Assembly: GCF_004087835.1 (NCBI RefSeq) | Contig: NZ_CP035119.1 | Location: 1,674,001-1,738,000, forward strand | Source of the DNA: Halorussus pelagicus | GTDB taxonomy: Archaea > Halobacteriota > Halobacteria > Halobacteriales > Haladaptataceae | DNA length: 64,000 bases | Direction: 5' to 3' | Shown: one piece after another, positions 1-64,000 of the stretch | Layout: each line of letters starts with the position of its first letter | Numbering within the stretch: the first letter of the stretch is position 1 | Program-made: the position numbers and the translations under genes | The notes under the pieces: model-generated | Told to the model about the DNA's origin: nothing | Database searches by the model: none | What the model saw: only the letters and a program-made list of their open reading frames with translations

Positions 1-1
1 G

Positions 2-1039
2 CTGAAGTCCGGTCGCCTCGACGACCTCGGGCAGTTCGGGCCGACGTTCTACCCGACTTCCTCGGTTCGGACGCTCTGGAGTCCGGACGCGCCCTTCATG
101 GTCAAGGGGTCGCTCGCGGTCCAGATTACCAACTCCGAGCGCACGACCAAGCGGGCGGAACTCCGTCAGGGCGTCCTCGCCTCCCGCCTCGTGGACGCCG
201 AGTTCGGCGACCTGCTGGCCGAGCGGTTCCCGCGGTTCACCATCGTGGAGGACCCGGCGGCGCTCGCGCTCGACATCGGGGAGGATTCCGAGTCCGGGTT
301 CGAGACGGTCCTGCGCGAGAACCCCTTCCGCGGCGCGGACGCCGAGCGAGTCGCGCCCGTCGCGGCGCTCTGTCAGGACCGACCGGACGGTCCCTCCCTG
401 CTCGCGCGCGTCGTCCGGCGACTCGCCGCCGACGAGGGCCGACCGGAAGAAGAGGCGGCCCGCGAGTGGTTCCGGAAGTATCTCGCGGTGACACTCCGCC
501 CGACGCTCTGGTCGTACTTCGAACTCGGCGTCGGGTTCGAGGCCCACCAGCAGAACACGCTGGTCGAACTCGACAGCGACGGCTGGCCGACTGCGGGCTA
601 CTACCGGGACAACGAGGGGTTCTACTTCCCCGAGTCGAGATACGACCGAGTCGAGGAGTGGGTCCCCGGACTCCGCGAGCAGGTCGATATGGTCTGTGCC
701 GACGACGTGGCCGACGAGTGTATTCGGTACTACACCGTCGTCAACAACGCCTTCGGCGTTGTGAACGCCCTCGGCGTCGCGGGACTCACCGACGAGACGG
801 CGCTCCTCGAAGACCTCCGGGCGGAACTGTCGTCGCTCGCGGAGTACGAACCGCCCGAGTCGTCGCTCGTCTCGGCGCTCCTCGAACGCCGTCGGATTCC
901 CTGCAAGGCGAACCTCCTCACCCGGTTCGAGGGCCGCGACGAGTTGGCCTTCGACCTCGAAAACGAGTCGGTCTACGTCGATATCGACAACCCGCTCGTG
1001 ACGCGACTCGACGCGGCCAGCGGGAGGGAGGACCGATGA
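2..1039 (+). CDS. IucA/IucC family siderophore synthetase, C-terminal part (5' end outside window)
   Basis: The frame is open from base 2, so the gene begins upstream of the window. The visible 345 codons match the second half of IucA/IucC (NIS) synthetases, which use ATP to join citrate to hydroxylated or acetylated diamines or amino alcohols. The stretch KGSLAVQITNSERTT and the downstream GVGFEAHQQNTLVEL resemble the conserved ATP- and substrate-binding part, followed by the FhuF-like C-terminal region. A second family member lies at 1776-3839 in the opposite orientation, as expected for a symmetrical citrate siderophore needing two condensations. The stop overlaps the start of the next gene (ATGA), so both are probably co-transcribed. 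Which of the two synthetases acts first cannot be told here. Confidence 0.92.
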   Translation: MKSGRLDDLGQFGPTFYPTSSVRTLWSPDAPFMVKGSLAVQITNSERTTKRAELRQGVLASRLVDAEFGDLLAERFPRFTIVEDPAALALDIGEDSESGFETVLRENPFRGADAERVAPVAALCQDRPDGPSLLARVVRRLAADEGRPEEEAAREWFRKYLAVTLRPTLWSYFELGVGFEAHQQNTLVELDSDGWPTAGYYRDNEGFYFPESRYDRVEEWVPGLREQVDMVCADDVADECIRYYTVVNNAFGVVNALGVAGLTDETALLEDLRAELSSLAEYEPPESSLVSALLERRRIPCKANLLTRFEGRDELAFDLENESVYVDIDNPLVTRLDAASGREDR

Positions 1040-1707
1040 TTGGCGACATCGACCGCCCCGACGACGAGCAGTTGCGCGCCCTAGAGCGAGTTGACCCGAA
1101 CGAACTCGGCCATCACAAACACTTCGGCCACTCCTCGCCGGAGATTCAGTTCATGGGCACCGCTCCGTCGGGTGAACTGGTCGGAACGGCGGTGACCGTC
1201 AGGATTCCGCCGGTCGATGGGACGATGGTACACAAAGCAATCGAACTGGCCGGGCCGACCGATGTTCTCGTCATCGAGATGGGCGGCCACGAGACGAACG
1301 CACCGTGGGGTGCGGTCACGACCCACGCGGCCGTCGCTAACGGCGCGAGAGGCGTCGTCATCGACGGTGCCGTGACCGACACCGCCGAGATAACCGAGGT
1401 CGGGTTCCCCGTCTTCGCGCGGGCGCGGACCAACAGAACGGTCCAGCGCCTGAGCGAGAGTTTGGGCGGCGACGTTAACGTCCCGGTGCAGGTCGGCGGC
1501 GCGGTGGTCCGGCCGGGAGATGTCGCCATCGGCAACGACGACGGAGTGGTGTTCGTCCCGCGCGAAGAAATCGACGAGACCGTCGGGCGCTACGCGCGGG
1601 GCGACGGTGCGGAAGCCGAACTCATCGAGCGCCTGTACGACGGCGAGTCGCTGGCGGACATCTCAGGCGCGAACGACCGAATCGCCGAACTGGAAGACGG
1701 ACGCTGA
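1036..1707 (+). CDS. RraA-like family protein with altered catalytic motif
   Basis: This 223-residue protein has the RraA / HMG-aldolase fold signature: VLVIEMGGHETNAPWG, AVANGARGVVIDG and the late VRPGDVAIGNDDGVVFVP. Family members cleave 4-hydroxy-4-methyl-2-oxoglutarate or decarboxylate oxaloacetate, or act as inhibitors of RNase E. The usual DGxxRD metal/substrate motif reads DGAVTD here, so the conserved Arg is replaced by Thr. The start is set by the ATGA overlap with the preceding synthetase gene. Its place in a siderophore operon suggests a role tied to a citrate- or keto-acid-related substrate, but this is inference. It may instead be a non-catalytic family member. Confidence 0.85.
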   Translation: MIGDIDRPDDEQLRALERVDPNELGHHKHFGHSSPEIQFMGTAPSGELVGTAVTVRIPPVDGTMVHKAIELAGPTDVLVIEMGGHETNAPWGAVTTHAAVANGARGVVIDGAVTDTAEITEVGFPVFARARTNRTVQRLSESLGGDVNVPVQVGGAVVRPGDVAIGNDDGVVFVPREEIDETVGRYARGDGAEAELIERLYDGESLADISGANDRIAELEDGR

Positions 1708-1775
1708 GAGACGCCTCGCGGTAAGTTTCCCCCTCTATTTTTTACAGTCGCGGGTCGGGCAGACGGCGAGACTGC

Positions 1776-3839
1776 TCACCGAGCGCCGTCGGTCGCCAGC
1801 GGATTCTGCACCGTCGTCCGTCGGTAGTTGTCTTCGTCGCGGAACCACGTCTCGGTCATCGACATGTGTCCGATTCGGTCGGCGAACAGCGACTCGCGGT
1901 CCGACCGAACGCGCGACTCGGGCACGCTGTCGTCCGCGGCGAGTCGCTCGAAGACGCGCTCGCACCGCTCGCGGACCAGCGACCAGCAGTCCCCTGCGGC
2001 GACGGGTTCGGTCTCCGACAGTCGCCCGATTAGCTCGCCGAGGTGGTGCTGGACCAGCGTGTTCCAGAGTTCCCCGCGGACGACCGCCGGGTCGTCGGCG
2101 TACACCTCCGACCCCGGATAGGGTTCGATTTCCCTGTCTGCGAGTCGCGGTTGGTGTATCCGGACCGCCCCGAAGTCGCTCATCAGCGAGGCGGTCGGAC
2201 GCCCCTCGTCAAAGACCACGTAGTTGTTCTGGAGGTGCGCTTCGAGTCCGACGCCGTATTTCACGAGCAGCGAGAGCGGTCCCGGAACGACGGCGTCGAG
2301 GTACTCCCGGAGGAACGACTCGACCGCTGCCGGTCGCTCGGTGTGACCGGTTTGGGAGGCGTAGGCGTCCAGCATCGCCGACAGCACCGACTGCTCGCCG
2401 TCCGGCGGGCGCGCCAGTAGGCTCGCGGCCGTCACGACCGCCTCGTCGTCGCTCACCAACTCGTGCGTCGTCGGGCGCTGACGGACCAGCGCCGAGAGGT
2501 TGCGAACGTCGTCGTAGCCGTCTCCCTCGACGTGCGGACCGTCCGGCGGGTGGTAACACGTCGAGGCGAGTTCCTGGAGGACGCCGAACGAGCGGAACGA
2601 TTCGCGCTCGCAGAGCGAGCGCAGTAGCGCCGACGCTCGCGGTCCGGTTATCGCGGCCTGCGGCGAGAGCGTTCGGACGGAACTGGTCGTCAGCACGTTC
2701 AGTGCCAGTTTGAGGTGCGGCGGCGTCTCCCCGCTCGTCCCCGACGTGTGGGGCGACACGGTCCGGAGCGAGAGCAACGGCGTCGCTGGCCGAGTGTAGT
2801 CCGACACCGGAACGACGACTCCGGCGCGGCGCGCGTCGGCGTATCGGTCGTGGACGACGGTCCGGAACTGCCACGGGTGGACGACGACGACGGCGTACTC
2901 GCCGACGGAATCGGGCACGGCGTCGGCAACCGCCGCCCGGAGACCGGAGAACTGCTCGTACAGTCGGTCGGTCAGCGTCAGGTCGCCGACCGACTCCTCG
3001 CGGGCGCGGTCCCGCCGGACGGCGACGAACCGGAGCGGAATCTCGTCGGTGAACTCGGGCGCGAACGAGAGCGCGTCGGTCGGCGAGAGGTTCCGGCGGG
3101 TCTTCGCTCCGGGATGGAGCGGGTGGCCGCTCACGGTGAGTCGGTCGAACGGGGCGCTCGCTTCCGCCGCCGGACAGTCGGGCGCGTCGGTCGGGCGCGG
3201 CGCGCCGTCGAACCCCTGCCACAGAACGCGCCGGGCGAGCGTGGCGAGCGCGAGGTTGGCCGCGCTATCCCCGAGGTTCGCGCGACACTCCTCGGCCGCC
3301 GTCGGCGTCGGGAAGAACCCCTCGCGGTCGAGCATCGTGACGAGCGTATCCGGCGACCCCACCGGAGTCGCGGAGTCGGGACCGCACCGGACCGCCCAGT
3401 CCCCGAACCGGAATCGGTCGAACGCGCGGCGCGCGACCACGGGGACCGCGACCAGCGCGTCGGACGCCGGAAACGGGACGAGTAACACTTGCTCGGCGTC
3501 GCCGAGGTCGGGAACGCGGCGGCGGAGCGTTGGCCAGTCCATCGACGCCAGCAGGCTACCGGGACCGTCCGGGAGCGTCGGGTCGTCGGTCCCGACCGTT
3601 ATCGGCGTCGGCGCGCCGTCGGGGGTCTCGCGGGCCAGTCCGCCGAGGACTCGGAAGCAGATGGCCTGCCGGGCCGACGCGACCGCGTGGAGATACGCCT
3701 CGTCGCCCGGCGTGCCGAGGTCGTGCTGTTCGGCGTAGTACGCGCCCGCCGCCGTCGCAGTCCGCTCGGCGTCGGTCAACTCCGCGTGGCTAATCGGCGG
3801 CGGTCCGTCCGGTCGAGGTGGGGCTTGGCGTCTGGTCAT
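1776..3839 (-). CDS. IucA/IucC family siderophore synthetase
   Basis: This is a complete 687-residue NIS synthetase, somewhat longer than the roughly 600 residues usual for the family. Near residues 300-420 it has the expected core, with HPLHPGAKTRRNLS early and HLKLALNVLTTSSVRTLSP in the ATP site. LVKYGVGLEAHLQNNYVV and MTETWFRDEDNYRR follow in the C-terminal half. It condenses citrate with an N-acyl-N-hydroxy diamine. The open frame extends upstream, but the ATG at 3839 lies 31 bases after the stop of the decarboxylase gene, while the longer form would overlap that gene. The last gene of the minus-strand operon dat-ddc-iuc, it converges on the other synthetase operon. The hydroxylase (IucD-like) and acetyltransferase (IucB-like) are not in this window. 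Confidence 0.93.
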   Translation of the reverse strand: MTRRQAPPRPDGPPPISHAELTDAERTATAAGAYYAEQHDLGTPGDEAYLHAVASARQAICFRVLGGLARETPDGAPTPITVGTDDPTLPDGPGSLLASMDWPTLRRRVPDLGDAEQVLLVPFPASDALVAVPVVARRAFDRFRFGDWAVRCGPDSATPVGSPDTLVTMLDREGFFPTPTAAEECRANLGDSAANLALATLARRVLWQGFDGAPRPTDAPDCPAAEASAPFDRLTVSGHPLHPGAKTRRNLSPTDALSFAPEFTDEIPLRFVAVRRDRAREESVGDLTLTDRLYEQFSGLRAAVADAVPDSVGEYAVVVVHPWQFRTVVHDRYADARRAGVVVPVSDYTRPATPLLSLRTVSPHTSGTSGETPPHLKLALNVLTTSSVRTLSPQAAITGPRASALLRSLCERESFRSFGVLQELASTCYHPPDGPHVEGDGYDDVRNLSALVRQRPTTHELVSDDEAVVTAASLLARPPDGEQSVLSAMLDAYASQTGHTERPAAVESFLREYLDAVVPGPLSLLVKYGVGLEAHLQNNYVVFDEGRPTASLMSDFGAVRIHQPRLADREIEPYPGSEVYADDPAVVRGELWNTLVQHHLGELIGRLSETEPVAAGDCWSLVRERCERVFERLAADDSVPESRVRSDRESLFADRIGHMSMTETWFRDEDNYRRTTVQNPLATDGAR

Positions 3840-3870
3840 GGTTCCGTGTCGTCGCTGGGTCGTCGGGGTC

Positions 3871-5361
3871 TCATCCTTGAAGCGTCGCCTCCGCGGCCGT
3901 GATAGTTCGCGCGCGATTCCGCACCGCGTCCAGTACGTCGCCAACGTCGCCGACCGTCGTCTTGGGGTTCAACAGCGTGAGTTTCAGACTGGTCGTCCCC
4001 TCGACCTCGGTGCGGCCGACCACGGCGTCGCCGCTCCGGAGCAACGCCTCACGTATCGCGGCGTTGAGTCGCCCTGCGCGCTCGTCGCCGACGCCCTCGG
4101 GGCGATACCGGAAGACGACCGCGTTGAGCGTCGGGTCGTTCAGCACCTCGAAATCCGGCGCGTCGGCGAGCATGGCGGCCGCGTCGTCGGCGAGGTCGAG
4201 CGTGGACTCGACCAGTTCGGCGAGTCGTTCCCGGCCGAGCGCCCGGAACGTGACGTAGGGTTTGAGCGCGTCGAACCGGCGGGTGGTCTGGACCGACTTC
4301 GAGACGAGGTTCGGCGCGTCGAGGTCGCCCTCCTCGGGGTTGAGATACTCGGCCGACCGCTCGATGAGGTCGAAGCGGTCGCCGTCTCCGAGCAGGAGCG
4401 CGCCGCAACTGATGGGCTGGTAGAACAGCTTGTGGAAATCGACCGCCAGCGAGTCGGCGCGCTCGATTCCGGCAAGCTTCTCGCGGTGGGTCGGCGAGAG
4501 CGCGAGCGCCCCGCCGTAGGCCGCGTCCACATGGAACCAGAGACCGTGTTCCGCGGCGCGGTCCGCAAGCGCGTCGAGCGGGTCGATGCTCCCGAAGTCG
4601 GTCGTTCCGGCGGTCCCGACCAGCGCGAACGGGTCCTCGTCGCGCTCCCGGAGGTCCGCGAGCGTCGCGTCCAGCGCGTCGGGGTCCATCCGGTATCCGT
4701 CGTCGGTTGGGACGGTCACGACCGCGTTCTCCCCGAGACCGAGGTGGGCGGCGGCCTGCTCGGCGGTGAAGTGGGCGGCCTCCGAGCAGAGGATACGCAT
4801 GGCCTTGGCACGGTGGGGCAAGCCCGTCTCTTTTACCCGGCGACCGTACCGCTCGCGGGCGAACCAGTTGCGGGCCAGCAATAGCGCCTGAAAGTTCGAC
4901 TGGGTGCCGCCACTGGTGAACACGCCGTCGCCGCCGGGACCGTAGCCGAACAACTCGCAGAGCTGTTCGACCATCCGGCGCTCGACGTGGGTCGCGGCGG
5001 GACTCTGGTCCCACGAGTCCAGCGACTGGTTGGTCGCCGCGAGCGCGGTCTCGGCCGCCAAGGCGGGCACCAGCGGCGGGCAGTGGAGATGGGCGACGCA
5101 TTTCGGGTCGGAGACGCCGACCGAGCGCGACAGGACGCGGTCGGCGACTCCGTTCAGCGTCGCGTCGAGACCCTGCCCTTCGTCGGGAAGACATTCGACC
5201 GCCGAGAGTCGGTCGGCGTGGCTCGCGGAACTCTCCCCGGAGTAGGGGGTCGCGTTCTCCGCGAACGCCTCCACGACCGCTTCGCTGGCCCGTTCGACGG
5301 CCTCGCGGTAGGCGTCGTTCCCGGCGTCGGTGCCGAGAAACAACTCGTCCGCGCTCGTCAT
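3871..5361 (-). CDS. ddc: L-2,4-diaminobutyrate decarboxylase (group II PLP decarboxylase)
   Basis: This 496-residue protein is a pyridoxal-phosphate decarboxylase of the glutamate/aromatic amino acid/DAB group. The PLP site is visible as SLAVDFHKLFYQP with the Schiff-base lysine in DFHK, plus FHVDAAYGGAL for cofactor stacking and the substrate loop region GGTQSNFQALLLARN. It should turn L-2,4-diaminobutyrate into 1,3-diaminopropane, the diamine backbone of schizokinen/rhizobactin-type siderophores. Its ATG at 5361 overlaps the stop of the aminotransferase gene (ATGA), which fixes the start against a longer frame. Gene order and overlap show translational coupling with dat. Decarboxylation of another amino acid is possible, but the neighbouring aminotransferase makes DAB the best substrate. 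Confidence 0.9.
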   Translation of the reverse strand: MTSADELFLGTDAGNDAYREAVERASEAVVEAFAENATPYSGESSASHADRLSAVECLPDEGQGLDATLNGVADRVLSRSVGVSDPKCVAHLHCPPLVPALAAETALAATNQSLDSWDQSPAATHVERRMVEQLCELFGYGPGGDGVFTSGGTQSNFQALLLARNWFARERYGRRVKETGLPHRAKAMRILCSEAAHFTAEQAAAHLGLGENAVVTVPTDDGYRMDPDALDATLADLRERDEDPFALVGTAGTTDFGSIDPLDALADRAAEHGLWFHVDAAYGGALALSPTHREKLAGIERADSLAVDFHKLFYQPISCGALLLGDGDRFDLIERSAEYLNPEEGDLDAPNLVSKSVQTTRRFDALKPYVTFRALGRERLAELVESTLDLADDAAAMLADAPDFEVLNDPTLNAVVFRYRPEGVGDERAGRLNAAIREALLRSGDAVVGRTEVEGTTSLKLTLLNPKTTVGDVGDVLDAVRNRARTITAAEATLQG

Positions 5362-6719
5362 GGCGACCCGCCGGTCTCGTCCGAGACGGCGGCCCGGACC
5401 GACTCCCGGAAGATGCGACCGATGTCCTCGATTTGCTCGGCCGACACTATCAGCGGCGGCAGAAACCGGACGGTCGCGCCCTCGCGGCCGCCCCGCTCCA
5501 CGATGAGACCGCGGTCGAAACACGCCGACTGAATCGCCTCGGCGAGGTCGGGGTCCGGCGGGTGCGAGCCGAGAGCGTCCGGTTCGGCCGCGCTATCGAC
5601 CATTTCGATCCCGAGCATCAGCCCTCGGCCCCGAACGTCGCCGACCGCGGCGAACTCCTCGGCCGCGGCGTCGAGGTGGTCCCGGAGGCGCGCGCCCATC
5701 TCCTCGGCGTGGCTCGGCAGGTCCTCTTCGACGATATACTCGATGGTCGCTTTCCCGGCGGCCATCGCTAGCTGGTTGCCTCGGAAGGTGCCGGTGTGTG
5801 CTCCCGACTCCCACTCGTCTAAGTCCTCGTCGTAGAGCGTGACCGCCAGCGGGAGACCGCCGCCGACCGCCTTCGAGAGCGTCACCACGTCGGGCGTGAT
5901 GCCGGCGCGCTGGAAGTCGTAGAGTTCGCCGGTCCTGCCCAGCCCCGACTGAATCTCGTCCACGACCAGCGGTACGTCGTGTTCGCGCGTGATGCGGCGC
6001 ATCTCTTGAAGCCACTCGGCGGGCGGTGCGACGGACCCGCCCTCGCCCTGCACGGGTTCGAGGACCATCGCGGCGGGGTCAGTGAACCCGCGCTCGGGGT
6101 CGGCCAGCAGGCGCTCGACGTACTCTGCGGCGACCTCGTGGCCGTCCTCGCCGACGCCGAACGGACACCGATACGAGTAGGGGTACGGCAGGTGGTGAAC
6201 GTCGCCCATCGTCCCCGAAATTTCCTCCTTGGGGTCCGTGTCGCCCATCAGGCCGAGCGAACCGTAGGTCATGCCGTGGTAGCCCCCGCGGAACGCGAGG
6301 ACCGAGCGGTTGCCCGTCGCGGTCTTGGTGAGTTTGAGCGCGGCCTCCACCGCGTCGGTGCCCGCGGGGCTACAGAACTGAATCTTCGCGGAGTCGGCGA
6401 ACTCGTCGGGAAGGCTGTCGTAGAGTGTGTCCACGAACGCTTCCTTGACCGGCGTCGTGATGTCGAGGGTGTGCATCGGCCGGTCGGCCGCCATCGCGTC
6501 CTCGATGGCCTCGACCACGACGGGGTGGTTGTGCCCGAGGTGGAGGGTCCCGGCTCCGGCCAGACAGTCGTAGTAGGTGTTTCCCTCCATGTCGGTGACT
6601 TCGACGCCCTTCGCCTCCCGGATCGCCATCGGGAGGTATCGCGGATAGCTCCGCGCGTTCGACTCTCTGTCGGCCTGCTGGTCGAGCAGTCGCTCGTTCG
6701 ACGCCTCGGGTCGGGTCAT
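5358..6719 (-). CDS. dat: Diaminobutyrate--2-oxoglutarate aminotransferase
   Basis: A 453-residue class III PLP aminotransferase, the normal length for Dat/EctB-like enzymes. It shows CSPAGTDAVEAALKLTKTAT, the catalytic region VTLSKAVGGGLPLAV with the PLP lysine, and DEIQSGLGRTG. It makes L-2,4-diaminobutyrate from aspartate semialdehyde and glutamate, which the next gene decarboxylates. As first gene of the minus-strand operon, its ATG at 6719 is about 110 bases from the first of three iron boxes (6828-6976), so iron-dependent repression is likely. An ectoine role is unlikely because ectA and ectC are absent and a DAB decarboxylase follows directly. Confidence 0.92.
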   Translation of the reverse strand: MTRPEASNERLLDQQADRESNARSYPRYLPMAIREAKGVEVTDMEGNTYYDCLAGAGTLHLGHNHPVVVEAIEDAMAADRPMHTLDITTPVKEAFVDTLYDSLPDEFADSAKIQFCSPAGTDAVEAALKLTKTATGNRSVLAFRGGYHGMTYGSLGLMGDTDPKEEISGTMGDVHHLPYPYSYRCPFGVGEDGHEVAAEYVERLLADPERGFTDPAAMVLEPVQGEGGSVAPPAEWLQEMRRITREHDVPLVVDEIQSGLGRTGELYDFQRAGITPDVVTLSKAVGGGLPLAVTLYDEDLDEWESGAHTGTFRGNQLAMAAGKATIEYIVEEDLPSHAEEMGARLRDHLDAAAEEFAAVGDVRGRGLMLGIEMVDSAAEPDALGSHPPDPDLAEAIQSACFDRGLIVERGGREGATVRFLPPLIVSAEQIEDIGRIFRESVRAAVSDETGGSP

Positions 6720-6827
6720 CTCGAACCGCCTCCCAGCGGGATTCGGGTCGCCCCGAGGCGCGGTTCGGCGCGGTTCGTCGTCCGTGCGTCTCGACGTGCG
6801 TGAGGTGGAGTTCGTCGCGTCACAACT

Positions 6828-6843
6828 TTTAGGCCGACCTAAA
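6828..6843. promoter_or_regulatory. Iron box 1 (DtxR/IdeR-like operator)
   Basis: The 16-base site TTTAGGCCGACCTAAA is a near-perfect inverted repeat matching the DtxR/IdeR/SirR iron-box core TTAGGYNNRCCTAA. It lies upstream of dat on the minus strand. Regulator identity is inferred from the motif. Confidence 0.85.
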
Positions 6844-6880
6844 AATTGAAAAGTATTTCCATCCGTCCCGATTTTTATAA

Positions 6881-6896
6881 TTTAGGCTAACCTAAA
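6881..6896. promoter_or_regulatory. Iron box 2 (DtxR/IdeR-like operator)
   Basis: TTTAGGCTAACCTAAA is the best of the three sites. It directly abuts an AT-rich TATA-like stretch (about 6871-6880) that could serve either strand. Binding here would block both the dat operon and the divergent glutamine-synthetase-like gene. Confidence 0.88.
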
Positions 6897-6960
6897 GACT
6901 ATAAATGAGGAGCGCTTCCGTTCGGTCGGAATCGCTGAGGGACTTCACGCTTCGAAATTT

Positions 6961-6976
6961 TTTAGGCCCACCTAAA
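6961..6976. promoter_or_regulatory. Iron box 3 (DtxR/IdeR-like operator)
   Basis: TTTAGGCCCACCTAAA lies 24 to 39 bases upstream of the ATG at 7001, where the TATA/BRE of a leaderless haloarchaeal promoter is expected. It therefore points to iron repression of the plus-strand gene. Confidence 0.85.
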
Positions 6977-7000
6977 TCTCTTTCGCAGTACGGGAAATCA

Positions 7001-8341
7001 ATGTCAGGAACCTCCGCGGTCGCCGAGCGATGCCGGGACGAGAACGTCGAGTTGGTCAGACTACTGTTCGTCACCCAGAGCGGGGCGGTCCGCGCTCACT
7101 CGGTCGATGCCTCGAAGGTCGAATCGGCCGTCGCCGACGGCGTGACGCTCTCACAACTCGTCCAGTCGTACAACGCGCTCGGACTCCGGGACAAGGACGG
7201 CCGGTTCGACGCCGCCGGGGAAGTCCGCCTTCGCCCCGACCCCGACACCTTCCGCGCGCTTCCCTACGCCGAGCGCGCGGGAGCGATGCTCTGTGACATC
7301 GAAACGCTCGACGGCGACCCGTGGCCGGTAGACCCCCGGTCGTCGCTCCGTGCGATGTGCGAGACGTTCCGGACGAGGGGACTCGCCCCGGAGGTCGCCT
7401 TCGAGAGCGAGTTCCATCTCTTCGCCGAGGACGAGGCGGGCGACCCGGTCCGGGTGGACGAACGCGGCGCGTACGCGACCGGAAGCACCCGCGAGACCCA
7501 CGGGACCGTCCTCTCGATGGTGGACGCGCTGAAGGCCCAGAACGTCCCCGTCGAAAAATACTACCCCGAGTACGCCGCGGGCAAGCACGAAATCGTGACC
7601 GGCCACGATTCGGGTCTCCGGGCGGCCGACCACCACGTCCTCCTGCGCGAGACTGTCGAGAGCGTCGCGCGCGACCACGACTATCGAGCGACGTTCCTCC
7701 CCAAGCCCTTCGACCACTCGACCAACGGTTGTCACGTCCACCTCTCGCTGTGGGACGACGACAACGCCTTCTACGACGCCGACCGGGACGGTCTCAGCGA
7801 CACCGCGCGCCGCTTCGTCGCTGGCGTCCTCGACCACGCGCCCGCGCTTGTCGCGCTCGCGGCCCCGACGGTCAACTCCTACGCGCGGTTGCGCCCCCAA
7901 ATCGGGGCCGCCGCGTTCGTCTGCTGGGGCCGAGGCAACCGCGAGGCGCTGGTCCGGGTTCCCGCGCCGGAACCCGGTGACGGCGGCTCTTCGACCCGGT
8001 TGGAGTTCCGGGCGGCCGACAACGCTGCGAACCCGTATCTGGCCTTACTGGGCCTGCTCGCCGCGGGGAAAGACGGCATCGAGCGCGACCTCGGACCGCC
8101 GTCTCCCGTCTCGGCCGACCCCGGAAACCTCTCGGCCAGCGAGCGCGCCGACCGGGCTATCGAACGTCTTCCGCGCACGCTCGGGCAGGCCCTCGACGCG
8201 CTCGAAGCCGATTCGGTCCTGCGGGACGCGCTCGGGACCGACCTCTTCGAGACCTACCTCGAAGTCAAGCGAAGCCACTGGGAGGCGTTCACCGACAGCG
8301 CGGTCTCGTGGGAGCGCGACCGCCTCCGGCAGGTGTACTGA
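7001..8341 (+). CDS. Glutamine synthetase family protein, iron-box controlled
   Basis: A 446-residue glutamine-synthetase-fold enzyme. Core motifs are intact: [11 protein letters not shown] (metal-binding Glu pair), [28 protein letters not shown] with the metal His, [17 protein letters not shown] and [15 protein letters not shown]. It differs from housekeeping GlnA in loop sequences and looks like the group that ligates glutamate to amines. It diverges from the siderophore genes and has an iron box in its promoter, so it probably works with them, for example on 1,3-diaminopropane or an intermediate; this is inference. ATG 7001 fits family N-termini. An upstream in-frame ATG at 6905 lies about 27 bases from a TATA-like site and could give a 32-residue extension. 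Confidence 0.85.
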
Positions 8342-8388
8342 CGGCGTGCCAGTTGGGGGCGTCGCCTCTTTTCTACCGGCGCAAGGAC

Positions 8389-8414
8389 GCGATTCGCGTG
8401 GTCCCGCGAATCGC
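8389..8414. terminator. 10-bp perfect hairpin after the glutamine-synthetase-like gene
   Basis: GCGATTCGCG pairs with CGCGAATCGC across a 6-base loop, 48 bases past the stop at 8341. A T-rich stretch (about 8368-8374) precedes it. It may be a terminator or RNA-stabilising hairpin. No gene is seen between 8342 and 8568. Confidence 0.4.
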
Positions 8415-8568
8415 TCGGAGATTCGTGATTCTTGTTACCACGCATCGATAATCGACTTGTAAGACCTCCGAGTAGACCCGGTACGACGAAATCTCCCGCG
8501 AGAACTTGCGGGACGAACCGCTGGCCGACCCGCAACGTTCAAACCGGATCCCTTCGTTTCGAAACACC

Positions 8569-10086
8569 ATGGACCACGTTGACGACAGTATCACCGAGGG
8601 CGGACTCCTCGGCCCGATGTTCAAGCTTGCGTGGCCCATCGTCGTCATCCAACTGTTGCAGGTGACGTACAACATCGCCGACACGTTCTGGCTCGGACGC
8701 CTGTCGGCCGATGCGGTGGGCGCGCTGAGCCTCGCGTTTCCGCTCATCTTCCTGCTCATCTCCATCGCGGGCGGGTTCACCACGGCGGGGTCGATTCTGG
8801 TCGCGCAGTACACCGGTGCCGACAGCAAGGGGTCAGCCGGAGAAGTCGCGGGCCAAATCGTCTCGTTCGTCACCCTGCTGGCGCTCGCGCTGAGTATCGT
8901 CGGCTACGTCGCTACCGACTCGATGCTCGGCCTGCTTCCGAGTCAGGACGCGACGACCGAGCAGATAATTCCGCTCGCGGCCGACTACATGGAGGTGTTT
9001 TTCCTCGGACTCCCCTTCCTGTTTGGCTTCTTCGTGTTCACGTCGCTCATGCGGGGCTACGGCGACACGAAGACGCCGATGCGCGTGATGTTCGTCTCGG
9101 TTGCGCTCAACGTCGTGTTGGACCCTCTGCTCATCTTCGGCGTCGGGCCGTTTCCCGCCATGGAGATAGAGGGCGCGGCGCTGGCGACCATCTTCTCGCG
9201 CGCAGTCGCCAGCGCGCTCGGCTTCTACGTCCTGTTCGTGGCGAAGGCCGGGCCGGACGTTGCGGTCGGCGACCTCGTGCCCGACTTGGGCTACATCTGG
9301 GACATCGTGCGCATCGGCGTCCCCTCGACCGTCGAGCAGTCGATGAGCGCGTTGGCGATGATAACCCTGACCGCGATGGTCGTCCAGTTCGCGCCGCCGG
9401 TGGTCTCGGCCTACGGACTCGGCAACCGACTCGCCTCGCTGGTCTTCCTGCCAGCGATGGGACTGGGTCGAGCGACCAACACGATGGTCGGCCAGAACCT
9501 CGGCGCGGGCAAGTCCGAACGGGCCGAGCGCGCGGTCTGGATAGCCGCCAAGGTCGGTGCGGCCGTGATGGCGGTGGTCGCGGTCGTCGCTGCGCTCTTC
9601 CCCGAACCCATCGTCTCGGTGTTCCTTGCCACCGAGAGCGAGGCCGCCCGCGAGACGGTCGGTTACGGGGCGACTTACCTCCGGATTCGCTCGGCCGAGT
9701 TCGTCTTCATGGCGATTCTACAGGTCATGCTCGGGGGTTACCGCGGTGCTGGCAACACCAAGACCGCGATGATATTCTCGATGGTCGCGCTCTGGGTCGG
9801 CCGCGTGCCGACGGTGTACTACCTCGCGTTCGTCGCGGGAATGGGCGCGACCGGCGTCTGGATCGGGATGGCGCTCGGGAGCATCCTCGGCGCAATCGCC
9901 GCCGCGCTCTGGTTCACCCGCGGGACGTGGAAAGAGACCGTCATCGAGGAGGACACCGAGGCGGACGCCGAGGAGTCGGAGACGACCGCCGACGAACCCG
10001 AAACGCCGGAGACGCCCGACGCGCCGACGCAGGCGTCTTCGGAGTCGGACTTGCCGGAGACCTCCGGGGCGTCCGAGGGCAAGTAA
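8569..10086 (+). CDS. MATE family efflux transporter
   Basis: This 505-residue integral membrane protein has about 12 hydrophobic segments in two similar halves, typical of MATE (multidrug and toxin extrusion) carriers that export cationic compounds by Na+ or H+ antiport. The start of the first helix (LAWPIVVIQLLQVTYNIADT) and the repeat of this pattern near residue 260 (VPSTVEQSMSALAMITLTAM) are seen. The C-terminus carries an acidic Asp/Glu/Thr-rich tail of about 45 residues that is probably a haloadaptive extension. ATG 8569 is chosen because residues before it would be a non-conserved extension. A role in siderophore export is conceivable from its position, but there is no iron box in front of it. 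Confidence 0.9.
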   Translation: MDHVDDSITEGGLLGPMFKLAWPIVVIQLLQVTYNIADTFWLGRLSADAVGALSLAFPLIFLLISIAGGFTTAGSILVAQYTGADSKGSAGEVAGQIVSFVTLLALALSIVGYVATDSMLGLLPSQDATTEQIIPLAADYMEVFFLGLPFLFGFFVFTSLMRGYGDTKTPMRVMFVSVALNVVLDPLLIFGVGPFPAMEIEGAALATIFSRAVASALGFYVLFVAKAGPDVAVGDLVPDLGYIWDIVRIGVPSTVEQSMSALAMITLTAMVVQFAPPVVSAYGLGNRLASLVFLPAMGLGRATNTMVGQNLGAGKSERAERAVWIAAKVGAAVMAVVAVVAALFPEPIVSVFLATESEAARETVGYGATYLRIRSAEFVFMAILQVMLGGYRGAGNTKTAMIFSMVALWVGRVPTVYYLAFVAGMGATGVWIGMALGSILGAIAAALWFTRGTWKETVIEEDTEADAEESETTADEPETPETPDAPTQASSESDLPETSGASEGK

Positions 10087-10095
10087 CCGACCGCT

Positions 10096-11070
10096 CTACA
10101 GCGCTACGTCCTCGCCGATTCCCTTCTGTTCGGCCTGCTCGAAGACGTACTCCGCGGTCGCGGCGTCGAGGACCGCGCTCCCGACGCTCTCGACGACAAG
10201 AATCTCGTCTTCCTCCTCGCGCCCGGCGCGCTTCTCCAAGACTTCCGAGAACGCGATGAGGTCGTCTTCCCCGACGTTCGCTTCGAGCGCGTCCCCGATT
10301 TCGGCCACCTCCGCGGGCACGTCGGCGAAGACGCGACTCGCGCGCTCGACGGTCTCGGCGTCCAGTTCGCGCATCTCGGCGGTGTAGGCTCCGACCGCGA
10401 CGACCAGCGCGCCGGGGTCGAGCGCGTCGCCGGGGAACACCGGTTCGGTCGCGGTCGTCGCCGTGACGACCACGTTCGCACCCGAGACGGCTTCCTCGGG
10501 GGAGTCGGCCGCTTGCGCCGGGACGCCCAACTCCTCGCGCAACTCCGCGGCACACGTCTCTTTCGACTCGCTCGGCGAGTAGACTCGCACCGAGTCGAGG
10601 TCGGTCGCGGCCGCGATTGCGCGGGCCTGCCAGCGCGCCTGTTCGCCCGCGCCGACGAGCGCGAGCGTGACCGGGCCGATTGCGAGTTCGTCCGCCGCGA
10701 GACCGCCGATGCACCCCGTGCGGGCGTTGGTGATTTCGGTCCCCGCGAGATAGCCCGCCGGAAGCCCGGTGTCGGCCTCGGTGAGCGCGATTTGGGCGTT
10801 GACCGTCGGGAGACCGCGCTCGGCGTTCCCTTCGTGGACGCCGACGAGTTTCGTCGCGTAGAAGCGCGCCCCGTGGAGGTACGCGGGCATGACGAGACCG
10901 GTTCCGGCGGGGTCCGGGCCGTCGAGACCTGCGCCCACCGGGAAGTGCGGTCGCTCGGGGCGCTCGACCTCGCCGCGACCCTGCTTGCGAATGGCCTCGC
11001 GGACGACTTCCAAGAGGTCCCCGAGGTCGAGACAGTCGGCGACATCGCTGTCGGAGCAAACTCTGACCAT
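10096..11070 (-). CDS. Ornithine cyclodeaminase / mu-crystallin family protein
   Basis: A 324-residue NAD(P)-dependent enzyme of the OCD/mu-crystallin family. Members include ornithine cyclodeaminase, archaeal alanine dehydrogenase and ketimine reductases. Visible are the substrate region GARFYATKLVGVHEGN, the Rossmann motif TLALVGAGEQARWQARAI and VGAYTAEMRELDAE. It converges with the MATE gene, whose stop is 9 bases away. The exact substrate cannot be assigned from motifs alone; archaeal alanine dehydrogenase is a good alternative. Confidence 0.88.
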   Translation of the reverse strand: MVRVCSDSDVADCLDLGDLLEVVREAIRKQGRGEVERPERPHFPVGAGLDGPDPAGTGLVMPAYLHGARFYATKLVGVHEGNAERGLPTVNAQIALTEADTGLPAGYLAGTEITNARTGCIGGLAADELAIGPVTLALVGAGEQARWQARAIAAATDLDSVRVYSPSESKETCAAELREELGVPAQAADSPEEAVSGANVVVTATTATEPVFPGDALDPGALVVAVGAYTAEMRELDAETVERASRVFADVPAEVAEIGDALEANVGEDDLIAFSEVLEKRAGREEEDEILVVESVGSAVLDAATAEYVFEQAEQKGIGEDVAL

Positions 11071-11118
11071 GCCCGACGGTTCGACGTCCGAAGCGTTAGG
11101 CGTTCCCCAAAAATCGGC

Positions 11119-11436
11119 TCAGAACGACTTGTCGGTGTTCTGGCTCTCGGTATTGCCACCGCCCCGGTCGGAGTAGCCCTGTCGGCCCACGGCGTCGGCG
11201 CTGACCCGATTGAGGATGGCCTGTTCGACCTCGTCGGCCGACTCGAAGGTCTCGTCACCGCCCGTGACCATGACCTCTCGAAAGCTCTCCTCGCCGTCCG
11301 GGAGACCGATTTCGTGGTCGCCGAACCGCGCCATCAGTTCGTCGGCGTCCATCGGGTAGTCGGCGTCTTCGAGGTCCGCCTTTAGGTCGCCGAGTTCGAG
11401 ACCCATCTTGCGGCTGTCGTCGCCTGATTCGCTCAT
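11119..11436 (-). CDS. Small acidic haloarchaeal protein (DUF5789-like)
   Basis: A 105-residue acidic protein containing DLKADLEDADYPMDADEL and EEVEQAILNRVS-like helices (as DEVEQAILNRVS). It resembles the haloarchaeal family I know as DUF5789, whose pattern suggests a small helical fold. No catalytic residues or membrane segment are seen. The frame is open further upstream, but ATG 11436 begins the conserved part. It is 48 bases downstream of the OCD gene start on the same strand, so its transcript may continue into that gene. Function unknown. Confidence 0.75.
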   Translation of the reverse strand: MSESGDDSRKMGLELGDLKADLEDADYPMDADELMARFGDHEIGLPDGEESFREVMVTGGDETFESADEVEQAILNRVSADAVGRQGYSDRGGGNTESQNTDKSF

Positions 11437-11633
11437 GGCGGGGCTACGCCGGGGATCCGAATAAGGCGTGTGGCCCCGAGAGAGTCCGCGGGCCGAGTCG
11501 CCGGAAGCGCCACCCGCCACCCTTCCGCGAATCTCTCCATTCCACGAGATGCGCCGCGTCCAGTGTCCCCCATCAAAAACCACATCGTCCGAAATCCCTC
11601 GCCTACAAGTCTCCACGCGCCCACGCCACGGCT

Positions 11634-12371
11634 ATGCACCTCTTCGACTCGACGTGGACCGACGCCGACGCGGCCGCGACCGACCTCGCGCTCCTGCCGG
11701 TCGGGAGTACCGAACAGCACGGTCCCCACGCGCCGCTCGGGACCGACGTGCTGACCGCCGAGGCGGTCGCCGAGGCGGGCGCGGCGGCCTACGACGGCGA
11801 GGTCGTCGTCGCGCCAGCGATTCCGGTCGGCGTCGCCGAGGAACACCGCCAGTTCACCGGCACGCTGTGGGTCAGCGAGGACACTTTCCGGGACTACGTC
11901 CGGGAGACGGTCGCCAGCCTCGCATCCCACGGTTGGGACCGGGTGGTCCTCGTGAACGGCCACGGGGGCAACGTCGGCGCGCTCCGAGAGGTGGCGGCCA
12001 CCATCGCGCGCCACGACTCGGCCTACGCGGTCCCGTTTACGTGGTTCGAGGCGGTCGGCGACCATAGCGACGACATGGGCCACGGCGGCCCGCTCGAAAC
12101 TGCGATGCTCCGACACGTCGCGCCCGACCTCGTGCGCGAGGAGCGCGTCGAGGAGGCCCGCGAAGGGGCCAGCGACGGCTGGGGCGAGTGGGTCAGCTAC
12201 GCGAATCTGGCGGTCGATTCCGCGGAGTTCACGGAGAACGGCGTCGTCGGCGACCCCACGGAGGGACCGCGAGCGCGCGGCGAGGAGTTGCTGGAACTGG
12301 CTGGCGAGGCGTTGGTCTCGCTACTCGAAGCCGTCGAATCGCGGGACGTGGCGCTCCCGCCCCACAAGTAG
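11634..12371 (+). CDS. Creatininase family amidohydrolase (ArfB-like)
   Basis: A 245-residue member of the creatininase family. Metal ligands are visible in LPVGSTEQHGPHAPLGTD (Glu27, His29, Asp38) and VLVNGHGGN, with GHGGPLETAML later. In archaea, relatives include ArfB, which deformylates a formamido-pyrimidine nucleotide in riboflavin and F420 biosynthesis. The length agrees with that group. It is a single gene divergent from the DUF5789-like gene. ArfB is the best functional guess but is not proven by sequence alone. Confidence 0.85.
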   Translation: MHLFDSTWTDADAAATDLALLPVGSTEQHGPHAPLGTDVLTAEAVAEAGAAAYDGEVVVAPAIPVGVAEEHRQFTGTLWVSEDTFRDYVRETVASLASHGWDRVVLVNGHGGNVGALREVAATIARHDSAYAVPFTWFEAVGDHSDDMGHGGPLETAMLRHVAPDLVREERVEEAREGASDGWGEWVSYANLAVDSAEFTENGVVGDPTEGPRARGEELLELAGEALVSLLEAVESRDVALPPHK

Positions 12372-12399
12372 CGGGAAACTCTGGCCCGGCGAGAGCCAG

Positions 12400-12936
12400 T
12401 CAGTCGGCGGCCTCGGCTTCCTCGGCGTCCTCCGCGTGGTCGTCTCTCTCCTCCGACTCGTCGGCTTCTGCATGCTCGCTCTCGGCGTCGGTCCCCTCGG
12501 TCTCGTCTCCCGCATCGTCGCCTGCGGAATCGTCAGTGTTCTCCTCGGTCCCGAGACCCTCCAGCGTGTTCTTCAGGCCGGGGATGGTACTGGTGAGGTC
12601 GCCGACCTGTTCTTTGGCATCCTCGATATCCGCGATGGTCTCCTCGACGCGCTCGATTTCTGTTGCGAGGTCGTCGGCGTCCTCGAAGGCGTCGGCGCGT
12701 TCGCCCATGGTGTACCACTTCTTGGCGTCTCGGAGGTGGTCGGCGGCGTCGCCGGTGTCGAGCGCCGACCGGAGCGCGTTGAGCGCGCCGAGGGTGTTGT
12801 CGGCCTCGACGTTCCAGATGTCGTCGGTGTCGGGAAGGGCGTCGCCCGCCCGTTCGAGGCTGGTCTCCACGTCCTCGCGGACCTCGCTGGCGGCCTCGCC
12901 GAATAGCTCGTCCTCGTCGAGTGTCGATTGGTTCAT
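12400..12936 (-). CDS. Haloarchaeal coiled-coil acidic protein (DUF5790-like)
   Basis: 178 residues. The N-terminal 120 contain conserved-looking helices (DTGDAADHLRDAKKWYTMGE, ATEIERVEETIADIEDAKEQ) with a coiled-coil pattern. A very acidic Glu/Asp/Ala tail of about 50 residues follows. It resembles the haloarchaeal family DUF5790. No enzyme motif or signal peptide is present. The stop converges on the creatininase gene with 28 bases between. Confidence 0.75.
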   Translation of the reverse strand: MNQSTLDEDELFGEAASEVREDVETSLERAGDALPDTDDIWNVEADNTLGALNALRSALDTGDAADHLRDAKKWYTMGERADAFEDADDLATEIERVEETIADIEDAKEQVGDLTSTIPGLKNTLEGLGTEENTDDSAGDDAGDETEGTDAESEHAEADESEERDDHAEDAEEAEAAD

Positions 12937-13130
12937 ACGTTCACATTCACCGCGATTCCTTTTAAAACCACGCCCGAAACCGAAAGTGAAACCCCGATAC
13001 TCGCCGGGGACTCGCGGCGTCGAATCGAAAGCGACGACCCCGAGAGCGGTTTCTCGCGGCGGGAACGAGGATGGTTCCGTCGAACTCCGCTGACCGAATA
13101 TTTATCAGCGGGCGGGCGAAATGTAACCGC

Positions 13131-13535
13131 ATGGAAGACATTTTCGTCGGACGACTCATGTCGTCGCCGGTCGAGACAGTTTCGCCCGACACCAAGGCGC
13201 ACGTCGCCGCCGAGACGATGCTCGACGAGGGCATCGGGTCGGTCATCGTCACCGACGACGACGGCCAGTTGCTCGGCATCCTCACCGCCACGGACTTCGT
13301 TCACATCGCGGCCGAACAGCGGTGGGCCACCGACGCGACGGTCGAGACGTACATGACGACCGACGTGACGACGACGGACGCGAACGCGGAAGTGCAGGAC
13401 ATCGCCGACCTGATGATAACCGAGAAGTTCCACCACGTCCCGGTCGTGGACGAGCAAGAGGGTGTCGTCGGCATCATCACGACGACCGACATCACGGCCT
13501 ACATTTCTAACGTTCAGACGCCGACACCGTCGTAA
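13131..13535 (+). CDS. CBS domain pair protein
   Basis: A 134-residue protein made of two CBS domains, roughly residues 8-62 and 72-130: GRLMSSPVETVSPDTKAH with GSVIVTDDDGQLLGILTATD, then YMTTDVTTTDANAEV with HHVPVVDEQEGVVGIITTTD. Tandem CBS pairs bind adenosyl ligands such as AMP, ATP or SAM and regulate partner proteins. Here no partner domain is fused. ATG 13131 lies about 27 bases after an AATATTTATC TATA-like box (13097-13106), which supports this start over the longer frame. Confidence 0.9.
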   Translation: MEDIFVGRLMSSPVETVSPDTKAHVAAETMLDEGIGSVIVTDDDGQLLGILTATDFVHIAAEQRWATDATVETYMTTDVTTTDANAEVQDIADLMITEKFHHVPVVDEQEGVVGIITTTDITAYISNVQTPTPS

Positions 13536-13592
13536 GCGACCGGTTCGGACTCTGAGGTTCCTTTTTGAAACTCGTCGCGCGCCGAGCGAAAT

Positions 13593-14048
13593 CTACGTCT
13601 CGGTCACGGACTCGACTTTCATCAGGGGGTAGCCGTCTTCCATCTCCATCCGAGTGACGACCTCGCGTCCCTCCCGGTCCACGACGATTTCGACCTCCAT
13701 GAACCGGCCGGTGAGTTCCGTATAGCCACCGGAGGACGCTTCCTCGCCTTCGGCGAGACTGCCTTCTCCGCGCTCCCCCTCGCTACCGCTCGCGGGAACA
13801 TGGTCGATTTCTTCCGCCAACTTCTCCGTCAGAATATCCACGCTCACGGACTCGCAGAACGGTTGGTTCTCGATGGACTCCTCGATGGCGCGTTCGAGAC
13901 TCGGCGCGGAGTCGGGACTGACCGGCGTCCCGGCGAACTGGTGGTAGAGCGTGCCGAACTTGATGCCCGCCTCGAAGCAGGCCTGCTCGCCGTCCGTGGG
14001 GTCCGAATCGGTCGGCGTCGAATCGGTGTCTCCGTCGGTCGGTTCCAT
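13593..14048 (-). CDS. mptD: Archaeal dihydroneopterin aldolase (MptD family)
   Basis: A 151-residue protein with the signature FEAGIKFGTLYHQFAGTPVS and ERAIEESIENQPFCESVSVD of the archaeal MptD family (PF04038). That family cleaves dihydroneopterin to 6-hydroxymethyl-dihydropterin and glycolaldehyde in pterin synthesis. The conserved Glu26, Tyr35 and His36 are present. An acidic insertion rich in Glu and Gly (residues 82-103) lies between the two halves and is likely a halophilic loop. ATG 14048 is chosen over a TTG seven codons earlier. Confidence 0.85.
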   Translation of the reverse strand: MEPTDGDTDSTPTDSDPTDGEQACFEAGIKFGTLYHQFAGTPVSPDSAPSLERAIEESIENQPFCESVSVDILTEKLAEEIDHVPASGSEGERGEGSLAEGEEASSGGYTELTGRFMEVEIVVDREGREVVTRMEMEDGYPLMKVESVTET

Positions 14049-14202
14049 GGTCGAAACTGTCGCGGGCAATCGGTTAAAGCCGCCCGGTCTACGCGTTCGC
14101 CCTTGGCGTCTGAACGCGTCACGCTCGCCTGCGCGGCGTCCGCGCCGGGCAGTCCGTTTCCAAACACGGAACGCCTTTTAGTGTCGGATACCTCCTGTAC
14201 GC

Positions 14203-14811
14203 ATGGACTACGCAGCTAACCTCGACAGAGCCATGGACGAGACGCCCGACTTCGAGGGCCAGAGCGAGCGATTCAGCTACCCCGACGCCGCCGCGCAGAA
14301 GGACGGCGCGTTCACGCGACTCACGAACCTGAGCGACATCGCCGACGCGCTCAGCCGTGACGTAGAACACATTCACAGCGCGCTCCAGCGCGAACTCGGG
14401 ACCAACGGGAAACTCGAAGACGGCCGCGCGCGCTACAACGGGACCTTCTCCGGGTCGGACTTCGACGCCGCGCTCGAAGGCTACGTGCAGGAGTTCGTCC
14501 TCTGTTCGGAGTGTGGCCTGCCGGACACCCGTCTCGTCCGCGAGAACCGCAACCTGATGCTTCGCTGTGACGCCTGCGGTGCGTTCCGCCCCGTCACCAA
14601 GCGCTCGACTTCGACGCAGAACCAGAACCGCGACGCGGTCGAAGAGGGTGCCACCTACGAAGTCAAGATTACCGGCACCGGCCGCAAGGGCGACGGCGTC
14701 GCCGAGAAGGGCAAGTACACCATCTTCGTGCCCGGCGCACAGGAGGGCGACGTGGTGCAGGTCTACATCAAGAATATCAGTGGCAATCTGGCGTTCGCGC
14801 GACTGGCTTAA
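14203..14811 (+). CDS. eif2b: Translation initiation factor aIF2 subunit beta with C-terminal TRAM domain
   Basis: A 202-residue aIF2-beta, part of the heterotrimer that delivers initiator Met-tRNA to the ribosome. Residues 30-95 form the core alpha/beta domain (TRLTNLSDIADALSRDVEHI, ARYNGTFSGSDF). A C4 zinc ribbon uses Cys101, Cys104, Cys122 and Cys125. Unlike the roughly 135-residue form of most archaea, it continues with a TRAM domain (about 145-202: VKITGTGRKGDGVAEKG, FVPGAQEGDVVQVYIKNI), a predicted RNA-binding barrel. Single transcription unit, divergent from mptD. Confidence 0.95.
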   Translation: MDYAANLDRAMDETPDFEGQSERFSYPDAAAQKDGAFTRLTNLSDIADALSRDVEHIHSALQRELGTNGKLEDGRARYNGTFSGSDFDAALEGYVQEFVLCSECGLPDTRLVRENRNLMLRCDACGAFRPVTKRSTSTQNQNRDAVEEGATYEVKITGTGRKGDGVAEKGKYTIFVPGAQEGDVVQVYIKNISGNLAFARLA

Positions 14812-14903
14812 TCGCTTTCGCGCGAGTTCTCCGGTTCTTCGCTTCTCGGTTTTCTGCGGGTCTCTACTTTCTGCTTCTCTACGTTTTACTACTCACTGCT
14901 CTT

Positions 14904-15131
14904 CTACTCGGTCAGCGGCAGTACGATGCCGAACATCAGCGGGAACAGCAGTGCGCCGAGGGTGCCGAGTATCTCCATATCGACGAACAGCGCGTTCTCC
15001 CACGCCGGAAGCGAGAGGTGCATCGCCGCCGCCGTCATCTCGCTTCCCGCTCCCAGTGCGAATACTGCGAGGCTGAACAGGAATCCGGTCTTGGCCCACT
15101 GCTGGTAGTCGAGGTCGCCGTATCGTCCCAT
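14904..15131 (-). CDS. Small two-helix membrane protein
   Basis: A 75-residue protein with two predicted transmembrane helices (about residues 15-38 and 50-72) after a short soluble start MGRYGDLDYQQWAKTG. No domain recognised beyond similarity to small haloarchaeal membrane proteins. It converges with the aIF2-beta gene and is divergent from the next small membrane protein. Function unknown. Confidence 0.7.
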   Translation of the reverse strand: MGRYGDLDYQQWAKTGFLFSLAVFALGAGSEMTAAAMHLSLPAWENALFVDMEILGTLGALLFPLMFGIVLPLTE

Positions 15132-15216
15132 ACTCGGGAGTGGTCCGCCGAGCGAGAAAAACGTTGCCGACTGAGTCGCACAACACGTTTACGTATCGAG
15201 TGCATCCGTCGTGGTA

Positions 15217-15453
15217 ATGTACGACCTGCTAGCGGAACTCGGAACTGAACTGCTCTCGGTCGCGGCGTACGCGTTCGGCACGCTCGTGCTGTCTGCCCTC
15301 GGACTCGCCGCCGAATACAACAGCCTCCAGCAACTCGGCGGCGGGGACTCCCTGCTCGCCGGGTGGTTCGCGGTCATGGGCGTCGTGGCGTTCGCGTTCG
15401 CGGTGCAACTCGGCCGTCAGAAGCTACTCCCGCGTCTCGCCGCCGACAGCTAA
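15217..15453 (+). CDS. Small membrane protein
   Basis: A 78-residue protein with two or three hydrophobic stretches: LLSVAAYAFGTLVLSALGLA and SLLAGWFAVMGVVAFAFAVQ. It ends with a short basic tail (GRQKLLPRL). ATG 15217 is preferred to a GTG two codons earlier. It lies 86 bases from the oppositely transcribed small membrane protein, so one promoter region may serve both. Function unknown. Confidence 0.7.
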   Translation: MYDLLAELGTELLSVAAYAFGTLVLSALGLAAEYNSLQQLGGGDSLLAGWFAVMGVVAFAFAVQLGRQKLLPRLAADS

Positions 15454-15506
15454 CGTCTGGGACGAATCGTACCTTACTTATCGCCCGATTACTTCTCTTC
15501 ACCCGA

Positions 15507-16262
15507 ATGGACGACCCAGTCCTGCTAACGGGCGCGGAAGGCCGCGTCGGGCAGGCCATCCTCTCGGACCTCGATGACGAGTACGAGTGGCGACTCCTCG
15601 ACCGGGACCCGCCGACTCACGAGACGAACCACGAGTTCGTCGTCGCCGACATCACCGACGAGGAGGCCGTCCGCGAGACCGCCGAGGGCGTCGGTGCGAT
15701 TATCCACCTCGCGGGCGACCCGCGCCCCGAGGCCCCGTGGAACAGCGTGCTGAGCAACAACATCGACGGCACTCGGAACGTGCTGGAGGCCGCCGTCGCC
15801 GAGGGCGTCGAGAAGGTCGTGTTCGCCTCGTCGAACCACGCCGTCGGTGCCTACGAGACCGACGAGCGCACCCCCGACATGTATCGCCCGCACGACGACT
15901 ACCAACTCGACGGCACGGAACTCCCGCGCCCGAGCAACCTCTACGGCGTCAGCAAGGCGACCGGCGAGGTGCTGGGTCGGTACTACCACGACGAACACGG
16001 TCTCAGCGTGGCCTGCGTCCGCATCGGCAATCTGACGAAGAACCACCCGCCGAAAGACTACGAGCGCGGGCAGGCGATGTGGCTCTCCCACCGCGACTGC
16101 GCGCACCTCTTCGACCGATGCATCCGGGCCGACTACGGCTACGAAATCGTCTACGGCATCTCCGACAACGACCGGAAATACTACTCCATCGAGCGCGCGA
16201 AGGAGGTTTTGGGTTACGACCCCGAAGACAACTCCGCGGAGTTCGCTAACGCGGAGTGCTGA
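15507..16262 (+). CDS. azf: NAD-dependent glucose-6-phosphate dehydrogenase (Azf-type)
   Basis: A 251-residue extended short-chain dehydrogenase. The NAD motif GAEGRVG is at residues 9-15 and the catalytic Tyr146-xxx-Lys150 sits in SNLYGVSKATGE. HLAGDPRPEAPWNSVLSNNI, and DRKYYSIERAKEVLGYDPED near the C-terminus, match the haloarchaeal Azf group. Azf oxidises glucose-6-phosphate with NAD+ in the oxidative pentose phosphate route of Haloferax; the function here is transferred from that family. A TTACTTATC TATA-like box lies about 30 bases before ATG 15507. A partial relic of a related gene lies 0.5 kb downstream. Confidence 0.9.
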   Translation: MDDPVLLTGAEGRVGQAILSDLDDEYEWRLLDRDPPTHETNHEFVVADITDEEAVRETAEGVGAIIHLAGDPRPEAPWNSVLSNNIDGTRNVLEAAVAEGVEKVVFASSNHAVGAYETDERTPDMYRPHDDYQLDGTELPRPSNLYGVSKATGEVLGRYYHDEHGLSVACVRIGNLTKNHPPKDYERGQAMWLSHRDCAHLFDRCIRADYGYEIVYGISDNDRKYYSIERAKEVLGYDPEDNSAEFANAEC

Positions 16263-16458
16263 TAAAAACGGTATCTAAGTCCGTCTAAGCAATTCTGGGT
16301 TCGCGCCTAGTTTCGAGATTCGCTTTCGTAGTCATATACGGCGTGTCGGTGGGGAGTCACCATCCGTCGGTTCACTCGTGATTTTCTCTCAGATTCTAGT
16401 TTTTTCGACTGTTCACCTATGCCGAAGGACTATCAAGTGTCAGGTACTTCCGCTACCT

Positions 16459-16692
16459 ATGGGGCCGATTGAACGAGCCAAAGGCCTTGCAGGCGCTATT
16501 GGGCTTATCATTGCATGCTTCATATTGCTCTCCTGCATTCCACATCTCGGAGAGTCTGGATTCAATATGCGAGCGTGTACCCTTCCTGCCATCCTACAGA
16601 TAGCAATTCCAAACTTCCGTCTTGTTATCTTTCTCTCGTTGGTTTTTGTGGCCTTCGCAGTATGGTCGTGGATAGATGACTCGAAGTTTTGA
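16459..16692 (+). CDS. Hypothetical small membrane protein (AT-rich)
   Basis: A 77-residue reading frame with two strongly hydrophobic segments (GAIGLIIACFILLSCIP and LVIFLSLVFVAFAVWSW). Codon use is clearly more AT-rich than the neighbours, as expected for recently acquired DNA. The interval 16263-16458 upstream holds no other recognisable gene. The start at 16459 is uncertain, as the frame is open to 16378. Function unknown; it could be spurious. Confidence 0.45.
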   Translation: MGPIERAKGLAGAIGLIIACFILLSCIPHLGESGFNMRACTLPAILQIAIPNFRLVIFLSLVFVAFAVWSWIDDSKF

Positions 16693-16745
16693 ACAGAAGT
16701 GACTACGGCACTTAGCCGCTACTGATTTTGCTAGTTCGTCCGTAT

Positions 16746-16784
16746 GACTTCACGCAAAAATACTATTCCATTGAGCGCACCGCT
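16746..16784 (+). pseudogene. Relic of an azf-like gene 3' region
   Basis: Read from 16746, the DNA gives DFTQKYYSIERTAPE, which aligns with DNDRKYYSIERAKE near the end of Azf. At DNA level about 21 of 27 bases match 16190-16216, and most differences fall at third codon positions. It has no start and no other homologous sequence on either side. It looks like the leftover of a second, lower-GC epimerase/dehydrogenase gene. Confidence 0.4.
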
Positions 16785-16800
16785 CCGGAGAGGTCCCGAG

Positions 16801-17445
16801 TTAAACGTCGAACAACCCTTCTACGTCCTCTTCTTTGTGGTCTCGCTTGCCGACCGCGCCCTCCATGCGTTGGAAGATGATACCGCGATTCGCGGGGTCG
16901 CGCGCGAAGTCCATCACGAACGTCACGAACGGACTGGTCGCTTTCTCGCCGTTGAGGTCGTCGCGGGCGTACTCGGCCGCCTTCGCCACGATTTCCTCGT
17001 CGTAGCCGTACTCCTCGGCCAGAACTCCCGCAACGACCGCGCTGGTCTCGAAGCGTAGGTCCTCGGGGCGGAGCGCGACGCCCTCGTGAGTCAGTTTAGG
17101 CGGCGCGGCGCGCTCGACGTGTTCGGGGTCGGCCGCGACCTCTCGGAGATACGCCCGCACTTCGCCGACGTTCACCTCGCGGTAGTTGGCCGGAAGGTCC
17201 GCGAGGTAGCCCGCGCCGCTCTCGGCGAGACCCCGGACGCCCGCCCAGTTCGCGCTCTGAGCGTGGTGGACAGCCGCAGTGAACTGGATGAGACCGTGGA
17301 GCAGTCGCTCGTCGTCGGTGCCCGTATCGAGTTCGAGCCAGCGGTCCTCCCACGCGTCGTGGGCCGCGTGAAACTCGCCGTCGTTGTAGATGGCGATTCC
17401 GGCCCGGAGATAGTCGCGTTGCCCCTCCCGGAGATGATCATCCAT
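16801..17445 (-). CDS. DUF309 domain protein
   Basis: A 214-residue protein whose N-terminal half has the DUF309 signature AGIAIYNDGEFHAAHDAWED followed by RLLHGLIQFTAAVHHAQSANW, a small helical domain found in archaea and bacteria with no assigned activity. The C-terminal part (about 120-214) is haloarchaeal and acidic. ATG 17445 begins the conserved helix; the frame is open upstream but runs into the repeat region at 17542-17658. Function unknown. Confidence 0.85.
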   Translation of the reverse strand: MDDHLREGQRDYLRAGIAIYNDGEFHAAHDAWEDRWLELDTGTDDERLLHGLIQFTAAVHHAQSANWAGVRGLAESGAGYLADLPANYREVNVGEVRAYLREVAADPEHVERAAPPKLTHEGVALRPEDLRFETSAVVAGVLAEEYGYDEEIVAKAAEYARDDLNGEKATSPFVTFVMDFARDPANRGIIFQRMEGAVGKRDHKEEDVEGLFDV

Positions 17446-17541
17446 GCGACCCGATTGGGCGTCGGCGAGCAAGTGCGTTCGGACTCGAAAGTGGCAACTG
17501 AATATCTTTACGATGACGTTCTCACGATAGCAATAACGCTT

Positions 17542-17658
17542 CGCTCGTCGTCGTTGCGTCGCGGCAGAAACGTCCTGACGGAGTTTCACGCGAGCGAAGC
17601 GAGCGTGAAGCACGTCAGGTCGTGAACGAAGTGAACGTCCTGACGGAGATTTGAACTC
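17542..17658. repeat. 117-base direct repeat, copy 1 (carries a tRNA-Arg 3' end)
   Basis: This block is repeated at 17762-17878, offset 220, with a single difference (GAGCGAAGC here, GAGCAAAGC there). Its last 23 bases (17636-17658) are a copy of the 3' end of the minus-strand tRNA-Arg, covering the acceptor and T arm. It contains inner inverted repeats around GCGAAGCGAGC. Confidence 0.9.
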
Positions 17659-17727
17659 GCCGAGACGGTCCGGGCGTGTGGCGCTTCGCGCCATTCCGGG
17701 CATGCGACCCGTCTGCTCGAATCTCCG
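17659..17727. other. tRNA-flank element, Arg copy
   Basis: Begins GCCGAGACGGTCC and ends GGGCATGCGACCCGTCT plus GCTCGAATCTCCG. The end is an inverted, slightly changed copy of the T-arm fragment that precedes the element, so the whole can fold back on itself. A related element lies beside tRNA-Lys at 54668-54730. Confidence 0.55.
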
Positions 17728-17761
17728 TAGTTGGAGTTTCCGCGACGCGGACGACTCGCTC

Positions 17762-17878
17762 CGCTCGTCGTCGTTGCGTCGCGGCAGAAACGTCCTGACG
17801 GAGTTTCACGCGAGCAAAGCGAGCGTGAAGCACGTCAGGTCGTGAACGAAGTGAACGTCCTGACGGAGATTTGAACTC
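17762..17878. repeat. 117-base direct repeat, copy 2 (overlaps tRNA-Arg)
   Basis: Second copy of 17542-17658. Its right end lies inside the intact tRNA-Arg gene, so the duplication breakpoint falls in the T arm. The 103 bases between the copies hold the tRNA-flank element and a short GC-rich stretch. Confidence 0.9.
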
Positions 17879-17928
17879 CGGTCCCTGGCTCCGCAAGCCA
17901 AGAGGATAGTCCACTACCCTATCAGGAC
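17856..17928 (-). tRNA. tRNA-Arg (anticodon GCG)
   Basis: The minus strand folds into a full cloverleaf. The acceptor GTCCTGA pairs with TCAGGAC. The anticodon stem TTGGC/GCCAG (first pair T-G) encloses the loop TTGCGGA with anticodon GCG. The T arm is CGGAG-TTCAAAT-CTCCG, with discriminator base G. No intron and no encoded CCA. The 3' end is duplicated downstream of the gene (17636-17658). Confidence 0.93.
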
Positions 17929-18057
17929 TCATCTCTACGTATGCCGGTTATACTAATAGGGGTTACGGTCTGACCGCGTAGTGGCACGGTTACACACGCT
18001 AAAATCGCTATTTTTCCATCCGTGAAGCATATGAAACACGCTTCCGTGTCACTTCGT

Positions 18058-18666
18058 ATGAACCGACGCGACATGCTCGCTCGATTCGGCGGTGTCCTCG
18101 CTATCGGCTCGTTCGGGGGCTGTCTCGGACAAGACCCGAACGGCGCGGGAGACGGCGGAGACGCGACCAGCGAGACGACGACTGAGGAAATGACGACCAG
18201 CGAGACGACGACTGAAGAGATGACGACCGAGGAAACGACGACCGAAGAGACTGCTACTGACAGTCGCCAAACCACCGACGAGACGCGGACGACCGACGAC
18301 CAGCAGGGCGCGCTGGCCGGGACAACCTTCGAGGTGGTCAACTCCGGGTGCGGACAGCCACGGAGCGAGGCCAGCGTTGCGTTCGGCGACGACGGGTCGT
18401 CGGTCGTCGTCACTGGGACGATCTCGGGGGCGAACGGCTGTTACACCGCTAAACTGGCCAATTCGAGCTACGACGCCGAGACCGGCGCGCTCGACCTGAC
18501 CGTTGTTTCGATGGCGAAAGAGGGAACCGCGGTGTGTGCCCAGTGCATCGCCGAAATCGAGTACGAGGCCACCGTCTCGTTCGCCGACGATGGTCCCGCG
18601 AGCGTGTCCGTGACCCACTCCGGGATGGGCGAGTCGAAGACTGTCGCCACCGCCGAGTCCTCGTGA
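18058..18666 (+). CDS. Tat-type lipoprotein with Thr/Glu-rich linker
   Basis: A 202-residue exported protein. The N-terminus NRRDMLARFGGVLAIGSFGG followed by Cys at residue 22 is a twin-arginine signal with a lipobox. A linker of repeated SETTTEEMTT/EETTTEE units (about residues 38-80) spaces a C-terminal domain of about 115 residues, which has four cysteines (in SGCGQP, NGCYT, VCAQCIAE) and alternating beta-like hydrophobics. It is probably anchored outside the membrane. Upstream ATG and GTG codons at 18031 and 18022 would only lengthen the basic n-region. Function unknown. Confidence 0.85.
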   Translation: MNRRDMLARFGGVLAIGSFGGCLGQDPNGAGDGGDATSETTTEEMTTSETTTEEMTTEETTTEETATDSRQTTDETRTTDDQQGALAGTTFEVVNSGCGQPRSEASVAFGDDGSSVVVTGTISGANGCYTAKLANSSYDAETGALDLTVVSMAKEGTAVCAQCIAEIEYEATVSFADDGPASVSVTHSGMGESKTVATAESS

Positions 18667-18856
18667 CGATTGCCGGAGACGAGGACGAACGTTTATATAC
18701 GGAGACGGGACCAGTTCGGCCCGTGACTCGCCGACCGCCGCAACGAAACGCCGGACCGACGGGCGCGCCGGAATCGCCCGACGAGAGCGAGGTTCGTCCG
18801 CGCTCTCTCCAAAGACAATGCTTAAGCGCGGGCCACCCCTGCGCTATGATACGATT

Positions 18857-20326
18857 ATGGGCGCGATAGAGGACGTTCACGCCGACCTCGACGCCGACGT
18901 ATCTCTCGAGGAGTTCCGCGAGGCGGTCGAGGAGAAGGTCGAGCAGATGGGGGGTCTCGCCGACGAAGAGACGGCCGCGATGCTCATCGCCCACGAGTTA
19001 GACGAGGAGGGCGGGGAGGTCGAGACCGTTGCCGACATCGAACCGGGCATGGAGGAGGTCAAGTTCGTCGCCAAGGTCGTCGGCATCGGCGACGTGCGCA
19101 CCTTCGAGCGCGACGACGAGGACCGCGAGGACGGCCGGGTTCTCAACGTCGAAGTCGCCGACGAGACCGGGTCGATTCGCATCACCTTCTGGGACCAGCA
19201 GGCCGACGCAGGCGAGGAAGAACTCGAAGTCGGCGACGTGCTTCGCATCGCTGGCCGCCCCAAGGAGGGCTACAACGGCGTCGAAGTCAACGTTAACGAC
19301 GCCGAGGCCGACGAGGAGACCGAGGTGGATGTTCCGGTGCAGGACACCTACCGCGTCGAAGACCTCTCGCTGGGCGTCTCAGACGTGAACCTCCGCGGGA
19401 AGGTGCTGGACACCGACGAGGTGCGGACCTTCGACCGCGACGACGGCTCTGAGGGGAAGGTCGCCAACCTCAAACTCGGCGACGAGACCGGCCGCATTCG
19501 GGTGACGCTCTGGGACGAGCGCACCGAGCGCGCCGAGGAACTCGACCCCGGCGTCTCCGTCGAAGTCGTGGACGGCTACGTCCGGGAGCGCGACGGGAGT
19601 CTGGAACTCCACGTCGGCAACCGCGGCGCGGTCGAGGAGATAGACGAAGACGTGTCCTACGAACCGGAGACCGCCGACATCGCCGACCTCGAAATCGGCG
19701 ACGACGCGGACATCGGCGGCGTCGTGCGCTCGACCGACCCCAAGCGCACCTTCGACCGCGACGACGGCTCTGAGGGACAGGTCCGGAACGTCCGCGTGCA
19801 GGACGAAACCGGCGACCTCCGGGTCGCGCTCTGGGGCGAGAAGGCCGACGTGGATGTCGCGCCGGGCGACGAAATCCAACTCGCCGACGTGGAGATTCAG
19901 GACGGATGGGAGGACGACATCGAGGGGTCGGCCGGGTGGCAGTCCACCGTGACCGTCCTCGGCGAGGCCGACCCCGGCACGGGGTCGGCCGGAAGCGGCG
20001 CTGGCGGCGGTGACGCTGGCGGGAGCGGCGACGACTCCGGAAGTGACAGCACGGGACTCGACGCCTTCGGCGGCGACGGCGCAAGCGCGTCCGGGTCGGA
20101 CGCCGCGAGCGGTGAAACTGCGGACGGCGGACACGCGAACGCTGGAGGCGGCGAGTTCGTGGAGTTCACCGGCACCGTCGTGCAGGCTGGCGACCCGATA
20201 ATTCTGGACGACGGCGAGGAGACGGTCAGCGTGGCGTCGAAGAGCGCCGACGTAACGCTCGGCGAGAAAGTGACCGCGCGCGGAGAACTGCGCGACGGCA
20301 CCCTCGACGCCGAGGAGGTAGTCTGA
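18857..20326 (+). CDS. rpa2: RPA-type single-stranded DNA-binding protein with several OB folds
   Basis: A 489-residue protein. After a helical N-terminus (about 1-60) come three similar OB-fold repeats near residues 65-150, 165-260 and 275-370, each with a RTFxRDD...V.N(V/L)...DETG.(I/L)R(I/V) core. A Gly/Ser/Asp-rich linker (about 375-440) leads to a last short OB-like segment (EFVEFTGTVVQAG to the end). This matches the haloarchaeal Rpa2 group, which protects single-stranded DNA in replication and repair. The next genes are histone and HDAC, as in other haloarchaea to my knowledge. A CTTAAG box about 30 bases before supports ATG 18857. Confidence 0.88.
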   Translation: MGAIEDVHADLDADVSLEEFREAVEEKVEQMGGLADEETAAMLIAHELDEEGGEVETVADIEPGMEEVKFVAKVVGIGDVRTFERDDEDREDGRVLNVEVADETGSIRITFWDQQADAGEEELEVGDVLRIAGRPKEGYNGVEVNVNDAEADEETEVDVPVQDTYRVEDLSLGVSDVNLRGKVLDTDEVRTFDRDDGSEGKVANLKLGDETGRIRVTLWDERTERAEELDPGVSVEVVDGYVRERDGSLELHVGNRGAVEEIDEDVSYEPETADIADLEIGDDADIGGVVRSTDPKRTFDRDDGSEGQVRNVRVQDETGDLRVALWGEKADVDVAPGDEIQLADVEIQDGWEDDIEGSAGWQSTVTVLGEADPGTGSAGSGAGGGDAGGSGDDSGSDSTGLDAFGGDGASASGSDAASGETADGGHANAGGGEFVEFTGTVVQAGDPIILDDGEETVSVASKSADVTLGEKVTARGELRDGTLDAEEVV

Positions 20327-20385
20327 ATCTCGACACCGACGTTCTATCGCGCTCTTTCGACACGTCTCTTTTACTCCGCAGGACC

Positions 20386-20434
20386 TCGCGTGCTGGCGTC
20401 ACCGCGCCTCGGGCGCGATGACGCCAGCACGCGA
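20386..20434. terminator. 16-bp perfect hairpin between rpa2 and histone genes
   Basis: The arms TCGCGTGCTGGCGTCA and TGACGCCAGCACGCGA pair perfectly, and the loop holds a further CGCGC/GCGCG stem. It lies 60 bases after the rpa2 stop and 176 before the histone start. It could be a terminator or processed RNA hairpin. The rest of 20327-20609 shows no gene. Confidence 0.5.
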
Positions 20435-20609
20435 CGAGATCAGTAATCGAACTCTCGGACGGCTAAACCGCTCTGCGCCACGAAAAGCAACCGTCCGGCG
20501 CTGAGACGCCGACTGCGGAATCGGAACAACGCCCCACAGAGAAACGCCCGCAGGTTCCTCGAACAACGCTTTGGAAAGAACTAAGGGCGCGAGATTCCCG
20601 GCTTTGGAT

Positions 20610-21041
20610 ATGAGCGTCGAGTTGCCGTTCGCGCCGGTGGACACGATTATCAGACGGAACGCGGGCGATCTCCGAGTCAGCGCCGACGCCGCCGAGGAGT
20701 TGGCGCGTCGGATTCAGGACCGCGGGGCCGAACTCGCCATCGACGCCGCCGAGGAGGCGACCGTTGACGGGCGCAAGACCCTGATGAGCGACGACTTCGG
20801 CGTCGGGCAGGTCGTGGACAAGGAAGACCTCGAACTCCCAGTCGCGCCCGTTGACCGCATCGCGCGCCTCGAAATCGACGACAGTTACCGGGTCGCTATG
20901 GACGCCCGCATCGCGCTGGCGGACATCCTCGAAGACTACGCCGACAACGTCGCCAAGGCCGCTGCCGTCCTCGCGCGCCACGCCGACCGGCGGACGGTCA
21001 AGGCCGAGGACATCGAGACGTACTTCGAACTGTTCGAGTGA
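20610..21041 (+). CDS. hstA: Archaeal histone, fused doublet
   Basis: A 143-residue protein containing two histone folds in one chain (about residues 1-66 and 75-143), beginning LPFAPVDTIIRRNAG and LPVAPVDRIARLEID. Each has the expected three-helix pattern and ends with DDFGVGQVVDKED and VKAEDIETYFELFE. Haloarchaeal histones are doublets of this length. It binds DNA as an intramolecular dimer. The acidic composition is unusual for a histone but normal in haloarchaea. ATG 20610 matches the family start. Confidence 0.95.
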   Translation: MSVELPFAPVDTIIRRNAGDLRVSADAAEELARRIQDRGAELAIDAAEEATVDGRKTLMSDDFGVGQVVDKEDLELPVAPVDRIARLEIDDSYRVAMDARIALADILEDYADNVAKAAAVLARHADRRTVKAEDIETYFELFE

Positions 21042-21199
21042 GCGTTCACTCGTGAGTTCGGAACCGCTCGCCTCCGTCTGCGAGACCGGTCGAAATCGCC
21101 GCCGGGAGCGAAGCGATTAAATTCCGTTGCGTCCGACTAGCGTACGTGCTATCAACTACCGAATCGTGCCTGCCGGTAGGAGCAAGCGACACATAATTC

Positions 21200-22219
21200 A
21201 TGAACTTCGGCTACAGCGAGGACTGTCTCGCCCACGATACGGGTGAGCGCCATCCCGAAACCCCCGACCGACTCCGCGCCATTCAGGAGCGACTGGCCCG
21301 CAAGCACGGCGTCGAATATGTCGATTCGACACCGGCGACCAGCGACTGCGTCGAAGCGGTCCACGACCCCGACTACGTCGCCGAGTTCCGCGAATTCTGC
21401 GACTCGGGCGGCGGCAACTGGGACCCCGACACCGTGGCCGTCGAGGAGACGTGGCAGGCCGCCCTCCAGTCGGCCGGACTGGCCTGCTGGTCGGCCGAGA
21501 CCGCGCTCGACGGAATCGACGGCCGCGACACGCCCTTCTCGCTCGGGCGGCCGCCGGGCCACCACGCGGTCGAAGACGACGCGATGGGCTTTTGCTTTTT
21601 CAACAACGTCGCGGTCGCGGCCCGTCACGTCATCGACCACACCGACTCGGACGCCTCGCGGGTCGCCATCTTCGACTGGGACGTTCACCACGGTAACGGC
21701 ACGCAGGACATATTCTACGAGGCCGACGACGTGTTCTACGCCTCGCTCCACGAGGACGGTCTCTACCCCGGCACGGGCGAACTCGACGAGACCGGTGAGG
21801 GCGCGGGCGCGGGCACGACGCTCAACGTTCCGCTCCCCGCGGGCGCTGGCGACCCGGAGTACCGCGACTCAGTAGACGACCTCGTCGCACCCGCCCTCCG
21901 CGAGTTCGACCCGGACCTGCTACTCGTGAGCGCGGGGTTCGACGCCCACCGTCACGACCCCATCTCCCGGATGCGGGTCTCGACGGAGGGGTACGGTATG
22001 CTCACCGACCGCGTACGGGACCTCACCGACGAGTTGGGCGCGGCGCTCGCGTTCGTCCTCGAAGGCGGATACGGTCTCGACACCCTCTCGGACAGCGTGG
22101 CCGAGGTCCACGAGACCTTCGACGGAAAGCAACCGCTGACGCCCGACGAGGAGGTAAACGACGACGTGCGGGAACTAATCGAGGAGATTCGGGCGTCGCA
22201 TCCGGTTTTCGAGGAGTAG
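21200..22219 (+). CDS. Histone deacetylase family protein (HDAC/AcuC type)
   Basis: A 339-residue zinc hydrolase of the arginase/deacetylase fold. Catalytic elements are all present: RPPGHHAVEDDAMGFCFFNN (His121, His122), FDWDVHHGNGTQDIFY (zinc ligands Asp161, His163), VSAGFDAHRHDP and the late LEGGYGLDTLS. It removes acetyl groups from lysine or small amines. Adjacent to the histone gene, but haloarchaeal histones have few lysines, so the true substrate is open. ATG 21200 gives the typical N-terminus with YSEDCLAHDTGERHPE. Likely its own promoter in the 158-base gap after the histone gene. Confidence 0.93.
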   Translation: MNFGYSEDCLAHDTGERHPETPDRLRAIQERLARKHGVEYVDSTPATSDCVEAVHDPDYVAEFREFCDSGGGNWDPDTVAVEETWQAALQSAGLACWSAETALDGIDGRDTPFSLGRPPGHHAVEDDAMGFCFFNNVAVAARHVIDHTDSDASRVAIFDWDVHHGNGTQDIFYEADDVFYASLHEDGLYPGTGELDETGEGAGAGTTLNVPLPAGAGDPEYRDSVDDLVAPALREFDPDLLLVSAGFDAHRHDPISRMRVSTEGYGMLTDRVRDLTDELGAALAFVLEGGYGLDTLSDSVAEVHETFDGKQPLTPDEEVNDDVRELIEEIRASHPVFEE

Positions 22220-22282
22220 GGCACTACGGTTTCGAAAGTTTATCCGGCACCTTTTCGTCACTTTGGGTTGGAGTAGTCAAAT

Positions 22283-22564
22283 ATGGCTTGGCACATTGCG
22301 GATTCGCCAGAGGACCCACACCGGAGTCAGAGCGAAGCCTTAGAATCTATCGCACGTCGTCGTGGTATTTCCCTCGAAGAACTGGAAGAGCGTCGTCGAG
22401 TGGCAGGTATAGATTCAGATTCGGACGACGACGAGCGCCACAACGGATTTGGAGTCTTCGACGACGAAGACGGCAACGAGTTCGTTTCCGGCGTCAAGGA
22501 AGCCCGCGAGAAACTGGACCGAGATTTCAAACGACGAGCGAAACGTCTTTTCCGCGACCGCTGA
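22283..22564 (+). CDS. Hypothetical small charged protein
   Basis: A 93-residue protein, very rich in Arg, Glu and Asp, with helical stretches SQSEALESIARRRGISLEEL and SGVKEAREKLDRDFKRRAKR. No domain recognised. It lies between the HDAC gene and the convergent metal ATPase gene. Charged periodicity and normal haloarchaeal codon use favour a real gene. Confidence 0.6.
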   Translation: MAWHIADSPEDPHRSQSEALESIARRRGISLEELEERRRVAGIDSDSDDDERHNGFGVFDDEDGNEFVSGVKEAREKLDRDFKRRAKRLFRDR

Positions 22565-22582
22565 ATCCCGAGTCGAAACAAA

Positions 22583-25099
22583 TCACTTCTCCGGGTCCAC
22601 TCCTGCCAGTCGCATCGCGTTACTGGTCACACCCAGACTCATCCCCATGTCGCCGACGACGATGGCCATCGCCACCGAGACGAGTCCGAGGGGTGCGCCG
22701 ACCGCCAGCACCGCCTTGACCGCGAGACTCGCCCAGATGTTCTGGCGGATGACGCGGTTGGCCGTGCGCGCGAGTCGGTAGAGATACGGTACCTTCAGCA
22801 GGTCGTCGCCTAGTAGGGCGATGTCGGCCGTCTCGATGGCGGTGTCGGTCCCGGCCGCGCCCATCGCCACGCCCACCGTCGCGGCGGCCAGCGCGGGCGC
22901 GTCGTTCACGCCGTCGCCGACCATCGCCACCGAGTTGTAGCGCTCGGTCAGTTCGTCAACGGCCTCGACCTTCTGTTCGGGCAGGAGTTCGGCCCGGAAC
23001 TCGCCGACGCCGACCTCCTCGGCCACCGCGCGGGCCGTGCCCTCGTTGTCGCCGGTGAGCATGACCGTCTCGATGCCGAACTCCTGCAGGCGCGCGACGG
23101 TCTTCTTCGCGGCCGGGCGGACCTCGTCGGCGATGGCGAGGACGCCCTCGATTTCCTCGTCGGTGCCGACGAGAACGACTGTCTTGCCCTCGCGCTGGAA
23201 CCGGGGCACCACGTCCGCGAGCAGATCGAGACAGTCCTCGCGGTCGGCGCACTTGCTGTCGGTCGCGTCGGCGACGACCCTGCCACCGTCGGTCGCTCGC
23301 TCACCACCGTCCGTCGAGAGATGGACGTGTTCGAGGTCGAAGCCCAACTCGGAGAACAACGCGGGCTTTCCGGCGTAGTGAGTCACGCCGCCGAGGTCCG
23401 CGCGAACGCCCTTGCCGGTCAGACTCTCGAAGTTCTCGATGGGGCGGTCTTCGCCACCCTCGTCGTGGGGGTCGCCGTGGTCGTGGGCGTACTCGACGAT
23501 GGCCTCGGAGAGGGGGTGTTCGCTCCGGCGTTCGAGGTCGTGGGCACAGCGCAGCAGGTCTTGCTCGTCGTTGCCGTTGAGCGCCACGGCGTCGGTGACG
23601 GTCAACTCGCCCGCGGTCAGCGTCCCGGTCTTGTCGAAGGCGACGGCCTCGACCGCGCCCATCGATTCGAGGTACGGTCCGCCCTTCACGAGGACGCCGT
23701 TCCGGGCCGCGCTCGTGACGCCCGAGACGACCGAGACGGGCGTCGAGATGACGAAGGCGCACGGGCAGGCGACCACCAGGAGCGTCAGGCCGCGAACGAA
23801 CCACTCGCGGAAGGGACCGCCGAGCAGCAGCGGCGGCCCGAACGCGGTCACCAGCGCCCCGACCACGATAATCGGTGTGTAGTAGGCGGCGAACCGCTCG
23901 ATGAACTGCTCGTGGTCGGTCCGGTCGCGCTGGGCGTCGCCGACCAACTCGACGACCTGCGAGAGGGTGGTCTCGTCGGCTTTTGCGGTCGCCTCAACTT
24001 CGAGATACCCCTCTTCGTTGACCGTCCCGGCGTACACCTCCGCGCCGGGAGATTTGTCTACCGGGACGCTTTCGCCCGTGATGGGTGCCTGATTCACCGC
24101 GCTCGCGCCCTCGGTGACTTCGCCATCGACCGGAATCTTCTCACCGGGGCGGACGACGACGGTCTCGCCGACCGCGACCTCTTCGACGGGGACCGTCGTT
24201 TCGCTTCCGTCTCGGCGGACCGTCGCGGTGTCGGGCGAGAGGTCCATCAGTTCCCGGACCGAGTTGCGCGCGCGGTCCATCGAGAAGCGTTCGAGCAGTT
24301 CCGCGACGCTGTAGAGGACCGCGAGCGTCGCGGCCTCGAAGTAGAGACCGACCGCGACCGCCGCGAGGACGCCGACGCCCATCAACAGGTCGATGTCGAG
24401 GCTCAGGGTCTTCGCGGAGTAGTAGCCGTTTCGCAGAATCTCTTGGCCCGCGATTCCGGCCGCGAGCAGGAGGACGACCGCAGAGAGGTGGAACTCGCGG
24501 CCGAGCGCCGAGAACAGCAGGTCGTTCGCGCCCGTCAGCAGGAACTCAAGGGCCATTCCGACGACCATGAGCGCACCTCCGGCCCACGTCTTGAGCGCGC
24601 GCGGACTCGTCCAGACCTCACTCGGTCCGGCCACGTCCGGGCCGCCGCCGTCTGTGGTGTTCTCTACGTCGTAGCCCGCGCCCTCGATTGCGGCGACGAC
24701 GCGCTCGCGGTCGGCATCGCCGGTCACCAGCACCTCGCCGGTCGCTGGCCGTGTCTCGACGGTTTCGACGCCGGTCACGCCGTCGAGTGCCTTCTCGACC
24801 TTGCCCGCACACGAGGGGCAGTCCATCTCGGGGACCGAAAGGCGGAGTTCGGCGTCGTCGTCCGCTCCGGCATCGCCTTCGACCGCGTACCCGGCGGCCT
24901 CCACACGCTCGCGGATGTCGTCTACGTCGGTCGCTTCGCCGTCGTAGGTGACGCGGAGCGTTCCCGTCGTCGGTGCCGGGTCGGTCTCGCGCACGCCGTC
25001 GAGTCGCTCGACGCTCGCGGTTACCTTCCCGGCGCAGGACGGACAGTCCATCTCCGGGACGGAGAGGCGGACGGTCCGTTCGCGCTCGTTGGTAGTCAT
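22583..25099 (-). CDS. Heavy-metal P1B-type ATPase, ZntA-like (Zn/Cd export)
   Basis: An 838-residue metal-exporting ATPase. Two N-terminal HMA domains each carry MDCPSCAGK (Cys19/Cys22 and Cys94/Cys97). The membrane core has the CPC motif in VVACPCAFVISTPVSV, the phosphorylation motif DKTGTLT, the TGES motif ITGES, HP (in RRSEHPLSE) and GDGVNDAPALAAA. The last helix GDMGMSLGVTSNAM with its Asp, and a Lys in the preceding helix, match the Zn/Cd/Pb subgroup (P1B-2) rather than copper pumps. A cysteine-bearing acidic insert (SKCADREDCLD) sits in the nucleotide-binding domain. No metal-regulator gene is adjacent. Confidence 0.9.
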   Translation of the reverse strand: MTTNERERTVRLSVPEMDCPSCAGKVTASVERLDGVRETDPAPTTGTLRVTYDGEATDVDDIRERVEAAGYAVEGDAGADDDAELRLSVPEMDCPSCAGKVEKALDGVTGVETVETRPATGEVLVTGDADRERVVAAIEGAGYDVENTTDGGGPDVAGPSEVWTSPRALKTWAGGALMVVGMALEFLLTGANDLLFSALGREFHLSAVVLLLAAGIAGQEILRNGYYSAKTLSLDIDLLMGVGVLAAVAVGLYFEAATLAVLYSVAELLERFSMDRARNSVRELMDLSPDTATVRRDGSETTVPVEEVAVGETVVVRPGEKIPVDGEVTEGASAVNQAPITGESVPVDKSPGAEVYAGTVNEEGYLEVEATAKADETTLSQVVELVGDAQRDRTDHEQFIERFAAYYTPIIVVGALVTAFGPPLLLGGPFREWFVRGLTLLVVACPCAFVISTPVSVVSGVTSAARNGVLVKGGPYLESMGAVEAVAFDKTGTLTAGELTVTDAVALNGNDEQDLLRCAHDLERRSEHPLSEAIVEYAHDHGDPHDEGGEDRPIENFESLTGKGVRADLGGVTHYAGKPALFSELGFDLEHVHLSTDGGERATDGGRVVADATDSKCADREDCLDLLADVVPRFQREGKTVVLVGTDEEIEGVLAIADEVRPAAKKTVARLQEFGIETVMLTGDNEGTARAVAEEVGVGEFRAELLPEQKVEAVDELTERYNSVAMVGDGVNDAPALAAATVGVAMGAAGTDTAIETADIALLGDDLLKVPYLYRLARTANRVIRQNIWASLAVKAVLAVGAPLGLVSVAMAIVVGDMGMSLGVTSNAMRLAGVDPEK

Positions 25100-25351
25100 T
25101 ACTCGAGAGTAGTCACCAGAAGGTTATTAATTGCACTGTCAGAAAACCGGCCGTGGATGCGATTTCTTAATAATTAAGACGGGCTGAGTTGTTATAGTCT
25201 GTCGGAGCCGCCGTTCCTCTCGTTTCAATTTCACGTTTCGTGCGGCCTGAAACCGTTCACGAGCGTTCATTGCGTTATGAATCGGTCGTAAGCGCGAACT
25301 GTGTTCAACGGTGTGTCTAACTTATTGTGAATTGTCCGCAAGTCTACTCCA

Positions 25352-25468
25352 ATGGGCACCACAGAGATGGTGGCGGAAACGAGGGTCCTGAAAATCGGGG
25401 CCGCAGTGACGCTTCTCGTAGGCGAAGTCCTCGTCGCGCTCGCGCTTCTGGCGTTCGCGTTCGGATAG
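25352..25468 (+). CDS. 38-residue single-helix membrane protein
   Basis: ATG at 25352 opens a 38-codon frame: a short charged start, then one hydrophobic helix (VTLLVGEVLVALALLAFAFG). An AT-rich TAACTTATT box lies about 30 bases upstream, fitting a leaderless transcript. It sits at the 3' side of rnpB on the opposite strand. Function unknown; similar tiny membrane proteins are common in haloarchaea. The rest of 25100-25351 shows no other gene. Confidence 0.45.
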   Translation: MGTTEMVAETRVLKIGAAVTLLVGEVLVALALLAFAFG

Positions 25469-25510
25469 GACGAGGCAGGGCCTCTGAGAGTGACACGCTC
25501 CGGTCGTCCG

Positions 25511-25963
25511 AAAACGGCTGAGGGGAGTAAGCCCCCTTCTGTTCGTCCGAGTATTCGGCTGAGCGTCCGCGCCGTCGTTCGGGCTACCTTGACGACGACC
25601 AGCGTCGAAATTCGACGCCGGGCATCGCGGCGTGGACTTGCACCGGCGAGGATTCGCCGTTCCATCCGTTCTCTCCCGTCTCACGGCGTCGAGCGCCGCG
25701 CGCTCGGCGGTGAAATCGCCGCGCGTAACGTGGCGAAGCCACGCCCTCGGTGGGTCAACTCTCCGTTCCTTTCTCGGCGTGAGCCTTCTCGGTTCGGATT
25801 CGCGCACCTCATCGGTCGGGGAGAGGGGTCTCGTTTCTGTTCCAGAGCCAGCGGTCTCCCGCTCCGGACTTGCGCCCGGTCGCCTGCCCGAACGGTGGGG
25901 GGACTTTCCTCACGGGGACGCGGCGACGCCGCGTCCTCGCGGGAACTCGGCTCCCTCTGCCGG
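25511..25963 (-). ncRNA. rnpB: RNase P RNA (archaeal type A)
   Basis: On the minus strand the conserved core is present in order. The universal GAGGAAAGTCC is near 25907-25917, AACAGAAACGAGACC lies mid-molecule (about 25830-25845), and GGGGGCTTACTCCCC is near the 3' end. The termini CGGCAGAGGGAG and CTCCCCTCAGCCG can pair as the closing P1/P2 helix, and GGACGCGGCG-TCGCCGCGTCC forms a P3 hairpin. The 5' end is set about 25 bases after a CTTAAA TATA box (25986-25991). The length of about 450 bases fits haloarchaeal RNase P RNA. Exact ends are uncertain by a few bases. It processes tRNA 5' ends. Confidence 0.92.
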
Positions 25964-25985
25964 TCGTCGCTAGCGCCTCGCCGGG

Positions 25986-25991
25986 TTTAAG
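25986..25991 (-). promoter_or_regulatory. TATA box of rnpB
   Basis: CTTAAA on the minus strand, centred about 25 bases upstream of the inferred RNA 5' end at 25963. Confidence 0.6.
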
Positions 25992-26147
25992 AAGTTCGGT
26001 GCGACCCCCGTCGAAAGCCGTCGTTACCCGGCTCGAACGCCGATATTAACGGATGATAACGCGACCCACATGAAAGGTAGTGGGAGATTTCCGCGTTTAG
26101 TATTGAAGGGAAGGCTTGAAGGTGCTACCTGCCCTATCGGTTTCTGT

Positions 26148-26750
26148 ATGGCACAGGCTCAGGCAGTAACTCTCTCCTACGAGGATGGCTCGCGGGCGGT
26201 TGAACTCGCACGGGAATCCGTCGAATCCTACGTCATTAACGGGCAGCGAGAGCAGCCCGGTAGCATGCGCGAAGCGTTCTACGCTCGAACCGGCGTGTTC
26301 ATCCGACTCGCGTCCACGCGGGGGCGCGGCCGACTTCGGGGGTGTGACGGTGCTTACGAGGGCACCGACCAACTCGGTCACCTCATCGTGGACTCGGCTA
26401 TTAGTGCGGCCAGCGACACCTCGTGTGGCTCCGAAGTCGAGGAGGCGGAGCTTCCGAACCTGAAAATCTCCGTCTGCGTCGTCCGCGACACGCAGTTCAC
26501 CGAGGACCCGGTGGAGGACATCGAACTCGGCACCCACGGCGTCGCAATCGAGGGTCGAGGCAAGCAGGCGTGGATGTACCCGACCCTTCCCATCGAGAAC
26601 GAGTGGAGCGTCTTCGAGTATCTCGACCGGACCTGCCGGAAGGCCGGTCTCCCCAAGGGCGCCTGGGAAGACGACGACGTGATGGTGACGCTGTTCGACG
26701 GACAGGTTTTCACCGAGCGCGAACCGGAAGGAACCGTCGAAGAACTCTAA
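26148..26750 (+). CDS. AMMECR1 domain protein
   Basis: A 200-residue AMMECR1-family protein. Signature parts are GVFIRLASTRGRGRLRGCDG (variant of the family's GCIGS core), LPNLKISVCVVRDTQFTEDP and GVAIEGRGKQAWMYPTLPIE. The family is conserved from archaea to humans; an enzymatic or RNA-related role has been suggested but is not established. ATG 26148 begins the conserved N-terminus; 26 extra codons upstream look non-coding. Convergent with pncB. Confidence 0.92.
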   Translation: MAQAQAVTLSYEDGSRAVELARESVESYVINGQREQPGSMREAFYARTGVFIRLASTRGRGRLRGCDGAYEGTDQLGHLIVDSAISAASDTSCGSEVEEAELPNLKISVCVVRDTQFTEDPVEDIELGTHGVAIEGRGKQAWMYPTLPIENEWSVFEYLDRTCRKAGLPKGAWEDDDVMVTLFDGQVFTEREPEGTVEEL

Positions 26751-26804
26751 CGGCCGCACTTCTTCCGAAAATTTCCACAGAAAAGCTCCCAGATAGCCGC
26801 TGGC

Positions 26805-27956
26805 TCACTCGCCCTCGCGGAACCCGACCGCGTCGGCGTCCGCCAGCGCGCGTTCCGCGGCCTCGTCGATGTCGAACTCCCGGACGAGTTCGCCGTCACG
26901 AATCAGCGGTTCGAGCAGGGCCTCGCCGCCCTCGGGGTCGGCACGGTCGGCGAGTCCGACGTGGTGGCCGCCGTCGGGCGTCCGGAACGCCTCCTTCTTG
27001 CCCGAGAGTTTGCCGCGCTTGGCGACCAATTCGCCGTCGAGTTCCACGATGTCGAGCGCGAAGTCCAGCGGGTCGGCGTTGCTGACGTGGCCGCCGACGC
27101 CGAATCCGTCGGCGAGGTCCCGGAGTTCCCGCAGGTCGTCGGGACCGAGACCGCCGCTGACGAAGATGTCCACATCGTCGTGGCCGCGGGCGTCGAGTTC
27201 CCAGCGCACTTCGCGGATGATGTGTCGAAAGTCGCCGCGCCGGGAACTCGTCGTGTCGAGGCGAACCCCGTCGAGGGCGTCACCGAGCGCCGCCGCGGCC
27301 CGAAGGCTCTCGTCTTTCTCGTCGGAGTAGGTGTCACAGATGGCGATGCGTGGCACGTCGGGGTCCACGGCGTCGTCGAACGCCTCCCACGCCGCCTCTT
27401 GGTCGCCGAAGGCGATGACGAGCGCGTGGGGCATCGTGCCGCTGGCCTCTCGGCCGAGGACTTCGCCCGCTGCGACGTGCGAGATGCCGTCGAGACCCGC
27501 CACGAGCGCGCCGCGCTCGACCATCGGCGCGATGGCGGGGTGGACGTGGCGCGCGCCGAAACTCAGCACCGACGAGTCGGGTGCGGCCCGCCGTGCCTCC
27601 AGCGCCGCGGTGGCGACACCGCTCTGGTGAGAGAGGAAGCCGAGCAGCGAGGTTTCGTACCGCGCGAAGTCAAGGTAGTCGCCCTCGATTCGCATGACAG
27701 GCCCGCCGTCGAACAGTCGCCCCTCGGCCATCGCGTCCACGTCGATGGGGAGTCCTTCGAGCAGGCGGGCGGCGTCCTTGAGACCCGCGAGCAGGTCGAA
27801 CTCGCCGGTCGGGAACTGGTCCTGCGTGACCTCGGCCACGACGTGGGGGTTGCGGTCGGTCCCCTCCAGCGTCTCTTCGGTCCGAAGGAAGTAGGCGTCG
27901 GTCGCCGACCCGTCGCGGATGGCCGCTTCCGACACAACGTCGAACCCGTCGCTCAT
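26805..27956 (-). CDS. pncB: Nicotinate phosphoribosyltransferase
   Basis: A 383-residue type II phosphoribosyltransferase of the nicotinate group. It makes nicotinate mononucleotide from nicotinate and PRPP in NAD salvage. Visible motifs are LLGFLSHQSGVATAALEARR, SFGARHVHPAIAPM with the reactive His, VRLDTTSSRRGDFRH and the phosphate-binding VSGGLGPDDLREL. The size suits the short archaeal form. ATG 27956 is chosen over an alternative start three codons earlier. A nicotinamidase-like gene (pncA) lies 1.7 kb away, completing salvage from nicotinamide. Confidence 0.93.
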   Translation of the reverse strand: MSDGFDVVSEAAIRDGSATDAYFLRTEETLEGTDRNPHVVAEVTQDQFPTGEFDLLAGLKDAARLLEGLPIDVDAMAEGRLFDGGPVMRIEGDYLDFARYETSLLGFLSHQSGVATAALEARRAAPDSSVLSFGARHVHPAIAPMVERGALVAGLDGISHVAAGEVLGREASGTMPHALVIAFGDQEAAWEAFDDAVDPDVPRIAICDTYSDEKDESLRAAAALGDALDGVRLDTTSSRRGDFRHIIREVRWELDARGHDDVDIFVSGGLGPDDLRELRDLADGFGVGGHVSNADPLDFALDIVELDGELVAKRGKLSGKKEAFRTPDGGHHVGLADRADPEGGEALLEPLIRDGELVREFDIDEAAERALADADAVGFREGE

Positions 27957-28072
27957 CGCCGCCACCTCGGGAGATTCATGCCCGGACGTACCTCCGCCGA
28001 AGCGAAAAAGGTCCCGCTTGCCGGTCGCGGAGACCGCGAGACGGAGAGAAAAAGCAAGAGCGCCGCAGGTAG

Positions 28073-29560
28073 TTACGCTTCCGGTGCCGCGCCCTGCCGG
28101 ACGTTCGAGAGTTCCGAGACGGAGGGGGCGTTCACGACGACGACAGTGTCGCCCTGCTGTTGGACGTAGAAGGCGTCAGCGAAGCCGCCGTCGGAGATTC
28201 GCAACGTGTTCTCGTAGCCGTCGAGCTTCTTGGCGCCGTTGTACGTCAGCACCTCGCGGTACCCCTCGGCGAACTCGCTGGCGTCCTGCTCGGAGTCCCA
28301 GACGGACTTCCAGACGTAGCCGGTCTCGTTGGTCTCGGCGTCGTCGTTGGTGTAGACCGCGAGTTTGTCGCCGTCCCAGCCGGTCGAGTAGGTGCTATTG
28401 TAGTTCAGCGGGTCGATTTTGCTGAGTTGGCTCGTCCCTGCCGCTCGGTTGAAGAAGTTCCGTGCGGGGACGATTTGGGTCTGGCCCTCGCTGTCGTAGT
28501 AGGGGTACATGAACATCGCCATCATGCCCGCCTCGCCGACGCTCCCGTAGTTCGGGCGATCCTCGAAAGTCAGCCGCTCCCAGCCGTCGCTGGCCCGGTT
28601 CTCGACGCCGAACTCCGCGGGCGAGTCGGTGCCGTACTTTTCGGGGTGGATCGTCTGTTCGGTGCTCTCGGGCGAGTTCTCGTAGACCTCGTTGACGGCC
28701 TCCCAGCCGCCCTCGTTTTTGATGTTCCGGACGAACGCCGGGCCGTCGCTGTAGGGCTGGAAGTTGAGGAGATACGGACCGATGTTGGCGAGACCGCTGC
28801 TGCTCGACTCGGAGGACGGCGTCTCCGGGGTCAGGCAGTCGCCGTTCCACTCGTCTTCACAGCGTTGCGAGTAGAGGTAATCGACGTAGTTTCCGTCGCC
28901 CTCGATGATGCCGTCCTTCGCGTTGTGGAGTTCGCGCGTGGACTGGTTGAACGAGGAGAAATTGAACTTCTGGTCCTGTAGCGCGTGGAATAGCTCTTGG
29001 GAGAGCGTAATCTCGTCGAGTTGCGGCGTCGATGTGTTTTCGGAGACGACCACGATTTCCTTGTTAGTCGGGTCGTAGTAGCCCCCGACCGACGCTCCGG
29101 AGTTGTTGTTCTGGACCGCGATGGAGTCGGTCGATTCGTCGATCATGAACAGCGACTCGTACTTCGCATTGTCGAACAGCCGACTGTCGTCGGAGGTCGT
29201 GCTGTTCGACTGCTCGTCGCGGAACTCGTCGCGGGTCACGATTTCGACCGAGACTCGATCTTCGAATTCGAGTTCCCGGATGCGCTCGACGCGGGCCATC
29301 GAACGAGAGACCGTCTGGTTGAGTTCGGTCTCGTTCAGGCCGTCCTCGGGGGTCACGTCGATGGTCTCGTTGTACCAGAGTCCGTCCTCCCAGCCGAGAA
29401 CGTCGCTCTCGGGGTCGTCCGGTTTGATGACCACATCCTGCCGGTCGGTCGTCGCGTCGGTCGTGTTAGCGTCCATATCGGTCGTCCCCGTGCCGGGGGC
29501 CTGCGAACAGCCCGCGACGACGAGCATCAGAACGACCGCGATTGCGATTGTCGTGCGCAT
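28073..29560 (-). CDS. Hvo_1808-type surface lipoprotein
   Basis: A 495-residue exported protein. It has a Sec-type lipoprotein signal (AIAVVLMLVVAGCSQ, Cys18), then a Thr/Asp-rich spacer and many N-glycosylation sequons (for example NETE, NNNS, NSTY). The LSQELFHALQDQKFNF segment carries a HExxH-like ELFHA pattern without the standard zinc motif. It matches the haloarchaeal Hvo_1808 family of surface proteins; its function is unknown. It lies between pncB and pncA on pncB's strand, with 116 bases to pncB. Confidence 0.85.
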   Translation of the reverse strand: MRTTIAIAVVLMLVVAGCSQAPGTGTTDMDANTTDATTDRQDVVIKPDDPESDVLGWEDGLWYNETIDVTPEDGLNETELNQTVSRSMARVERIRELEFEDRVSVEIVTRDEFRDEQSNSTTSDDSRLFDNAKYESLFMIDESTDSIAVQNNNSGASVGGYYDPTNKEIVVVSENTSTPQLDEITLSQELFHALQDQKFNFSSFNQSTRELHNAKDGIIEGDGNYVDYLYSQRCEDEWNGDCLTPETPSSESSSSGLANIGPYLLNFQPYSDGPAFVRNIKNEGGWEAVNEVYENSPESTEQTIHPEKYGTDSPAEFGVENRASDGWERLTFEDRPNYGSVGEAGMMAMFMYPYYDSEGQTQIVPARNFFNRAAGTSQLSKIDPLNYNSTYSTGWDGDKLAVYTNDDAETNETGYVWKSVWDSEQDASEFAEGYREVLTYNGAKKLDGYENTLRISDGGFADAFYVQQQGDTVVVVNAPSVSELSNVRQGAAPEA

Positions 29561-29679
29561 TTCCTATGCAGATGACGTGGGACTACACCGACAAAAACCT
29601 CTTGAAAAATTGCTGGAATTTTCCGAAATCGACGCCGTTCCGGAAAACTGTTTTCGGCGACGAGCGACTACCGTTGGGT

Positions 29680-30252
29680 ATGAACTTCGACCCCGACTCG
29701 ACCGCAGTCGTCGTCGTGGACATGCAGAACGGCTTCTGTCACCCGGAGGGAAGCCTTTACGCGCCCGCCAGCGAGGACGCTCTCGCCGACGTGAGCGAAG
29801 TCGTCGCGGCCGCACGGGACGCGGGCGCGTCGGTCGTCTACACCCGCGACGTTCACCCGCCCGAACAGTTCGAGGGCAACCACTACTACGACGAGTTCGA
29901 GCGCTGGGGCGAACACGTCCTCGAAGGGTCGTGGGAAGCGGAACTTCACGACGATCTCGACGTGCGTGAGGACGACCACGTCGTGGACAAGCACACCTAC
30001 GACGCCTTCCACCAGACCGACTTGGAGGAGCATCTCGACGCCCACGGGATAGACGACCTGCTACTTTGCGGGACGCTGGCGAACGTCTGCGTCCTCCACA
30101 CCGCCGGGAGCGCGGGCCTGCGAGATTACCGACCCGTGTTGGTCGAGGACGCGCTCGGCTATATCGAAGAGTCTCACAGGGAGTACGCCGTCGACCACTC
30201 GGAGTTCCTGTTCGGCGAACTGACGACGAAGGCCGAAATCGAGCTCAAGTAA
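29680..30252 (+). CDS. pncA: Nicotinamidase / isochorismatase-family hydrolase
   Basis: A 190-residue cysteine hydrolase. The catalytic triad is Asp14 (VVVVDMQNGFC), Lys104 (VVDKHTYDAF) and Cys137 (GTLANVCVLHTA). Metal ligands Asp57 and His59 are in TRDVHPPEQ. These fit nicotinamidase, which yields nicotinate for PncB encoded nearby. The frame is open upstream, but ATG 29680 starts the conserved strand. The promoter region has an inverted repeat TTTTCCG/CGGAAAA (29619-29625 and 29641-29647), a possible operator. Other isochorismatase-like amidases are the alternative. Confidence 0.88.
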   Translation: MNFDPDSTAVVVVDMQNGFCHPEGSLYAPASEDALADVSEVVAAARDAGASVVYTRDVHPPEQFEGNHYYDEFERWGEHVLEGSWEAELHDDLDVREDDHVVDKHTYDAFHQTDLEEHLDAHGIDDLLLCGTLANVCVLHTAGSAGLRDYRPVLVEDALGYIEESHREYAVDHSEFLFGELTTKAEIELK

Positions 30253-30824
30253 ATCTATTCAATCGTGACCGAAGACGACGAATTAGCGACCCGAGACCAA
30301 ACGAAACGCATAGACCGCCAAACCGGAATCCACAACGAGAACCGGGTTGCACCGCCTACGGTTTTAGAGTCACGCTCGACTCCCTCAACGAGCAGTTGGG
30401 TGAAGAAGACGTGGATGAATGCACGAGAACATCTCAGAAAATTATTATCATAGTTGAATAACAATGGGGGATAACATCGAGAAACGGAATTAAGACAGTT
30501 CCTAGATTAAGTTACCGTCTAGAAGTGGTTTCTCTAGTTGAACCCCTAGCCTCTAGAGGCTGAATTCCCATCTCTAGACGCAATTTTTATATCCACGGAA
30601 CTTCTCGATTCGATATAGTCCACCAAGCTATCGCTATCTCAAACAATATTCTGCATACCCTCCTAGAGAAACTAGCACCAATTCTATATCTACTAACTAT
30701 TGCAGGGCATAGACAGTAACTCGCCAAAGAATACAAATTCTGACCCACCCGGCGTCCTATTGTCATAACCGAGGGGGCAAGCGTTGGAAGGACTCCCGTT
30801 ACGTATCCTTGGTACGTAGCCGAC
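30253..30824. other. AT-rich intergenic region without a clear gene
   Basis: Base composition drops sharply after pncA. Short frames exist on both strands (plus 30265-30453 from a GTG; minus 30255-30464), but none has recognisable features. A palindrome AGCCTCTAGAGGCT (about 30549-30562) and a direct-repeat copy (30615-30640) are seen. It looks like acquired, decaying DNA. Confidence 0.5.
30615..30640. repeat. Imperfect direct repeat, left copy
   Basis: ATAGTCCACCAAG followed by CTATCGCTATCTC. The related right copy is at 31164-31190. The pair encloses about 525 bases holding one small membrane-protein gene. Confidence 0.6.
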
Positions 30825-31052
30825 TTAGATTTCGGCAAGATCGAGTAGGAGCCAGATTCCGCCTGCTACGGTAAGCAGGTTCAGAAACGTCATCGAGAGG
30901 CTGGAAGCAGAAAGAAGAATCCAAGCCAACCCGAATAAGGCCAACGCTCTAAGGAGCATTTCAAGACGACTAGGGATAGCAGAACCATCGGTTGTTCGAC
31001 CATCCAAAGAGACACTAGTCGTCTTGGACCTATTCCTGGTCTTTTGACTCAT
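30825..31052 (-). CDS. Hypothetical small membrane protein between direct repeats
   Basis: A 75-residue frame: a polar Ser/Thr/Arg-rich start, then two hydrophobic helices (LRALALFGLAWILLSASSLS and TFLNLLTVAGGIWLLLDLAE). ATG 31052 is used; the frame is open to 31184, but that part is less protein-like. AT-rich codon use differs from the core genome. Unknown function. Confidence 0.45.
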   Translation of the reverse strand: MSQKTRNRSKTTSVSLDGRTTDGSAIPSRLEMLLRALALFGLAWILLSASSLSMTFLNLLTVAGGIWLLLDLAEI

Positions 31053-31163
31053 CGTTGTAGATGAGAATACATTTTGTAGAGCTGACACACAGGGGGCCAT
31101 GATCGTAATGGCCATGCGGGAGCTTTGGACCCCGCTACGTGTTTGAGCGAATGAAGGGACCAG

Positions 31164-31190
31164 ATAGTCCACCAAGACTATCACTATCTC
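31164..31190. repeat. Imperfect direct repeat, right copy
   Basis: ATAGTCCACCAAG followed by ACTATCACTATCTC. With one base to the left it forms GATAGTC-CACCAA-GACTATC, a 7-bp hairpin that the left copy has only in degenerate form. Confidence 0.6.
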
Positions 31191-31275
31191 TTATCCGCCT
31201 TACTTATAATTGACTTCGCCAATCACAAAAATGTTTGGTTACAAGAGGTTAACATATAGTTCATGAAAGAAAATG

Positions 31276-32187
31276 TCATTTTAGGGCTGAGAACCCAAGA
31301 AGAATTTCCTCCCCTACCTCGAACTCGGCGTCGGGACAGACCAATTTCGCACCCAAGGCCTCGCGCGCGAAGAAAAACGAGAGGCCGGTAATCGGTGTCC
31401 CATTCGCCACCACGGTCAGGTCGTCCCACGCAATCGTCCTGTCCTCCGTGGTTCCGACCCGTTGGCCAGCGAGCGAAACCGGGCTACCCGGCCCGGCTTC
31501 GTCGTCTTTCTCGCCACCGGCCTCCGCGATGAGACCTCCGCCGTCGTAGTGCGGAAGCCCACCGTCCAGAATCCCACTTCTATCCGGTGAAATCCCGGCG
31601 AACCGCTCGCCCGGCGCGGGGTGGTCCGGCGCGTCCAGAATCGCGTAGGTGTCGCCCGACGCCACGACCGTCCCGCGGCCGTCCCACGAGACGCCGACGG
31701 GGTCGACGCCCGCGAGTTCGAGGGGGAGCGACCCCGAGGCACGGAGCGGGTTCGCGTCGGGCGGGCGAAAGCCGAGGTGGATGTGGTTGTCCACCCACGG
31801 CGCGAAAAAGCCCGAGCGGACCATCTCGCCGAGCGAGTCGCCCCGAGAGAGTTCGTCGCCGGGTTCGACCGCGGGGTCGACGTGGAGCATCCGCGCGAGG
31901 GAGTCGCCGGTGTCGACGACGATGAGGTGGTCGTCGTCCACGGCGTACGGTTTCGGCGGCGCGGAGACGGTCCGGGTTTCGACGACTTCGCCAGCGACGG
32001 GACTCGGCGCGGCGGTCTCGCGGGCGTCGTTCGGCGCTCGCTCGTCGCTCGTCGTCCGCCAGTCGCCCTCGTGGGGGTAGAGGTCGATTGCACACCCCTC
32101 GTCGTGGGCGTCGTACGGCGAGTTGTACAGCGAGAATCGGGGAAAGCGTTCGAGTAGTTCCGGGCCGATGGCGACCATCGGCCGCAT
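31276..32187 (-). CDS. M23-peptidase-like protein, degenerate metal site
   Basis: A 303-residue protein with a LytM/M23-like layout: DAHDEGCAIDLYP (candidate His and Asp ligands), then VAGEVVETRTV, a DTGDSLARMLHVDPAVEPGD strand set, and DNHIHLGFRPP with the HxH that closes an M23 site. Spacing in the first motif is longer than the normal HxxxD, so peptidase activity is uncertain. No signal peptide is seen. ATG 32187 lies about 22 bases from a shared TATA-like sequence at 32203-32212, which also faces the divergent ligase-like gene. The longest frame would overlap that gene. Confidence 0.7.
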   Translation of the reverse strand: MRPMVAIGPELLERFPRFSLYNSPYDAHDEGCAIDLYPHEGDWRTTSDERAPNDARETAAPSPVAGEVVETRTVSAPPKPYAVDDDHLIVVDTGDSLARMLHVDPAVEPGDELSRGDSLGEMVRSGFFAPWVDNHIHLGFRPPDANPLRASGSLPLELAGVDPVGVSWDGRGTVVASGDTYAILDAPDHPAPGERFAGISPDRSGILDGGLPHYDGGGLIAEAGGEKDDEAGPGSPVSLAGQRVGTTEDRTIAWDDLTVVANGTPITGLSFFFAREALGAKLVCPDAEFEVGEEILLGFSALK

Positions 32188-32202
32188 CTCGGAGACGCGG
32201 GG

Positions 32203-32212
32203 GTTTAGGTAC
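32203..32212. promoter_or_regulatory. Shared TATA-like element of two divergent genes
   Basis: GTTTAGGTAC lies about 22-25 bases from both ATG 32187 (minus) and ATG 32234 (plus), fitting back-to-back leaderless promoters. Confidence 0.4.
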
Positions 32213-32233
32213 TCCGACTGCAAAAGTCCCGAC

Positions 32234-32935
32234 ATGCGCGTACTCCGCGGCCGGGCGGCGAGTCGGGACGCCGACCGCGAAGTCGTCGCGGCGATGCTCG
32301 AACGGGCGGCCGAGACCGGACAGGCGTCGGTTCGAGCGTGGCGGCCCCACCGCCAACTCGCCTTCGGGCGGCGCGACTCCCGAGCGGACGGCTACGAGAC
32401 GGCGACAGCCGTCGCCGACGCCTGCGACTTTCCCCCCGTCGAGCGCTCGGTCGGCGGCCGAGCGGTCGCTTACACCGGCAACACCGTTGCGTTCGCCAAG
32501 GTGGTCCCCTTGGAGGACATGCGAATCGGCATGGACGAGCGGTACGAGGCGACCACGCGGGCGGTCCAGCGCGCGCTCTGGCGACTCGGCGTGCCCGCCT
32601 CGCGGGGCGAACCCGAGGCGAGTTTCTGCCCCGGCGACTACTCGCTCCGGCGCGGCGGGAAACTGGTCGGGGTCGCCCAGCGCGTCCGGAAGAACGCCGC
32701 GCTGGTCTCGGGCGTCGTCGTCGTCCGAGACCACGAGGAAATCGCGGACGTTCTCGACCGCGTCTACGAACCGCTCGACATCCCCTTCGACCCGGATTCT
32801 GTCGGGAGCATCGCCGAGGCTGGCGGGAGCGACGACCCCGAGACCGTCGCTCGGACCATCGAAGAGATGCTCGTGGGCGACGAGCAGACGATAGTCGAGA
32901 TGCTCGGCGACGCGGACGCCGAACCCGCCGACTGA
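32234..32935 (+). CDS. Lipoate--protein ligase A family protein
   Basis: A 233-residue member of the BPL/LplA/LipB fold. Recognisable parts are QLAFGRRDS, PPVERSVGGRAVAYTGNTVA (ligand-binding RxxGG), ASFCPGDYSLRRGGKLVGVA and VRKNAALVSGVVVV. Such enzymes attach lipoate, octanoate or related cofactors to lysines, or transfer them between proteins. There is no separate accessory domain, so it could be a transferase rather than a full ligase. ATG 32234 is supported by the TATA-like element 22 bases upstream. Confidence 0.88.
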   Translation: MRVLRGRAASRDADREVVAAMLERAAETGQASVRAWRPHRQLAFGRRDSRADGYETATAVADACDFPPVERSVGGRAVAYTGNTVAFAKVVPLEDMRIGMDERYEATTRAVQRALWRLGVPASRGEPEASFCPGDYSLRRGGKLVGVAQRVRKNAALVSGVVVVRDHEEIADVLDRVYEPLDIPFDPDSVGSIAEAGGSDDPETVARTIEEMLVGDEQTIVEMLGDADAEPAD

Positions 32936-33031
32936 GACGGGTTTCGAGACGATTTGACCGCCGGTAGCCTCCCGCTCGGAAACTCGGAATCGAGACGCTT
33001 AGGACGCCCACCCCCGAAGCAACCGAGTAGA

Positions 33032-34342
33032 ATGCTCACCATCCGGAACGCGACGCTTGCTGACGGCCGCGAGGTTGACGTGCGCATCGACACGTCCGCG
33101 GGCCGCATCGCGGGCGTCGGATCGACGCTCACTCACTCGGGCGACTCCATCGACGCCAGCGGAAAGCTCCTCCTGCCGGGGATGATAGACGCTCACGTCC
33201 ACTTCCGCGAACCCGGTTTCTCCCACAAGGAGACGTGGGAGACCGGAAGCCGGTCGGCCGCCGCGGGCGGCGTGACCACTGTGGTAGACCAACCGAACAC
33301 CGACCCGCCGACGGTGGACGGCGAGTCGTTCGACCGGAAGGTCGACTTCGCGGCGGCCTCCTACGTCGATTACGGCATCAACGGCGGCGTCACCGCCGAC
33401 TGGGACCCCGAGGAGCTGTTCGACCGGCCGACGCTGGCGCTCGGAGAGGTGTTCCTTGCGGATTCGACCGGCGAGATGGGCATCGAGGAAGAGTTGTTCC
33501 GCGAGGCGGTCGCGGCCGCGACCGACGAGTACCGCGTCGTCACCGTTCACGCCGAGGACGCCGACCTGTTCTCGGAAAAAGCGACTGACCGAGCGGGCGA
33601 CGACTACGACGCGTGGAGCGCCTACCGAACCGCCGAGGCGGAGACCGCCGCGGTCAAGCGCGCGGTCGAAATCGGTGCCGAGGAAGACGCGAGAGTTCAC
33701 ATAGCCCACACCAGCACGCCCGAGGGAGTGGACGCCGCGAAGGCGGGCGACGCGACCTGCGAGGTGACGCCCCACCACCTGTTCCTCTCGCGGTCGGACT
33801 ACGACGAGTTGGGCACCTTCGGGCGGATGAACCCGCCGCTCCGGAGCGAGGAGCGCCGCGAGGCAGTCTTCGAGCGCGTCGCGGACGGGACCGTCGATAT
33901 GGTGGCGACCGACCACGCGCCACACACCCGCGAGGAGAAGGACGCGAGCGTCTGGGACGCGCCGAGCGGCGTGCCCGGCGTCGAGACCGCACTACCGCTT
34001 CTCCTCGAAGAGGCCCGGAAAGAGAACCTGAGCTACGAGCGCGTCCGGGACCTGACCGCCGCGAACCCCGCCGACGTGTTCGGCCTGACTCGCAAGGGCA
34101 ACGTCGAACAGGGCCTGATGGCCGACCTCGTGCTGGTCGATCCCGACGACTCGCGCGAGATTCGTGGCGAAGACCTTCACTCGAAGTGCGATTGGACGCC
34201 GTTCGAGGGCATGCGAGGGGTGTTCCCCGAACTGACGGTGGTCCGCGGAAACGTGGTGTACCGGAGCGAGTCCGCCGACTTCGAGGGTGTAGACATCGAC
34301 GGCGAGTTCGGCGATGCGGTCGGCCGGAACGTCCGCGAGTAG
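33032..34342 (+). CDS. pyrC: Dihydroorotase
   Basis: A 436-residue amidohydrolase of the class I dihydroorotase group, catalysing ring closure of carbamoyl-aspartate in pyrimidine synthesis. Metal ligands are in MIDAHVHFREPG, VVTVHAEDADLF, RVHIAHTSTPEG and MVATDHAPHTREEK. QPNTDPPTVDG is typical for DHOase. ATG 33032 starts the LTIRNATLADG strand; 26 upstream codons in frame are not conserved. Its neighbours are not pyrimidine genes. Confidence 0.93.
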   Translation: MLTIRNATLADGREVDVRIDTSAGRIAGVGSTLTHSGDSIDASGKLLLPGMIDAHVHFREPGFSHKETWETGSRSAAAGGVTTVVDQPNTDPPTVDGESFDRKVDFAAASYVDYGINGGVTADWDPEELFDRPTLALGEVFLADSTGEMGIEEELFREAVAAATDEYRVVTVHAEDADLFSEKATDRAGDDYDAWSAYRTAEAETAAVKRAVEIGAEEDARVHIAHTSTPEGVDAAKAGDATCEVTPHHLFLSRSDYDELGTFGRMNPPLRSEERREAVFERVADGTVDMVATDHAPHTREEKDASVWDAPSGVPGVETALPLLLEEARKENLSYERVRDLTAANPADVFGLTRKGNVEQGLMADLVLVDPDDSREIRGEDLHSKCDWTPFEGMRGVFPELTVVRGNVVYRSESADFEGVDIDGEFGDAVGRNVRE

Positions 34343-34738
34343 CACCGCATTCAGGTCGTCGCCGCTAATCCGCGACGACTCGGAACTCGACAAATCGCAA
34401 ACTGATAGGTAACGACGCCAGTTATTTCTACACGTTCGTGTTCATCTATCCACTACTAGAAAACGAGCGTCTATCTTTCAGGCGAGAAGTCGAAAGAGTT
34501 GCCCAAAAACGCGCAGTTATGTGGAAATACCTCGTGGCATGTACTGTCGGCGCGCTCCCGCCGACTGACGCACTGCCAACCGACCACCGACCAGAAGGGT
34601 ACTCGTCCGCCGACGGAACCATCGGCGAGGATTCTTGCTCGGACTCCTCGTCGTTTCCTTTTCGGACCGTAACCGCCATCCAGAGGTCGCTCCGCGCGAG
34701 AACGAAACTCGTTTTCGAATCGACTCCCTTTGCGAGAG
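34343..34738. other. Intergenic region, no supported gene
   Basis: A moderately AT-richer stretch of 396 bases. A plus frame from ATG 34518 and a minus frame from 34679 (77 codons, Ser-rich) exist, but neither looks like a known family and both lack convincing codon use. A nearby inverted repeat CGTTCGTG/CATGCC is too weak to call. Confidence 0.4.
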
Positions 34739-35191
34739 CTACGTCACGCTTGCGAGAACGACCGTCACCACGCTCGCGCCGACCATCCCGCCGAGACCGA
34801 CGGACCCGAGGACCGCCATCGCCTGCCGGGACCCGGTCTCCGTCCAGTTGGAGTTCCCGCCGAGATGCCGCTGGACGTTCTCGATACCGTCACCGACGAA
34901 CACCGACCCCGACCAGCCCAGCATCGAGAAGCCGAACACGAGCGCGCCGAGCGCGAAGACGTTCTCGCTGGCGAACTGGACCGATTCGCCCGAGAGGACG
35001 AGCGCTAGGACCGCGAGACCCGCCAGCACTGCGCCGAGCAGGGCCGCGCGCCCGAGGCGTCGGACGCGCTCGCGGGGGGTCGGCGCGTCGTCGGAGACCG
35101 ACGACGCGCCGCCGTCGTGAGACCCGCGGTTCGATGGGTCGCCGCGCCCGGTCGAATCGCGCGGCGGCCCGTCCGCATCGCCCGAACTCAT
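34739..35191 (-). CDS. Haloarchaeal membrane protein downstream of dpp permeases
   Basis: A 150-residue protein: a polar Asp/Gly/Ser-rich N-terminus of about 45 residues, then three hydrophobic segments (ALLGAVLAGLAVLALVL, FALGALVFGFSMLGWSGS, MAVLGSVGLGGMVGASVVTV). It starts 3 bases after the stop of the permease gene upstream, so it is the last gene of the importer operon. No domain is recognised. Function unknown; a role with the transporter is only suggested by position. Confidence 0.75.
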   Translation of the reverse strand: MSSGDADGPPRDSTGRGDPSNRGSHDGGASSVSDDAPTPRERVRRLGRAALLGAVLAGLAVLALVLSGESVQFASENVFALGALVFGFSMLGWSGSVFVGDGIENVQRHLGGNSNWTETGSRQAMAVLGSVGLGGMVGASVVTVVLASVT

Positions 35192-35194
35192 CGA

Positions 35195-36160
35195 TTAGTC
35201 CACGGTCTCGCGCATCCGCGGGTCGAGCGCGTCGCGCATCCCGTCGCCCAGCAGATTGAACCCGAGGACGGTGATGGCAAGGAAGAGACCGGGGAAGACC
35301 GACCACCACCAGTCGCCGGTCAGCAGGCCGTCGCTCACGCCGTTCGAGAGCATCAGTCCCCACGAGGGCGTCCCCGCCTGCGCGCCGAACCCGAGGAACG
35401 AGAGGGCGGCGATGTCGATGATGGCGAGACCGAAGTTGAGCGTTGACTGGACCGTGATGGGCGCGAGGCAGTTCGGCAGGATGTGGCGGACGATGACGCG
35501 GGGGTCTTTCGCCCCGAGCGCCTCCGTCGCCTCGATGTACTCGTCTTCGAGCACCTTGAGCGCGGCCCCGCGGACGACGCGGGCGAACCGCGGCGTGTAG
35601 ACCAGCGTCAGCGCGATGACGACCTTCCAGAGACCCGTGCCGAAGATGGCGACCAGCGCCAGCGCGAGCAGGAGACTCGGGAACGCCAACAGCACGTCCA
35701 TCGTTCGCATGATGACGTTGTCGGTGAGGTCGCTGTAGTACGCCGCGAGGATGCCGAGACCGACGCCCAGCACCGTCGAGGCTCCGACCGTGATGGTGCC
35801 GTACTTTATCGCCAGCCACGCGCCGTAGAGCACTCGCGGGAAGATGTCGCGCGACTGGATGTCCGTGCCGAACGGGTAGGCCCACGCCCCGTAGTCGGTG
35901 ACGACCTGCGTCTCTTTCTGGCCCCACCAACTCGGCGGTGCGAGGTTGGGGTTCGTCCCCATCTGGCTGGCCGAGATGGCTTGGATGTCGATGAACAGTC
36001 GGGCGTAGAGACCGACCGCCACCATTCCGAATATCATGGTCAGCCCCATGACGGCGAGTCGATTCGACAGTAGTTCCGAGAGGAACGGGGAGGCGCGCAG
36101 TCGCTCGACGACCCCGCGCTGTCCCACGTCGTCGGTTTCGGTTTGTGTTTCCGTGCTCAT
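35195..36160 (-). CDS. dppC: Peptide ABC transporter permease (DppC type)
   Basis: A 321-residue inner-membrane permease. After an N-terminal helix (NRLAVMGLTMIFGMVAVGLY) and a long extracellular loop, the BPD_transp core carries the EAA loop EYIEATEALGAKDPRVIVRH and five helices. PFGTDIQSRDIFPRVLYGAW is typical of OppC/DppC. It pairs with the DppB-type permease, whose stop overlaps this start (ATGA), and draws energy from the fused ATPase at 43185-45680. Substrates are probably di- or oligopeptides; nickel or sugars cannot be excluded. Confidence 0.93.
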   Translation of the reverse strand: MSTETQTETDDVGQRGVVERLRASPFLSELLSNRLAVMGLTMIFGMVAVGLYARLFIDIQAISASQMGTNPNLAPPSWWGQKETQVVTDYGAWAYPFGTDIQSRDIFPRVLYGAWLAIKYGTITVGASTVLGVGLGILAAYYSDLTDNVIMRTMDVLLAFPSLLLALALVAIFGTGLWKVVIALTLVYTPRFARVVRGAALKVLEDEYIEATEALGAKDPRVIVRHILPNCLAPITVQSTLNFGLAIIDIAALSFLGFGAQAGTPSWGLMLSNGVSDGLLTGDWWWSVFPGLFLAITVLGFNLLGDGMRDALDPRMRETVD

Positions 36161-37170
36161 TGGTCTATCCTCGGGTCGAGGTACGAGTAGGTGATGTCCA
36201 CGCCGAGGTTAACCAGCGTGAACAGGAACGCGAAGGTCAGAACCGTCCCCTGCACCACCGGGTAGTCGCCGACCTGAATCGCGTTCACGAGTAGCGTGCC
36301 GATGCCGCCGATGCCGAAGACCGTCTCGGTGAGGACCGCCCCGCCGAGCAGGCTTCCGAACTGGATGCCGATGATGGTCACGACGGGAATCAGCGCGTTC
36401 CGGAAGCCGTGTTTCAGTACGGTTATCTTCGAGCCTTGTCCCTTCGCGCGGGCGGTCCGCATGTAGTCTTGGCGGATGACCTCCAGCATCGACGAGCGCA
36501 TCATCCGGGAGATGAGCGCCATCGAGTAGATGCCGATGACCAGCGACGGCAGAAACATGTGCCTGACCGCGGACTTGAACGCCGCGAAGTTGCCGCTGAG
36601 GAACGTGTCGATGGTCACCATTCCCGTCACCATCTCGACGCTGTACTGGGAGGCGATACGGCCGCTTGCGGGCAACCAACCGAGGACCTGTGCGAACAGC
36701 AGGATGAGGAGCGGACCGCTCCAGTAAATCGGGATGCTGATTCCGGTCAGCGCGCCGACTCGCGTGAGGTGGTCGCTCAGCGAGTCCTGCTTGATTGCCG
36801 CCAACAGTCCCGTCGGAATCCCGAGGAGGATGCCGAACAGTTGGCCGTACAGCGCCATCTCCAGCGTGACCGGCAGTCGGTTCCGAAGAACCTCCGTGAT
36901 GGCGGTCCCGCGCTGAATCTGGTAGGACTCGCCGAAGTCCAGTTGCACTGCCTCCAACAGGAACCGACCGTACTGCACCCAGATGGGGTCGTTCAGCCCC
37001 AGTTCCGTCCGTATCTGGTTGACGAACTCCTCGGACGCCCGCTGTCCCGCGATGACCCTCGCGGGGTCGCCCGGTGCGAGGTGGAGAATGGCGAACACGA
37101 ACGTCGCCACCCCGAACAGCACCGGGACGAGTAGCAGGAGTCGTTTGATAACGAACCGCTTGGAAATCAT
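36157..37170 (-). CDS. dppB: Peptide ABC transporter permease (DppB type)
   Basis: A 337-residue permease: a first helix (LLLLVPVLFGVATFVFAILHL), the DppB feature LAPGDPARVIAGQRAS, and the EAA motif DYMRTARAKGQGSKITVLKH before the last helices. It ends FTLVNLGVDITYSYLDPRID, as is usual. ATG 37170 lies about 27 bases after an AT-rich TATA-like stretch (37194-37203), which favours it over a GTG six codons upstream. It is transcribed after dppA with 65 bases between. Confidence 0.93.
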   Translation of the reverse strand: MISKRFVIKRLLLLVPVLFGVATFVFAILHLAPGDPARVIAGQRASEEFVNQIRTELGLNDPIWVQYGRFLLEAVQLDFGESYQIQRGTAITEVLRNRLPVTLEMALYGQLFGILLGIPTGLLAAIKQDSLSDHLTRVGALTGISIPIYWSGPLLILLFAQVLGWLPASGRIASQYSVEMVTGMVTIDTFLSGNFAAFKSAVRHMFLPSLVIGIYSMALISRMMRSSMLEVIRQDYMRTARAKGQGSKITVLKHGFRNALIPVVTIIGIQFGSLLGGAVLTETVFGIGGIGTLLVNAIQVGDYPVVQGTVLTFAFLFTLVNLGVDITYSYLDPRIDQ

Positions 37171-37235
37171 TCGCTCGGACAATAACACGCGGGGATAAAA
37201 AAAGGCTCGTTACGCGGTACCGTTGTACGTACCCG

Positions 37236-38954
37236 TTACTCGTCCACGGAGACGCGGTTGAGGAACGGTCCGCTAATCGGCGCGACCGTGAAGTTCTGCA
37301 CGCGACTGTTGACGCCACGGAGTTCCTCGGTGTGGGTCATGAACACCCACGGCGCTTCGTCGTGGGTGAGCTTGCTGACTTTCCGGTAGGTCTCCTTGCG
37401 CGATTCGGTGTCGTAGGTGGTCTTTCCTTCGTTGACCAGTTTGATGAACTCGGTGTTGGCCCACCGGGCGCGGTTCCCGGTGTTGAAGTCGTCGCTCACG
37501 TCCGCGCTGGCCCAGTCCTGTCCGTCCGGCACGTCCTCGGCCGGGATGCTGGGGTGGAGCAGCGGCGAGTAGAAGTTGTCGGGGTCGGCGTTGTCGGTAA
37601 TCCACCCGAGGAAACAGGCGTCGTGCTTCCCGTCGGCGGTGTAGGTGAGATAAGCGTCCCACGACGACTGCTGATTGATGCTCATCTCGATGCCGACCTC
37701 GGCGAGGTTCGACTTGACCGTCTGGGCGGTCTGGACCGGCGACGCGAAGTAGGGTCGCGGGTTCGTCATCGTCGTCAGTTCGAACTCGAGTCCATCGCCG
37801 TAGCCCGCCTCTTCGAGGAGGCTCTTGGCCTTCTCGGGGTCGTACTCGTACGGACTCACGTCGTCGTTGTGGCCCATGATGTTCGGCGGGAGCGGTTGGC
37901 TGGCCTGCACCGCCTGCCCGCGGTAGATGTTCTTGACGATGGCCTCCATGTTGATGGCGTGGCTGATAGCCTTCCGGACCTTCTTGTTCCGGAACGCCTC
38001 GACGCGGGCCATGTTGAACGCCATGTAGCCGGTGTTCATGCCGGGGACCTTCTGTAGGGACGCGCTGTCGTCGCCCTCGATGACGCCCGCGGCCTGTGCG
38101 CTGATGCCGTCAATGATGTCCGCGCCGCCAGAAAGGAGCGTCTGGGCGCGCGACGTGTTCTCACTGACCGTCGTGAACACGACTTCGTCAACGCTCGGAC
38201 CCTCGCCCCAGTAGTCGTCGTTGGCAGTCAGTCGGACACGCTGGTCGCTCTTGTTCCACGTATCGAACTCGAACGGTCCCGTTCCGACGGGATTCCCTCC
38301 GAGGTCGGCGTCGCTCTCGATTTCCGATTTCGAAAGCACTGCGAGTGCGAACACGGCGAGGTTGCGCATGAACGGCGCGTACGCCGAGGTAAGCTCGAAG
38401 TTGAGCGTGTAGTCGCCGTCCTTCTCGATGTTCTCGACTTGACCCAGCAGGTACGGACCGTAGATGGACTGGTTCTCCGTCCCAACGAAGTATTCGTACT
38501 CCTCGTCCACGAAGCGCCGGTAGGTGGCGATGAAGTCGTCGGCCGTAAACTCCTCGCCGCTGTGGAACTCGACGCCCTCGCGGAGTTGGAGGGTCGCGGT
38601 CGTCTCTTCGAGACTGTAGTCCTTGGCGAGACCGCCGACGATGGTTGTTTTGCCCGGCTTGAAGTGAATGAGGCGGTCGTACACCTGATTCATCACCTTG
38701 GCGTCCTCGCCGCTCGTGGTCGTGTGGGGGTCGATAGTCGTCGAGTCGGACCCGCGAGCGTACGTGAGCAGTTGGGTTCCCTCGCTTTCGCCGCCGCTCT
38801 GGGTCGTCTCGGACTCGCCGTCCTCGGTGGCTCCGTCGGTGGTCGTCCCGTCGCCGCCGTCGTCGCCGGTACATCCGGCGAGCGTCGCCGCCGCCGTCGC
38901 ACCGCCAGCAGCCTTCAAGAAACTACGCCGCTTAAGAGCATCATCTGTCGCCAT
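37236..38954 (-). CDS. dppA: Peptide ABC transporter substrate-binding lipoprotein
   Basis: A 572-residue SBP family 5 protein. KRRSFLKAAGGATAAATLAG with Cys28 is a Tat signal with lipobox, giving a membrane-anchored receptor. A Gly/Asp/Thr/Glu linker precedes the binding domain, which has YDRLIHFKPGKTTIVGGLAK, EGVEFHSGEEFTADDF and KVRKAISHAINMEAIVK. It delivers peptides to DppB/DppC. About 110 bases upstream lies a close paralog (39065-40729), implying a local duplication. Confidence 0.94.
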   Translation of the reverse strand: MATDDALKRRSFLKAAGGATAAATLAGCTGDDGGDGTTTDGATEDGESETTQSGGESEGTQLLTYARGSDSTTIDPHTTTSGEDAKVMNQVYDRLIHFKPGKTTIVGGLAKDYSLEETTATLQLREGVEFHSGEEFTADDFIATYRRFVDEEYEYFVGTENQSIYGPYLLGQVENIEKDGDYTLNFELTSAYAPFMRNLAVFALAVLSKSEIESDADLGGNPVGTGPFEFDTWNKSDQRVRLTANDDYWGEGPSVDEVVFTTVSENTSRAQTLLSGGADIIDGISAQAAGVIEGDDSASLQKVPGMNTGYMAFNMARVEAFRNKKVRKAISHAINMEAIVKNIYRGQAVQASQPLPPNIMGHNDDVSPYEYDPEKAKSLLEEAGYGDGLEFELTTMTNPRPYFASPVQTAQTVKSNLAEVGIEMSINQQSSWDAYLTYTADGKHDACFLGWITDNADPDNFYSPLLHPSIPAEDVPDGQDWASADVSDDFNTGNRARWANTEFIKLVNEGKTTYDTESRKETYRKVSKLTHDEAPWVFMTHTEELRGVNSRVQNFTVAPISGPFLNRVSVDE

Positions 38955-39064
38955 AGACCATTATGCTCACACCGCCCACATAAGTATGCCGGACCTATAG
39001 GGGTGTAAAAATAGAACAACGACACCGTATAGAGCCGTCAATAGCCGAATCGGGGGGAGCGCAG

Positions 39065-40729
39065 TCAGCCCTGCACTCGGACGCGATTCAGTAGCGGACC
39101 GCTAATCGGGGCGATCTGGAACTCCTGCACTCGGTCGGCGACGCCGCGCAGTTCCTGTGCGTGGTCGATGAACACCCACGGAGCCTCGTCGTGTGCGATT
39201 TGCCCGGCCTGCCGATAGAGTTCCGCCCGCTGTTGCTCGCCCAGCGTGCTCTGGGCCTCCTCGACGATTTCCATGAACTCGGTGTTGGCCCACGCCGCGC
39301 GGTTGGTCGTGTTGTATCCCTCCGTGTCGAAACTCACCCAGTCCTGTCCCTCGGGCACCTCCTCGACCGAGACGCCGGGATGCAACAGGGTGAAGTAGAA
39401 GTTGTCGGGGTCGGCGTTGTCGGTCATCCACCCGAGGAACGTGGCGTCGTGTTGGCCCTGTGCGGTGTAGTCGAGGAACGGATTGAACGGCATCTGGTTG
39501 ATGGTGACCGTGATGCCGACCTCGCCCAAGTTCGACTTGACCGTCTGGGCTGCCTGAACCGGCGAGGGGTTGTAGGTCCGCGGGTTCTGGAACGTGGCCA
39601 GTTCGAAATCGAAGCCGTCGCCGTAGCCCGCCTCCTCGAGCAGGCTCCGGGCCTGCTCGGGGTCGTGGGGATACGGTTCCAGTTCGTCGTTGTAGCCCAA
39701 CACCTGCTCGGGGATGGGTTGGCTCGCCTGCACCGCGATACCCCGGAAGATGTTCTCGACGATGGCCTGCGTGTCCACGGCGTAGCTGATGGCCTGTCGA
39801 ACCCGTCTGTCACGGAACGGCTCGAACCGGGCCTGATTGAACGCCATGTAGCCGATGTTGATACCTTGTGTCTCGATCAACTCGGCGTTGTCCGCGTTGC
39901 TGACTATCTGTGACGACTGCGCGCCCAGTCCGTCGATGATGTCGGCTCCGCCGGAGATGAGCGTCTGAGCGCGGGTGGTGTTCTGGCCGACAGCGGTGAA
40001 CACGACCTCATCGACGTACGGTCCCTCTCCCCAGTAGTCGCCGTTCGCGCTGAGACGAATCCGCTGATTGCCTTGGTCCCAGTTCTGGAACGTGAACGCG
40101 CCGGTGCCGACCGGTTGCTGGCTGAGGTCGGTCCCTAACTCCTCGATGGCCTGTCGGGAGAGGACGCTCGACGCGAACATGGCCAAATTCCGCAGGAACG
40201 GCGCGTACTGCTGATTGAGTTGGATGGTGATGCTGTAGTTGCCGCCGGTCTCGATGCTCTCGACCCAGTTACCCAGCGTGAACGGTCCGTACGCCGAGAT
40301 GTAGTCCTGCCCCGGATACAGTTCCGAGTCCGGATTCGTGAACCGCTCGACGGTTGCCACGAAGTCGTCGGCGGTCAACTCCTCGCCGTTGTGGAACTGA
40401 ACCCCCTCGCGCAGTTGCAAGTTCGCCGTCGTCTCCTCCAGCGAGAACTCGGTGGCGAGACCCGCCTGAAGACTCGTCTGGTTGGGTTCGAAGTCGATGA
40501 GGGTGTCGTACATCTGGTTGATGACTTTCACGTCCTCGCCGCTCGTGGTGTTGTGCGGGTCGAGCGTCCCCGAATCGTTCCCCCGAGCGTACGTGACCGT
40601 GCCCCCTTGTTGCTGTACCTCCTCGGCACTGCCGGTATCGACGTAGCCCGCCACCGAGACCGACGCCGCCGCCCCACCGGCCGCCTTCAGCACGCTCCGT
40701 CTCGAAACGGATGTGTCGTTTGAAGTCAT
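39065..40729 (-). CDS. Paralogous peptide-binding protein lacking the lipobox cysteine
   Basis: A 554-residue SBP family 5 protein very similar to the adjacent dppA product throughout (YARGNDSGTLDPHNTTSGED; LHPGVSVEEVPEGQDWVSFD). The Tat signal SRRSVLKAAGGAAASVSVAG is kept, but the residue that should be the lipid-bearing Cys is Tyr29 (SVAGYVDTG). The Gly/Asp/Thr linker typical of anchored haloarchaeal SBPs is also nearly absent. It may therefore be released or attached in another way. A changed ligand range is possible. The only tightly linked ATPase lies beyond the insert at 40.7-43.2 kb. Confidence 0.93.
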   Translation of the reverse strand: MTSNDTSVSRRSVLKAAGGAAASVSVAGYVDTGSAEEVQQQGGTVTYARGNDSGTLDPHNTTSGEDVKVINQMYDTLIDFEPNQTSLQAGLATEFSLEETTANLQLREGVQFHNGEELTADDFVATVERFTNPDSELYPGQDYISAYGPFTLGNWVESIETGGNYSITIQLNQQYAPFLRNLAMFASSVLSRQAIEELGTDLSQQPVGTGAFTFQNWDQGNQRIRLSANGDYWGEGPYVDEVVFTAVGQNTTRAQTLISGGADIIDGLGAQSSQIVSNADNAELIETQGINIGYMAFNQARFEPFRDRRVRQAISYAVDTQAIVENIFRGIAVQASQPIPEQVLGYNDELEPYPHDPEQARSLLEEAGYGDGFDFELATFQNPRTYNPSPVQAAQTVKSNLGEVGITVTINQMPFNPFLDYTAQGQHDATFLGWMTDNADPDNFYFTLLHPGVSVEEVPEGQDWVSFDTEGYNTTNRAAWANTEFMEIVEEAQSTLGEQQRAELYRQAGQIAHDEAPWVFIDHAQELRGVADRVQEFQIAPISGPLLNRVRVQG

Positions 40730-41020
40730 CCACTGCTACCAATCAATCATTCAGAATATAAGACTACGGGAGCGGATTAGAGGCGGTTTAATTTAGCTCA
40801 ACCATATTATGTATACGAAACTATTAATTACGGTACGGTTTTCCGGCCGAGTACTGAAATGTCACCGCCACGGCGGGCCGAAGACGTGACGGCTCGGGTG
40901 TTGCCCAAAAACGAAGTCTTTGGTTGTCCACGTCAGGTTCGACTCTCCGTAGAAGAGACGAGACGCCGAATGCGCCTTGTCTTGGAAAATCGATGCTAGC
41001 CTCAAACAAACCAACTTTAG

Positions 41021-41797
41021 TTATGCGGGTAACTGCCAGTTAGCGGATGTTGCATCGGTGAGGTACTGATCGAACTTCTGGAGCGCCCAAGTGGTAGCAA
41101 CTGGGTTCTGATTTTCTATTATTCCGGTCACCATTCCGTTCTCGTTGTGCATTACGAGAAAGACGGAAGGTTTGGGTTCTATAACTATGATTAATCCGTA
41201 CGGAACGCTCTCTATCTGCCAGAGTTGTGCGTCTCTCATCAACATTCCATCTCCCTCGTCGTCTCGTTGTCGGAGTTTATCAATAGCGGCCGATTTAACG
41301 ATTAGTTCGAGGGACAGTTCACTCGCTTCGACTCGCCGACGAAGGAGTTTCACGAAACGAGAGGCAACGACAGGTAAAAGGCCATGAAGTTTCTCCGCAT
41401 TCTTGAATACAGCTTCGAGTTCTTCAATTGGGCGCAAAGGCGTTTCTTCGGTCGCGCACACTGTTCGTATCTCTGCAAAGAACCAATAGGGTGGGTACTT
41501 TTGGAGTGAAGCGTCTCGGAGAAGTGGCTTGATTTCGGAAATATTTCCAGAGATGTTCCAGAGTTCACTAATGAGATTGCAGTACAACTGACCGAGGTTC
41601 GACAACCGATACCCGTTTTGACATCGTTTAACTAATCCTGATTCGATTAACTTGTGTGCCCGTCGATAGACCGTTTTGGAGGACACATCCAGTTCCTGAG
41701 CGAGACAACTCTTGTACTGCGGTCCTCTCTGGAGGGCGGAAGTCAATTCATGATGCTCCAAAGCGTGCACCAGCGCATCTTTCTCGCTTGAAGCCAT
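41021..41797 (-). CDS. Winged-helix regulator with FilR1-type C-terminal domain
   Basis: A 258-residue protein. Residues 10-70 form a winged helix (QRGPQYKSCLAQELDVSSKT VYRRAHKLIESGLVKRCQNG). The rest matches the FilR1 middle-domain family of archaeal regulators (LLPVVASRFVKLLRRRVEA, PYGLIIVIEPKPSVFLVMHN). It likely controls genes nearby in response to an unknown ligand. Codon use is much more AT-rich than that of the flanking importer genes. Its promoter holds two ATTATAATTA sequences (41821-41852). Confidence 0.85.
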   Translation of the reverse strand: MASSEKDALVHALEHHELTSALQRGPQYKSCLAQELDVSSKTVYRRAHKLIESGLVKRCQNGYRLSNLGQLYCNLISELWNISGNISEIKPLLRDASLQKYPPYWFFAEIRTVCATEETPLRPIEELEAVFKNAEKLHGLLPVVASRFVKLLRRRVEASELSLELIVKSAAIDKLRQRDDEGDGMLMRDAQLWQIESVPYGLIIVIEPKPSVFLVMHNENGMVTGIIENQNPVATTWALQKFDQYLTDATSANWQLPA

Positions 41798-41820
41798 AGT
41801 TATCTAACACTTTGGAGCCG

Positions 41821-41852
41821 ATTATAATTAAGCCTTATCAAAATTATAATTA
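41821..41852. promoter_or_regulatory. Tandem ATTATAATTA sites upstream of the FilR1-type gene
   Basis: Two copies of ATTATAATTA (41821-41830 and 41843-41852), spaced 22 bases apart (about two helical turns), lie 24 to 55 bases in front of the regulator start. They could be promoter elements or an autoregulatory operator. The second copy extends into ATAATTATAGATATAG. Confidence 0.4.
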
Positions 41853-41937
41853 TAGATATAGTGGACAGATACTGTCTTCCCCCGGACATTGATTTTCGTT
41901 CCCAAGACAGTAATTAAGTAGAATATGTATCCACGAT

Positions 41938-42903
41938 ATGGTTCTGTCGGTGTCAAAGATGTCAGACAACGACGCGAGTCGGAAGAACCTGAACCGACGA
42001 GACTTCATCAAAGCCAGCGCGGCAGCTTCTGTGGCCGGTGGAACGCTTTCAACTTCCGCTGCTGCGCAGACTGCCATTGCTTGGAACCACCCAGAACACG
42101 ACGACTACAACGTCGACCGGTTCGAAGGACACCTCACGTCCTACACGAACGTTTACCAAGCAGACTCATTAAATTCCTATGAGCACTGGTTCATCCCCGT
42201 CGAAGTCGAATCAGATGTTACGAGCCACTTCAAAGACTACAATGGAAACTGGCAGTGGGTCAGAGAAATTCGTTCATCTTACTTCAAGTGTGAGTGGCCA
42301 TCGAACAAGTACAGTGACCTGAATGAGGTTGACGCAGAGAAAGACAGTAGTCACTACGGAGGCTACGATGTCGATCACGAGAAAGACTACACGTACTGGA
42401 ACCTTGCCGAGGACACCACAAAAGACGGACTCGATTACCTCGCCGGTCTCGTCCCACTTGCGGGTGATGTCTACGGTGCTGGGAAGGTACTCGACAACTT
42501 TGGGACGAATCTAAGCAAAGTGGGTGACAATACTGGTGAGTGGCGAGTCGACTATGATTGGGTGAATCCCAATGAACTCTCAGAAACCCATTACTGGGAC
42601 AAGGTCGACGTGCAACTCAAGCCCGACGATAGTATCACTATCGATATCGAAGACCACGTCGCAGCACATACCGAATTGGTGAATGACTACAGCATCGAAA
42701 TTACTGCACCGGAATCGTCACCAAACGCCATCTCGAAGATGACGACGGCTGAGCGAAAGGAGCGTGGAATCAACGTCTACCGTGCGAGCGAGGTCAAGAA
42801 GACCCCCGGTAAATTCGGGTTCTCACCTCATCGACTCGAAGGCGTTAGACCGGACGAGAAAATCTACACAGCCCCGATTGAGGTAACCCTCCTCGACGAG
42901 TAG
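41938..42903 (+). CDS. Tat-exported protein of unknown function
   Basis: A 321-residue protein with a clear twin-arginine signal, NRRDFIKASAAASVAGGTLS, with probable cleavage after AAAQ. No Cys follows, so it is secreted rather than lipid-anchored. The mature part is rich in aromatic and acidic residues (SYEHWFIPVEVESD, VDHEKDYTYWNLAEDTTKDG) with one hydrophobic patch (LAGLVPLAGDVYGAGKVL). No domain recognised. ATG 41938 sits about 27 bases after TAATTAAG, fitting a leaderless start; ATG 41959 is an alternative. AT-rich, divergent from the FilR1-type regulator. Confidence 0.8.
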   Translation: MVLSVSKMSDNDASRKNLNRRDFIKASAAASVAGGTLSTSAAAQTAIAWNHPEHDDYNVDRFEGHLTSYTNVYQADSLNSYEHWFIPVEVESDVTSHFKDYNGNWQWVREIRSSYFKCEWPSNKYSDLNEVDAEKDSSHYGGYDVDHEKDYTYWNLAEDTTKDGLDYLAGLVPLAGDVYGAGKVLDNFGTNLSKVGDNTGEWRVDYDWVNPNELSETHYWDKVDVQLKPDDSITIDIEDHVAAHTELVNDYSIEITAPESSPNAISKMTTAERKERGINVYRASEVKKTPGKFGFSPHRLEGVRPDEKIYTAPIEVTLLDE

Positions 42904-42952
42904 TCAGAAACAGCGTCGAAAGGATTTTTCATACTGCAATAGTAACGTAACT

Positions 42953-43171
42953 ATGGTGTACTTAAATGGTCTCGTTGCAGGGGTGGTATTTCTCGTGCTC
43001 GGATCAGGGATGATATATTTGTCAACGCAGATCGCACAACTATTCCTTATAATCTACAGTCTCGGCGAACCCGCACCGAATTCCGTCGCAGATTGGTTGG
43101 TGAGGGGCGTCGGTGCGTTCGTCATATTACTTGGACTGCTCATAATTTGGGCATCTCTTCAACAGGTCTGA
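42953..43171 (+). CDS. 72-residue two-helix membrane protein
   Basis: A small hydrophobic protein: helix one GLVAGVVFLVLGSGMIYLST running into QIAQLFLIIYSLG, and helix two VRGVGAFVILLGLLIIWASL. It lies 49 bases after the Tat protein gene on the same strand, so the two may be co-transcribed. Function unknown. It ends 13 bases before the stop of the convergent ATPase gene. Confidence 0.65.
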   Translation: MVYLNGLVAGVVFLVLGSGMIYLSTQIAQLFLIIYSLGEPAPNSVADWLVRGVGAFVILLGLLIIWASLQQV

Positions 43172-43184
43172 CCCGAGTGAACGC

Positions 43185-45680
43185 TCACTGCGGTTGTTCG
43201 TAGAGGTAGCACGCCGCAGGATGGGCGTCGTCCTGCAGGACCGGGTCCTCCATCTCGCAGACACTCCTGAAGTTCTGAATCAGCAGCGACTCGGCGGCCT
43301 CCCAGTCGCCCGACGCGAGGTGGTCGAACGACTCCGCAACGAGTTCGCGGGGTCGCCCCGAGGGTTCCGCGTCGAACAGTCGGTCCCAGAGGACGGCCTT
43401 GAACGCGGCGGGCGAGGCGTCGGGGCGTCCACCGTCCGCGGCGGTCGCGGTTTCGGTCTGTGCGCTCTCGCTCGCTGCGGCCTCCTCCCACATCGCGTCG
43501 AGGTCGATGGCGCGGGTCTCGACGCGCTCGCGGTAGTTCATGATTTCGCGGTAGGCGTCCTGGTCCACGTCGAGGTCTTCCGGCGGGATAATCTGGGGAC
43601 ACCGCGTCCGGAAGTTACACCCCGACGGCGGGTCGATGGGTGAGGGAACGTCGCCTTCGAGGATGACCCGGTCGTCGGTGTCGATTCGCGGGTCTGGTTC
43701 CGGAATCGCCGACAGCAGTGCCTGCGTGTAGGGGTGTTTCGGGTCGGCGAACAGCTCGTCGGTGTCGGCCACCTCCACGATTTTGCCGAGATACATCACG
43801 GCCACGCGGTCGGAGATGTGCCGGACGACGCTCAGGTCGTGTGCGATGAACAGGTAGGTGAGTCCGAACTCCTCCTGCAAGTCCTCCAAGAGGTTCAGAA
43901 TCTGGGCCTGCACCGATACGTCCAGCGCGGAGACGGGTTCGTCGGCCACGATGAAGTCGGGATCGACCGCGAGTGCGCGGGCGATGCCCACGCGCTGGCG
44001 CTGACCGCCGGAAATCTCGTGGGGGTACCGGTCGTACTGGCCCGGTTCGAGACCGACTTCCTCCATCAGCTCGGTGACGCGGTTTCGCCGCTGTTGCTTG
44101 CGCGACATCCCCTCCGGCGGCGACTCCTCGGGCAGGTCGTGAATCTTCAGCGGCTCAGCGATGATGCTTCCCACCGTCATCCGCGGGTCGAGACTGGACA
44201 GCGGGTCTTGGAAAATCATCTGCATGTCCTTGCGCTTGTCGCGCAACTCCTCGCGGTCCAGTTCCGAGAGGTCGGTTCCTTGGAACACGATGCGACCGTC
44301 AGTCGGCTCTTCGAGGTGAAGCAGGGTCCGGCCCGCGGTGGACTTCCCGCATCCCGACTCGCCGACGAGACCCACCGTCTCGTCCTCGTAGATGTCGAAG
44401 CTCACGCCGTCAACGGCTTTGACGCTCTCGGTGTCGTCGCCCAACCACTCGTCGAGCATGCCGTCGGCCCGCGAGAAGTGCTTTTTCATCCCGTCTACTT
44501 CGAGGAGTCGGTCGCCGACTTCGTGGTCGTCGGTCGTGACGCTCTCGAACTCCTCGCCGTACTGGCTCTGGTCGAACTCTTCGAGGACGCACTTCGCGCG
44601 GTGGTCCACGTCCTCGGGACCGTGCTGGAGGTTCGGAATCTCGCCCTCGGTACACTCGGGTTGTGCCCACGGACACCGCGATGCGAAGTGACACCCCTCG
44701 GGCATGTCGATGAGGTCGGGGACGTTGCCCTCGATGGGCGTGAGTCGCTGTTTGTCCTCCTGCGGGATGGATTCGAGCAGGGCGTAGGTGTAGGGGTGGC
44801 TCGGGTTGTGGAAGATTTCGTCCACGGGACCGACTTCCACGATGTCGCCCGCGTACATCACGGCCACGCGGTCGCAGGTCTCGGCGACGACGCCGAGGTC
44901 GTGGGTGATAAAGAGGACCGACATGCCGAGTTCGTCCTGCAGGTCGTTGATCAGGTCGAGAATCTGGGCCTGAATCGTCACGTCGAGCGCCGTCGTCGGT
45001 TCGTCGGCCACGAGCAGTTTCGGCTGACAGGCCAGCGCGATGGCGATGAGGACGCGCTGGCGCATCCCGCCGGAGAACTCGTGGGGGTACTCCTCGACGC
45101 GCTCGGTCGGTTCGGGGATGCCAACCTCTTCGAGCATGTCGATGGTGTCGGCCAGCAGTTCCTCGTCCATCTCCTTCCCGCCGAGACTCGGCGCGATTTC
45201 CCGGACCGCATTCCACCACGAGTCCTTCTTCTGGCCGCCGTACTGGTGGAGACGCAGGCTCTCGGCGACCTGCTCGCCCACGGTCAGCGCGGGATTGAGC
45301 GAGGTCATCGGGTCTTGGAAAATCATGCTCATTTCGCCGCCCCGAATCTCGCGCATCGGGTCCTCGGGCGCGGCGAGCAGGTCGATGTACCCCTCGTCGG
45401 GGAACACGAAGTCGCCGACGCCGGAGGGGTATCGCTCGGCGAAGTCGGCGGTCAGTTCCTCGTGGCGGAACGCCGCCTCGCCGTTCACGATTTCGCCGGG
45501 GTTGTCCACGAGTTGCATCAGCGAGAGCGCGCTGACGCTCTTGCCGGACCCCGACTCGCCGACGAGACCGACCGTCTCTCCCTCCCGGATGTTCAGGTCG
45601 AAGTCGTCAACGGCCTTCACCACACCTCGTTCGGTGTTGAACTGCGTCCGCAGATTCGAGATTGACAGTAAGTCACTCAC
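43185..45680 (-). CDS. Fused peptide ABC transporter ATPase (DppD-DppF fusion)
   Basis: An 831-residue protein with two complete ABC ATPase domains in one chain. Domain 1: Walker A GESGSGKS, signature EFSGGMRQR, Walker B LLVADEPT. Domain 2, after about residue 395: [29 protein letters not shown]. Each is followed by an oligopeptide-transporter C-terminal motif with Cys residues ([26 protein letters not shown]). A Ser/Ala/Thr-rich segment and an extra C-terminal helical part follow. Translation appears to begin at GTG 45680, as no in-frame ATG is suitable. It powers DppB/DppC, although the genes are separated by a 2.4 kb insert. Confidence 0.93.
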
Positions 45681-45887
45681 AATTACGCGAAAGTGGTGCG
45701 TCCGCGGGCAAATACCTTTCCACTTTTTCTACCGGCTTTAGCGGGTGAAAATCAACGAGGCGCGCCGTAGCGACCACCGACGAGCCATCTCACTCGCTCT
45801 CGCAAAACTGACCACGGGGGTATTTTGGTACTCCCGACCCGGCACGACTCACCGAACTTTAAGAGGCGTCCGGCAGTAGACGCAGGC

Positions 45888-46319
45888 ATGATTGACACCG
45901 TCGTCGTCGCCACGGACGGGTCCGAGAGCGTCACCCGCGCGGTCCGCGTCGCGCTCGACCTTGCCGAGCGATTCGACGCCACGGTCCACGCCCTCTACGT
46001 CGTGGACACCGGCGAAATCGAGTCCTCGCCCGAGGAGTTGCGCGACGAACTCCGCGACGCCTTGGAGTCCCAGGGCGCGGACGCGCTCGACGCCGTGCGC
46101 GACCACGCCGACCGGGAGTTGACGACCGCGGTCCGCGAGGGTCGCCCGGCCGCAGAGATTACCGAGTACGCCCGCGAGCGGGACGCCGACATGGTGGCGA
46201 CCGGAACGCGGGGCCGCCACGGCGAGAACCGCTTTCTCATCGGAAGCGTCGCCGAGCGCGTCGTCCGGTCGTGTCCGGTGCCCGTGCTGACGGTCCGGCA
46301 ACTCGAAAACGAGGAGTAG
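45888..46319 (+). CDS. Universal stress protein (UspA family)
   Basis: A 143-residue single Usp domain. It starts IDTVVVATDGSESVTRAVRV and ends with the ATP-binding pattern GTRGRHGENRFLIGSVAERVVRSCPVPVLTV (G-2x-G-9x-G-S type). Usp proteins bind ATP or act in stress signalling; the target is unknown. ATG 45888 follows an ACTTTAAGA TATA box by about 27 bases. Confidence 0.93.
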   Translation: MIDTVVVATDGSESVTRAVRVALDLAERFDATVHALYVVDTGEIESSPEELRDELRDALESQGADALDAVRDHADRELTTAVREGRPAAEITEYARERDADMVATGTRGRHGENRFLIGSVAERVVRSCPVPVLTVRQLENEE

Positions 46320-46421
46320 CGCGGCGACGACCGTTTTCGAGACGCGTCGTGGCGCGCCGGGCGACGGGACCCACCGTCCGACAACCGAGGATTCTTCCCC
46401 GGCGCTCCCCGACGGAAGGGT

Positions 46422-47561
46422 ATGAAAGACTGGGTCATCGACGACGACAATCTCTCCGTAGAGCGAAAATCTATCCTGCCCGGCGAGGGCTTTTTCGTCC
46501 CCGATTCCGTCGAGGAGGCCAAAGAGGAGGCCGAGGCCGAGGCGACCCTGACCGGGACCGAAGTCGCGGTCGTGGCCGACCCCGACGCCGACGGACTCGC
46601 CTGCACCGCGCTGGTCCGCGAAGTTTACGGCGAGGCCGCGCTCATTCCCGCCGGACCGCACGACCTCGAAGAGGCCTTGGAGCGGGTCGCCGACTACAGC
46701 GAACCCGGCGCGAAAATCTTCGTCTGCGACCTCTGTCCCGACACCTACGACGAGGTCGCCGAGTCGCTGGAGGCGCTGGTCGAGCAGGCGGGCGAACTCC
46801 GGTGGTTCGACCACCACCAGTGGACCGACGACGTGGCCGAGGCGGTCCGCGACGCTGGTGTCGAGTTGGTCGTCGGCGACAGCGACGAGGAGTGTACCGC
46901 CGACGTGGCCGTGCGGTCGCTCGACTACGACTTCCCCGACTACCTCGTCGAACTCGCGGCGGTCACGCGCGACCACGACCTCTGGATTCGGGACGACGAG
47001 CGCAGCGACGACTTGGCGGACTTCTCCTACTGGTCCGACCCCGAGGAGTACATCGAGACGGTCGCCCAACACGGCGCTGACCTCCCCGAGGACATCGAGG
47101 AATTCCTCGCCGAGATGCGCGTCGAGAAGGAGGCCCTCATCGAGAAGGCGGTCGCCCGCGCCGACATCGAGGAGGTCGGCCCGTGGACCGTCGGCGTGAC
47201 CTACGGCCGGTGTTCCCAGAACGAGGTCGCCGAGGCGCTGCGCCAGCAGGGCACCGACGCCGCCGTGGTCGTCAAACCCTCCGGAAGCGCGTCGATTCGG
47301 GGCACCGACGAGTTCGAGCGCGCTCACGAGGTCGCCCGGCAGGTCAACGGCGGCGGCCACCCGAAGGCCGCGGGCTGTAAGCCGCGAATCTACGACGATA
47401 TGCTCGACTACGCCCATCACTGGACGACCCGCGGCGCGACCGCAAAGCAGGTCATTCTTGAGGCGTTCTGGAACGTCGCGCGGGACGTGAAGACCGAAAC
47501 GGCGGCGGCCGAGGGCGACGACGCCAACACGAGCGACGAGTCAGCCGAGAGCGACGAATGA
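46422..47561 (+). CDS. DHH-family phosphoesterase
   Basis: A 379-residue RecJ-like DHH/DHHA1 protein. Metal site parts are VVADPDADGLACTALV (Asp53, Asp55, Asp57), CDLCPDTY, WFDHHQWTDD (DHH at 130-132) and the DHHA1 element VNGGGHPKAAGCKP near residue 310. Members act as nucleases or nanoRNases/cyclic-dinucleotide hydrolases; haloarchaeal ones are often called RecJ-like. An acidic Ala/Asp/Glu tail closes the protein. The stop overlaps the btpA-like start (ATGA), so the genes are translationally coupled. Confidence 0.9.
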   Translation: MKDWVIDDDNLSVERKSILPGEGFFVPDSVEEAKEEAEAEATLTGTEVAVVADPDADGLACTALVREVYGEAALIPAGPHDLEEALERVADYSEPGAKIFVCDLCPDTYDEVAESLEALVEQAGELRWFDHHQWTDDVAEAVRDAGVELVVGDSDEECTADVAVRSLDYDFPDYLVELAAVTRDHDLWIRDDERSDDLADFSYWSDPEEYIETVAQHGADLPEDIEEFLAEMRVEKEALIEKAVARADIEEVGPWTVGVTYGRCSQNEVAEALRQQGTDAAVVVKPSGSASIRGTDEFERAHEVARQVNGGGHPKAAGCKPRIYDDMLDYAHHWTTRGATAKQVILEAFWNVARDVKTETAAAEGDDANTSDESAESDE

Positions 47562-48376
47562 CGACCGACTACCTCGCCATCGACGCCGAGAAACCTATCG
47601 TCGGCATGGTTCACCTCCCACCGCTGCCGGGCGCGCCGAAGTTCTCCGGAGCGTTCGAGGAAGTCCGCGAAACCGCACTGCGGGACGCCCAGCGACTCGA
47701 AGCCGGAGGCGTGGACGCGCTAATGCTCGAAAACTTCGGCGACGCGCCGTTCTATCCCGACGACGTGCCCAAGCACGTCGTCGCGTCGATGACCCGCATC
47801 GCCGCCGACATCCGCGAGGAAGTGGACCTCCCGATGGGAATCAACGTCCTGCGCAACGACGCCGAGGCCGCGCTCTCGGTCGCCGCCGCAGTCGAGGCGG
47901 CGTTCGTCCGCGTGAACGTTCACGTCGGCGCGCGCGTGACCGACCAAGGAATCGTCGAGGGCGAGGCCCACGAGACGATTCGCCTGCGCGAGCAACTGGA
48001 CGCTGACGCCGCCATTCTCGCGGACCTCGATGTGAAACACTCTGCGGCGCTTGCCGACCGCCCCATCGACGCCGAGGTCGTCGCCGAATCGGTCGAACGC
48101 GGTCTCGCGGAGGGCATCGTCGTCTCGGGCGCTGGCACGGGTCACGAGGTCGGCGGCGACCACCTCCGCGCGGTCGCCTCGGCCCGCGACGAGGCCGGAC
48201 TGGACGCGCCGGTCTTCGTCGGCAGCGGCGTCACCGCCGAGAACGCCGCCGACATCCTCTCGGTCGCGGACGGAGCCATCGTCGGCACCGCGCTGAAAGA
48301 GGGCGGCGAGACGACGAATCCGGTCTCGGTCGAGCGCGTGGAGACGGTCCTCGAAGCCGTCGAGCGCGTCCGGTAG
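47558..48376 (+). CDS. BtpA/SgcQ family TIM-barrel protein
   Basis: A 272-residue predicted TIM barrel of the BtpA/SgcQ family: PIVGMVHLPPLPGAP, GGVDALMLENFGDAPFY, LPMGINVLRNDAEAAL, ADLDVKHSAALADRP and FVGSGVTAENAADIL. Named after a cyanobacterial photosystem I biogenesis factor, the family also occurs in sugar/nucleoside operons. Photosynthesis is irrelevant here, so a phosphosugar-related activity is more likely. The convergent neighbour is a PfkB sugar kinase. Confidence 0.9.
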   Translation: MTTDYLAIDAEKPIVGMVHLPPLPGAPKFSGAFEEVRETALRDAQRLEAGGVDALMLENFGDAPFYPDDVPKHVVASMTRIAADIREEVDLPMGINVLRNDAEAALSVAAAVEAAFVRVNVHVGARVTDQGIVEGEAHETIRLREQLDADAAILADLDVKHSAALADRPIDAEVVAESVERGLAEGIVVSGAGTGHEVGGDHLRAVASARDEAGLDAPVFVGSGVTAENAADILSVADGAIVGTALKEGGETTNPVSVERVETVLEAVERVR

Positions 48377-48385
48377 CCCGGTTCG

Positions 48386-49378
48386 CTACCGCGAGTCGAG
48401 GAATCTCCGGACTTCCGTCTCGGTCGGCAGGCCGCCTCTCGCGGTCTCGGCGCGGCAGTTGAGCGCCGCGGCCGCCGCGGCGAAGCGCCCGGCCTCGCGG
48501 GCCGACCGATTGTCGAGTAGCCACCCGTGAATCAGACCCGCGGTGAAGGCGTCGCCCGCGCCGGTCGTGTCGGCCGTCTCGACCGCGAACGCCGGGAGTT
48601 CGAGGATGTCGCCCGCTTCCGTCAGCAGGAGCGCGCCGTCGGTTCCGCGGGTAACCGCGGCGCGTCGGACGCCGCGCTCTCGGAGCGTCTCGACAGCGCC
48701 GCGGGGGTCCTTGCCGAGGTACGAGCGCGCGGAGACTTCGTTGGCGACGAAGCAGTCACAGACCGGCAAGAGCGCGTCGAGGGTTTCGGGCCGCGTCGCT
48801 CTCTCTTCGAGTTCCGAGAGGGGTCCCGCGAGGTCGAAGACCAGCGGCGGGCAGTCGTCGCGTTTCCGGGCGTCCACGAGGTCGGCGACCACCGGGTCGG
48901 GCGCGTACGCGCTGGTGAACGCGAGGTCGGCCCGCCGGACGTACGCGCGGTCCTCGCCGGAGAGTCGGAGGTTGGGGACGGCCTCGCCGCCGTTGACTAT
49001 CATCCGCTCACCGTCGGGGTCGCGCAGAATCATCGAGTAGGTGGTGCGCTCGTCGGACGCACCGCGCTGGACGCGCCGGGCGTCGATGCCTCGCTCGCGG
49101 AGGTCCGCCAGAATCCGGTCGGCCGCCGCGTCGTCGCCGACCCGCGAGACGACGCCGGTCTCGCGGCCCAGTTCGGCGAGTCCGGCCGCGACGTTCGCCG
49201 CGACCCCGCCCGCCGCGGTCGCCTCGTCGCGGACGAACGCGCCGCCGTCGGGTTCCGGCAGGTTGGTCAGGCCGTAGATTCGGTCGAGGACCGCGCTCCC
49301 GACTGTGACGACATCGAGGGCGCGGTCGTCCGCGGCCTCGGAGTCGGTCGCCGCGCCGTCGCCGTCGAACTCGTTCAT
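48386..49378 (-). CDS. PfkB-family carbohydrate kinase
   Basis: A 330-residue ribokinase-fold enzyme. GGVAANVAAGLAELGRETG is the N-terminal PfkB signature. Near the C-terminus the anion hole and catalytic base are in VETADTTGAGDAFTAGLIHG. Substrates could be ribose, nucleosides, 2-keto-3-deoxygluconate or fructose-6-phosphate; it cannot be chosen from motifs. It converges with the BtpA-like gene, 9 bases apart, which suggests a shared pathway. Confidence 0.9.
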   Translation of the reverse strand: MNEFDGDGAATDSEAADDRALDVVTVGSAVLDRIYGLTNLPEPDGGAFVRDEATAAGGVAANVAAGLAELGRETGVVSRVGDDAAADRILADLRERGIDARRVQRGASDERTTYSMILRDPDGERMIVNGGEAVPNLRLSGEDRAYVRRADLAFTSAYAPDPVVADLVDARKRDDCPPLVFDLAGPLSELEERATRPETLDALLPVCDCFVANEVSARSYLGKDPRGAVETLRERGVRRAAVTRGTDGALLLTEAGDILELPAFAVETADTTGAGDAFTAGLIHGWLLDNRSAREAGRFAAAAAALNCRAETARGGLPTETEVRRFLDSR

Positions 49379-49445
49379 CGCCGTGACCGAGGGACCGGGC
49401 GGTCAAACCGCTTACGACGCCGGGCGGTCGGGACGATTCTCGGAG

Positions 49446-49724
49446 CTACGGTTTCCGAAACTCGTAGGAGACATCGCCGCCCTCGACGCGGACGGTCTCG
49501 GCGTCGTGGTCGAAGTAGAGCGCTTCGACGGCACCGTCCTCGAAGTCGTGGAGCGGCATTCCGGCCGCGACGCGGCCGTCCTTGGTGACGAGAAGGGTGG
49601 CGCTCCCGACGGTCACCTCGATGCCCTCGTCGCTCTCTGCGAGTTCACCGCCCGCGCCGAACTCCCGGAGGTGGTCGGCGACCGCGTTCCAGTCCTCGAT
49701 GGGGACGCGCTCGTAGTCGTCCAT
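49446..49724 (-). CDS. Small acidic haloarchaeal protein
   Basis: A 92-residue protein with alternating beta-type hydrophobics (IEVTVGSATLLVTKDGRVAA, VEALYFDHDAETVRVEGGDV). It suggests a small beta-rich fold. No known domain or signal is recognised. It is 67 bases downstream of the PfkB start on the same strand. Confidence 0.7.
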   Translation of the reverse strand: MDDYERVPIEDWNAVADHLREFGAGGELAESDEGIEVTVGSATLLVTKDGRVAAGMPLHDFEDGAVEALYFDHDAETVRVEGGDVSYEFRKP

Positions 49725-49810
49725 GAGGGTTCTGCGGTCGTGGACGGCAAAACGGCTTGGGCCAGCGATTCACAGGTCGCGCATAAATCGAACGTCCGAG
49801 AGAAAAACGC

Positions 49811-50233
49811 CTACTCCGCGTTGTCGGCGACCCACTTCTCGGAGTACGCCGTCCCGCAGTCGCAGTACGAGTAGGCGTGGATCACGTCGCCCTCGGCGTA
49901 GAGGTCGCCGACCTCCTCGTTCTGTTCCTCGGCGAACGCGAAGACGAACTGCGAGTCACCGTCGCACTCAGGGCAGTCGCCGCCCGAGAGGTCCCGCGCG
50001 ATTGTGCCTTCGGTACCCATCGCCTGCTTGGCGAACCCCATCGCGTCCATGCCGGTCGCGGTCTTGAAGACGCTCCGGCCCTGGTCGCCCTCGACCACCA
50101 GCACGACGCCCTTCTCGACCGTTTTGCCGTGCTTCGCCAGACCGTTGCCGTCGCCCTCCACGAACGAGTCCGAGAGGAACAGCGCCACGTCCTCGGGTCG
50201 CTCGCCCGCGAGGAACTGCTCGCGTTTATCCAT
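49811..50233 (-). CDS. Haloarchaeal DUF5807-like protein
   Basis: A 140-residue protein starting MDKREQFLAGERPEDVALFL. A zinc-ribbon-like cysteine set lies at the C-terminus (GGDCPECDGD and YSYCDCGTAY). The N-terminal part resembles the haloarchaeal family DUF5807. The CxxC...CxC set suggests metal binding or a nucleic-acid/protein contact role. ATG 50233 begins the conserved segment; the frame is open far upstream through the repeat at 50322-50483, which is not coding. Confidence 0.75.
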   Translation of the reverse strand: MDKREQFLAGERPEDVALFLSDSFVEGDGNGLAKHGKTVEKGVVLVVEGDQGRSVFKTATGMDAMGFAKQAMGTEGTIARDLSGGDCPECDGDSQFVFAFAEEQNEEVGDLYAEGDVIHAYSYCDCGTAYSEKWVADNAE

Positions 50234-50321
50234 ACCCTTGGTAGGGAGAGCGACGGGAAAAGGCCCGCGTTCTCGATGGGTGCGAGCAGGCGGGAGGATG
50301 AGGAGGCTGGACAGTCCACGC

Positions 50322-50483
50322 GGCGCGTGCGGGCGCGGCGCGCGACTGCGCGCCGCGCCAACCGCGCGAGGGATGAGCGAACGACCGAACGCAGTGAGGG
50401 AGTAAGCGAATCGGTTGGGGAGGCGTGAGGCCGTCGCGGTGCTGTGCGGGGCGGGGCCGTGCGGTTTGATAGGCGTCGGCAGT
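50322..50483 (+). repeat. Dispersed structured repeat, copy A
   Basis: A 162-base GC-rich unit. It has a 12-bp perfect hairpin (50332-50343 with 50348-50359, loop GACT), a variable middle, and a conserved tail containing GGTTGGGGAGGCGTGAGG, GTGCTGTGCGGGG and TGATAGGCGTCGGCAGT. The same arrangement and orientation occurs at 54403-54549. It fills much of the 373-base gap between divergent genes (50234-50606), where no protein gene is supported. Confidence 0.8.
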
Positions 50484-50606
50484 CGCTCGCTCCGACGACT
50501 TCGCAACCATGTCGTCGCGGGACGCTTCGCCGTCGAAAAACCCCGCCTCGGTTTCCGACCAGCAGTGATGAGAAGCGTTACCCGGCGCGAACGACTACGC
50601 ACGTCC

Positions 50607-51182
50607 ATGACCGAGACGACGCCCGAGGACGGCTTCGACCCCGAGGAGTGGCGCGAGCAACTCCGCGCCCACCGCGACGAGAAGGACGACTTTTTCGCCG
50701 ACCACCCCCAGTCGCCGATTCCGCCCGCGGAGCGCGACGACTTCGAGAGCCTCGACTACTTCGACCCGGACCCAGACTACCGCGTCACCGCGAGCGTCGA
50801 GGTTCACGAGCGACCCGACCCCGTGGAGATGGAGGTCAGCGAGAGCGTGCCACAGCGATACCTCCGAGTCGCCACGCTCCGCTTCGAACTCGGCGACAGG
50901 GAGGACGCCGACTCGTACGAACTCGCGGGCTACCGCCAGCAGGAGGACGACGACGGCCTGTTCGTCCCGTTCCGCGACAAGACGACCGGCCAGCAGACCT
51001 ACCGCGACGGCCGGTACATGGAGTTCGAGACCGAGGGTGACCTCGAAGACGGCGGCGAGATAGTCCTCGATTTCAACCTCGCGTACTCGCCGTTCTGCGC
51101 GTACAGCGAGACGTTCGCCTGCCCGCTCGCGCCCGAGGAGAACTGGCTGGATGTAGAAATTCTTGCAGGCGAGAAGGCATAG
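50607..51182 (+). CDS. DUF1684 domain protein
   Basis: A 191-residue protein of the DUF1684 family: WREQLRAHRDEKDDFFADHP at the start, LDYFDPDPDYRVTASVEVHE, VPFRDKTTGQQTYRDGRYME and the C-terminal DFNLAYSPFCAYSETFACPL with PEENWLDVEI. The family is widespread; its biochemical role is unknown. ATG 50607 is the family-like start, although the frame is open upstream to the repeat. Confidence 0.92.
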   Translation: MTETTPEDGFDPEEWREQLRAHRDEKDDFFADHPQSPIPPAERDDFESLDYFDPDPDYRVTASVEVHERPDPVEMEVSESVPQRYLRVATLRFELGDREDADSYELAGYRQQEDDDGLFVPFRDKTTGQQTYRDGRYMEFETEGDLEDGGEIVLDFNLAYSPFCAYSETFACPLAPEENWLDVEILAGEKA

Positions 51183-51324
51183 CAGACGGGTTTTACACCG
51201 GTATTGTCTGTGGTAAAATCGCTGTAGAAATTAATTCATAAATAGACTATATTACTACCTTCATACGAAAATGACTATAGATAGGAAGTTATATTTCCAA
51301 TGAATAATTTAACACCTATCAAAT

Positions 51325-52173
51325 ATGGAAACAGTACCGTATCATATCGATTCGACTCAGGCCGTTCTCTCCTTGGAGTTCGTAAACCCGGACAGAACGA
51401 CTGTGGTAAAGAGAAAAAATCAGTACGAATCGAGGAGTTCCAACGAGGGCGAAGTACGAACTGAGATACGCACGCATCCTCTCGACCAACGGGTTTATTC
51501 TCTCTACACTGCTGAATTGTTCCCTGCAAAACTACCGGACGATTACGCCGCGGACATGACCGATGCAGAACAGGTACTCCTCGATACGGTTCTCTACGCA
51601 TTTACGGGCGTCAAGGAACGATGTGAGAGTCGCGGAGAGTCACTCCGATGGTACAAGCGCCCGAATTTTGGTGAAATACTGACGCAGTTTGAGCGCGTCC
51701 AGTGGCGGCAGTCTGTTCCCGAGGTGGCAGGGAATCTTCTCTCGAATTTGATTCTTGGTCACCCACTTCTGAATGCCAACCACCGCACTGCGCTTTCAGT
51801 CGTCCGAACGTATCTCGAATCTATAGCTCCGGAAATAGAAACGCCAGCAGCAGGTACCGGCCAAGGACAGTGGCACTCTTGGGCGAATGAATACATTCGG
51901 GAATCGAAGCGATTGCTCACAGTACGTCGAAATGCAGATTCCTTCTCCTACCTCGAACAGTGGGGTTGCTCAACTGTCACTCGAAAGGAGTCCATTGACA
52001 TCAACCTCTCTCGGCGAGAGTTAAACGTAGACAACCCTCACAGGTATTACGGCCGTCGTCACCGAGAGAAAAGCATCGAGTTCGTTACTGAACTAATCGA
52101 ACGTGCGGGTCGGGAGGATTTACTCAATCGTACCGACGACGGGAAGAGCGCGTTCGTGAGTAGATTGGATTGA
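51325..52173 (+). CDS. Divergent Fic/Doc-like protein
   Basis: A 282-residue protein from an AT-rich patch. The segment LILGHPLLNANHRTALSVVR (His146 to Arg154) resembles the Fic/Doc active loop HPFx(D/E)(A/G)N(K/G)R. His, Asn152 and Arg154 are kept, but the acidic metal-binding residue is Asn150. Fic/Doc proteins transfer AMP or phosphate to protein targets and often act as toxins. The changed loop may mean altered or lost activity. No intact antitoxin gene is adjacent, only a short relic on the other strand. TATATTT at about 51289-51295 is a plausible promoter. The family call is tentative. Confidence 0.55.
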   Translation: METVPYHIDSTQAVLSLEFVNPDRTTVVKRKNQYESRSSNEGEVRTEIRTHPLDQRVYSLYTAELFPAKLPDDYAADMTDAEQVLLDTVLYAFTGVKERCESRGESLRWYKRPNFGEILTQFERVQWRQSVPEVAGNLLSNLILGHPLLNANHRTALSVVRTYLESIAPEIETPAAGTGQGQWHSWANEYIRESKRLLTVRRNADSFSYLEQWGCSTVTRKESIDINLSRRELNVDNPHRYYGRRHREKSIEFVTELIERAGREDLLNRTDDGKSAFVSRLD

Positions 52174-52175
52174 AA

Positions 52176-52286
52176 CTAGTCCTGCAGAGACGCGGCTTCA
52201 CGGCCTTTTTCTCTGGCACTCTGACAGAGTTCGGATCGTTGCTTGACCCGATTTTCGACTTCCTCAAGGGCTTCTTCGATGGTCAC
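52176..52286 (-). pseudogene. Truncated small reading frame, helical (possible antitoxin relic)
   Basis: From a GTG at 52286 the minus strand encodes TIEEALEEVENRVKQRSELC and then QSAREKGREAASLQD, an amphipathic helical tail. The frame stays open upstream (ESQPNFIREGCIDTT) until a TGA that is also the methyltransferase stop. No ATG exists. It converges with the Fic-like gene, only 2 bases apart. It looks like the end of a gene whose start was lost in the tandem duplication at 52320-52381. Confidence 0.35.
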
Positions 52287-52319
52287 AGTTGTATCTATAC
52301 AACCCTCACGTATAAAGTT

Positions 52320-52381
52320 GGGTTGGCTCTCGTCTGGGAGTTCTCCAGATTGGGTTGGCTCTCGTCAGTGGTCTCCAGATT
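52320..52381. repeat. Two tandem copies of a 30-32 base unit
   Basis: GGGTTGGCTCTCGTC plus CTCCAGATT occurs at 52320-52351 and again at 52352-52381. The second copy covers the last codons and stop of the methyltransferase gene; the first lies just after it. This looks like a local duplication or insertion scar. Confidence 0.75.
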
Positions 52382-53066
52382 CTAGTCCGCGCGCCACGCC
52401 CACCGTCAGTAAGGTCCCGAACTCACGATACCGCTCCACCATCTCTTCCCGTGAGTCCCAACTGTCGGTCGGGAACTCGCTCTCGTCGGGGATTTCGGTC
52501 TCGCGGTCCGGAATGTTGTCCTGCTCGGCGACGGCGAGTCCGGCGTCGCGGAACGCCTCGCGGTACTCCGCCGCCGACCAGCGCGTCATCTCCACGTCGA
52601 TGTTCTCCTGCCACGCGTGGGAGTGGACGTTCTCCTCGTAGTAGTTCACGGCGCAAAAGAACGTGCCGCCGGGCCGGAGGACGCGCGCGATTTCCCGGAG
52701 CGTCTGGTGGGGGTCGTTGGCGTAGTAGAACGCCTCCATCGTGAAGATGTGGTCCACGCTGTCGTCGGCGAACGGCAGGTGGTCGAAGTCGCCGACCAGA
52801 AAGCCGACTTGCGGGTCGTCGGTGTACGTCGTGGCGTTGCGCGCCATCTCCGGCGACCCGTCGAGTCCGTAGGCCCGGCCTGCCGCCTTGGTGTCCCGGA
52901 GCGCACGGACGGCGTACCCGCTCCCGGTGCCGAGGTCGAGGACGGTATCGTCCTCCTCGACAGGCATCCGTGCCAGCACGTACTTCGCGGTGTTCCAGTG
53001 GCGGTCCTCCATTCCCTTGTCGCGGCCCTCGGCCGCCCAGTCGTCGAACTCCTCGCGGACGCTCAT
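52365..53066 (-). CDS. Class I SAM-dependent methyltransferase
   Basis: A 233-residue Rossmann-type methyltransferase. The SAM motif VLDLGTGSGYAVRAL is near residue 44. GLDGSPEMARNATTY, VGDFDHLPFADDSVDHIFTM and VLRPGGTFFCAVNYYEENVH follow, as in the UbiE/Coq5-like methyltransf_11 group. The substrate is unknown. ATG 53066 (MSVREEF) is chosen; nine upstream codons are optional. Its 3' end is involved in a short tandem duplication. Confidence 0.88.
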   Translation of the reverse strand: MSVREEFDDWAAEGRDKGMEDRHWNTAKYVLARMPVEEDDTVLDLGTGSGYAVRALRDTKAAGRAYGLDGSPEMARNATTYTDDPQVGFLVGDFDHLPFADDSVDHIFTMEAFYYANDPHQTLREIARVLRPGGTFFCAVNYYEENVHSHAWQENIDVEMTRWSAAEYREAFRDAGLAVAEQDNIPDRETEIPDESEFPTDSWDSREEMVERYREFGTLLTVGVARGLESGDH

Positions 53067-53216
53067 GCTGGAACCGAGCGGTGCCACGGACAAAACCGAT
53101 TCGGAACGGTCGTTCGCTCCGCGCGCGAGTGTCGGGGGCGCGACTCGGAAGGTTCACTGCGGTCCGGCGAACTCCCGGACGCGGGGCTTTTACCCCCGCG
53201 GTGTGTCACGACGCGT

Positions 53217-53657
53217 ATGGTCGGATCGAAGAAGCGCTACGCGCTGGCGGACACCGCCCAGCAGGTGGTCGGCGGGTTCCTGCTGGCCGGGCCGTTCGTC
53301 GTAACCGAGGAGGTGTGGGTGCTGGCGAGGGATATGACGACCCCCGAGTCGTTGCTCACCGTACTCATCGTCTTTTTCATCGGCTACGGCGCGCTGTACA
53401 AGGCCGACGACGACCGCGACCCCGACCGCGAGACGGAGGTCGCGGGCGTCCCCGCGCGGTTCATCTCGCTGATGATCGTCTCGTTCGGGTCGGTCGCCAT
53501 CCTCTCGGTCGCGTTCGGCGCGCCCGGAACCTTCCTCAGCGACACGTTCACGTCCGGCCGCCCGTCGATGGAGACCGTCGGAATCACGCTCCGCGCCATC
53601 AGCGTCGGCGCGGTGTTCAGCGTGGTCGGCGCGGCCACCGCCGACAGCGTGTTCTGA
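53217..53657 (+). CDS. DUF2391-type membrane protein
   Basis: A 146-residue membrane protein with about four helices (VGGFLLAGPFVVTEEVWVLA, LLTVLIVFFIGYGALY, RFISLMIVSFGSVAILSVAF, ITLRAISVGAVFSVVGAAT). It resembles the DUF2391 family of prokaryotic integral membrane proteins, whose function is unknown. ATG 53217 lies in a GC-rich leader, divergent from the methyltransferase gene. Confidence 0.78.
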   Translation: MVGSKKRYALADTAQQVVGGFLLAGPFVVTEEVWVLARDMTTPESLLTVLIVFFIGYGALYKADDDRDPDRETEVAGVPARFISLMIVSFGSVAILSVAFGAPGTFLSDTFTSGRPSMETVGITLRAISVGAVFSVVGAATADSVF

Positions 53658-53723
53658 CGGGCGGCGACCCGAATCGGCGATTGACCCGCATTCTTAAGTC
53701 CTCCGCACGTATTATCGGTGGAT

Positions 53724-54311
53724 ATGGATTATCAACTCGCCATCGAAAACACCCCCGAGACGATACCCGGTGGCACCGGCGTCCTCCTCCTGCACCCGAG
53801 TACCGGCGAGACGGACCGCATCGACACCGACTTCCTGAAGACCGACACCGACCACTTCCTCGTCATCTCGACGCGAACGACCGCGCGCGAGGTCAAACAG
53901 AAACTCGACCACTACGACGTGGACGAGGAGAAAGCCGAGATTCTGGACACGCTGAGCATCGAACGGGGCTACTCGCGGCGCAGTACCGACAACGTCCACT
54001 ACGTCTCCTCGCCCGACGACTTGGAGGGCGTCCTTGACATCACCCAGCGATTCCTCGAAGAGACCGAGGGCAAGCGCCGCATCAGCCTCGACTCCATCAC
54101 CGAGATGGCCTACTACGCCGACGAGGCGCGGGTCCGCGACGTGATTCGCCAGATTCTGGGTCTCCTGCGCGAACACGACGCCGTCGGCCTGTTCCACCTC
54201 TCGAAGGGTGTCCACGACGAGGAACACGTCGAGAAGTTCATGGGCCTGTTCGACGCCATCATCGACCTCAACCGCGACGGCGAGGTCAACAGCGACTTCG
54301 AGAACGTCTGA
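53724..54311 (+). CDS. RecA-fold-like protein without a P-loop (haloarchaeal DUF7090-like)
   Basis: A 195-residue protein laid out like a small KaiC/RAD55 ATPase: a first strand GGTGVLLLHPSTGETDRID where the Walker A should be but lacking GKT, HFLVISTRTTAREVKQKL, and a Walker B-like RRISLDSITEMAYY near residue 120. It probably no longer binds ATP the normal way and may be a regulatory or scaffold paralog. ATG 53724 lies about 27 bases after TTCTTAAG; a GTG two codons before is an alternative. Confidence 0.75.
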   Translation: MDYQLAIENTPETIPGGTGVLLLHPSTGETDRIDTDFLKTDTDHFLVISTRTTAREVKQKLDHYDVDEEKAEILDTLSIERGYSRRSTDNVHYVSSPDDLEGVLDITQRFLEETEGKRRISLDSITEMAYYADEARVRDVIRQILGLLREHDAVGLFHLSKGVHDEEHVEKFMGLFDAIIDLNRDGEVNSDFENV

Positions 54312-54402
54312 GGCCTTCTCCGGCGGCTTTCTTCTTCCCGGCGACCGCGAGAGACGATTCGGTCGATTTTGGGGTTTTGCGCTGGCTTCGACGTTTCTGT
54401 CT

Positions 54403-54549
54403 GGCGCGTGCGGGCGCGACGCCGTGTGCGTCGCGCCCATCCGCGCGAGGGACGACTGAGCGACTGAAAGGAGCGATGGAGGAGGTTGGGGAGGCGTGAG
54501 GCCCGTGCGGTGCTGTGCGGGGCCGTGCGGTCTGATAGGCGTCGGCAGT
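54403..54549 (+). repeat. Dispersed structured repeat, copy B
   Basis: A 147-base relative of 50322-50483: an 11-bp perfect hairpin (54412-54422 with 54428-54438), then the shared tail (GGTTGGGGAGGCGTGAGG, GTGCTGTGCGGGG, TGATAGGCGTCGGCAGT). One stem position changes from G-C (copy A) to A-T (copy B) with pairing kept. It lies in the 54312-54806 gap, which has no protein gene I can support. Confidence 0.8.
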
Positions 54550-54643
54550 AGCCAGCTCTCACTGATTCTGCTTCGACTCTCGCCAGTCTCACCAAAATGC
54601 AACTCTCACCGCGTTGCTCGTCGCAAAAGTCACGTCGCAGAAG

Positions 54644-54664
54644 CGGGCTGGAAGGGATTTGAAC
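54644..54664. repeat. Copy of the tRNA-Lys 3' end (possible attachment-site relic)
   Basis: Twenty-one bases identical to 54807-54827, the acceptor and T-arm part of the downstream minus-strand tRNA-Lys, starting CGGGCTGGAAGGG and ending TTTGAAC. It is offset by 163 bases. The same kind of 3'-end copy exists for tRNA-Arg. Confidence 0.85.
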
Positions 54665-54667
54665 AAC

Positions 54668-54730
54668 GCCGAGACGTTCCTGCTCACTTCGTTGCGCGGG
54701 CGTGCGACTCGTCTCGTTCAAATCCTTCCG
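54668..54730. other. tRNA-flank element, Lys copy
   Basis: Begins GCCGAGACGTTCC and ends GGGCGTGCGACTCGTCT plus GTTCAAATCCTTCCG with overlap. The end is the inverted complement of the T-arm fragment at 54650-54664, giving a fold-back. Start and end blocks match the element at 17659-17727 beside tRNA-Arg. Confidence 0.55.
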
Positions 54731-54806
54731 ACGAATGATTCCTCCGCTCGCAGTCGTGGCGAGCACACGCTACGCGGTGCTCGCCGATTTGCTTGCGGAG
54801 AGAATA

Positions 54807-54919
54807 CGGGCTGGAAGGGATTTGAACCCCTGGCCGTCTGGTGTCTTCCACGACCATCCGGAACCTCCGGGTGAATCGTGCTAAAAGCCAGACGCTCTGC
54901 CTAACTGAGCTACCAGCCC
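54807..54919 (-). tRNA. tRNA-Lys (anticodon TTT) with 39-base intron
   Basis: The minus strand gives the acceptor GGGCTGG/CCAGCCC, a D arm with AGCTCAGTTAGGCAGAGC, the anticodon stem GTCTGG/CCAGAC and the T arm CAGGG-GTTCAAAT-CCCTT. The seven-base loop is CTTTTAA once 39 bases are removed (54843-54881), at the canonical 37/38 position, so the anticodon is TTT. The intron has its own hairpin (CCGGAGG TTCCGG region), as expected for archaeal bulge-helix-bulge splicing. Discriminator G; CCA not encoded. Mature length 74. Confidence 0.92.
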
Positions 54920-55002
54920 TCAGGTTATCGATTGCACCGGGCGTAGTTAAACGTTTACAATTTCTCGGAAGCTTTACGCCGCCGTCGTCAGTCGAAACGG
55001 GT

Positions 55003-56310
55003 ATGAGCGACTTTGCCAGCAGGTGGGACGCCGACCTCCGAGCGTTCGCCGAACGACTGCTCCGGTTCGACACCACCGACGGCGACGAAGCGCCCGCCCA
55101 AGCGTTCGTCCGCGAGCGACTCGACGACCTCGGTTTCGAGACCTACGAGTGGATTGCCGACGCCGAGCGGTTGGCCCAACACGACTCGTTCCCCGACGAC
55201 CCCGACGAGATTCCGGTCGCGGGCCGCCCCTCGGTCGGCGGCGTCCTCGAACTCGGCGACCCGGACGCCGGACCGACGCTCGTGATGAACGGCCACGTTG
55301 ACGTGGTGCCGGTCGCGCGCGACTCGTGGTCAAGCGACCCCTTCGACCCGACGTGGCGCGAGGGAGAACGCGGAGACGCCGGGGGAGCAAACGACGAGAC
55401 CCTGACCGCCCGCGGCGCGGCCGACATGAAGTGCGGCCTCGCCACCTGCGTGTTCGCGGCGAAGCACCTCCACGAGCGCGCGACCGGCGACTCGCCCGCG
55501 GACTCCGCCCTCGACGGCCGACTCGTGGTCGAGAGCGTGGTCGGCGAGGAGGCGGGCGGCGTCGGCGCGGCGGCGTCCGCGCTCTCGAACCCCTATCCCT
55601 TCGAGCGCGACGCCGGAATCATCGCCGAACCGACCGACTTGCGCCCCGTCACGGCCTCCGAGGGGAGTCTGATGAAGCGCCTGCGACTCACCGGCCGGTC
55701 GGCCCACGCCGCGACGCGGTGGCGCGGCGTGGACGTGCTCCCGTATTTCGAGGAGATTCGCCGGGCGTTCCGGGACCTCGAAAGCGAGCGCGGCGAGCGC
55801 GTGGCCCACCCGCTCTACGACCGCTTCCCAGTGCCGTGGCCCGTGGTCGTCGGGCGCGTCGAGGCGGGCGACTGGGCGTCGTCGGTCCCCTCGGAGTTGA
55901 CCGCCGAGCTTCGAATCGGGGTCGCGCCGGGCGAGACGGTGGCGGAAGTCGAAGAGACGTTCGACCAGCGACTCGCCGAGTTGGTCGCCGACGACGAGTG
56001 GTTGGCCGAGCATCCGCCCGAGTTCGAGCGGTTCTCGGTCCAGTTCAAGCCGTCGGAAATCGACGCCGACGAACCGGTCGTCGGCGCGGTCCAGCGCGCG
56101 ATGGAGCGCCACGGTCTCGACGACACCGACCCGCGCGGCGCGACCTACGGCGCGGACGCCCGCTGGTACATCGAGACCGGTATCCCGACCGTGATGTTCG
56201 GACCGGGGAACATCGAGCAGGCGCACTTCCCCGACGAGACGATTCGCTGGTCGGAGGTGCTGACCGCTGGCGAGGTGCTGGCGGACGCGGCGGCGGAGTT
56301 CTTGGGGTAG
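55003..56310 (+). CDS. M20-family metallopeptidase (ArgE/DapE/ACY1 type)
   Basis: A 435-residue M20 amidohydrolase. Metal ligands: TLVMNGHVDVVPVARDSW (His), TARGAADMKCGL (Asp), VVGEEAGGVGA (catalytic and ligand Glu), AGIIAEPTDL, and the late GPGNIEQAHFPDE (His). A dimerisation lid domain occupies about residues 210-330 (RLTGRSAHAATRWRGVDVLP). It cleaves an N-acyl amino acid or small peptide; ArgE, DapE and acylase activities cannot be separated. ATG 55003 starts after the tRNA-Lys region. A GTTAAACGTTTACAA TATA-like stretch lies about 50 bases upstream. Confidence 0.9.
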   Translation: MSDFASRWDADLRAFAERLLRFDTTDGDEAPAQAFVRERLDDLGFETYEWIADAERLAQHDSFPDDPDEIPVAGRPSVGGVLELGDPDAGPTLVMNGHVDVVPVARDSWSSDPFDPTWREGERGDAGGANDETLTARGAADMKCGLATCVFAAKHLHERATGDSPADSALDGRLVVESVVGEEAGGVGAAASALSNPYPFERDAGIIAEPTDLRPVTASEGSLMKRLRLTGRSAHAATRWRGVDVLPYFEEIRRAFRDLESERGERVAHPLYDRFPVPWPVVVGRVEAGDWASSVPSELTAELRIGVAPGETVAEVEETFDQRLAELVADDEWLAEHPPEFERFSVQFKPSEIDADEPVVGAVQRAMERHGLDDTDPRGATYGADARWYIETGIPTVMFGPGNIEQAHFPDETIRWSEVLTAGEVLADAAAEFLG

Positions 56311-56371
56311 AGGCGCGATAGTTGCTCTGTCGGCGAGGTATGCGAAGTCGCCTCTTCGTAGAGAGAGCCAC

Positions 56372-56602
56372 TTACGATTCTTTCGAGCAGGGCCGCCAGT
56401 ACACTCTGCCGCTGGCACTCGCCTTCTTCGTGGCGAGGTCGCCAACAAAAACCAAATCGTCCAACTTGTTTCTCGCGGTATTTCGATGGCAGTTCAACTC
56501 CTCAGAAATCTCCGGTGCAGTGAACGGTTCACATCGGTCGTCGGTTTCCTTGAAGCAGTCGAGTACGTCGTCGGTGGTAATTCTCGGTTTCCTGCCGGTC
56601 AT
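56372..56602 (-). CDS. Small winged-helix DNA-binding protein
   Basis: A 76-residue protein that is essentially one winged helix: ITTDDVLDCFKETDDRCEPF, TAPEISEELNCHRNTARNKL (recognition helix) and a wing GDLATKKASASGRVYW. Similar stand-alone HTH proteins in haloarchaea act as local repressors or antitoxins. Its ATG at 56602 lies inside a perfect 18-base palindrome (56601-56618), suggesting autorepression. No toxin partner is evident next to it. Confidence 0.75.
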   Translation of the reverse strand: MTGRKPRITTDDVLDCFKETDDRCEPFTAPEISEELNCHRNTARNKLDDLVFVGDLATKKASASGRVYWRPCSKES

Positions 56603-56618
56603 TGTCGCTAGCGACAAT
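56601..56618. promoter_or_regulatory. 18-base perfect palindrome at the winged-helix start codon
   Basis: ATTGTCGCTAGCGACAAT is its own reverse complement and includes the first two bases of the start codon. Its position is ideal for a repressor that blocks its own gene. Confidence 0.65.
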
Positions 56619-56700
56619 TATCGCGGCACTACGTCAAACCTGACGACTGTCTGCTGACGACTCGCATGACCATTCTTGGCGCTACAGAGTTCTTACTATA

Positions 56701-57417
56701 TTAGTCGAACTTCTCGTCTAACGCCTCGGCGACGACTTCCTCGGGGTCCCTGCCTTCCATCGCGGCGACGCGCCGGAGTTCCCGGTAGGTGTCGGTCGGG
56801 AGCGAGAGCGTGAGTCGGCCGGGCCGGACGCCGCGGTCGGCCAGCGCCTCCTCAACGGGTGTTCCGCCATTGACCGCGCTGGCGGCCGACCGGACCTCCC
56901 GGACCGTCAGGTCGCCGTCGAGGACCGCCCACGCGAGTTGAAAGCGCTCCTCGCCGCTGACGCGGGCGATGTGCTTGGCCGCGGTCGGGGCGATGTGGCC
57001 CATGGCGACGTACCGCCGGATGGACTGGGGCAGGTCGTGGACTCGCGCCCACTTCCGGATGAACGCGACCGTCACCTCCCCGCCCGCGCGCTCTGCCGCG
57101 GCCTTGTACGACCCTTCGCCGCGGACAAGCGCCGCGCACGCCGCCGCGCCCCGGAGCATGAACACGTTGTCCTCGGCCCCGGCCGTGTTCTCGGCGAAGC
57201 GCGCGACGGTCTCGGCGGCCTCAACGACGCTCTCGTCGTCGGTGGGGTCGAAGGCCTTCGCTTGCGCGGCGCTCTGGCCGGTGACGGCCGCGTCGCCCCG
57301 GACGACCGGTTGGCCGACCGGCGACTCCCTGTCGGTCGGCGGTACGCCGCGCTCGCCGGGCGACGACTCGCGGTCGGGCGAACGCCCGACTTCGTCGCTC
57401 TCTCCGTCTTCGCTCAT
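56701..57417 (-). CDS. HTH-containing haloarchaeal protein with RHH-like C-terminus
   Basis: A 238-residue protein: an acidic, disordered first 70 residues; a central helical domain (ENTAGAEDNVFMLRGAAACA, GEVTVAFIRKWARVHDLPQS, MGHIAPTAAKHIARVSGEER) with an HTH character like ParB-type middle regions; and a C-terminal ribbon-helix-helix-like segment (GRLTLSLPTDTYRELRRVAA). It resembles a haloarchaeal family (DUF7119, to my memory). A DNA-binding role is probable; the target is unknown. ATG 57417 is preferred to the far upstream frame. Confidence 0.72.
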   Translation of the reverse strand: MSEDGESDEVGRSPDRESSPGERGVPPTDRESPVGQPVVRGDAAVTGQSAAQAKAFDPTDDESVVEAAETVARFAENTAGAEDNVFMLRGAAACAALVRGEGSYKAAAERAGGEVTVAFIRKWARVHDLPQSIRRYVAMGHIAPTAAKHIARVSGEERFQLAWAVLDGDLTVREVRSAASAVNGGTPVEEALADRGVRPGRLTLSLPTDTYRELRRVAAMEGRDPEEVVAEALDEKFD

Positions 57418-57552
57418 CGGACGAACGGTGACGCTCGCCGGGCAAAAAGCCGCGGGTGGGGACAATAGTCGCCGTTGCCGGGGCCGCAAGCGGGTGGACA
57501 GGTCAGGCGTGATTAGTAATCGCTTTTGCGGTGGGGGAACGTCTCGCTCACG

Positions 57553-57696
57553 ATGGGAATCTTTCGCCGACTCGCCGAGCGACGCCGCGGAGACGACGAG
57601 GGAGAGTACGTCTGCACGCTCTGCGGGGAGACGTTCGACTCGCGCGCGGTGGTCGTCTGCCCCGAGTGTCGCGGGTTCGTGGAGCGCCGGACGTAG
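57553..57696 (+). CDS. 47-residue zinc-ribbon protein
   Basis: ATG 57553 opens a small frame: basic start IFRRLAERRRGDDEG, then YVCTLCGETFDSRAVVVCPECRG with a CxxC...CxxC zinc ribbon. Such tiny zinc-finger proteins are common in haloarchaea and often matter for physiology, though this one has no assigned role. It lies 62 bases upstream of the SDR gene on the same strand, so both may share a transcript. Confidence 0.7.
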   Translation: MGIFRRLAERRRGDDEGEYVCTLCGETFDSRAVVVCPECRGFVERRT

Positions 57697-57758
57697 CGAG
57701 CGTTCCGGCGAGTCGTCGCGGCGATGCCTTTCAGTGCGTGCCGTCCGTACGTTCGTAC

Positions 57759-58733
57759 ATGTCACCGAACCGCGGCGAGTGGACGACGGCCCGAATGCCC
57801 GAGATGGACGAGCAAATCGTGGTCGTCACGGGCGCGAACAGCGGTCTCGGCTACGAAGCGACTCGCGCGTTCGCCCGACAGGGCGCGCACGTCGTCATGG
57901 CCTGCCGGAGCGAGGAGCGCGGCGAGACCGCCAAGCGCCAGATTCGAACCGAGGACGCCGAGGGGAGCGCCCGCGGGTCGCTGGAGGTGGCCGAACTCGA
58001 CCTCGCGGACCTCGATTCGGTCCGGTCGTTCGCCGACGAGTTCCGGGCGGCCCACGACGAACTCCACGTCCTGTGCAACAACGCAGGCGTGATGGCGATT
58101 CCGCGACGTGAGACTGCCGAGGGCTTCGAGATGCAGTTCGGCGTCAACCACCTCGGCCACTTCGCGCTGACCGGCCACCTGCTCGATGCACTGCTCGACA
58201 CGCCCGGACAGACGCGCGTCGTGACCCAGAGCAGCGGCGTCCACGAGCGCGGCGACATCGATTTCAGGGACCTCCACCACGAGGAGTCGTACGACGAGTG
58301 GGACGCTTACGCCCAGAGCAAACTGGCGAACGTGCTGTTCGCCTACGAACTCCAGCGCAGATTCGACGACGCGGACGCCGACGCCATCAGCGCGGCCTGC
58401 CACCCTGGATACGCCGCGACGAACCTCCAGCACCGCGGTCCCGAGATGCGCGACTCGACGCTCCGACTCTGGGCGATGAAGGCCGCGAACGCCGTCCTCG
58501 CCCAGTCGGCCGCGGACGGCGCGCTCCCGATGCTCTACGCCGCGACCGCGCCCGAAATCGAGGGCGGGGAGTACGTCGGTCCCGGCGGCCTGTTGAACAT
58601 GCGCGGCGCGCCCGAAGCCCAGCGGTCGAGCGAAATCTCTTACGACCGAAATCGCGCCGAACGGCTCTGGGAAGTCTCCGAGGAGTTGACCAGCGTGACT
58701 TACGACCTCGAACGACCGGCGACCGCGGACTGA
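57759..58733 (+). CDS. Short-chain dehydrogenase/reductase
   Basis: A 324-residue classical SDR of the retinol/protochlorophyllide-reductase-like type. Motifs: VVVTGANSGLGYEATRAF (cofactor), CNNAGVMAIP, VTQSSGVHE, catalytic YAQSKLANVL with Tyr and Lys, and AACHPGYAATNL. MACRSEER after the second strand suggests NADP preference. The substrate is unknown. ATG 57759 gives 15 residues before the first strand. Confidence 0.92.
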   Translation: MSPNRGEWTTARMPEMDEQIVVVTGANSGLGYEATRAFARQGAHVVMACRSEERGETAKRQIRTEDAEGSARGSLEVAELDLADLDSVRSFADEFRAAHDELHVLCNNAGVMAIPRRETAEGFEMQFGVNHLGHFALTGHLLDALLDTPGQTRVVTQSSGVHERGDIDFRDLHHEESYDEWDAYAQSKLANVLFAYELQRRFDDADADAISAACHPGYAATNLQHRGPEMRDSTLRLWAMKAANAVLAQSAADGALPMLYAATAPEIEGGEYVGPGGLLNMRGAPEAQRSSEISYDRNRAERLWEVSEELTSVTYDLERPATAD

Positions 58734-58827
58734 GCGACTCGCCGCCGACTGCCGGAGAGTCGAGCGACCGCGGACCGACGCCCGCGCTGTCGCGTGGTTT
58801 TTGCCCGCTCGGCCGCAAGTTCCGGGT

Positions 58828-59595
58828 ATGGACAGAATCGACGCCGCCGCCCGCGAACTCCGAGACGCCGACGTCGCGGCCGCGCTGACCGGCGCGGGAG
58901 TGAGCGCGCCCTCGGGGGTCCCGCCGTTCCGCGGCGAGGGCGGAATTTGGTCGGAGTACGACCCCGATGCCTTCGACGTGTGGCGCTTCCGGCGGACCCC
59001 CGGCGAGTTCTGGACCGATTGGCTCGACCTCCGAGCGGACTTACTCGACGCCGACACCGAACCGAACGCCGCCCACCGCGCGCTCGCCGACCTCTCGGCG
59101 GCGGGCCACCTCGACGCCCTCCTCACCCAGAACATCGACGGGTTGCACGGAGACGCCGCGAGCGGCGTCTCCGCCGACGCGAACGAAATCGTGGAACTCC
59201 ACGGCAACGTCCGGCGCGCGGCCTGCCGGAACTGCGGGCGGACCACCGCCGCCGATGACGCCCACGAGCGCGCCGAGTCGGGGGACCTGCCGCCGCGGTG
59301 CGACGTTTGCGACGGCGCGCTCAAGCCCGACGCGGTGTTGTTCGGCGAGCAACTGCCCCGAGGCGCGCTGGCCAGCGCCCACGAACACGCCCACGCCAGC
59401 GACGCGTTTCTGGTCGCCGGGTCGTCGCTCACGGTCGAACCCGCCGCGTCGCTCCCCGCGGCGGCCGCCGACGGCGGCGCGACCCTCGTCGTGGTCAATC
59501 TGGACGAGACGCCGCTGGACGAGCGGGCCGACTACGTCTTCCGCGAGGACGTGACCGAGGTCCTGCCCGCGCTCCGGGACGCGCTCGGCGAGTAG
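58828..59595 (+). CDS. Sir2-family NAD-dependent protein deacylase
   Basis: A 255-residue sirtuin. GAGVSAPSGVPPFRG (residues 22-36) binds NAD, TQNIDGLHGDA is the ribose/nicotinamide pocket, His125 in VELHGNV is catalytic, and a zinc site uses Cys133, Cys136, Cys158 and Cys161. VAGSSLTVEPAASLP and VVVNLDETPLD complete the Rossmann part. It removes acyl groups from lysine and uses NAD, linking to the salvage genes elsewhere in the window. ATG 58828 is the family-like start. Confidence 0.94.
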   Translation: MDRIDAAARELRDADVAAALTGAGVSAPSGVPPFRGEGGIWSEYDPDAFDVWRFRRTPGEFWTDWLDLRADLLDADTEPNAAHRALADLSAAGHLDALLTQNIDGLHGDAASGVSADANEIVELHGNVRRAACRNCGRTTAADDAHERAESGDLPPRCDVCDGALKPDAVLFGEQLPRGALASAHEHAHASDAFLVAGSSLTVEPAASLPAAAADGGATLVVVNLDETPLDERADYVFREDVTEVLPALRDALGE

Positions 59596-59696
59596 GGTCG
59601 CCGTCCGAGCGAAAATTTGCCGGAACCGCGGCCCCGAAGCAGAAGTTGCGACCACCCGCCGACCTAAGCCGCTGGCCCGCCTCGGTGGAAACGACC

Positions 59697-61001
59697 ATGA
59701 CCGATTCCGACGACGCCGACGACCGCTCGATTCACACCGACAGCGTCCACGCGGGCCAAGACCCCGACCCGGCCACGGGGTCGCGCGCGCCGCCCATCTA
59801 CCAGACCACCTCGTACGTCTTCGACGACGCCGACCACGCCGCCTCGCTGTTCGCGCTCGAAGAACCCGGAAACATCTACAGCAGGCTGACGAACCCGACG
59901 AACGCCACGCTCGAAGAGCGCCTCGCCACGCTGGAGGGCGGCGAGGCGGCCCTCGCCACGTCGAGCGGCATGGCCGCGCTCGATTTAGCCACCTTCCTGC
60001 TCGCCTCGGTCGGCGACAACGTCGTCACGGCGTCGTCGCTGTATGGCGGCACCTACACCTACTTCACGCACACCGCGCCGCGCCGGGGCGTCGATGCGAA
60101 GTTCGTGGACACGCTCGACTATTCGGCCTACGAGGAGGCCATCGACGAGGACACCGCGTTCGTCCACCTCGAAACCGTCGGCAACCCCGCGCTCGTCACG
60201 CCGGACATCGAGCGCGTCGCGGCGATTGCTCACGACCACGACGTGCCGCTGTTCGTGGACAACACCTTCGCCACGCCGTACCTCTGCAACCCCCTCGACC
60301 ACGGCGCGGACCTCGTCTGGCACTCCACGACGAAGTGGCTCCACGGGAGCGGTTCGACCGTCGGCGGCGCGCTCATCGACGGCGGGACCTTCGACTGGGA
60401 CGCCGACGACTACCCCGAAATCGCCGACGAGAACCCGGCCTACCACGGCGTCAACTTCAAGGAGCGGTTCGGCGACGCCGCCTTTGCCTTCGCCGCTCGC
60501 GCTCGCGGACTCCGTGACTTGGGCAACCAGCAGTCGCCGTTCGACGCGTGGGTCACGCTCCAGAAGTTGGAGTCGATGCCCCTCCGCGTCGAGCGCCACG
60601 CCGAGAACGCGCTGGCGGTCGCCGAGTATCTGGAGGGCCACGACGACGTGGCGTGGGTCAACTACCCCGGACTCGAAAGTCACGAGACCCACGAGAACGC
60701 CGAGAAGTACCTCGATGGCGGCTACGGCGGCATGATAACGTTCGGACTGGAAGGCGGTTACGAGGCCGGACGCGCCGTGACCGAGGAGACCGACCTCGCT
60801 AGTCTGCTCGCCAATGTCGGCGACGCGAAGACGCTCATCATCCACCCGGCCAGCACGACCCACCAGCAACTCACCGAGGAAGAGCAGTTGGCGAGCGGAA
60901 CGACGCCGGACCTCGTTCGCCTGTCGGTCGGCATCGAGGACGTGGAGGACATTATCGCGGACTTAGAGCAGGCTATCGCGGCGGCACAGAAGCGAGCCTA
61001 A
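59697..61001 (+). CDS. metY: O-acetylhomoserine aminocarboxypropyltransferase-like (Cys/Met metabolism PLP enzyme)
   Basis: A 434-residue Cys/Met metabolism PLP enzyme. Motifs: SVHAGQDPDPATGSRAPPIY, YSRLTNPTNATLEERLA, SSGMAALDLATFLL, the PLP lysine in WHSTTKWLHGSGST and IIHPASTTHQQL. Length and the NFKERFGDAAFAFAARARG insert fit MetY-type O-acetylhomoserine sulfhydrylases, which make homocysteine from sulfide. Cystathionine gamma-synthase activity is the alternative. The MetX acetyltransferase gene, often next to metY, is not downstream here. Confidence 0.9.
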   Translation: MTDSDDADDRSIHTDSVHAGQDPDPATGSRAPPIYQTTSYVFDDADHAASLFALEEPGNIYSRLTNPTNATLEERLATLEGGEAALATSSGMAALDLATFLLASVGDNVVTASSLYGGTYTYFTHTAPRRGVDAKFVDTLDYSAYEEAIDEDTAFVHLETVGNPALVTPDIERVAAIAHDHDVPLFVDNTFATPYLCNPLDHGADLVWHSTTKWLHGSGSTVGGALIDGGTFDWDADDYPEIADENPAYHGVNFKERFGDAAFAFAARARGLRDLGNQQSPFDAWVTLQKLESMPLRVERHAENALAVAEYLEGHDDVAWVNYPGLESHETHENAEKYLDGGYGGMITFGLEGGYEAGRAVTEETDLASLLANVGDAKTLIIHPASTTHQQLTEEEQLASGTTPDLVRLSVGIEDVEDIIADLEQAIAAAQKRA

Positions 61002-61006
61002 TCGGG

Positions 61007-61468
61007 TCAGGGCGGATTTTCGGCGTCGTTGAGAGCGGTCAGCGACTCGGTCTCGTAGGCTCGTCGCCAGAGTTTGTGAATCGCCCGAGCCACCGTTTTC
61101 GGCTCTTCGACACGAATGCAGGACGCCTCGGCGTCTTTCGACGGTGCGTTCGGTGCCGGATGGAAGTGGCGGCCGGGAGCGCCGTCCTTCGGGTGGCGGT
61201 CCCACCGGAAGTTCACGGTCTTGGAATCGACGTGATGGAACGTGTAACAGCCTGTCCGGTACCACGTCACGTCGAATCGTGCCCACTCTGCGCCCCCGAT
61301 GCCGTCGTCGAAGTGGACGTGAAGCTCTCGCGGGTTGATGAGGTTGTTCAGTCCCGTTTCGCTCTCGTCTACGAGTCCGTCGAGGTTCGAGAACACCTCC
61401 CGGATTTGCTCCATGGCGGCCACATCGGGTGCCCCTACGTCACCGTCCAAGTCGTCTTCAGCCAGCAT
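61007..61468 (-). CDS. Putative toxin, TumE-like
   Basis: A 153-residue protein whose central part (FDVTWYRTGCYTFHHVDSKT, RWDRHPKDGAPGRHFHPAPN) resembles the TumE (DUF6516) toxin core, where RxD and a cluster of His residues recur. It follows the HTH gene by 6 bases on the same strand, the antitoxin-first order common in TA modules. It converges with metY, 5 bases apart. The biochemical activity is unknown, and the family match is moderate. Confidence 0.65.
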   Translation of the reverse strand: MLAEDDLDGDVGAPDVAAMEQIREVFSNLDGLVDESETGLNNLINPRELHVHFDDGIGGAEWARFDVTWYRTGCYTFHHVDSKTVNFRWDRHPKDGAPGRHFHPAPNAPSKDAEASCIRVEEPKTVARAIHKLWRRAYETESLTALNDAENPP

Positions 61469-61474
61469 TGGCTC

Positions 61475-62086
61475 TCAGACGTTCGCTCCCGATTCGGTTC
61501 CGGCGAACGCTCCACTGGTCTTGTTTCCGACGCGCTCGTCGCTGGCACCTGCGGCGCTCTCGTCGTCCGGGTCGAAATCGTACAGCGAGAGCGCAGCCTT
61601 CGCTATGTCCAAGTTCTCTTCGAGTGTCCGCCACCGGGCGAGGTCCTGCCAGCCCTCGTCGCCGGAGTCGAGTTCGTAGGCGAGGTCGTCCGGGTCGTTC
61701 GCGCCGTACTCCTCGCGGAGGTCGGCGATTTGGTCGCGGAGTCGCTCGATGGCGTCGGTCAACTCCGGTTTGGAGGACTCGCGGTGAATCGACGCGATAC
61801 GCCGGACGGCGACACTTTGGGCGGACCGCTTGTACTTCGTGCCCTGCTCTGCGGGGACCGTCTCCGCCTGTCCGATTTCGGCGAGCGTCGAGAGGTGGTC
61901 TCTGGCGGTCGGTTCGCTGACCTGCGCGCGCTCGCCGAGTTCCTTGGCGAACTGCGGTTCGCTCGTCACGTCCAGCACCTCGTGGACGCGCTCGAACGGC
62001 GTCGTCGCTTCGACCCACTCCTCGACTGCGGCCTCGTTCACGTCGCCCTCCCACGGCGAGGACGGCGGTGTATTCTGACTCGTCAT
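61475..62086 (-). CDS. HTH protein, probable antitoxin partner (DUF7342-like)
   Basis: A 203-residue protein. Residues 20-75 hold a winged helix (ERVHEVLDVTSEPQFAKELG, RAQVSEPTARDHLSTLAEIG), followed by a coiled-coil region (ELTDAIERLRDQIADLREEY) and an acidic tail. Haloarchaeal proteins of this type commonly precede TumE-like genes. An imperfect inverted repeat at 62128-62149, 42 bases upstream of ATG 62086, could be its operator. The longer frame running into mutL is rejected as it overlaps that gene. Confidence 0.72.
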   Translation of the reverse strand: MTSQNTPPSSPWEGDVNEAAVEEWVEATTPFERVHEVLDVTSEPQFAKELGERAQVSEPTARDHLSTLAEIGQAETVPAEQGTKYKRSAQSVAVRRIASIHRESSKPELTDAIERLRDQIADLREEYGANDPDDLAYELDSGDEGWQDLARWRTLEENLDIAKAALSLYDFDPDDESAAGASDERVGNKTSGAFAGTESGANV

Positions 62087-62127
62087 TGTCGGTGGTCCTA
62101 CCAGTACGGTACACCACACGAACAAAA

Positions 62128-62149
62128 ATAGTTTTCTCCGAGAAACTAT
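62128..62149. promoter_or_regulatory. Inverted repeat upstream of the HTH/TumE-like pair
   Basis: ATAGTTTTCTC and GAGAAACTAT face each other over a one-base centre (one extra T in the left arm). It lies between the mutL stop (62152) and the HTH gene start, a natural place for a promoter operator. Confidence 0.5.
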
Positions 62150-62151
62150 AC

Positions 62152-64000
62152 TTATTCCTCTCCGCGCCGCCCCGCGTGCCCCGGATAGTCGCGCTCGAAC
62201 CGGTCTTCTATCTCCTTCTCGCCGAACTCGATTATCACCGGTCGCCCGTGCGGGCAGGCGTAGGGGTTCTCGCAGTCGTCCAGCGCCGCGAGCAGTTCCA
62301 CGACCGACCCCTCCCGCAAGGATGTGTTCCCGGTAATCGATGGGTAGCACGCCAAATCCGCGAGCAGGTCGTCGGCGACCGCTTCCACCGTCTCGCCGCG
62401 GTCGTCGGGGTTCGTCGAGACGAACTCTCCGAGCGCGTCCCGGAGGAGTGCGGGGTCCAGCGTCTCGTCCAGCACGGTCGGCGCGGTCCGGACGACGACG
62501 GTGCGGCCGCTCGCGGGTTCGTCCTCGCCGTCGCTCGCTCCGTCGTTCTGCGCGCTTCCAGCGTCGCGCTCGTCCTTTCGCTCGGCGCGGAACCCGAGTC
62601 GTTCCAGCGCCTCGCGGTACTCCTCAAAGACGGCGGCCTCGCCCGCGGTCAACTCCAACTCGGCGGGCCGGGCGAGCATCTGGGTGGTCGAGTCGTCGGC
62701 GAACTCCGCGCGCAGTCGCTCGTAGTTGACTCGCTCGTCGGCCGCGTGCTGGTCCACCAGCACCAGTCCATCGGGAGTCTCGGCGACGACGTAGGTGTCG
62801 TGGAGTTGGCCGAGAATCCGCATCCGGGGCAGGGTGTCGAACTCGGGGTCCTCTGTGGTCTCGCCCGCCAACGTCCCGGACTCGGTCGGTGCCGCGAACT
62901 TCCGGTCGGCGTCGGTCGCGGTTCCGGTCGGGTCGGCGGTGTTGGCGGTCGCGTCGGTGGCCGTCCGCGCAGTTCTCTCGGTGTCGGAACTCGCGGGAGT
63001 CGTCGTGGCCGTCTCGGCGGTGTCGGTGGTCCCGGTAGCGGTCTCGGTGGTGTCGCCCGCCGTCTCGCCGCCGACCGAAGTCGTCCCGGTCGTCGCCCCG
63101 CTATCGCGGCGTCCTGCCTCCACCGCGTCCGAATGTGCCCCAGAACTCGACTCGTCGGGGTCCGTAGTTCTCTCGACCGATTTCGCCGTCGCGCTCTCCG
63201 TGTCCGGACGCTCGTCCAGCGTGGCCTGCTCGCGTTCGTCGGCGTCCACGAGTTTCGCTTGGGTCTCGCGCTCCTCGTTGCTCTTGCTCTCGCACTCGGG
63301 CGCGATGCTGGCCTCGTCTGGCGCGCTCCGGCCGCGCGGGGCCGACGAGCGAACGAGTCCGTGGTCGAGCAGGGCGTCCTCGACTGCACTCTCGACGGCG
63401 TTTTTGACCGCGCTCTCGTCGCTCCACCGACATTCCATCTTGCGCGGGTGGACGTTTACATCGACCTCGTTCGGGGGGACCTCCACGAAGAGGACCGCGA
63501 AGGGGTAGCGCTCCGCGGAGAGTTGGCCGCCGTAGGCCGAGAGGACCGCCTCGCGGACGACCGGCGAACTGACGTACCGGCCGTTGACGAAGGTGGACAT
63601 GTACTCGCGCGTGCTTCGGGTCGTTTCTGGGTCGCTGACGTGGCCCGAGACCGACGCGGATTCGGAGTCGCCCTCGACTGCTATCATCGACTCGGCGACC
63701 TCGCGGCCGTACACTGAGAGGAGCGCCGACCGAAGGTCGTCCCGACCGGTCGTGGCGAACACCTCCCGGTCATCGTGGGTCAGTGACACCGCCACGTCGG
63801 GGTTGGCCAGCGCGTAGCGCGTGACGACCGTGTTGACGTGTGAAAACTCCGTGGTCGTCGTCTTGAGGTACTTCCGGCGCGCGGGAGTGTTGTAGAACAA
63901 CTCCTCGACTTCGACCGTGGTCCCCACGGGGCGACCGGCGGGACCGACCGACTCGACCTCGCCGCCCGCCATCCGAAGTTCGGTCGCTCGGCCGCCGTCT
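62152..64000 (-). CDS. mutL: DNA mismatch repair protein MutL, C-terminal part (5' end outside window)
   Basis: The visible 615 codons run off the right edge. The N-terminal ATPase part is represented by GTTVEVEELFYNTPARRKYL, STFVNGRYVSS and EVDVNVHPRKMECRW. A very long Thr/Ala/Ser/Glu-rich linker follows. The C-terminal domain carries VLVDQHAADERVNYERL, matching the DQHA(x)2E(x)4E endonuclease motif, and YACPHGRPVI. It should therefore be a nicking-type MutL. mutS, usually next to it, would lie beyond the window. Confidence 0.95.
   Translation of the reverse strand, partial: DGGRATELRMAGGEVESVGPAGRPVGTTVEVEELFYNTPARRKYLKTTTTEFSHVNTVVTRYALANPDVAVSLTHDDREVFATTGRDDLRSALLSVYGREVAESMIAVEGDSESASVSGHVSDPETTRSTREYMSTFVNGRYVSSPVVREAVLSAYGGQLSAERYPFAVLFVEVPPNEVDVNVHPRKMECRWSDESAVKNAVESAVEDALLDHGLVRSSAPRGRSAPDEASIAPECESKSNEERETQAKLVDADEREQATLDERPDTESATAKSVERTTDPDESSSGAHSDAVEAGRRDSGATTGTTSVGGETAGDTTETATGTTDTAETATTTPASSDTERTARTATDATANTADPTGTATDADRKFAAPTESGTLAGETTEDPEFDTLPRMRILGQLHDTYVVAETPDGLVLVDQHAADERVNYERLRAEFADDSTTQMLARPAELELTAGEAAVFEEYREALERLGFRAERKDERDAGSAQNDGASDGEDEPASGRTVVVRTAPTVLDETLDPALLRDALGEFVSTNPDDRGETVEAVADDLLADLACYPSITGNTSLREGSVVELLAALDDCENPYACPHGRPVIIEFGEKEIEDRFERDYPGHAGRRGEE

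Follow-up and report, generated by a model that had tools for sequence, protein, structure and literature searches.

The tRNA-Lys and tRNA-Arg loci

The window, a 64,000-nucleotide stretch of the Halorussus pelagicus genome (G000), carries two short elements downstream of tRNA genes, and all features of the two loci are located on the minus strand. The first host gene encodes tRNA-Lys with a TTT anticodon and an intron (54807–54919; Rfam RF00005, 57.8 bits; tRNA-Lys(ttt) by aragorn run with introns). It is followed by a spacer hairpin featuring a T-rich start and a long palindrome (54733–54806), similar to the spacers of relatives, and then by the element itself (54644–54731, or G000:C1:1728644-1728731; 95.4 bits with covariance model R1, described below). 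The element begins with an anti-T-loop strand, GGAAGGATTTGAAC (54716–54729), continues with a core composed of a stem, an internal loop formed by TCGCACGCCC and GGAACGT, and the hairpin enclosed between them (54671–54710), and terminates in an exact 20/20 copy of tRNA positions T54–N73 (54644–54663), the source of which is the tRNA end at 54807–54826. Immediately past the element lies a G-rich repeat (GGAGGTTGGGGAGGCGTGAGG...GGCGTCGGCAGTAGCCAGC, 54460–54560); sequence resembling it follows the core at two loci of other settings (L399, L408) and occurs near tRNA-Lys of other Halorussus genomes. The window also contains an archaeal RNase P RNA gene (25516–25961, minus strand; RF00373, 145.5 bits).

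The second host gene is tRNA-Arg (GCG) (17856–17928), with T54–N73 at 17856–17875. The interval between this gene and the covariance model match forms the spacer (17732–17855), and the element (17636–17731, or G000:C1:1691636-1691731; R1, 53.8 bits) again comprises an anti-T-loop strand, ACGGAGATTCGAG (17716–17728), a core hairpin of the second tip subtype (17662–17710) and an exact 20/20 copy of T54–N73 (17636–17655). At this locus the repeated sequence extends beyond the tRNA tail: the 20 exact bases (17636–17655 = 17856–17875) lie within a 122-nt repeat with 98% identity and a spacing of 220. The stretch formed by the copy and a second spacer (17537–17658, 98% identical to 17757–17878) probably represents the beginning of another unit that lacks a core, as we infer, or a tandem duplication.

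Thus, elements of 88–96 nt terminate in the exact last 20 bases of the tRNA upstream. An earlier note on this DNA had reported shared blocks joined to tRNA-specific direct copies at both genes, and this description holds, with an exact 21-nt direct repeat at tRNA-Lys (54644–54664 = 54807–54827) and 20 exact bases at tRNA-Arg; when reverse-complemented, these blocks give the internal loop of the core, TCGCAYGCCC and GGAMCGT. The intervals that it had taken for the tRNA genes, 54668–54730 and 17659–17727, are in fact the elements. No Rfam curated model matched the elements at the gathering score, nor at E ≤ 1 in four loci. We rejected their assignment as tRNA genes or pseudo-tRNAs: the cloverleaf is absent, only T54–N73 is represented, and there is no RF00005 match at the elements.

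The family in the host genome and across archaea

We located 46 tRNAs in the host genome and read their flanks. Eleven were followed, 93–254 nt downstream, by a copy of their own 20 terminal nucleotides that scored 17–20/20, as compared to best scores of usually 13–16 in the flanks of other tRNAs. The covariance model R1, built from 12 aligned elements beside these 11 tRNAs, recovered all 12 members (E-values of 3e-9 to 2e-19), every one located 3' of a tRNA; the only additional hits were one weak, partial match with no tRNA beside it and one no better than chance. With a length of 78–97 bp, the 12 members are repeated in the genome and too small to encode a transposase.

R1 detected the family in 52 of 59 relatives. 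In a phylum-wide sample it was present in 33 of 34 Halobacteriales and in none of 163 other Halobacteriota, at 1–45 copies per genome. Confirmed matches include Halorussus amylolyticus, Halorussus aquaticus, Halomicrococcus gelatinilyticus, Haladaptatus sp. DYF46 and a Halorubrum MAG, and tRNA-linked copies also reside on large Natronorubrum and Natrinema replicons. Among 151 matches in the fetched loci, the host genome included, 142 had a same-strand upstream tRNA detected by aragorn, representing ~35 isoacceptors; seven of the remaining nine had a 19–20/20 copy of their own 3' tail upstream, mostly within tRNA-like sequence missed by the tRNA finder. Tandem arrays contained up to four units. 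The shared blocks of the earlier note, sought near other tRNAs of this genome and its relatives, were therefore found beside many. Chance or GC-rich matching is ruled out by the tRNA-flank scores, the covariance model E-values and the covariation relative to shuffles. The family is real, and we found no earlier description of this tRNA-linked repeat family in open-licence papers.

Exact-pattern matches in the genome collection were mostly bacterial and failed the covariance model, which only haloarchaeal records passed, so pattern matching alone is misleading. A viral origin was also rejected: none of the 13 viral contigs with the pattern passed the model, and no phage record matched. With these viral non-members and no larger integrated element found to carry the core, the suggestion in the earlier note that the element is the arm of an integration module gained no support. 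In another explanation, the units would be scars of larger integrated elements (proviruses or plasmids) that left attR copies of tRNA 3' ends. Archaeal integrases do insert preferentially at tRNA 3' ends, leaving partial copies of the tRNA behind (PMC8371274), and a Haloquadratum case with a 43-nt repeat fits this pattern (PMC3119063); however, scars would not share a covarying core at a fixed spacing in ~35 tRNA species, and in the fetched loci the core was absent from the far end of large inserts, which makes this explanation extremely improbable. A partial tRNA copy in a haloarchaeal genome is not necessarily the scar of a provirus.

Unit architecture and covariation

A unit measures ~120–170 bp. 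Reading along the strand of the tRNA, one finds after N73 a spacer hairpin of ~25–80 nt, the anti-T-loop strand GGATTYGAAC, the core and the T54–N73 copy, and then a T-rich stretch. The earlier note had correctly recognized the direct copy, but not this order of parts. The spacers (e.g., window 54733–54806) are palindromes with a T-rich start and often an A-rich end, resembling two-way terminators, and are shuffled between units. The core hairpin has the consensus TCGCAYGCCC...GGAMCGT and is built of a short stem GCNAG/CTNGC, a U-U and two G-C pairs, an internal loop, a further stem and a variable tip hairpin. Two subtypes of the inner loop (CCT/TCCGG and TAGA/CGTGG) and two of the tip were distinguished. 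Two related units (L362, L363) retain the frame with different tip hairpins, indicating that the core is replaceable.

The proposed pairs covary. For 12 sequences the covariation score was 0.296 versus 0.154 for shuffled controls; for 121 distinct sequences, across all four helices, it was 0.290 versus 0.113 ± 0.005 for shuffles and no more than 0.086 for slid structures. Two alignments were in use: A1 is a plain sequence alignment, and A2 was fitted to the covariance model and is hence structure-leaning.

Such strong covariation over four helices would also be expected of a host-encoded structured RNA, in which tRNA read-through enters the hairpin and the anti-T-loop strand regulates or buffers tRNA processing. 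The near-universal presence in Halobacteriales could equally reflect a kept function, and the elements lie invariably on the tRNA strand. Nevertheless, folding is more favorable for the antisense strand than for the sense one (a mean of −43.0 versus −40.2 kcal/mol), G-U pairs and A-C combinations are similarly frequent in the inner helices 3–4 (14 versus 8) where an RNA would favor G-U, and the core hairpin can be replaced. A sense-strand RNA was set aside on account of the weak G-U excess and the better antisense folding, although neither the fold energies nor the G-U and A-C counts settle the choice between RNA and DNA.

The tRNA-tail copy and the anti-T-loop strand

The T-arm copies were compared with each tRNA, as the earlier note had proposed. 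A copy matches its own tRNA at 18.9 of 20 positions and other tRNAs at 13.2 of 20; in the acceptor half the values are 9.4/10 and 4.0/10. The flanks are indeed specific for each tRNA and the middle is common, as had been claimed, since a single core family spans the whole order. By position, identity to the own tRNA is 0.84–0.98 over 57–73, stops sharply at N73, and is near background at 74 and before 53. Positions 53–56 are invariant, and the left edge of the copy can consequently be placed only between G53 and R57. Copying from a mature tRNA, of which a CCA tail would be the sign, was rejected: CCA follows N73 in none of the inspected sequences.

Core identity between tRNAs is ~0.67–0.70, and copy-to-own-tRNA identity is ~0.95. 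The much greater divergence of the cores implies that the copy arose later than the family did or has been renewed. Agreement with the tRNA is lower in copies that lie farther from it (18.3 versus 19.1 of 20, p = 0.028), a difference that hints that the proximal unit may be the newest in an array. Across genera, core identity is 0.687 for the same tRNA and 0.669 for different tRNAs; within the genus, orthologues reach 0.775 versus 0.702. Element lineages bound to one tRNA are thus not seen across genera. This lack of grouping suggests that cores reach new tRNA species, which favors target duplication.

The inverted T-arm copy of the earlier note corresponds to the anti-T-loop strand, and its strict tRNA specificity did not hold: the strand is mostly a universal anti-T-loop motif, tRNA-specific at positions 57, 63 and 64. 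Watson–Crick pairing with the own versus other tRNAs is 87% versus 58% at position 57, 55% versus 35% at 63, and 33% versus 20% at 64, with no difference beyond 65. Where the upstream T-arm and the downstream copy differ (positions 57–66), the strand fits the upstream sequence in 18 cases and the downstream one in 3, a ratio that decay of the downstream copy alone could equally produce. Simple target duplication does not account for the way in which the strand partly covaries with each tRNA.

Turnover at orthologous tRNAs

We compared orthologous sites in 15–18 Halorussus genomes. The tRNA-Lys site, in 15 genomes, occurs in single intact, double, truncated, remnant and empty states. At tRNA-Ser, genome G014 carries an insert of ~143 bp together with a 20–21-nt repeat; in the closely related G004 the site is precisely empty and continues into the same sequence downstream. 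Nine genomes of the genus have this site filled; in others, among them G003 and the window's own genome, it is empty or lacks a core. Together, the tRNA-Ser pair and the variable tRNA-Lys and tRNA-Ser sites provide the presence/absence polymorphism with a clean empty site by which MITEs and SMRs are recognized. Since exact excision through recombination of the 20-nt repeats would leave the same empty sites, the direction of the tRNA-Ser case is unproven. In G007, what is plain downstream flank elsewhere stands between the tRNA and the core, which indicates that spacers and cores are shuffled within arrays. At the tRNA-Ser loci of G005 and G001 (L379, L383), the T54–N73 copy is broken by a ~55-bp hairpin insert (TTCCGAAAGACGCG...).

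Such alternation of filled, empty and decayed sites is easier to reconcile with mobile DNA than with a retained regulatory RNA. A structured host RNA sits poorly with orthologous tRNAs of one genus that often lack the element or keep a decayed one, and with copies disrupted by other inserts; we consider a host RNA function less likely, and this particular form of it improbable.

Proposed mechanism

The earlier note's suggestion of a tiny mobile fold-back element gains support from the order-wide family, the covarying hairpin and the empty, filled and decayed sites at orthologous tRNAs. Each unit is placed between the tRNA end and a second T54–N73 copy, and the base of its hairpin is complementary to the T-loop. 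We propose that the units are probably haloarchaeal transposase-free fold-back mobile repeats that target tRNA genes at the T-loop and 3' end without disrupting the tRNA. This proposal is drawn from sequence, no enzyme, circle or movement having been seen. An enzyme supplied in trans would recognize the T-loop and cut at or near G53/T54, the unit would be added so that T54–N73 exists twice, and units would be lost via recombination between the 20-nt repeats. No autonomous version was found in the fetched loci. The chemistry could be either a staggered cut with target duplication or the recombination of a circular cassette carrying its own T54–N73; the former is favored by the lack of core grouping by tRNA across genera, and the latter by the fit of the anti-T-loop strand to the upstream T-arm and by the edge at G53|T54.

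As a sub-mechanism of the mobile reading, gene-less circular cassettes, integron- or attP-like, starting with their own T54–N73 and ending in the hairpin, would recombine at tRNA G53|T54T55, much like attC hairpins at G|TT. Consistent with this, the stretch of identity runs from about G53/T54 to the very position at which tRNA function stops, the anti-T-loop strand prefers the upstream T-arm, units form tandem arrays, and folding is more favorable on the antisense strand. Partial tRNA 3' halves at L060 (tRNA-Leu, G000:C1:487702-487786), L140 and L156 are split by an unrelated hairpin precisely at the junction 53|54, and these breaks point to the same cut site. However, the upstream preference is equally explained by decay of the downstream copy, the lack of core clustering by tRNA across genera suits target duplication better, the base after GTT is C where attC has a purine, and no dedicated integrase has so far been identified. 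On balance, this route is possible, with perhaps a minor share of the probability. Slightly more doubtful is its broadest form, an integron-like system devoid of genes: tRNA T-loops would serve as docking sites, and single-stranded or circular hairpin cassettes bearing a matching tRNA 3' tail would recombine at G53|T54 and so repeatedly replace tRNA tails across the order.

Under the mobile reading, essential tRNA genes would act as safe harbors for mobile DNA that are regenerated on use, a natural experiment, and a structured repeat spread beside tRNA genes across a whole archaeal order would offer a handle on a putative recombinase reading the universal T-loop.

Comparison with known systems

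Archaeal tyrosine-recombinase integrative elements likewise use the tRNA 3' end as the attachment site and restore the tRNA with a copy, but they are kb-sized and each uses the site of one tRNA, whereas tRNA-tail units are ~150 bp long, lack an integrase and share one core among many tRNAs (PMC8371274). The Methanosarcina mazei casposon (Cas1-type) also combines insertion at a tRNA 3' end with target duplication; its duplication is 14 bp long and overlaps tRNA-Leu by no more than the last 4 bp, and casposons possess terminal inverted repeats and genes, in contrast to the gene-less units at ~35 tRNA species (PMC6977970). A casposon or mini-casposon, with a ~14–15 bp duplication straddling the tRNA end, was rejected, as the 20–21 nt repeated here lie wholly inside the tRNA and end at N73.

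Integron cassette arrays offer a functional resemblance only, with tandem units, a structure-conserved hairpin ending in G|TT and stacking at a docking gene; the paper on archaeal integrons makes no mention of haloarchaea (PMC9668308). Unlike these arrays, tRNA-tail units are gene-less, dock at a tRNA and match the box consensus in part. The R' and R'' boxes of attC read, from general knowledge, GTTRRRY and RYYYAAC. The corresponding boxes here are GTTC(A/G)AAT and ATT(T/C)GAAC, in which G|TT and AAC are present and the fourth base differs.

SMR-A elements of Haloquadratum walsbyi insert into the palindromes of PATEs and IS605-type elements (PMC3119063). They resemble our units in being ~110 bp long, palindromic and gene-less, present in tens of copies, strict in target preference and enigmatic in mobilization (PMC3119063). 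They differ in the target and in the absence of target duplication, as opposed to the tRNA 3' end and the 20–21-nt tRNA-specific repeat, and have not been described as tRNA-linked, a separation made here by description and not by sequence (PMC3119063). A core-only model, R2, also found the hairpin in ~200-bp palindromic repeats with the ends GACTGAAAGGGG and GGGGGCTTTC, and in the two other settings (L399, L408). Such GACTGAAAGGGG...GGGGGCTTTC repeats carry the core without a tRNA at L078/L424 (G000:C1:2107862-2107917), L398, L401, L403, L404 and L394, and are possibly PATE- or IS605-related. Since a core inside palindromic repeats recalls SMR-A in PATE and IS605-type palindromes (PMC3119063), the core may be a small hairpin module in its own right that becomes part of palindromic units.
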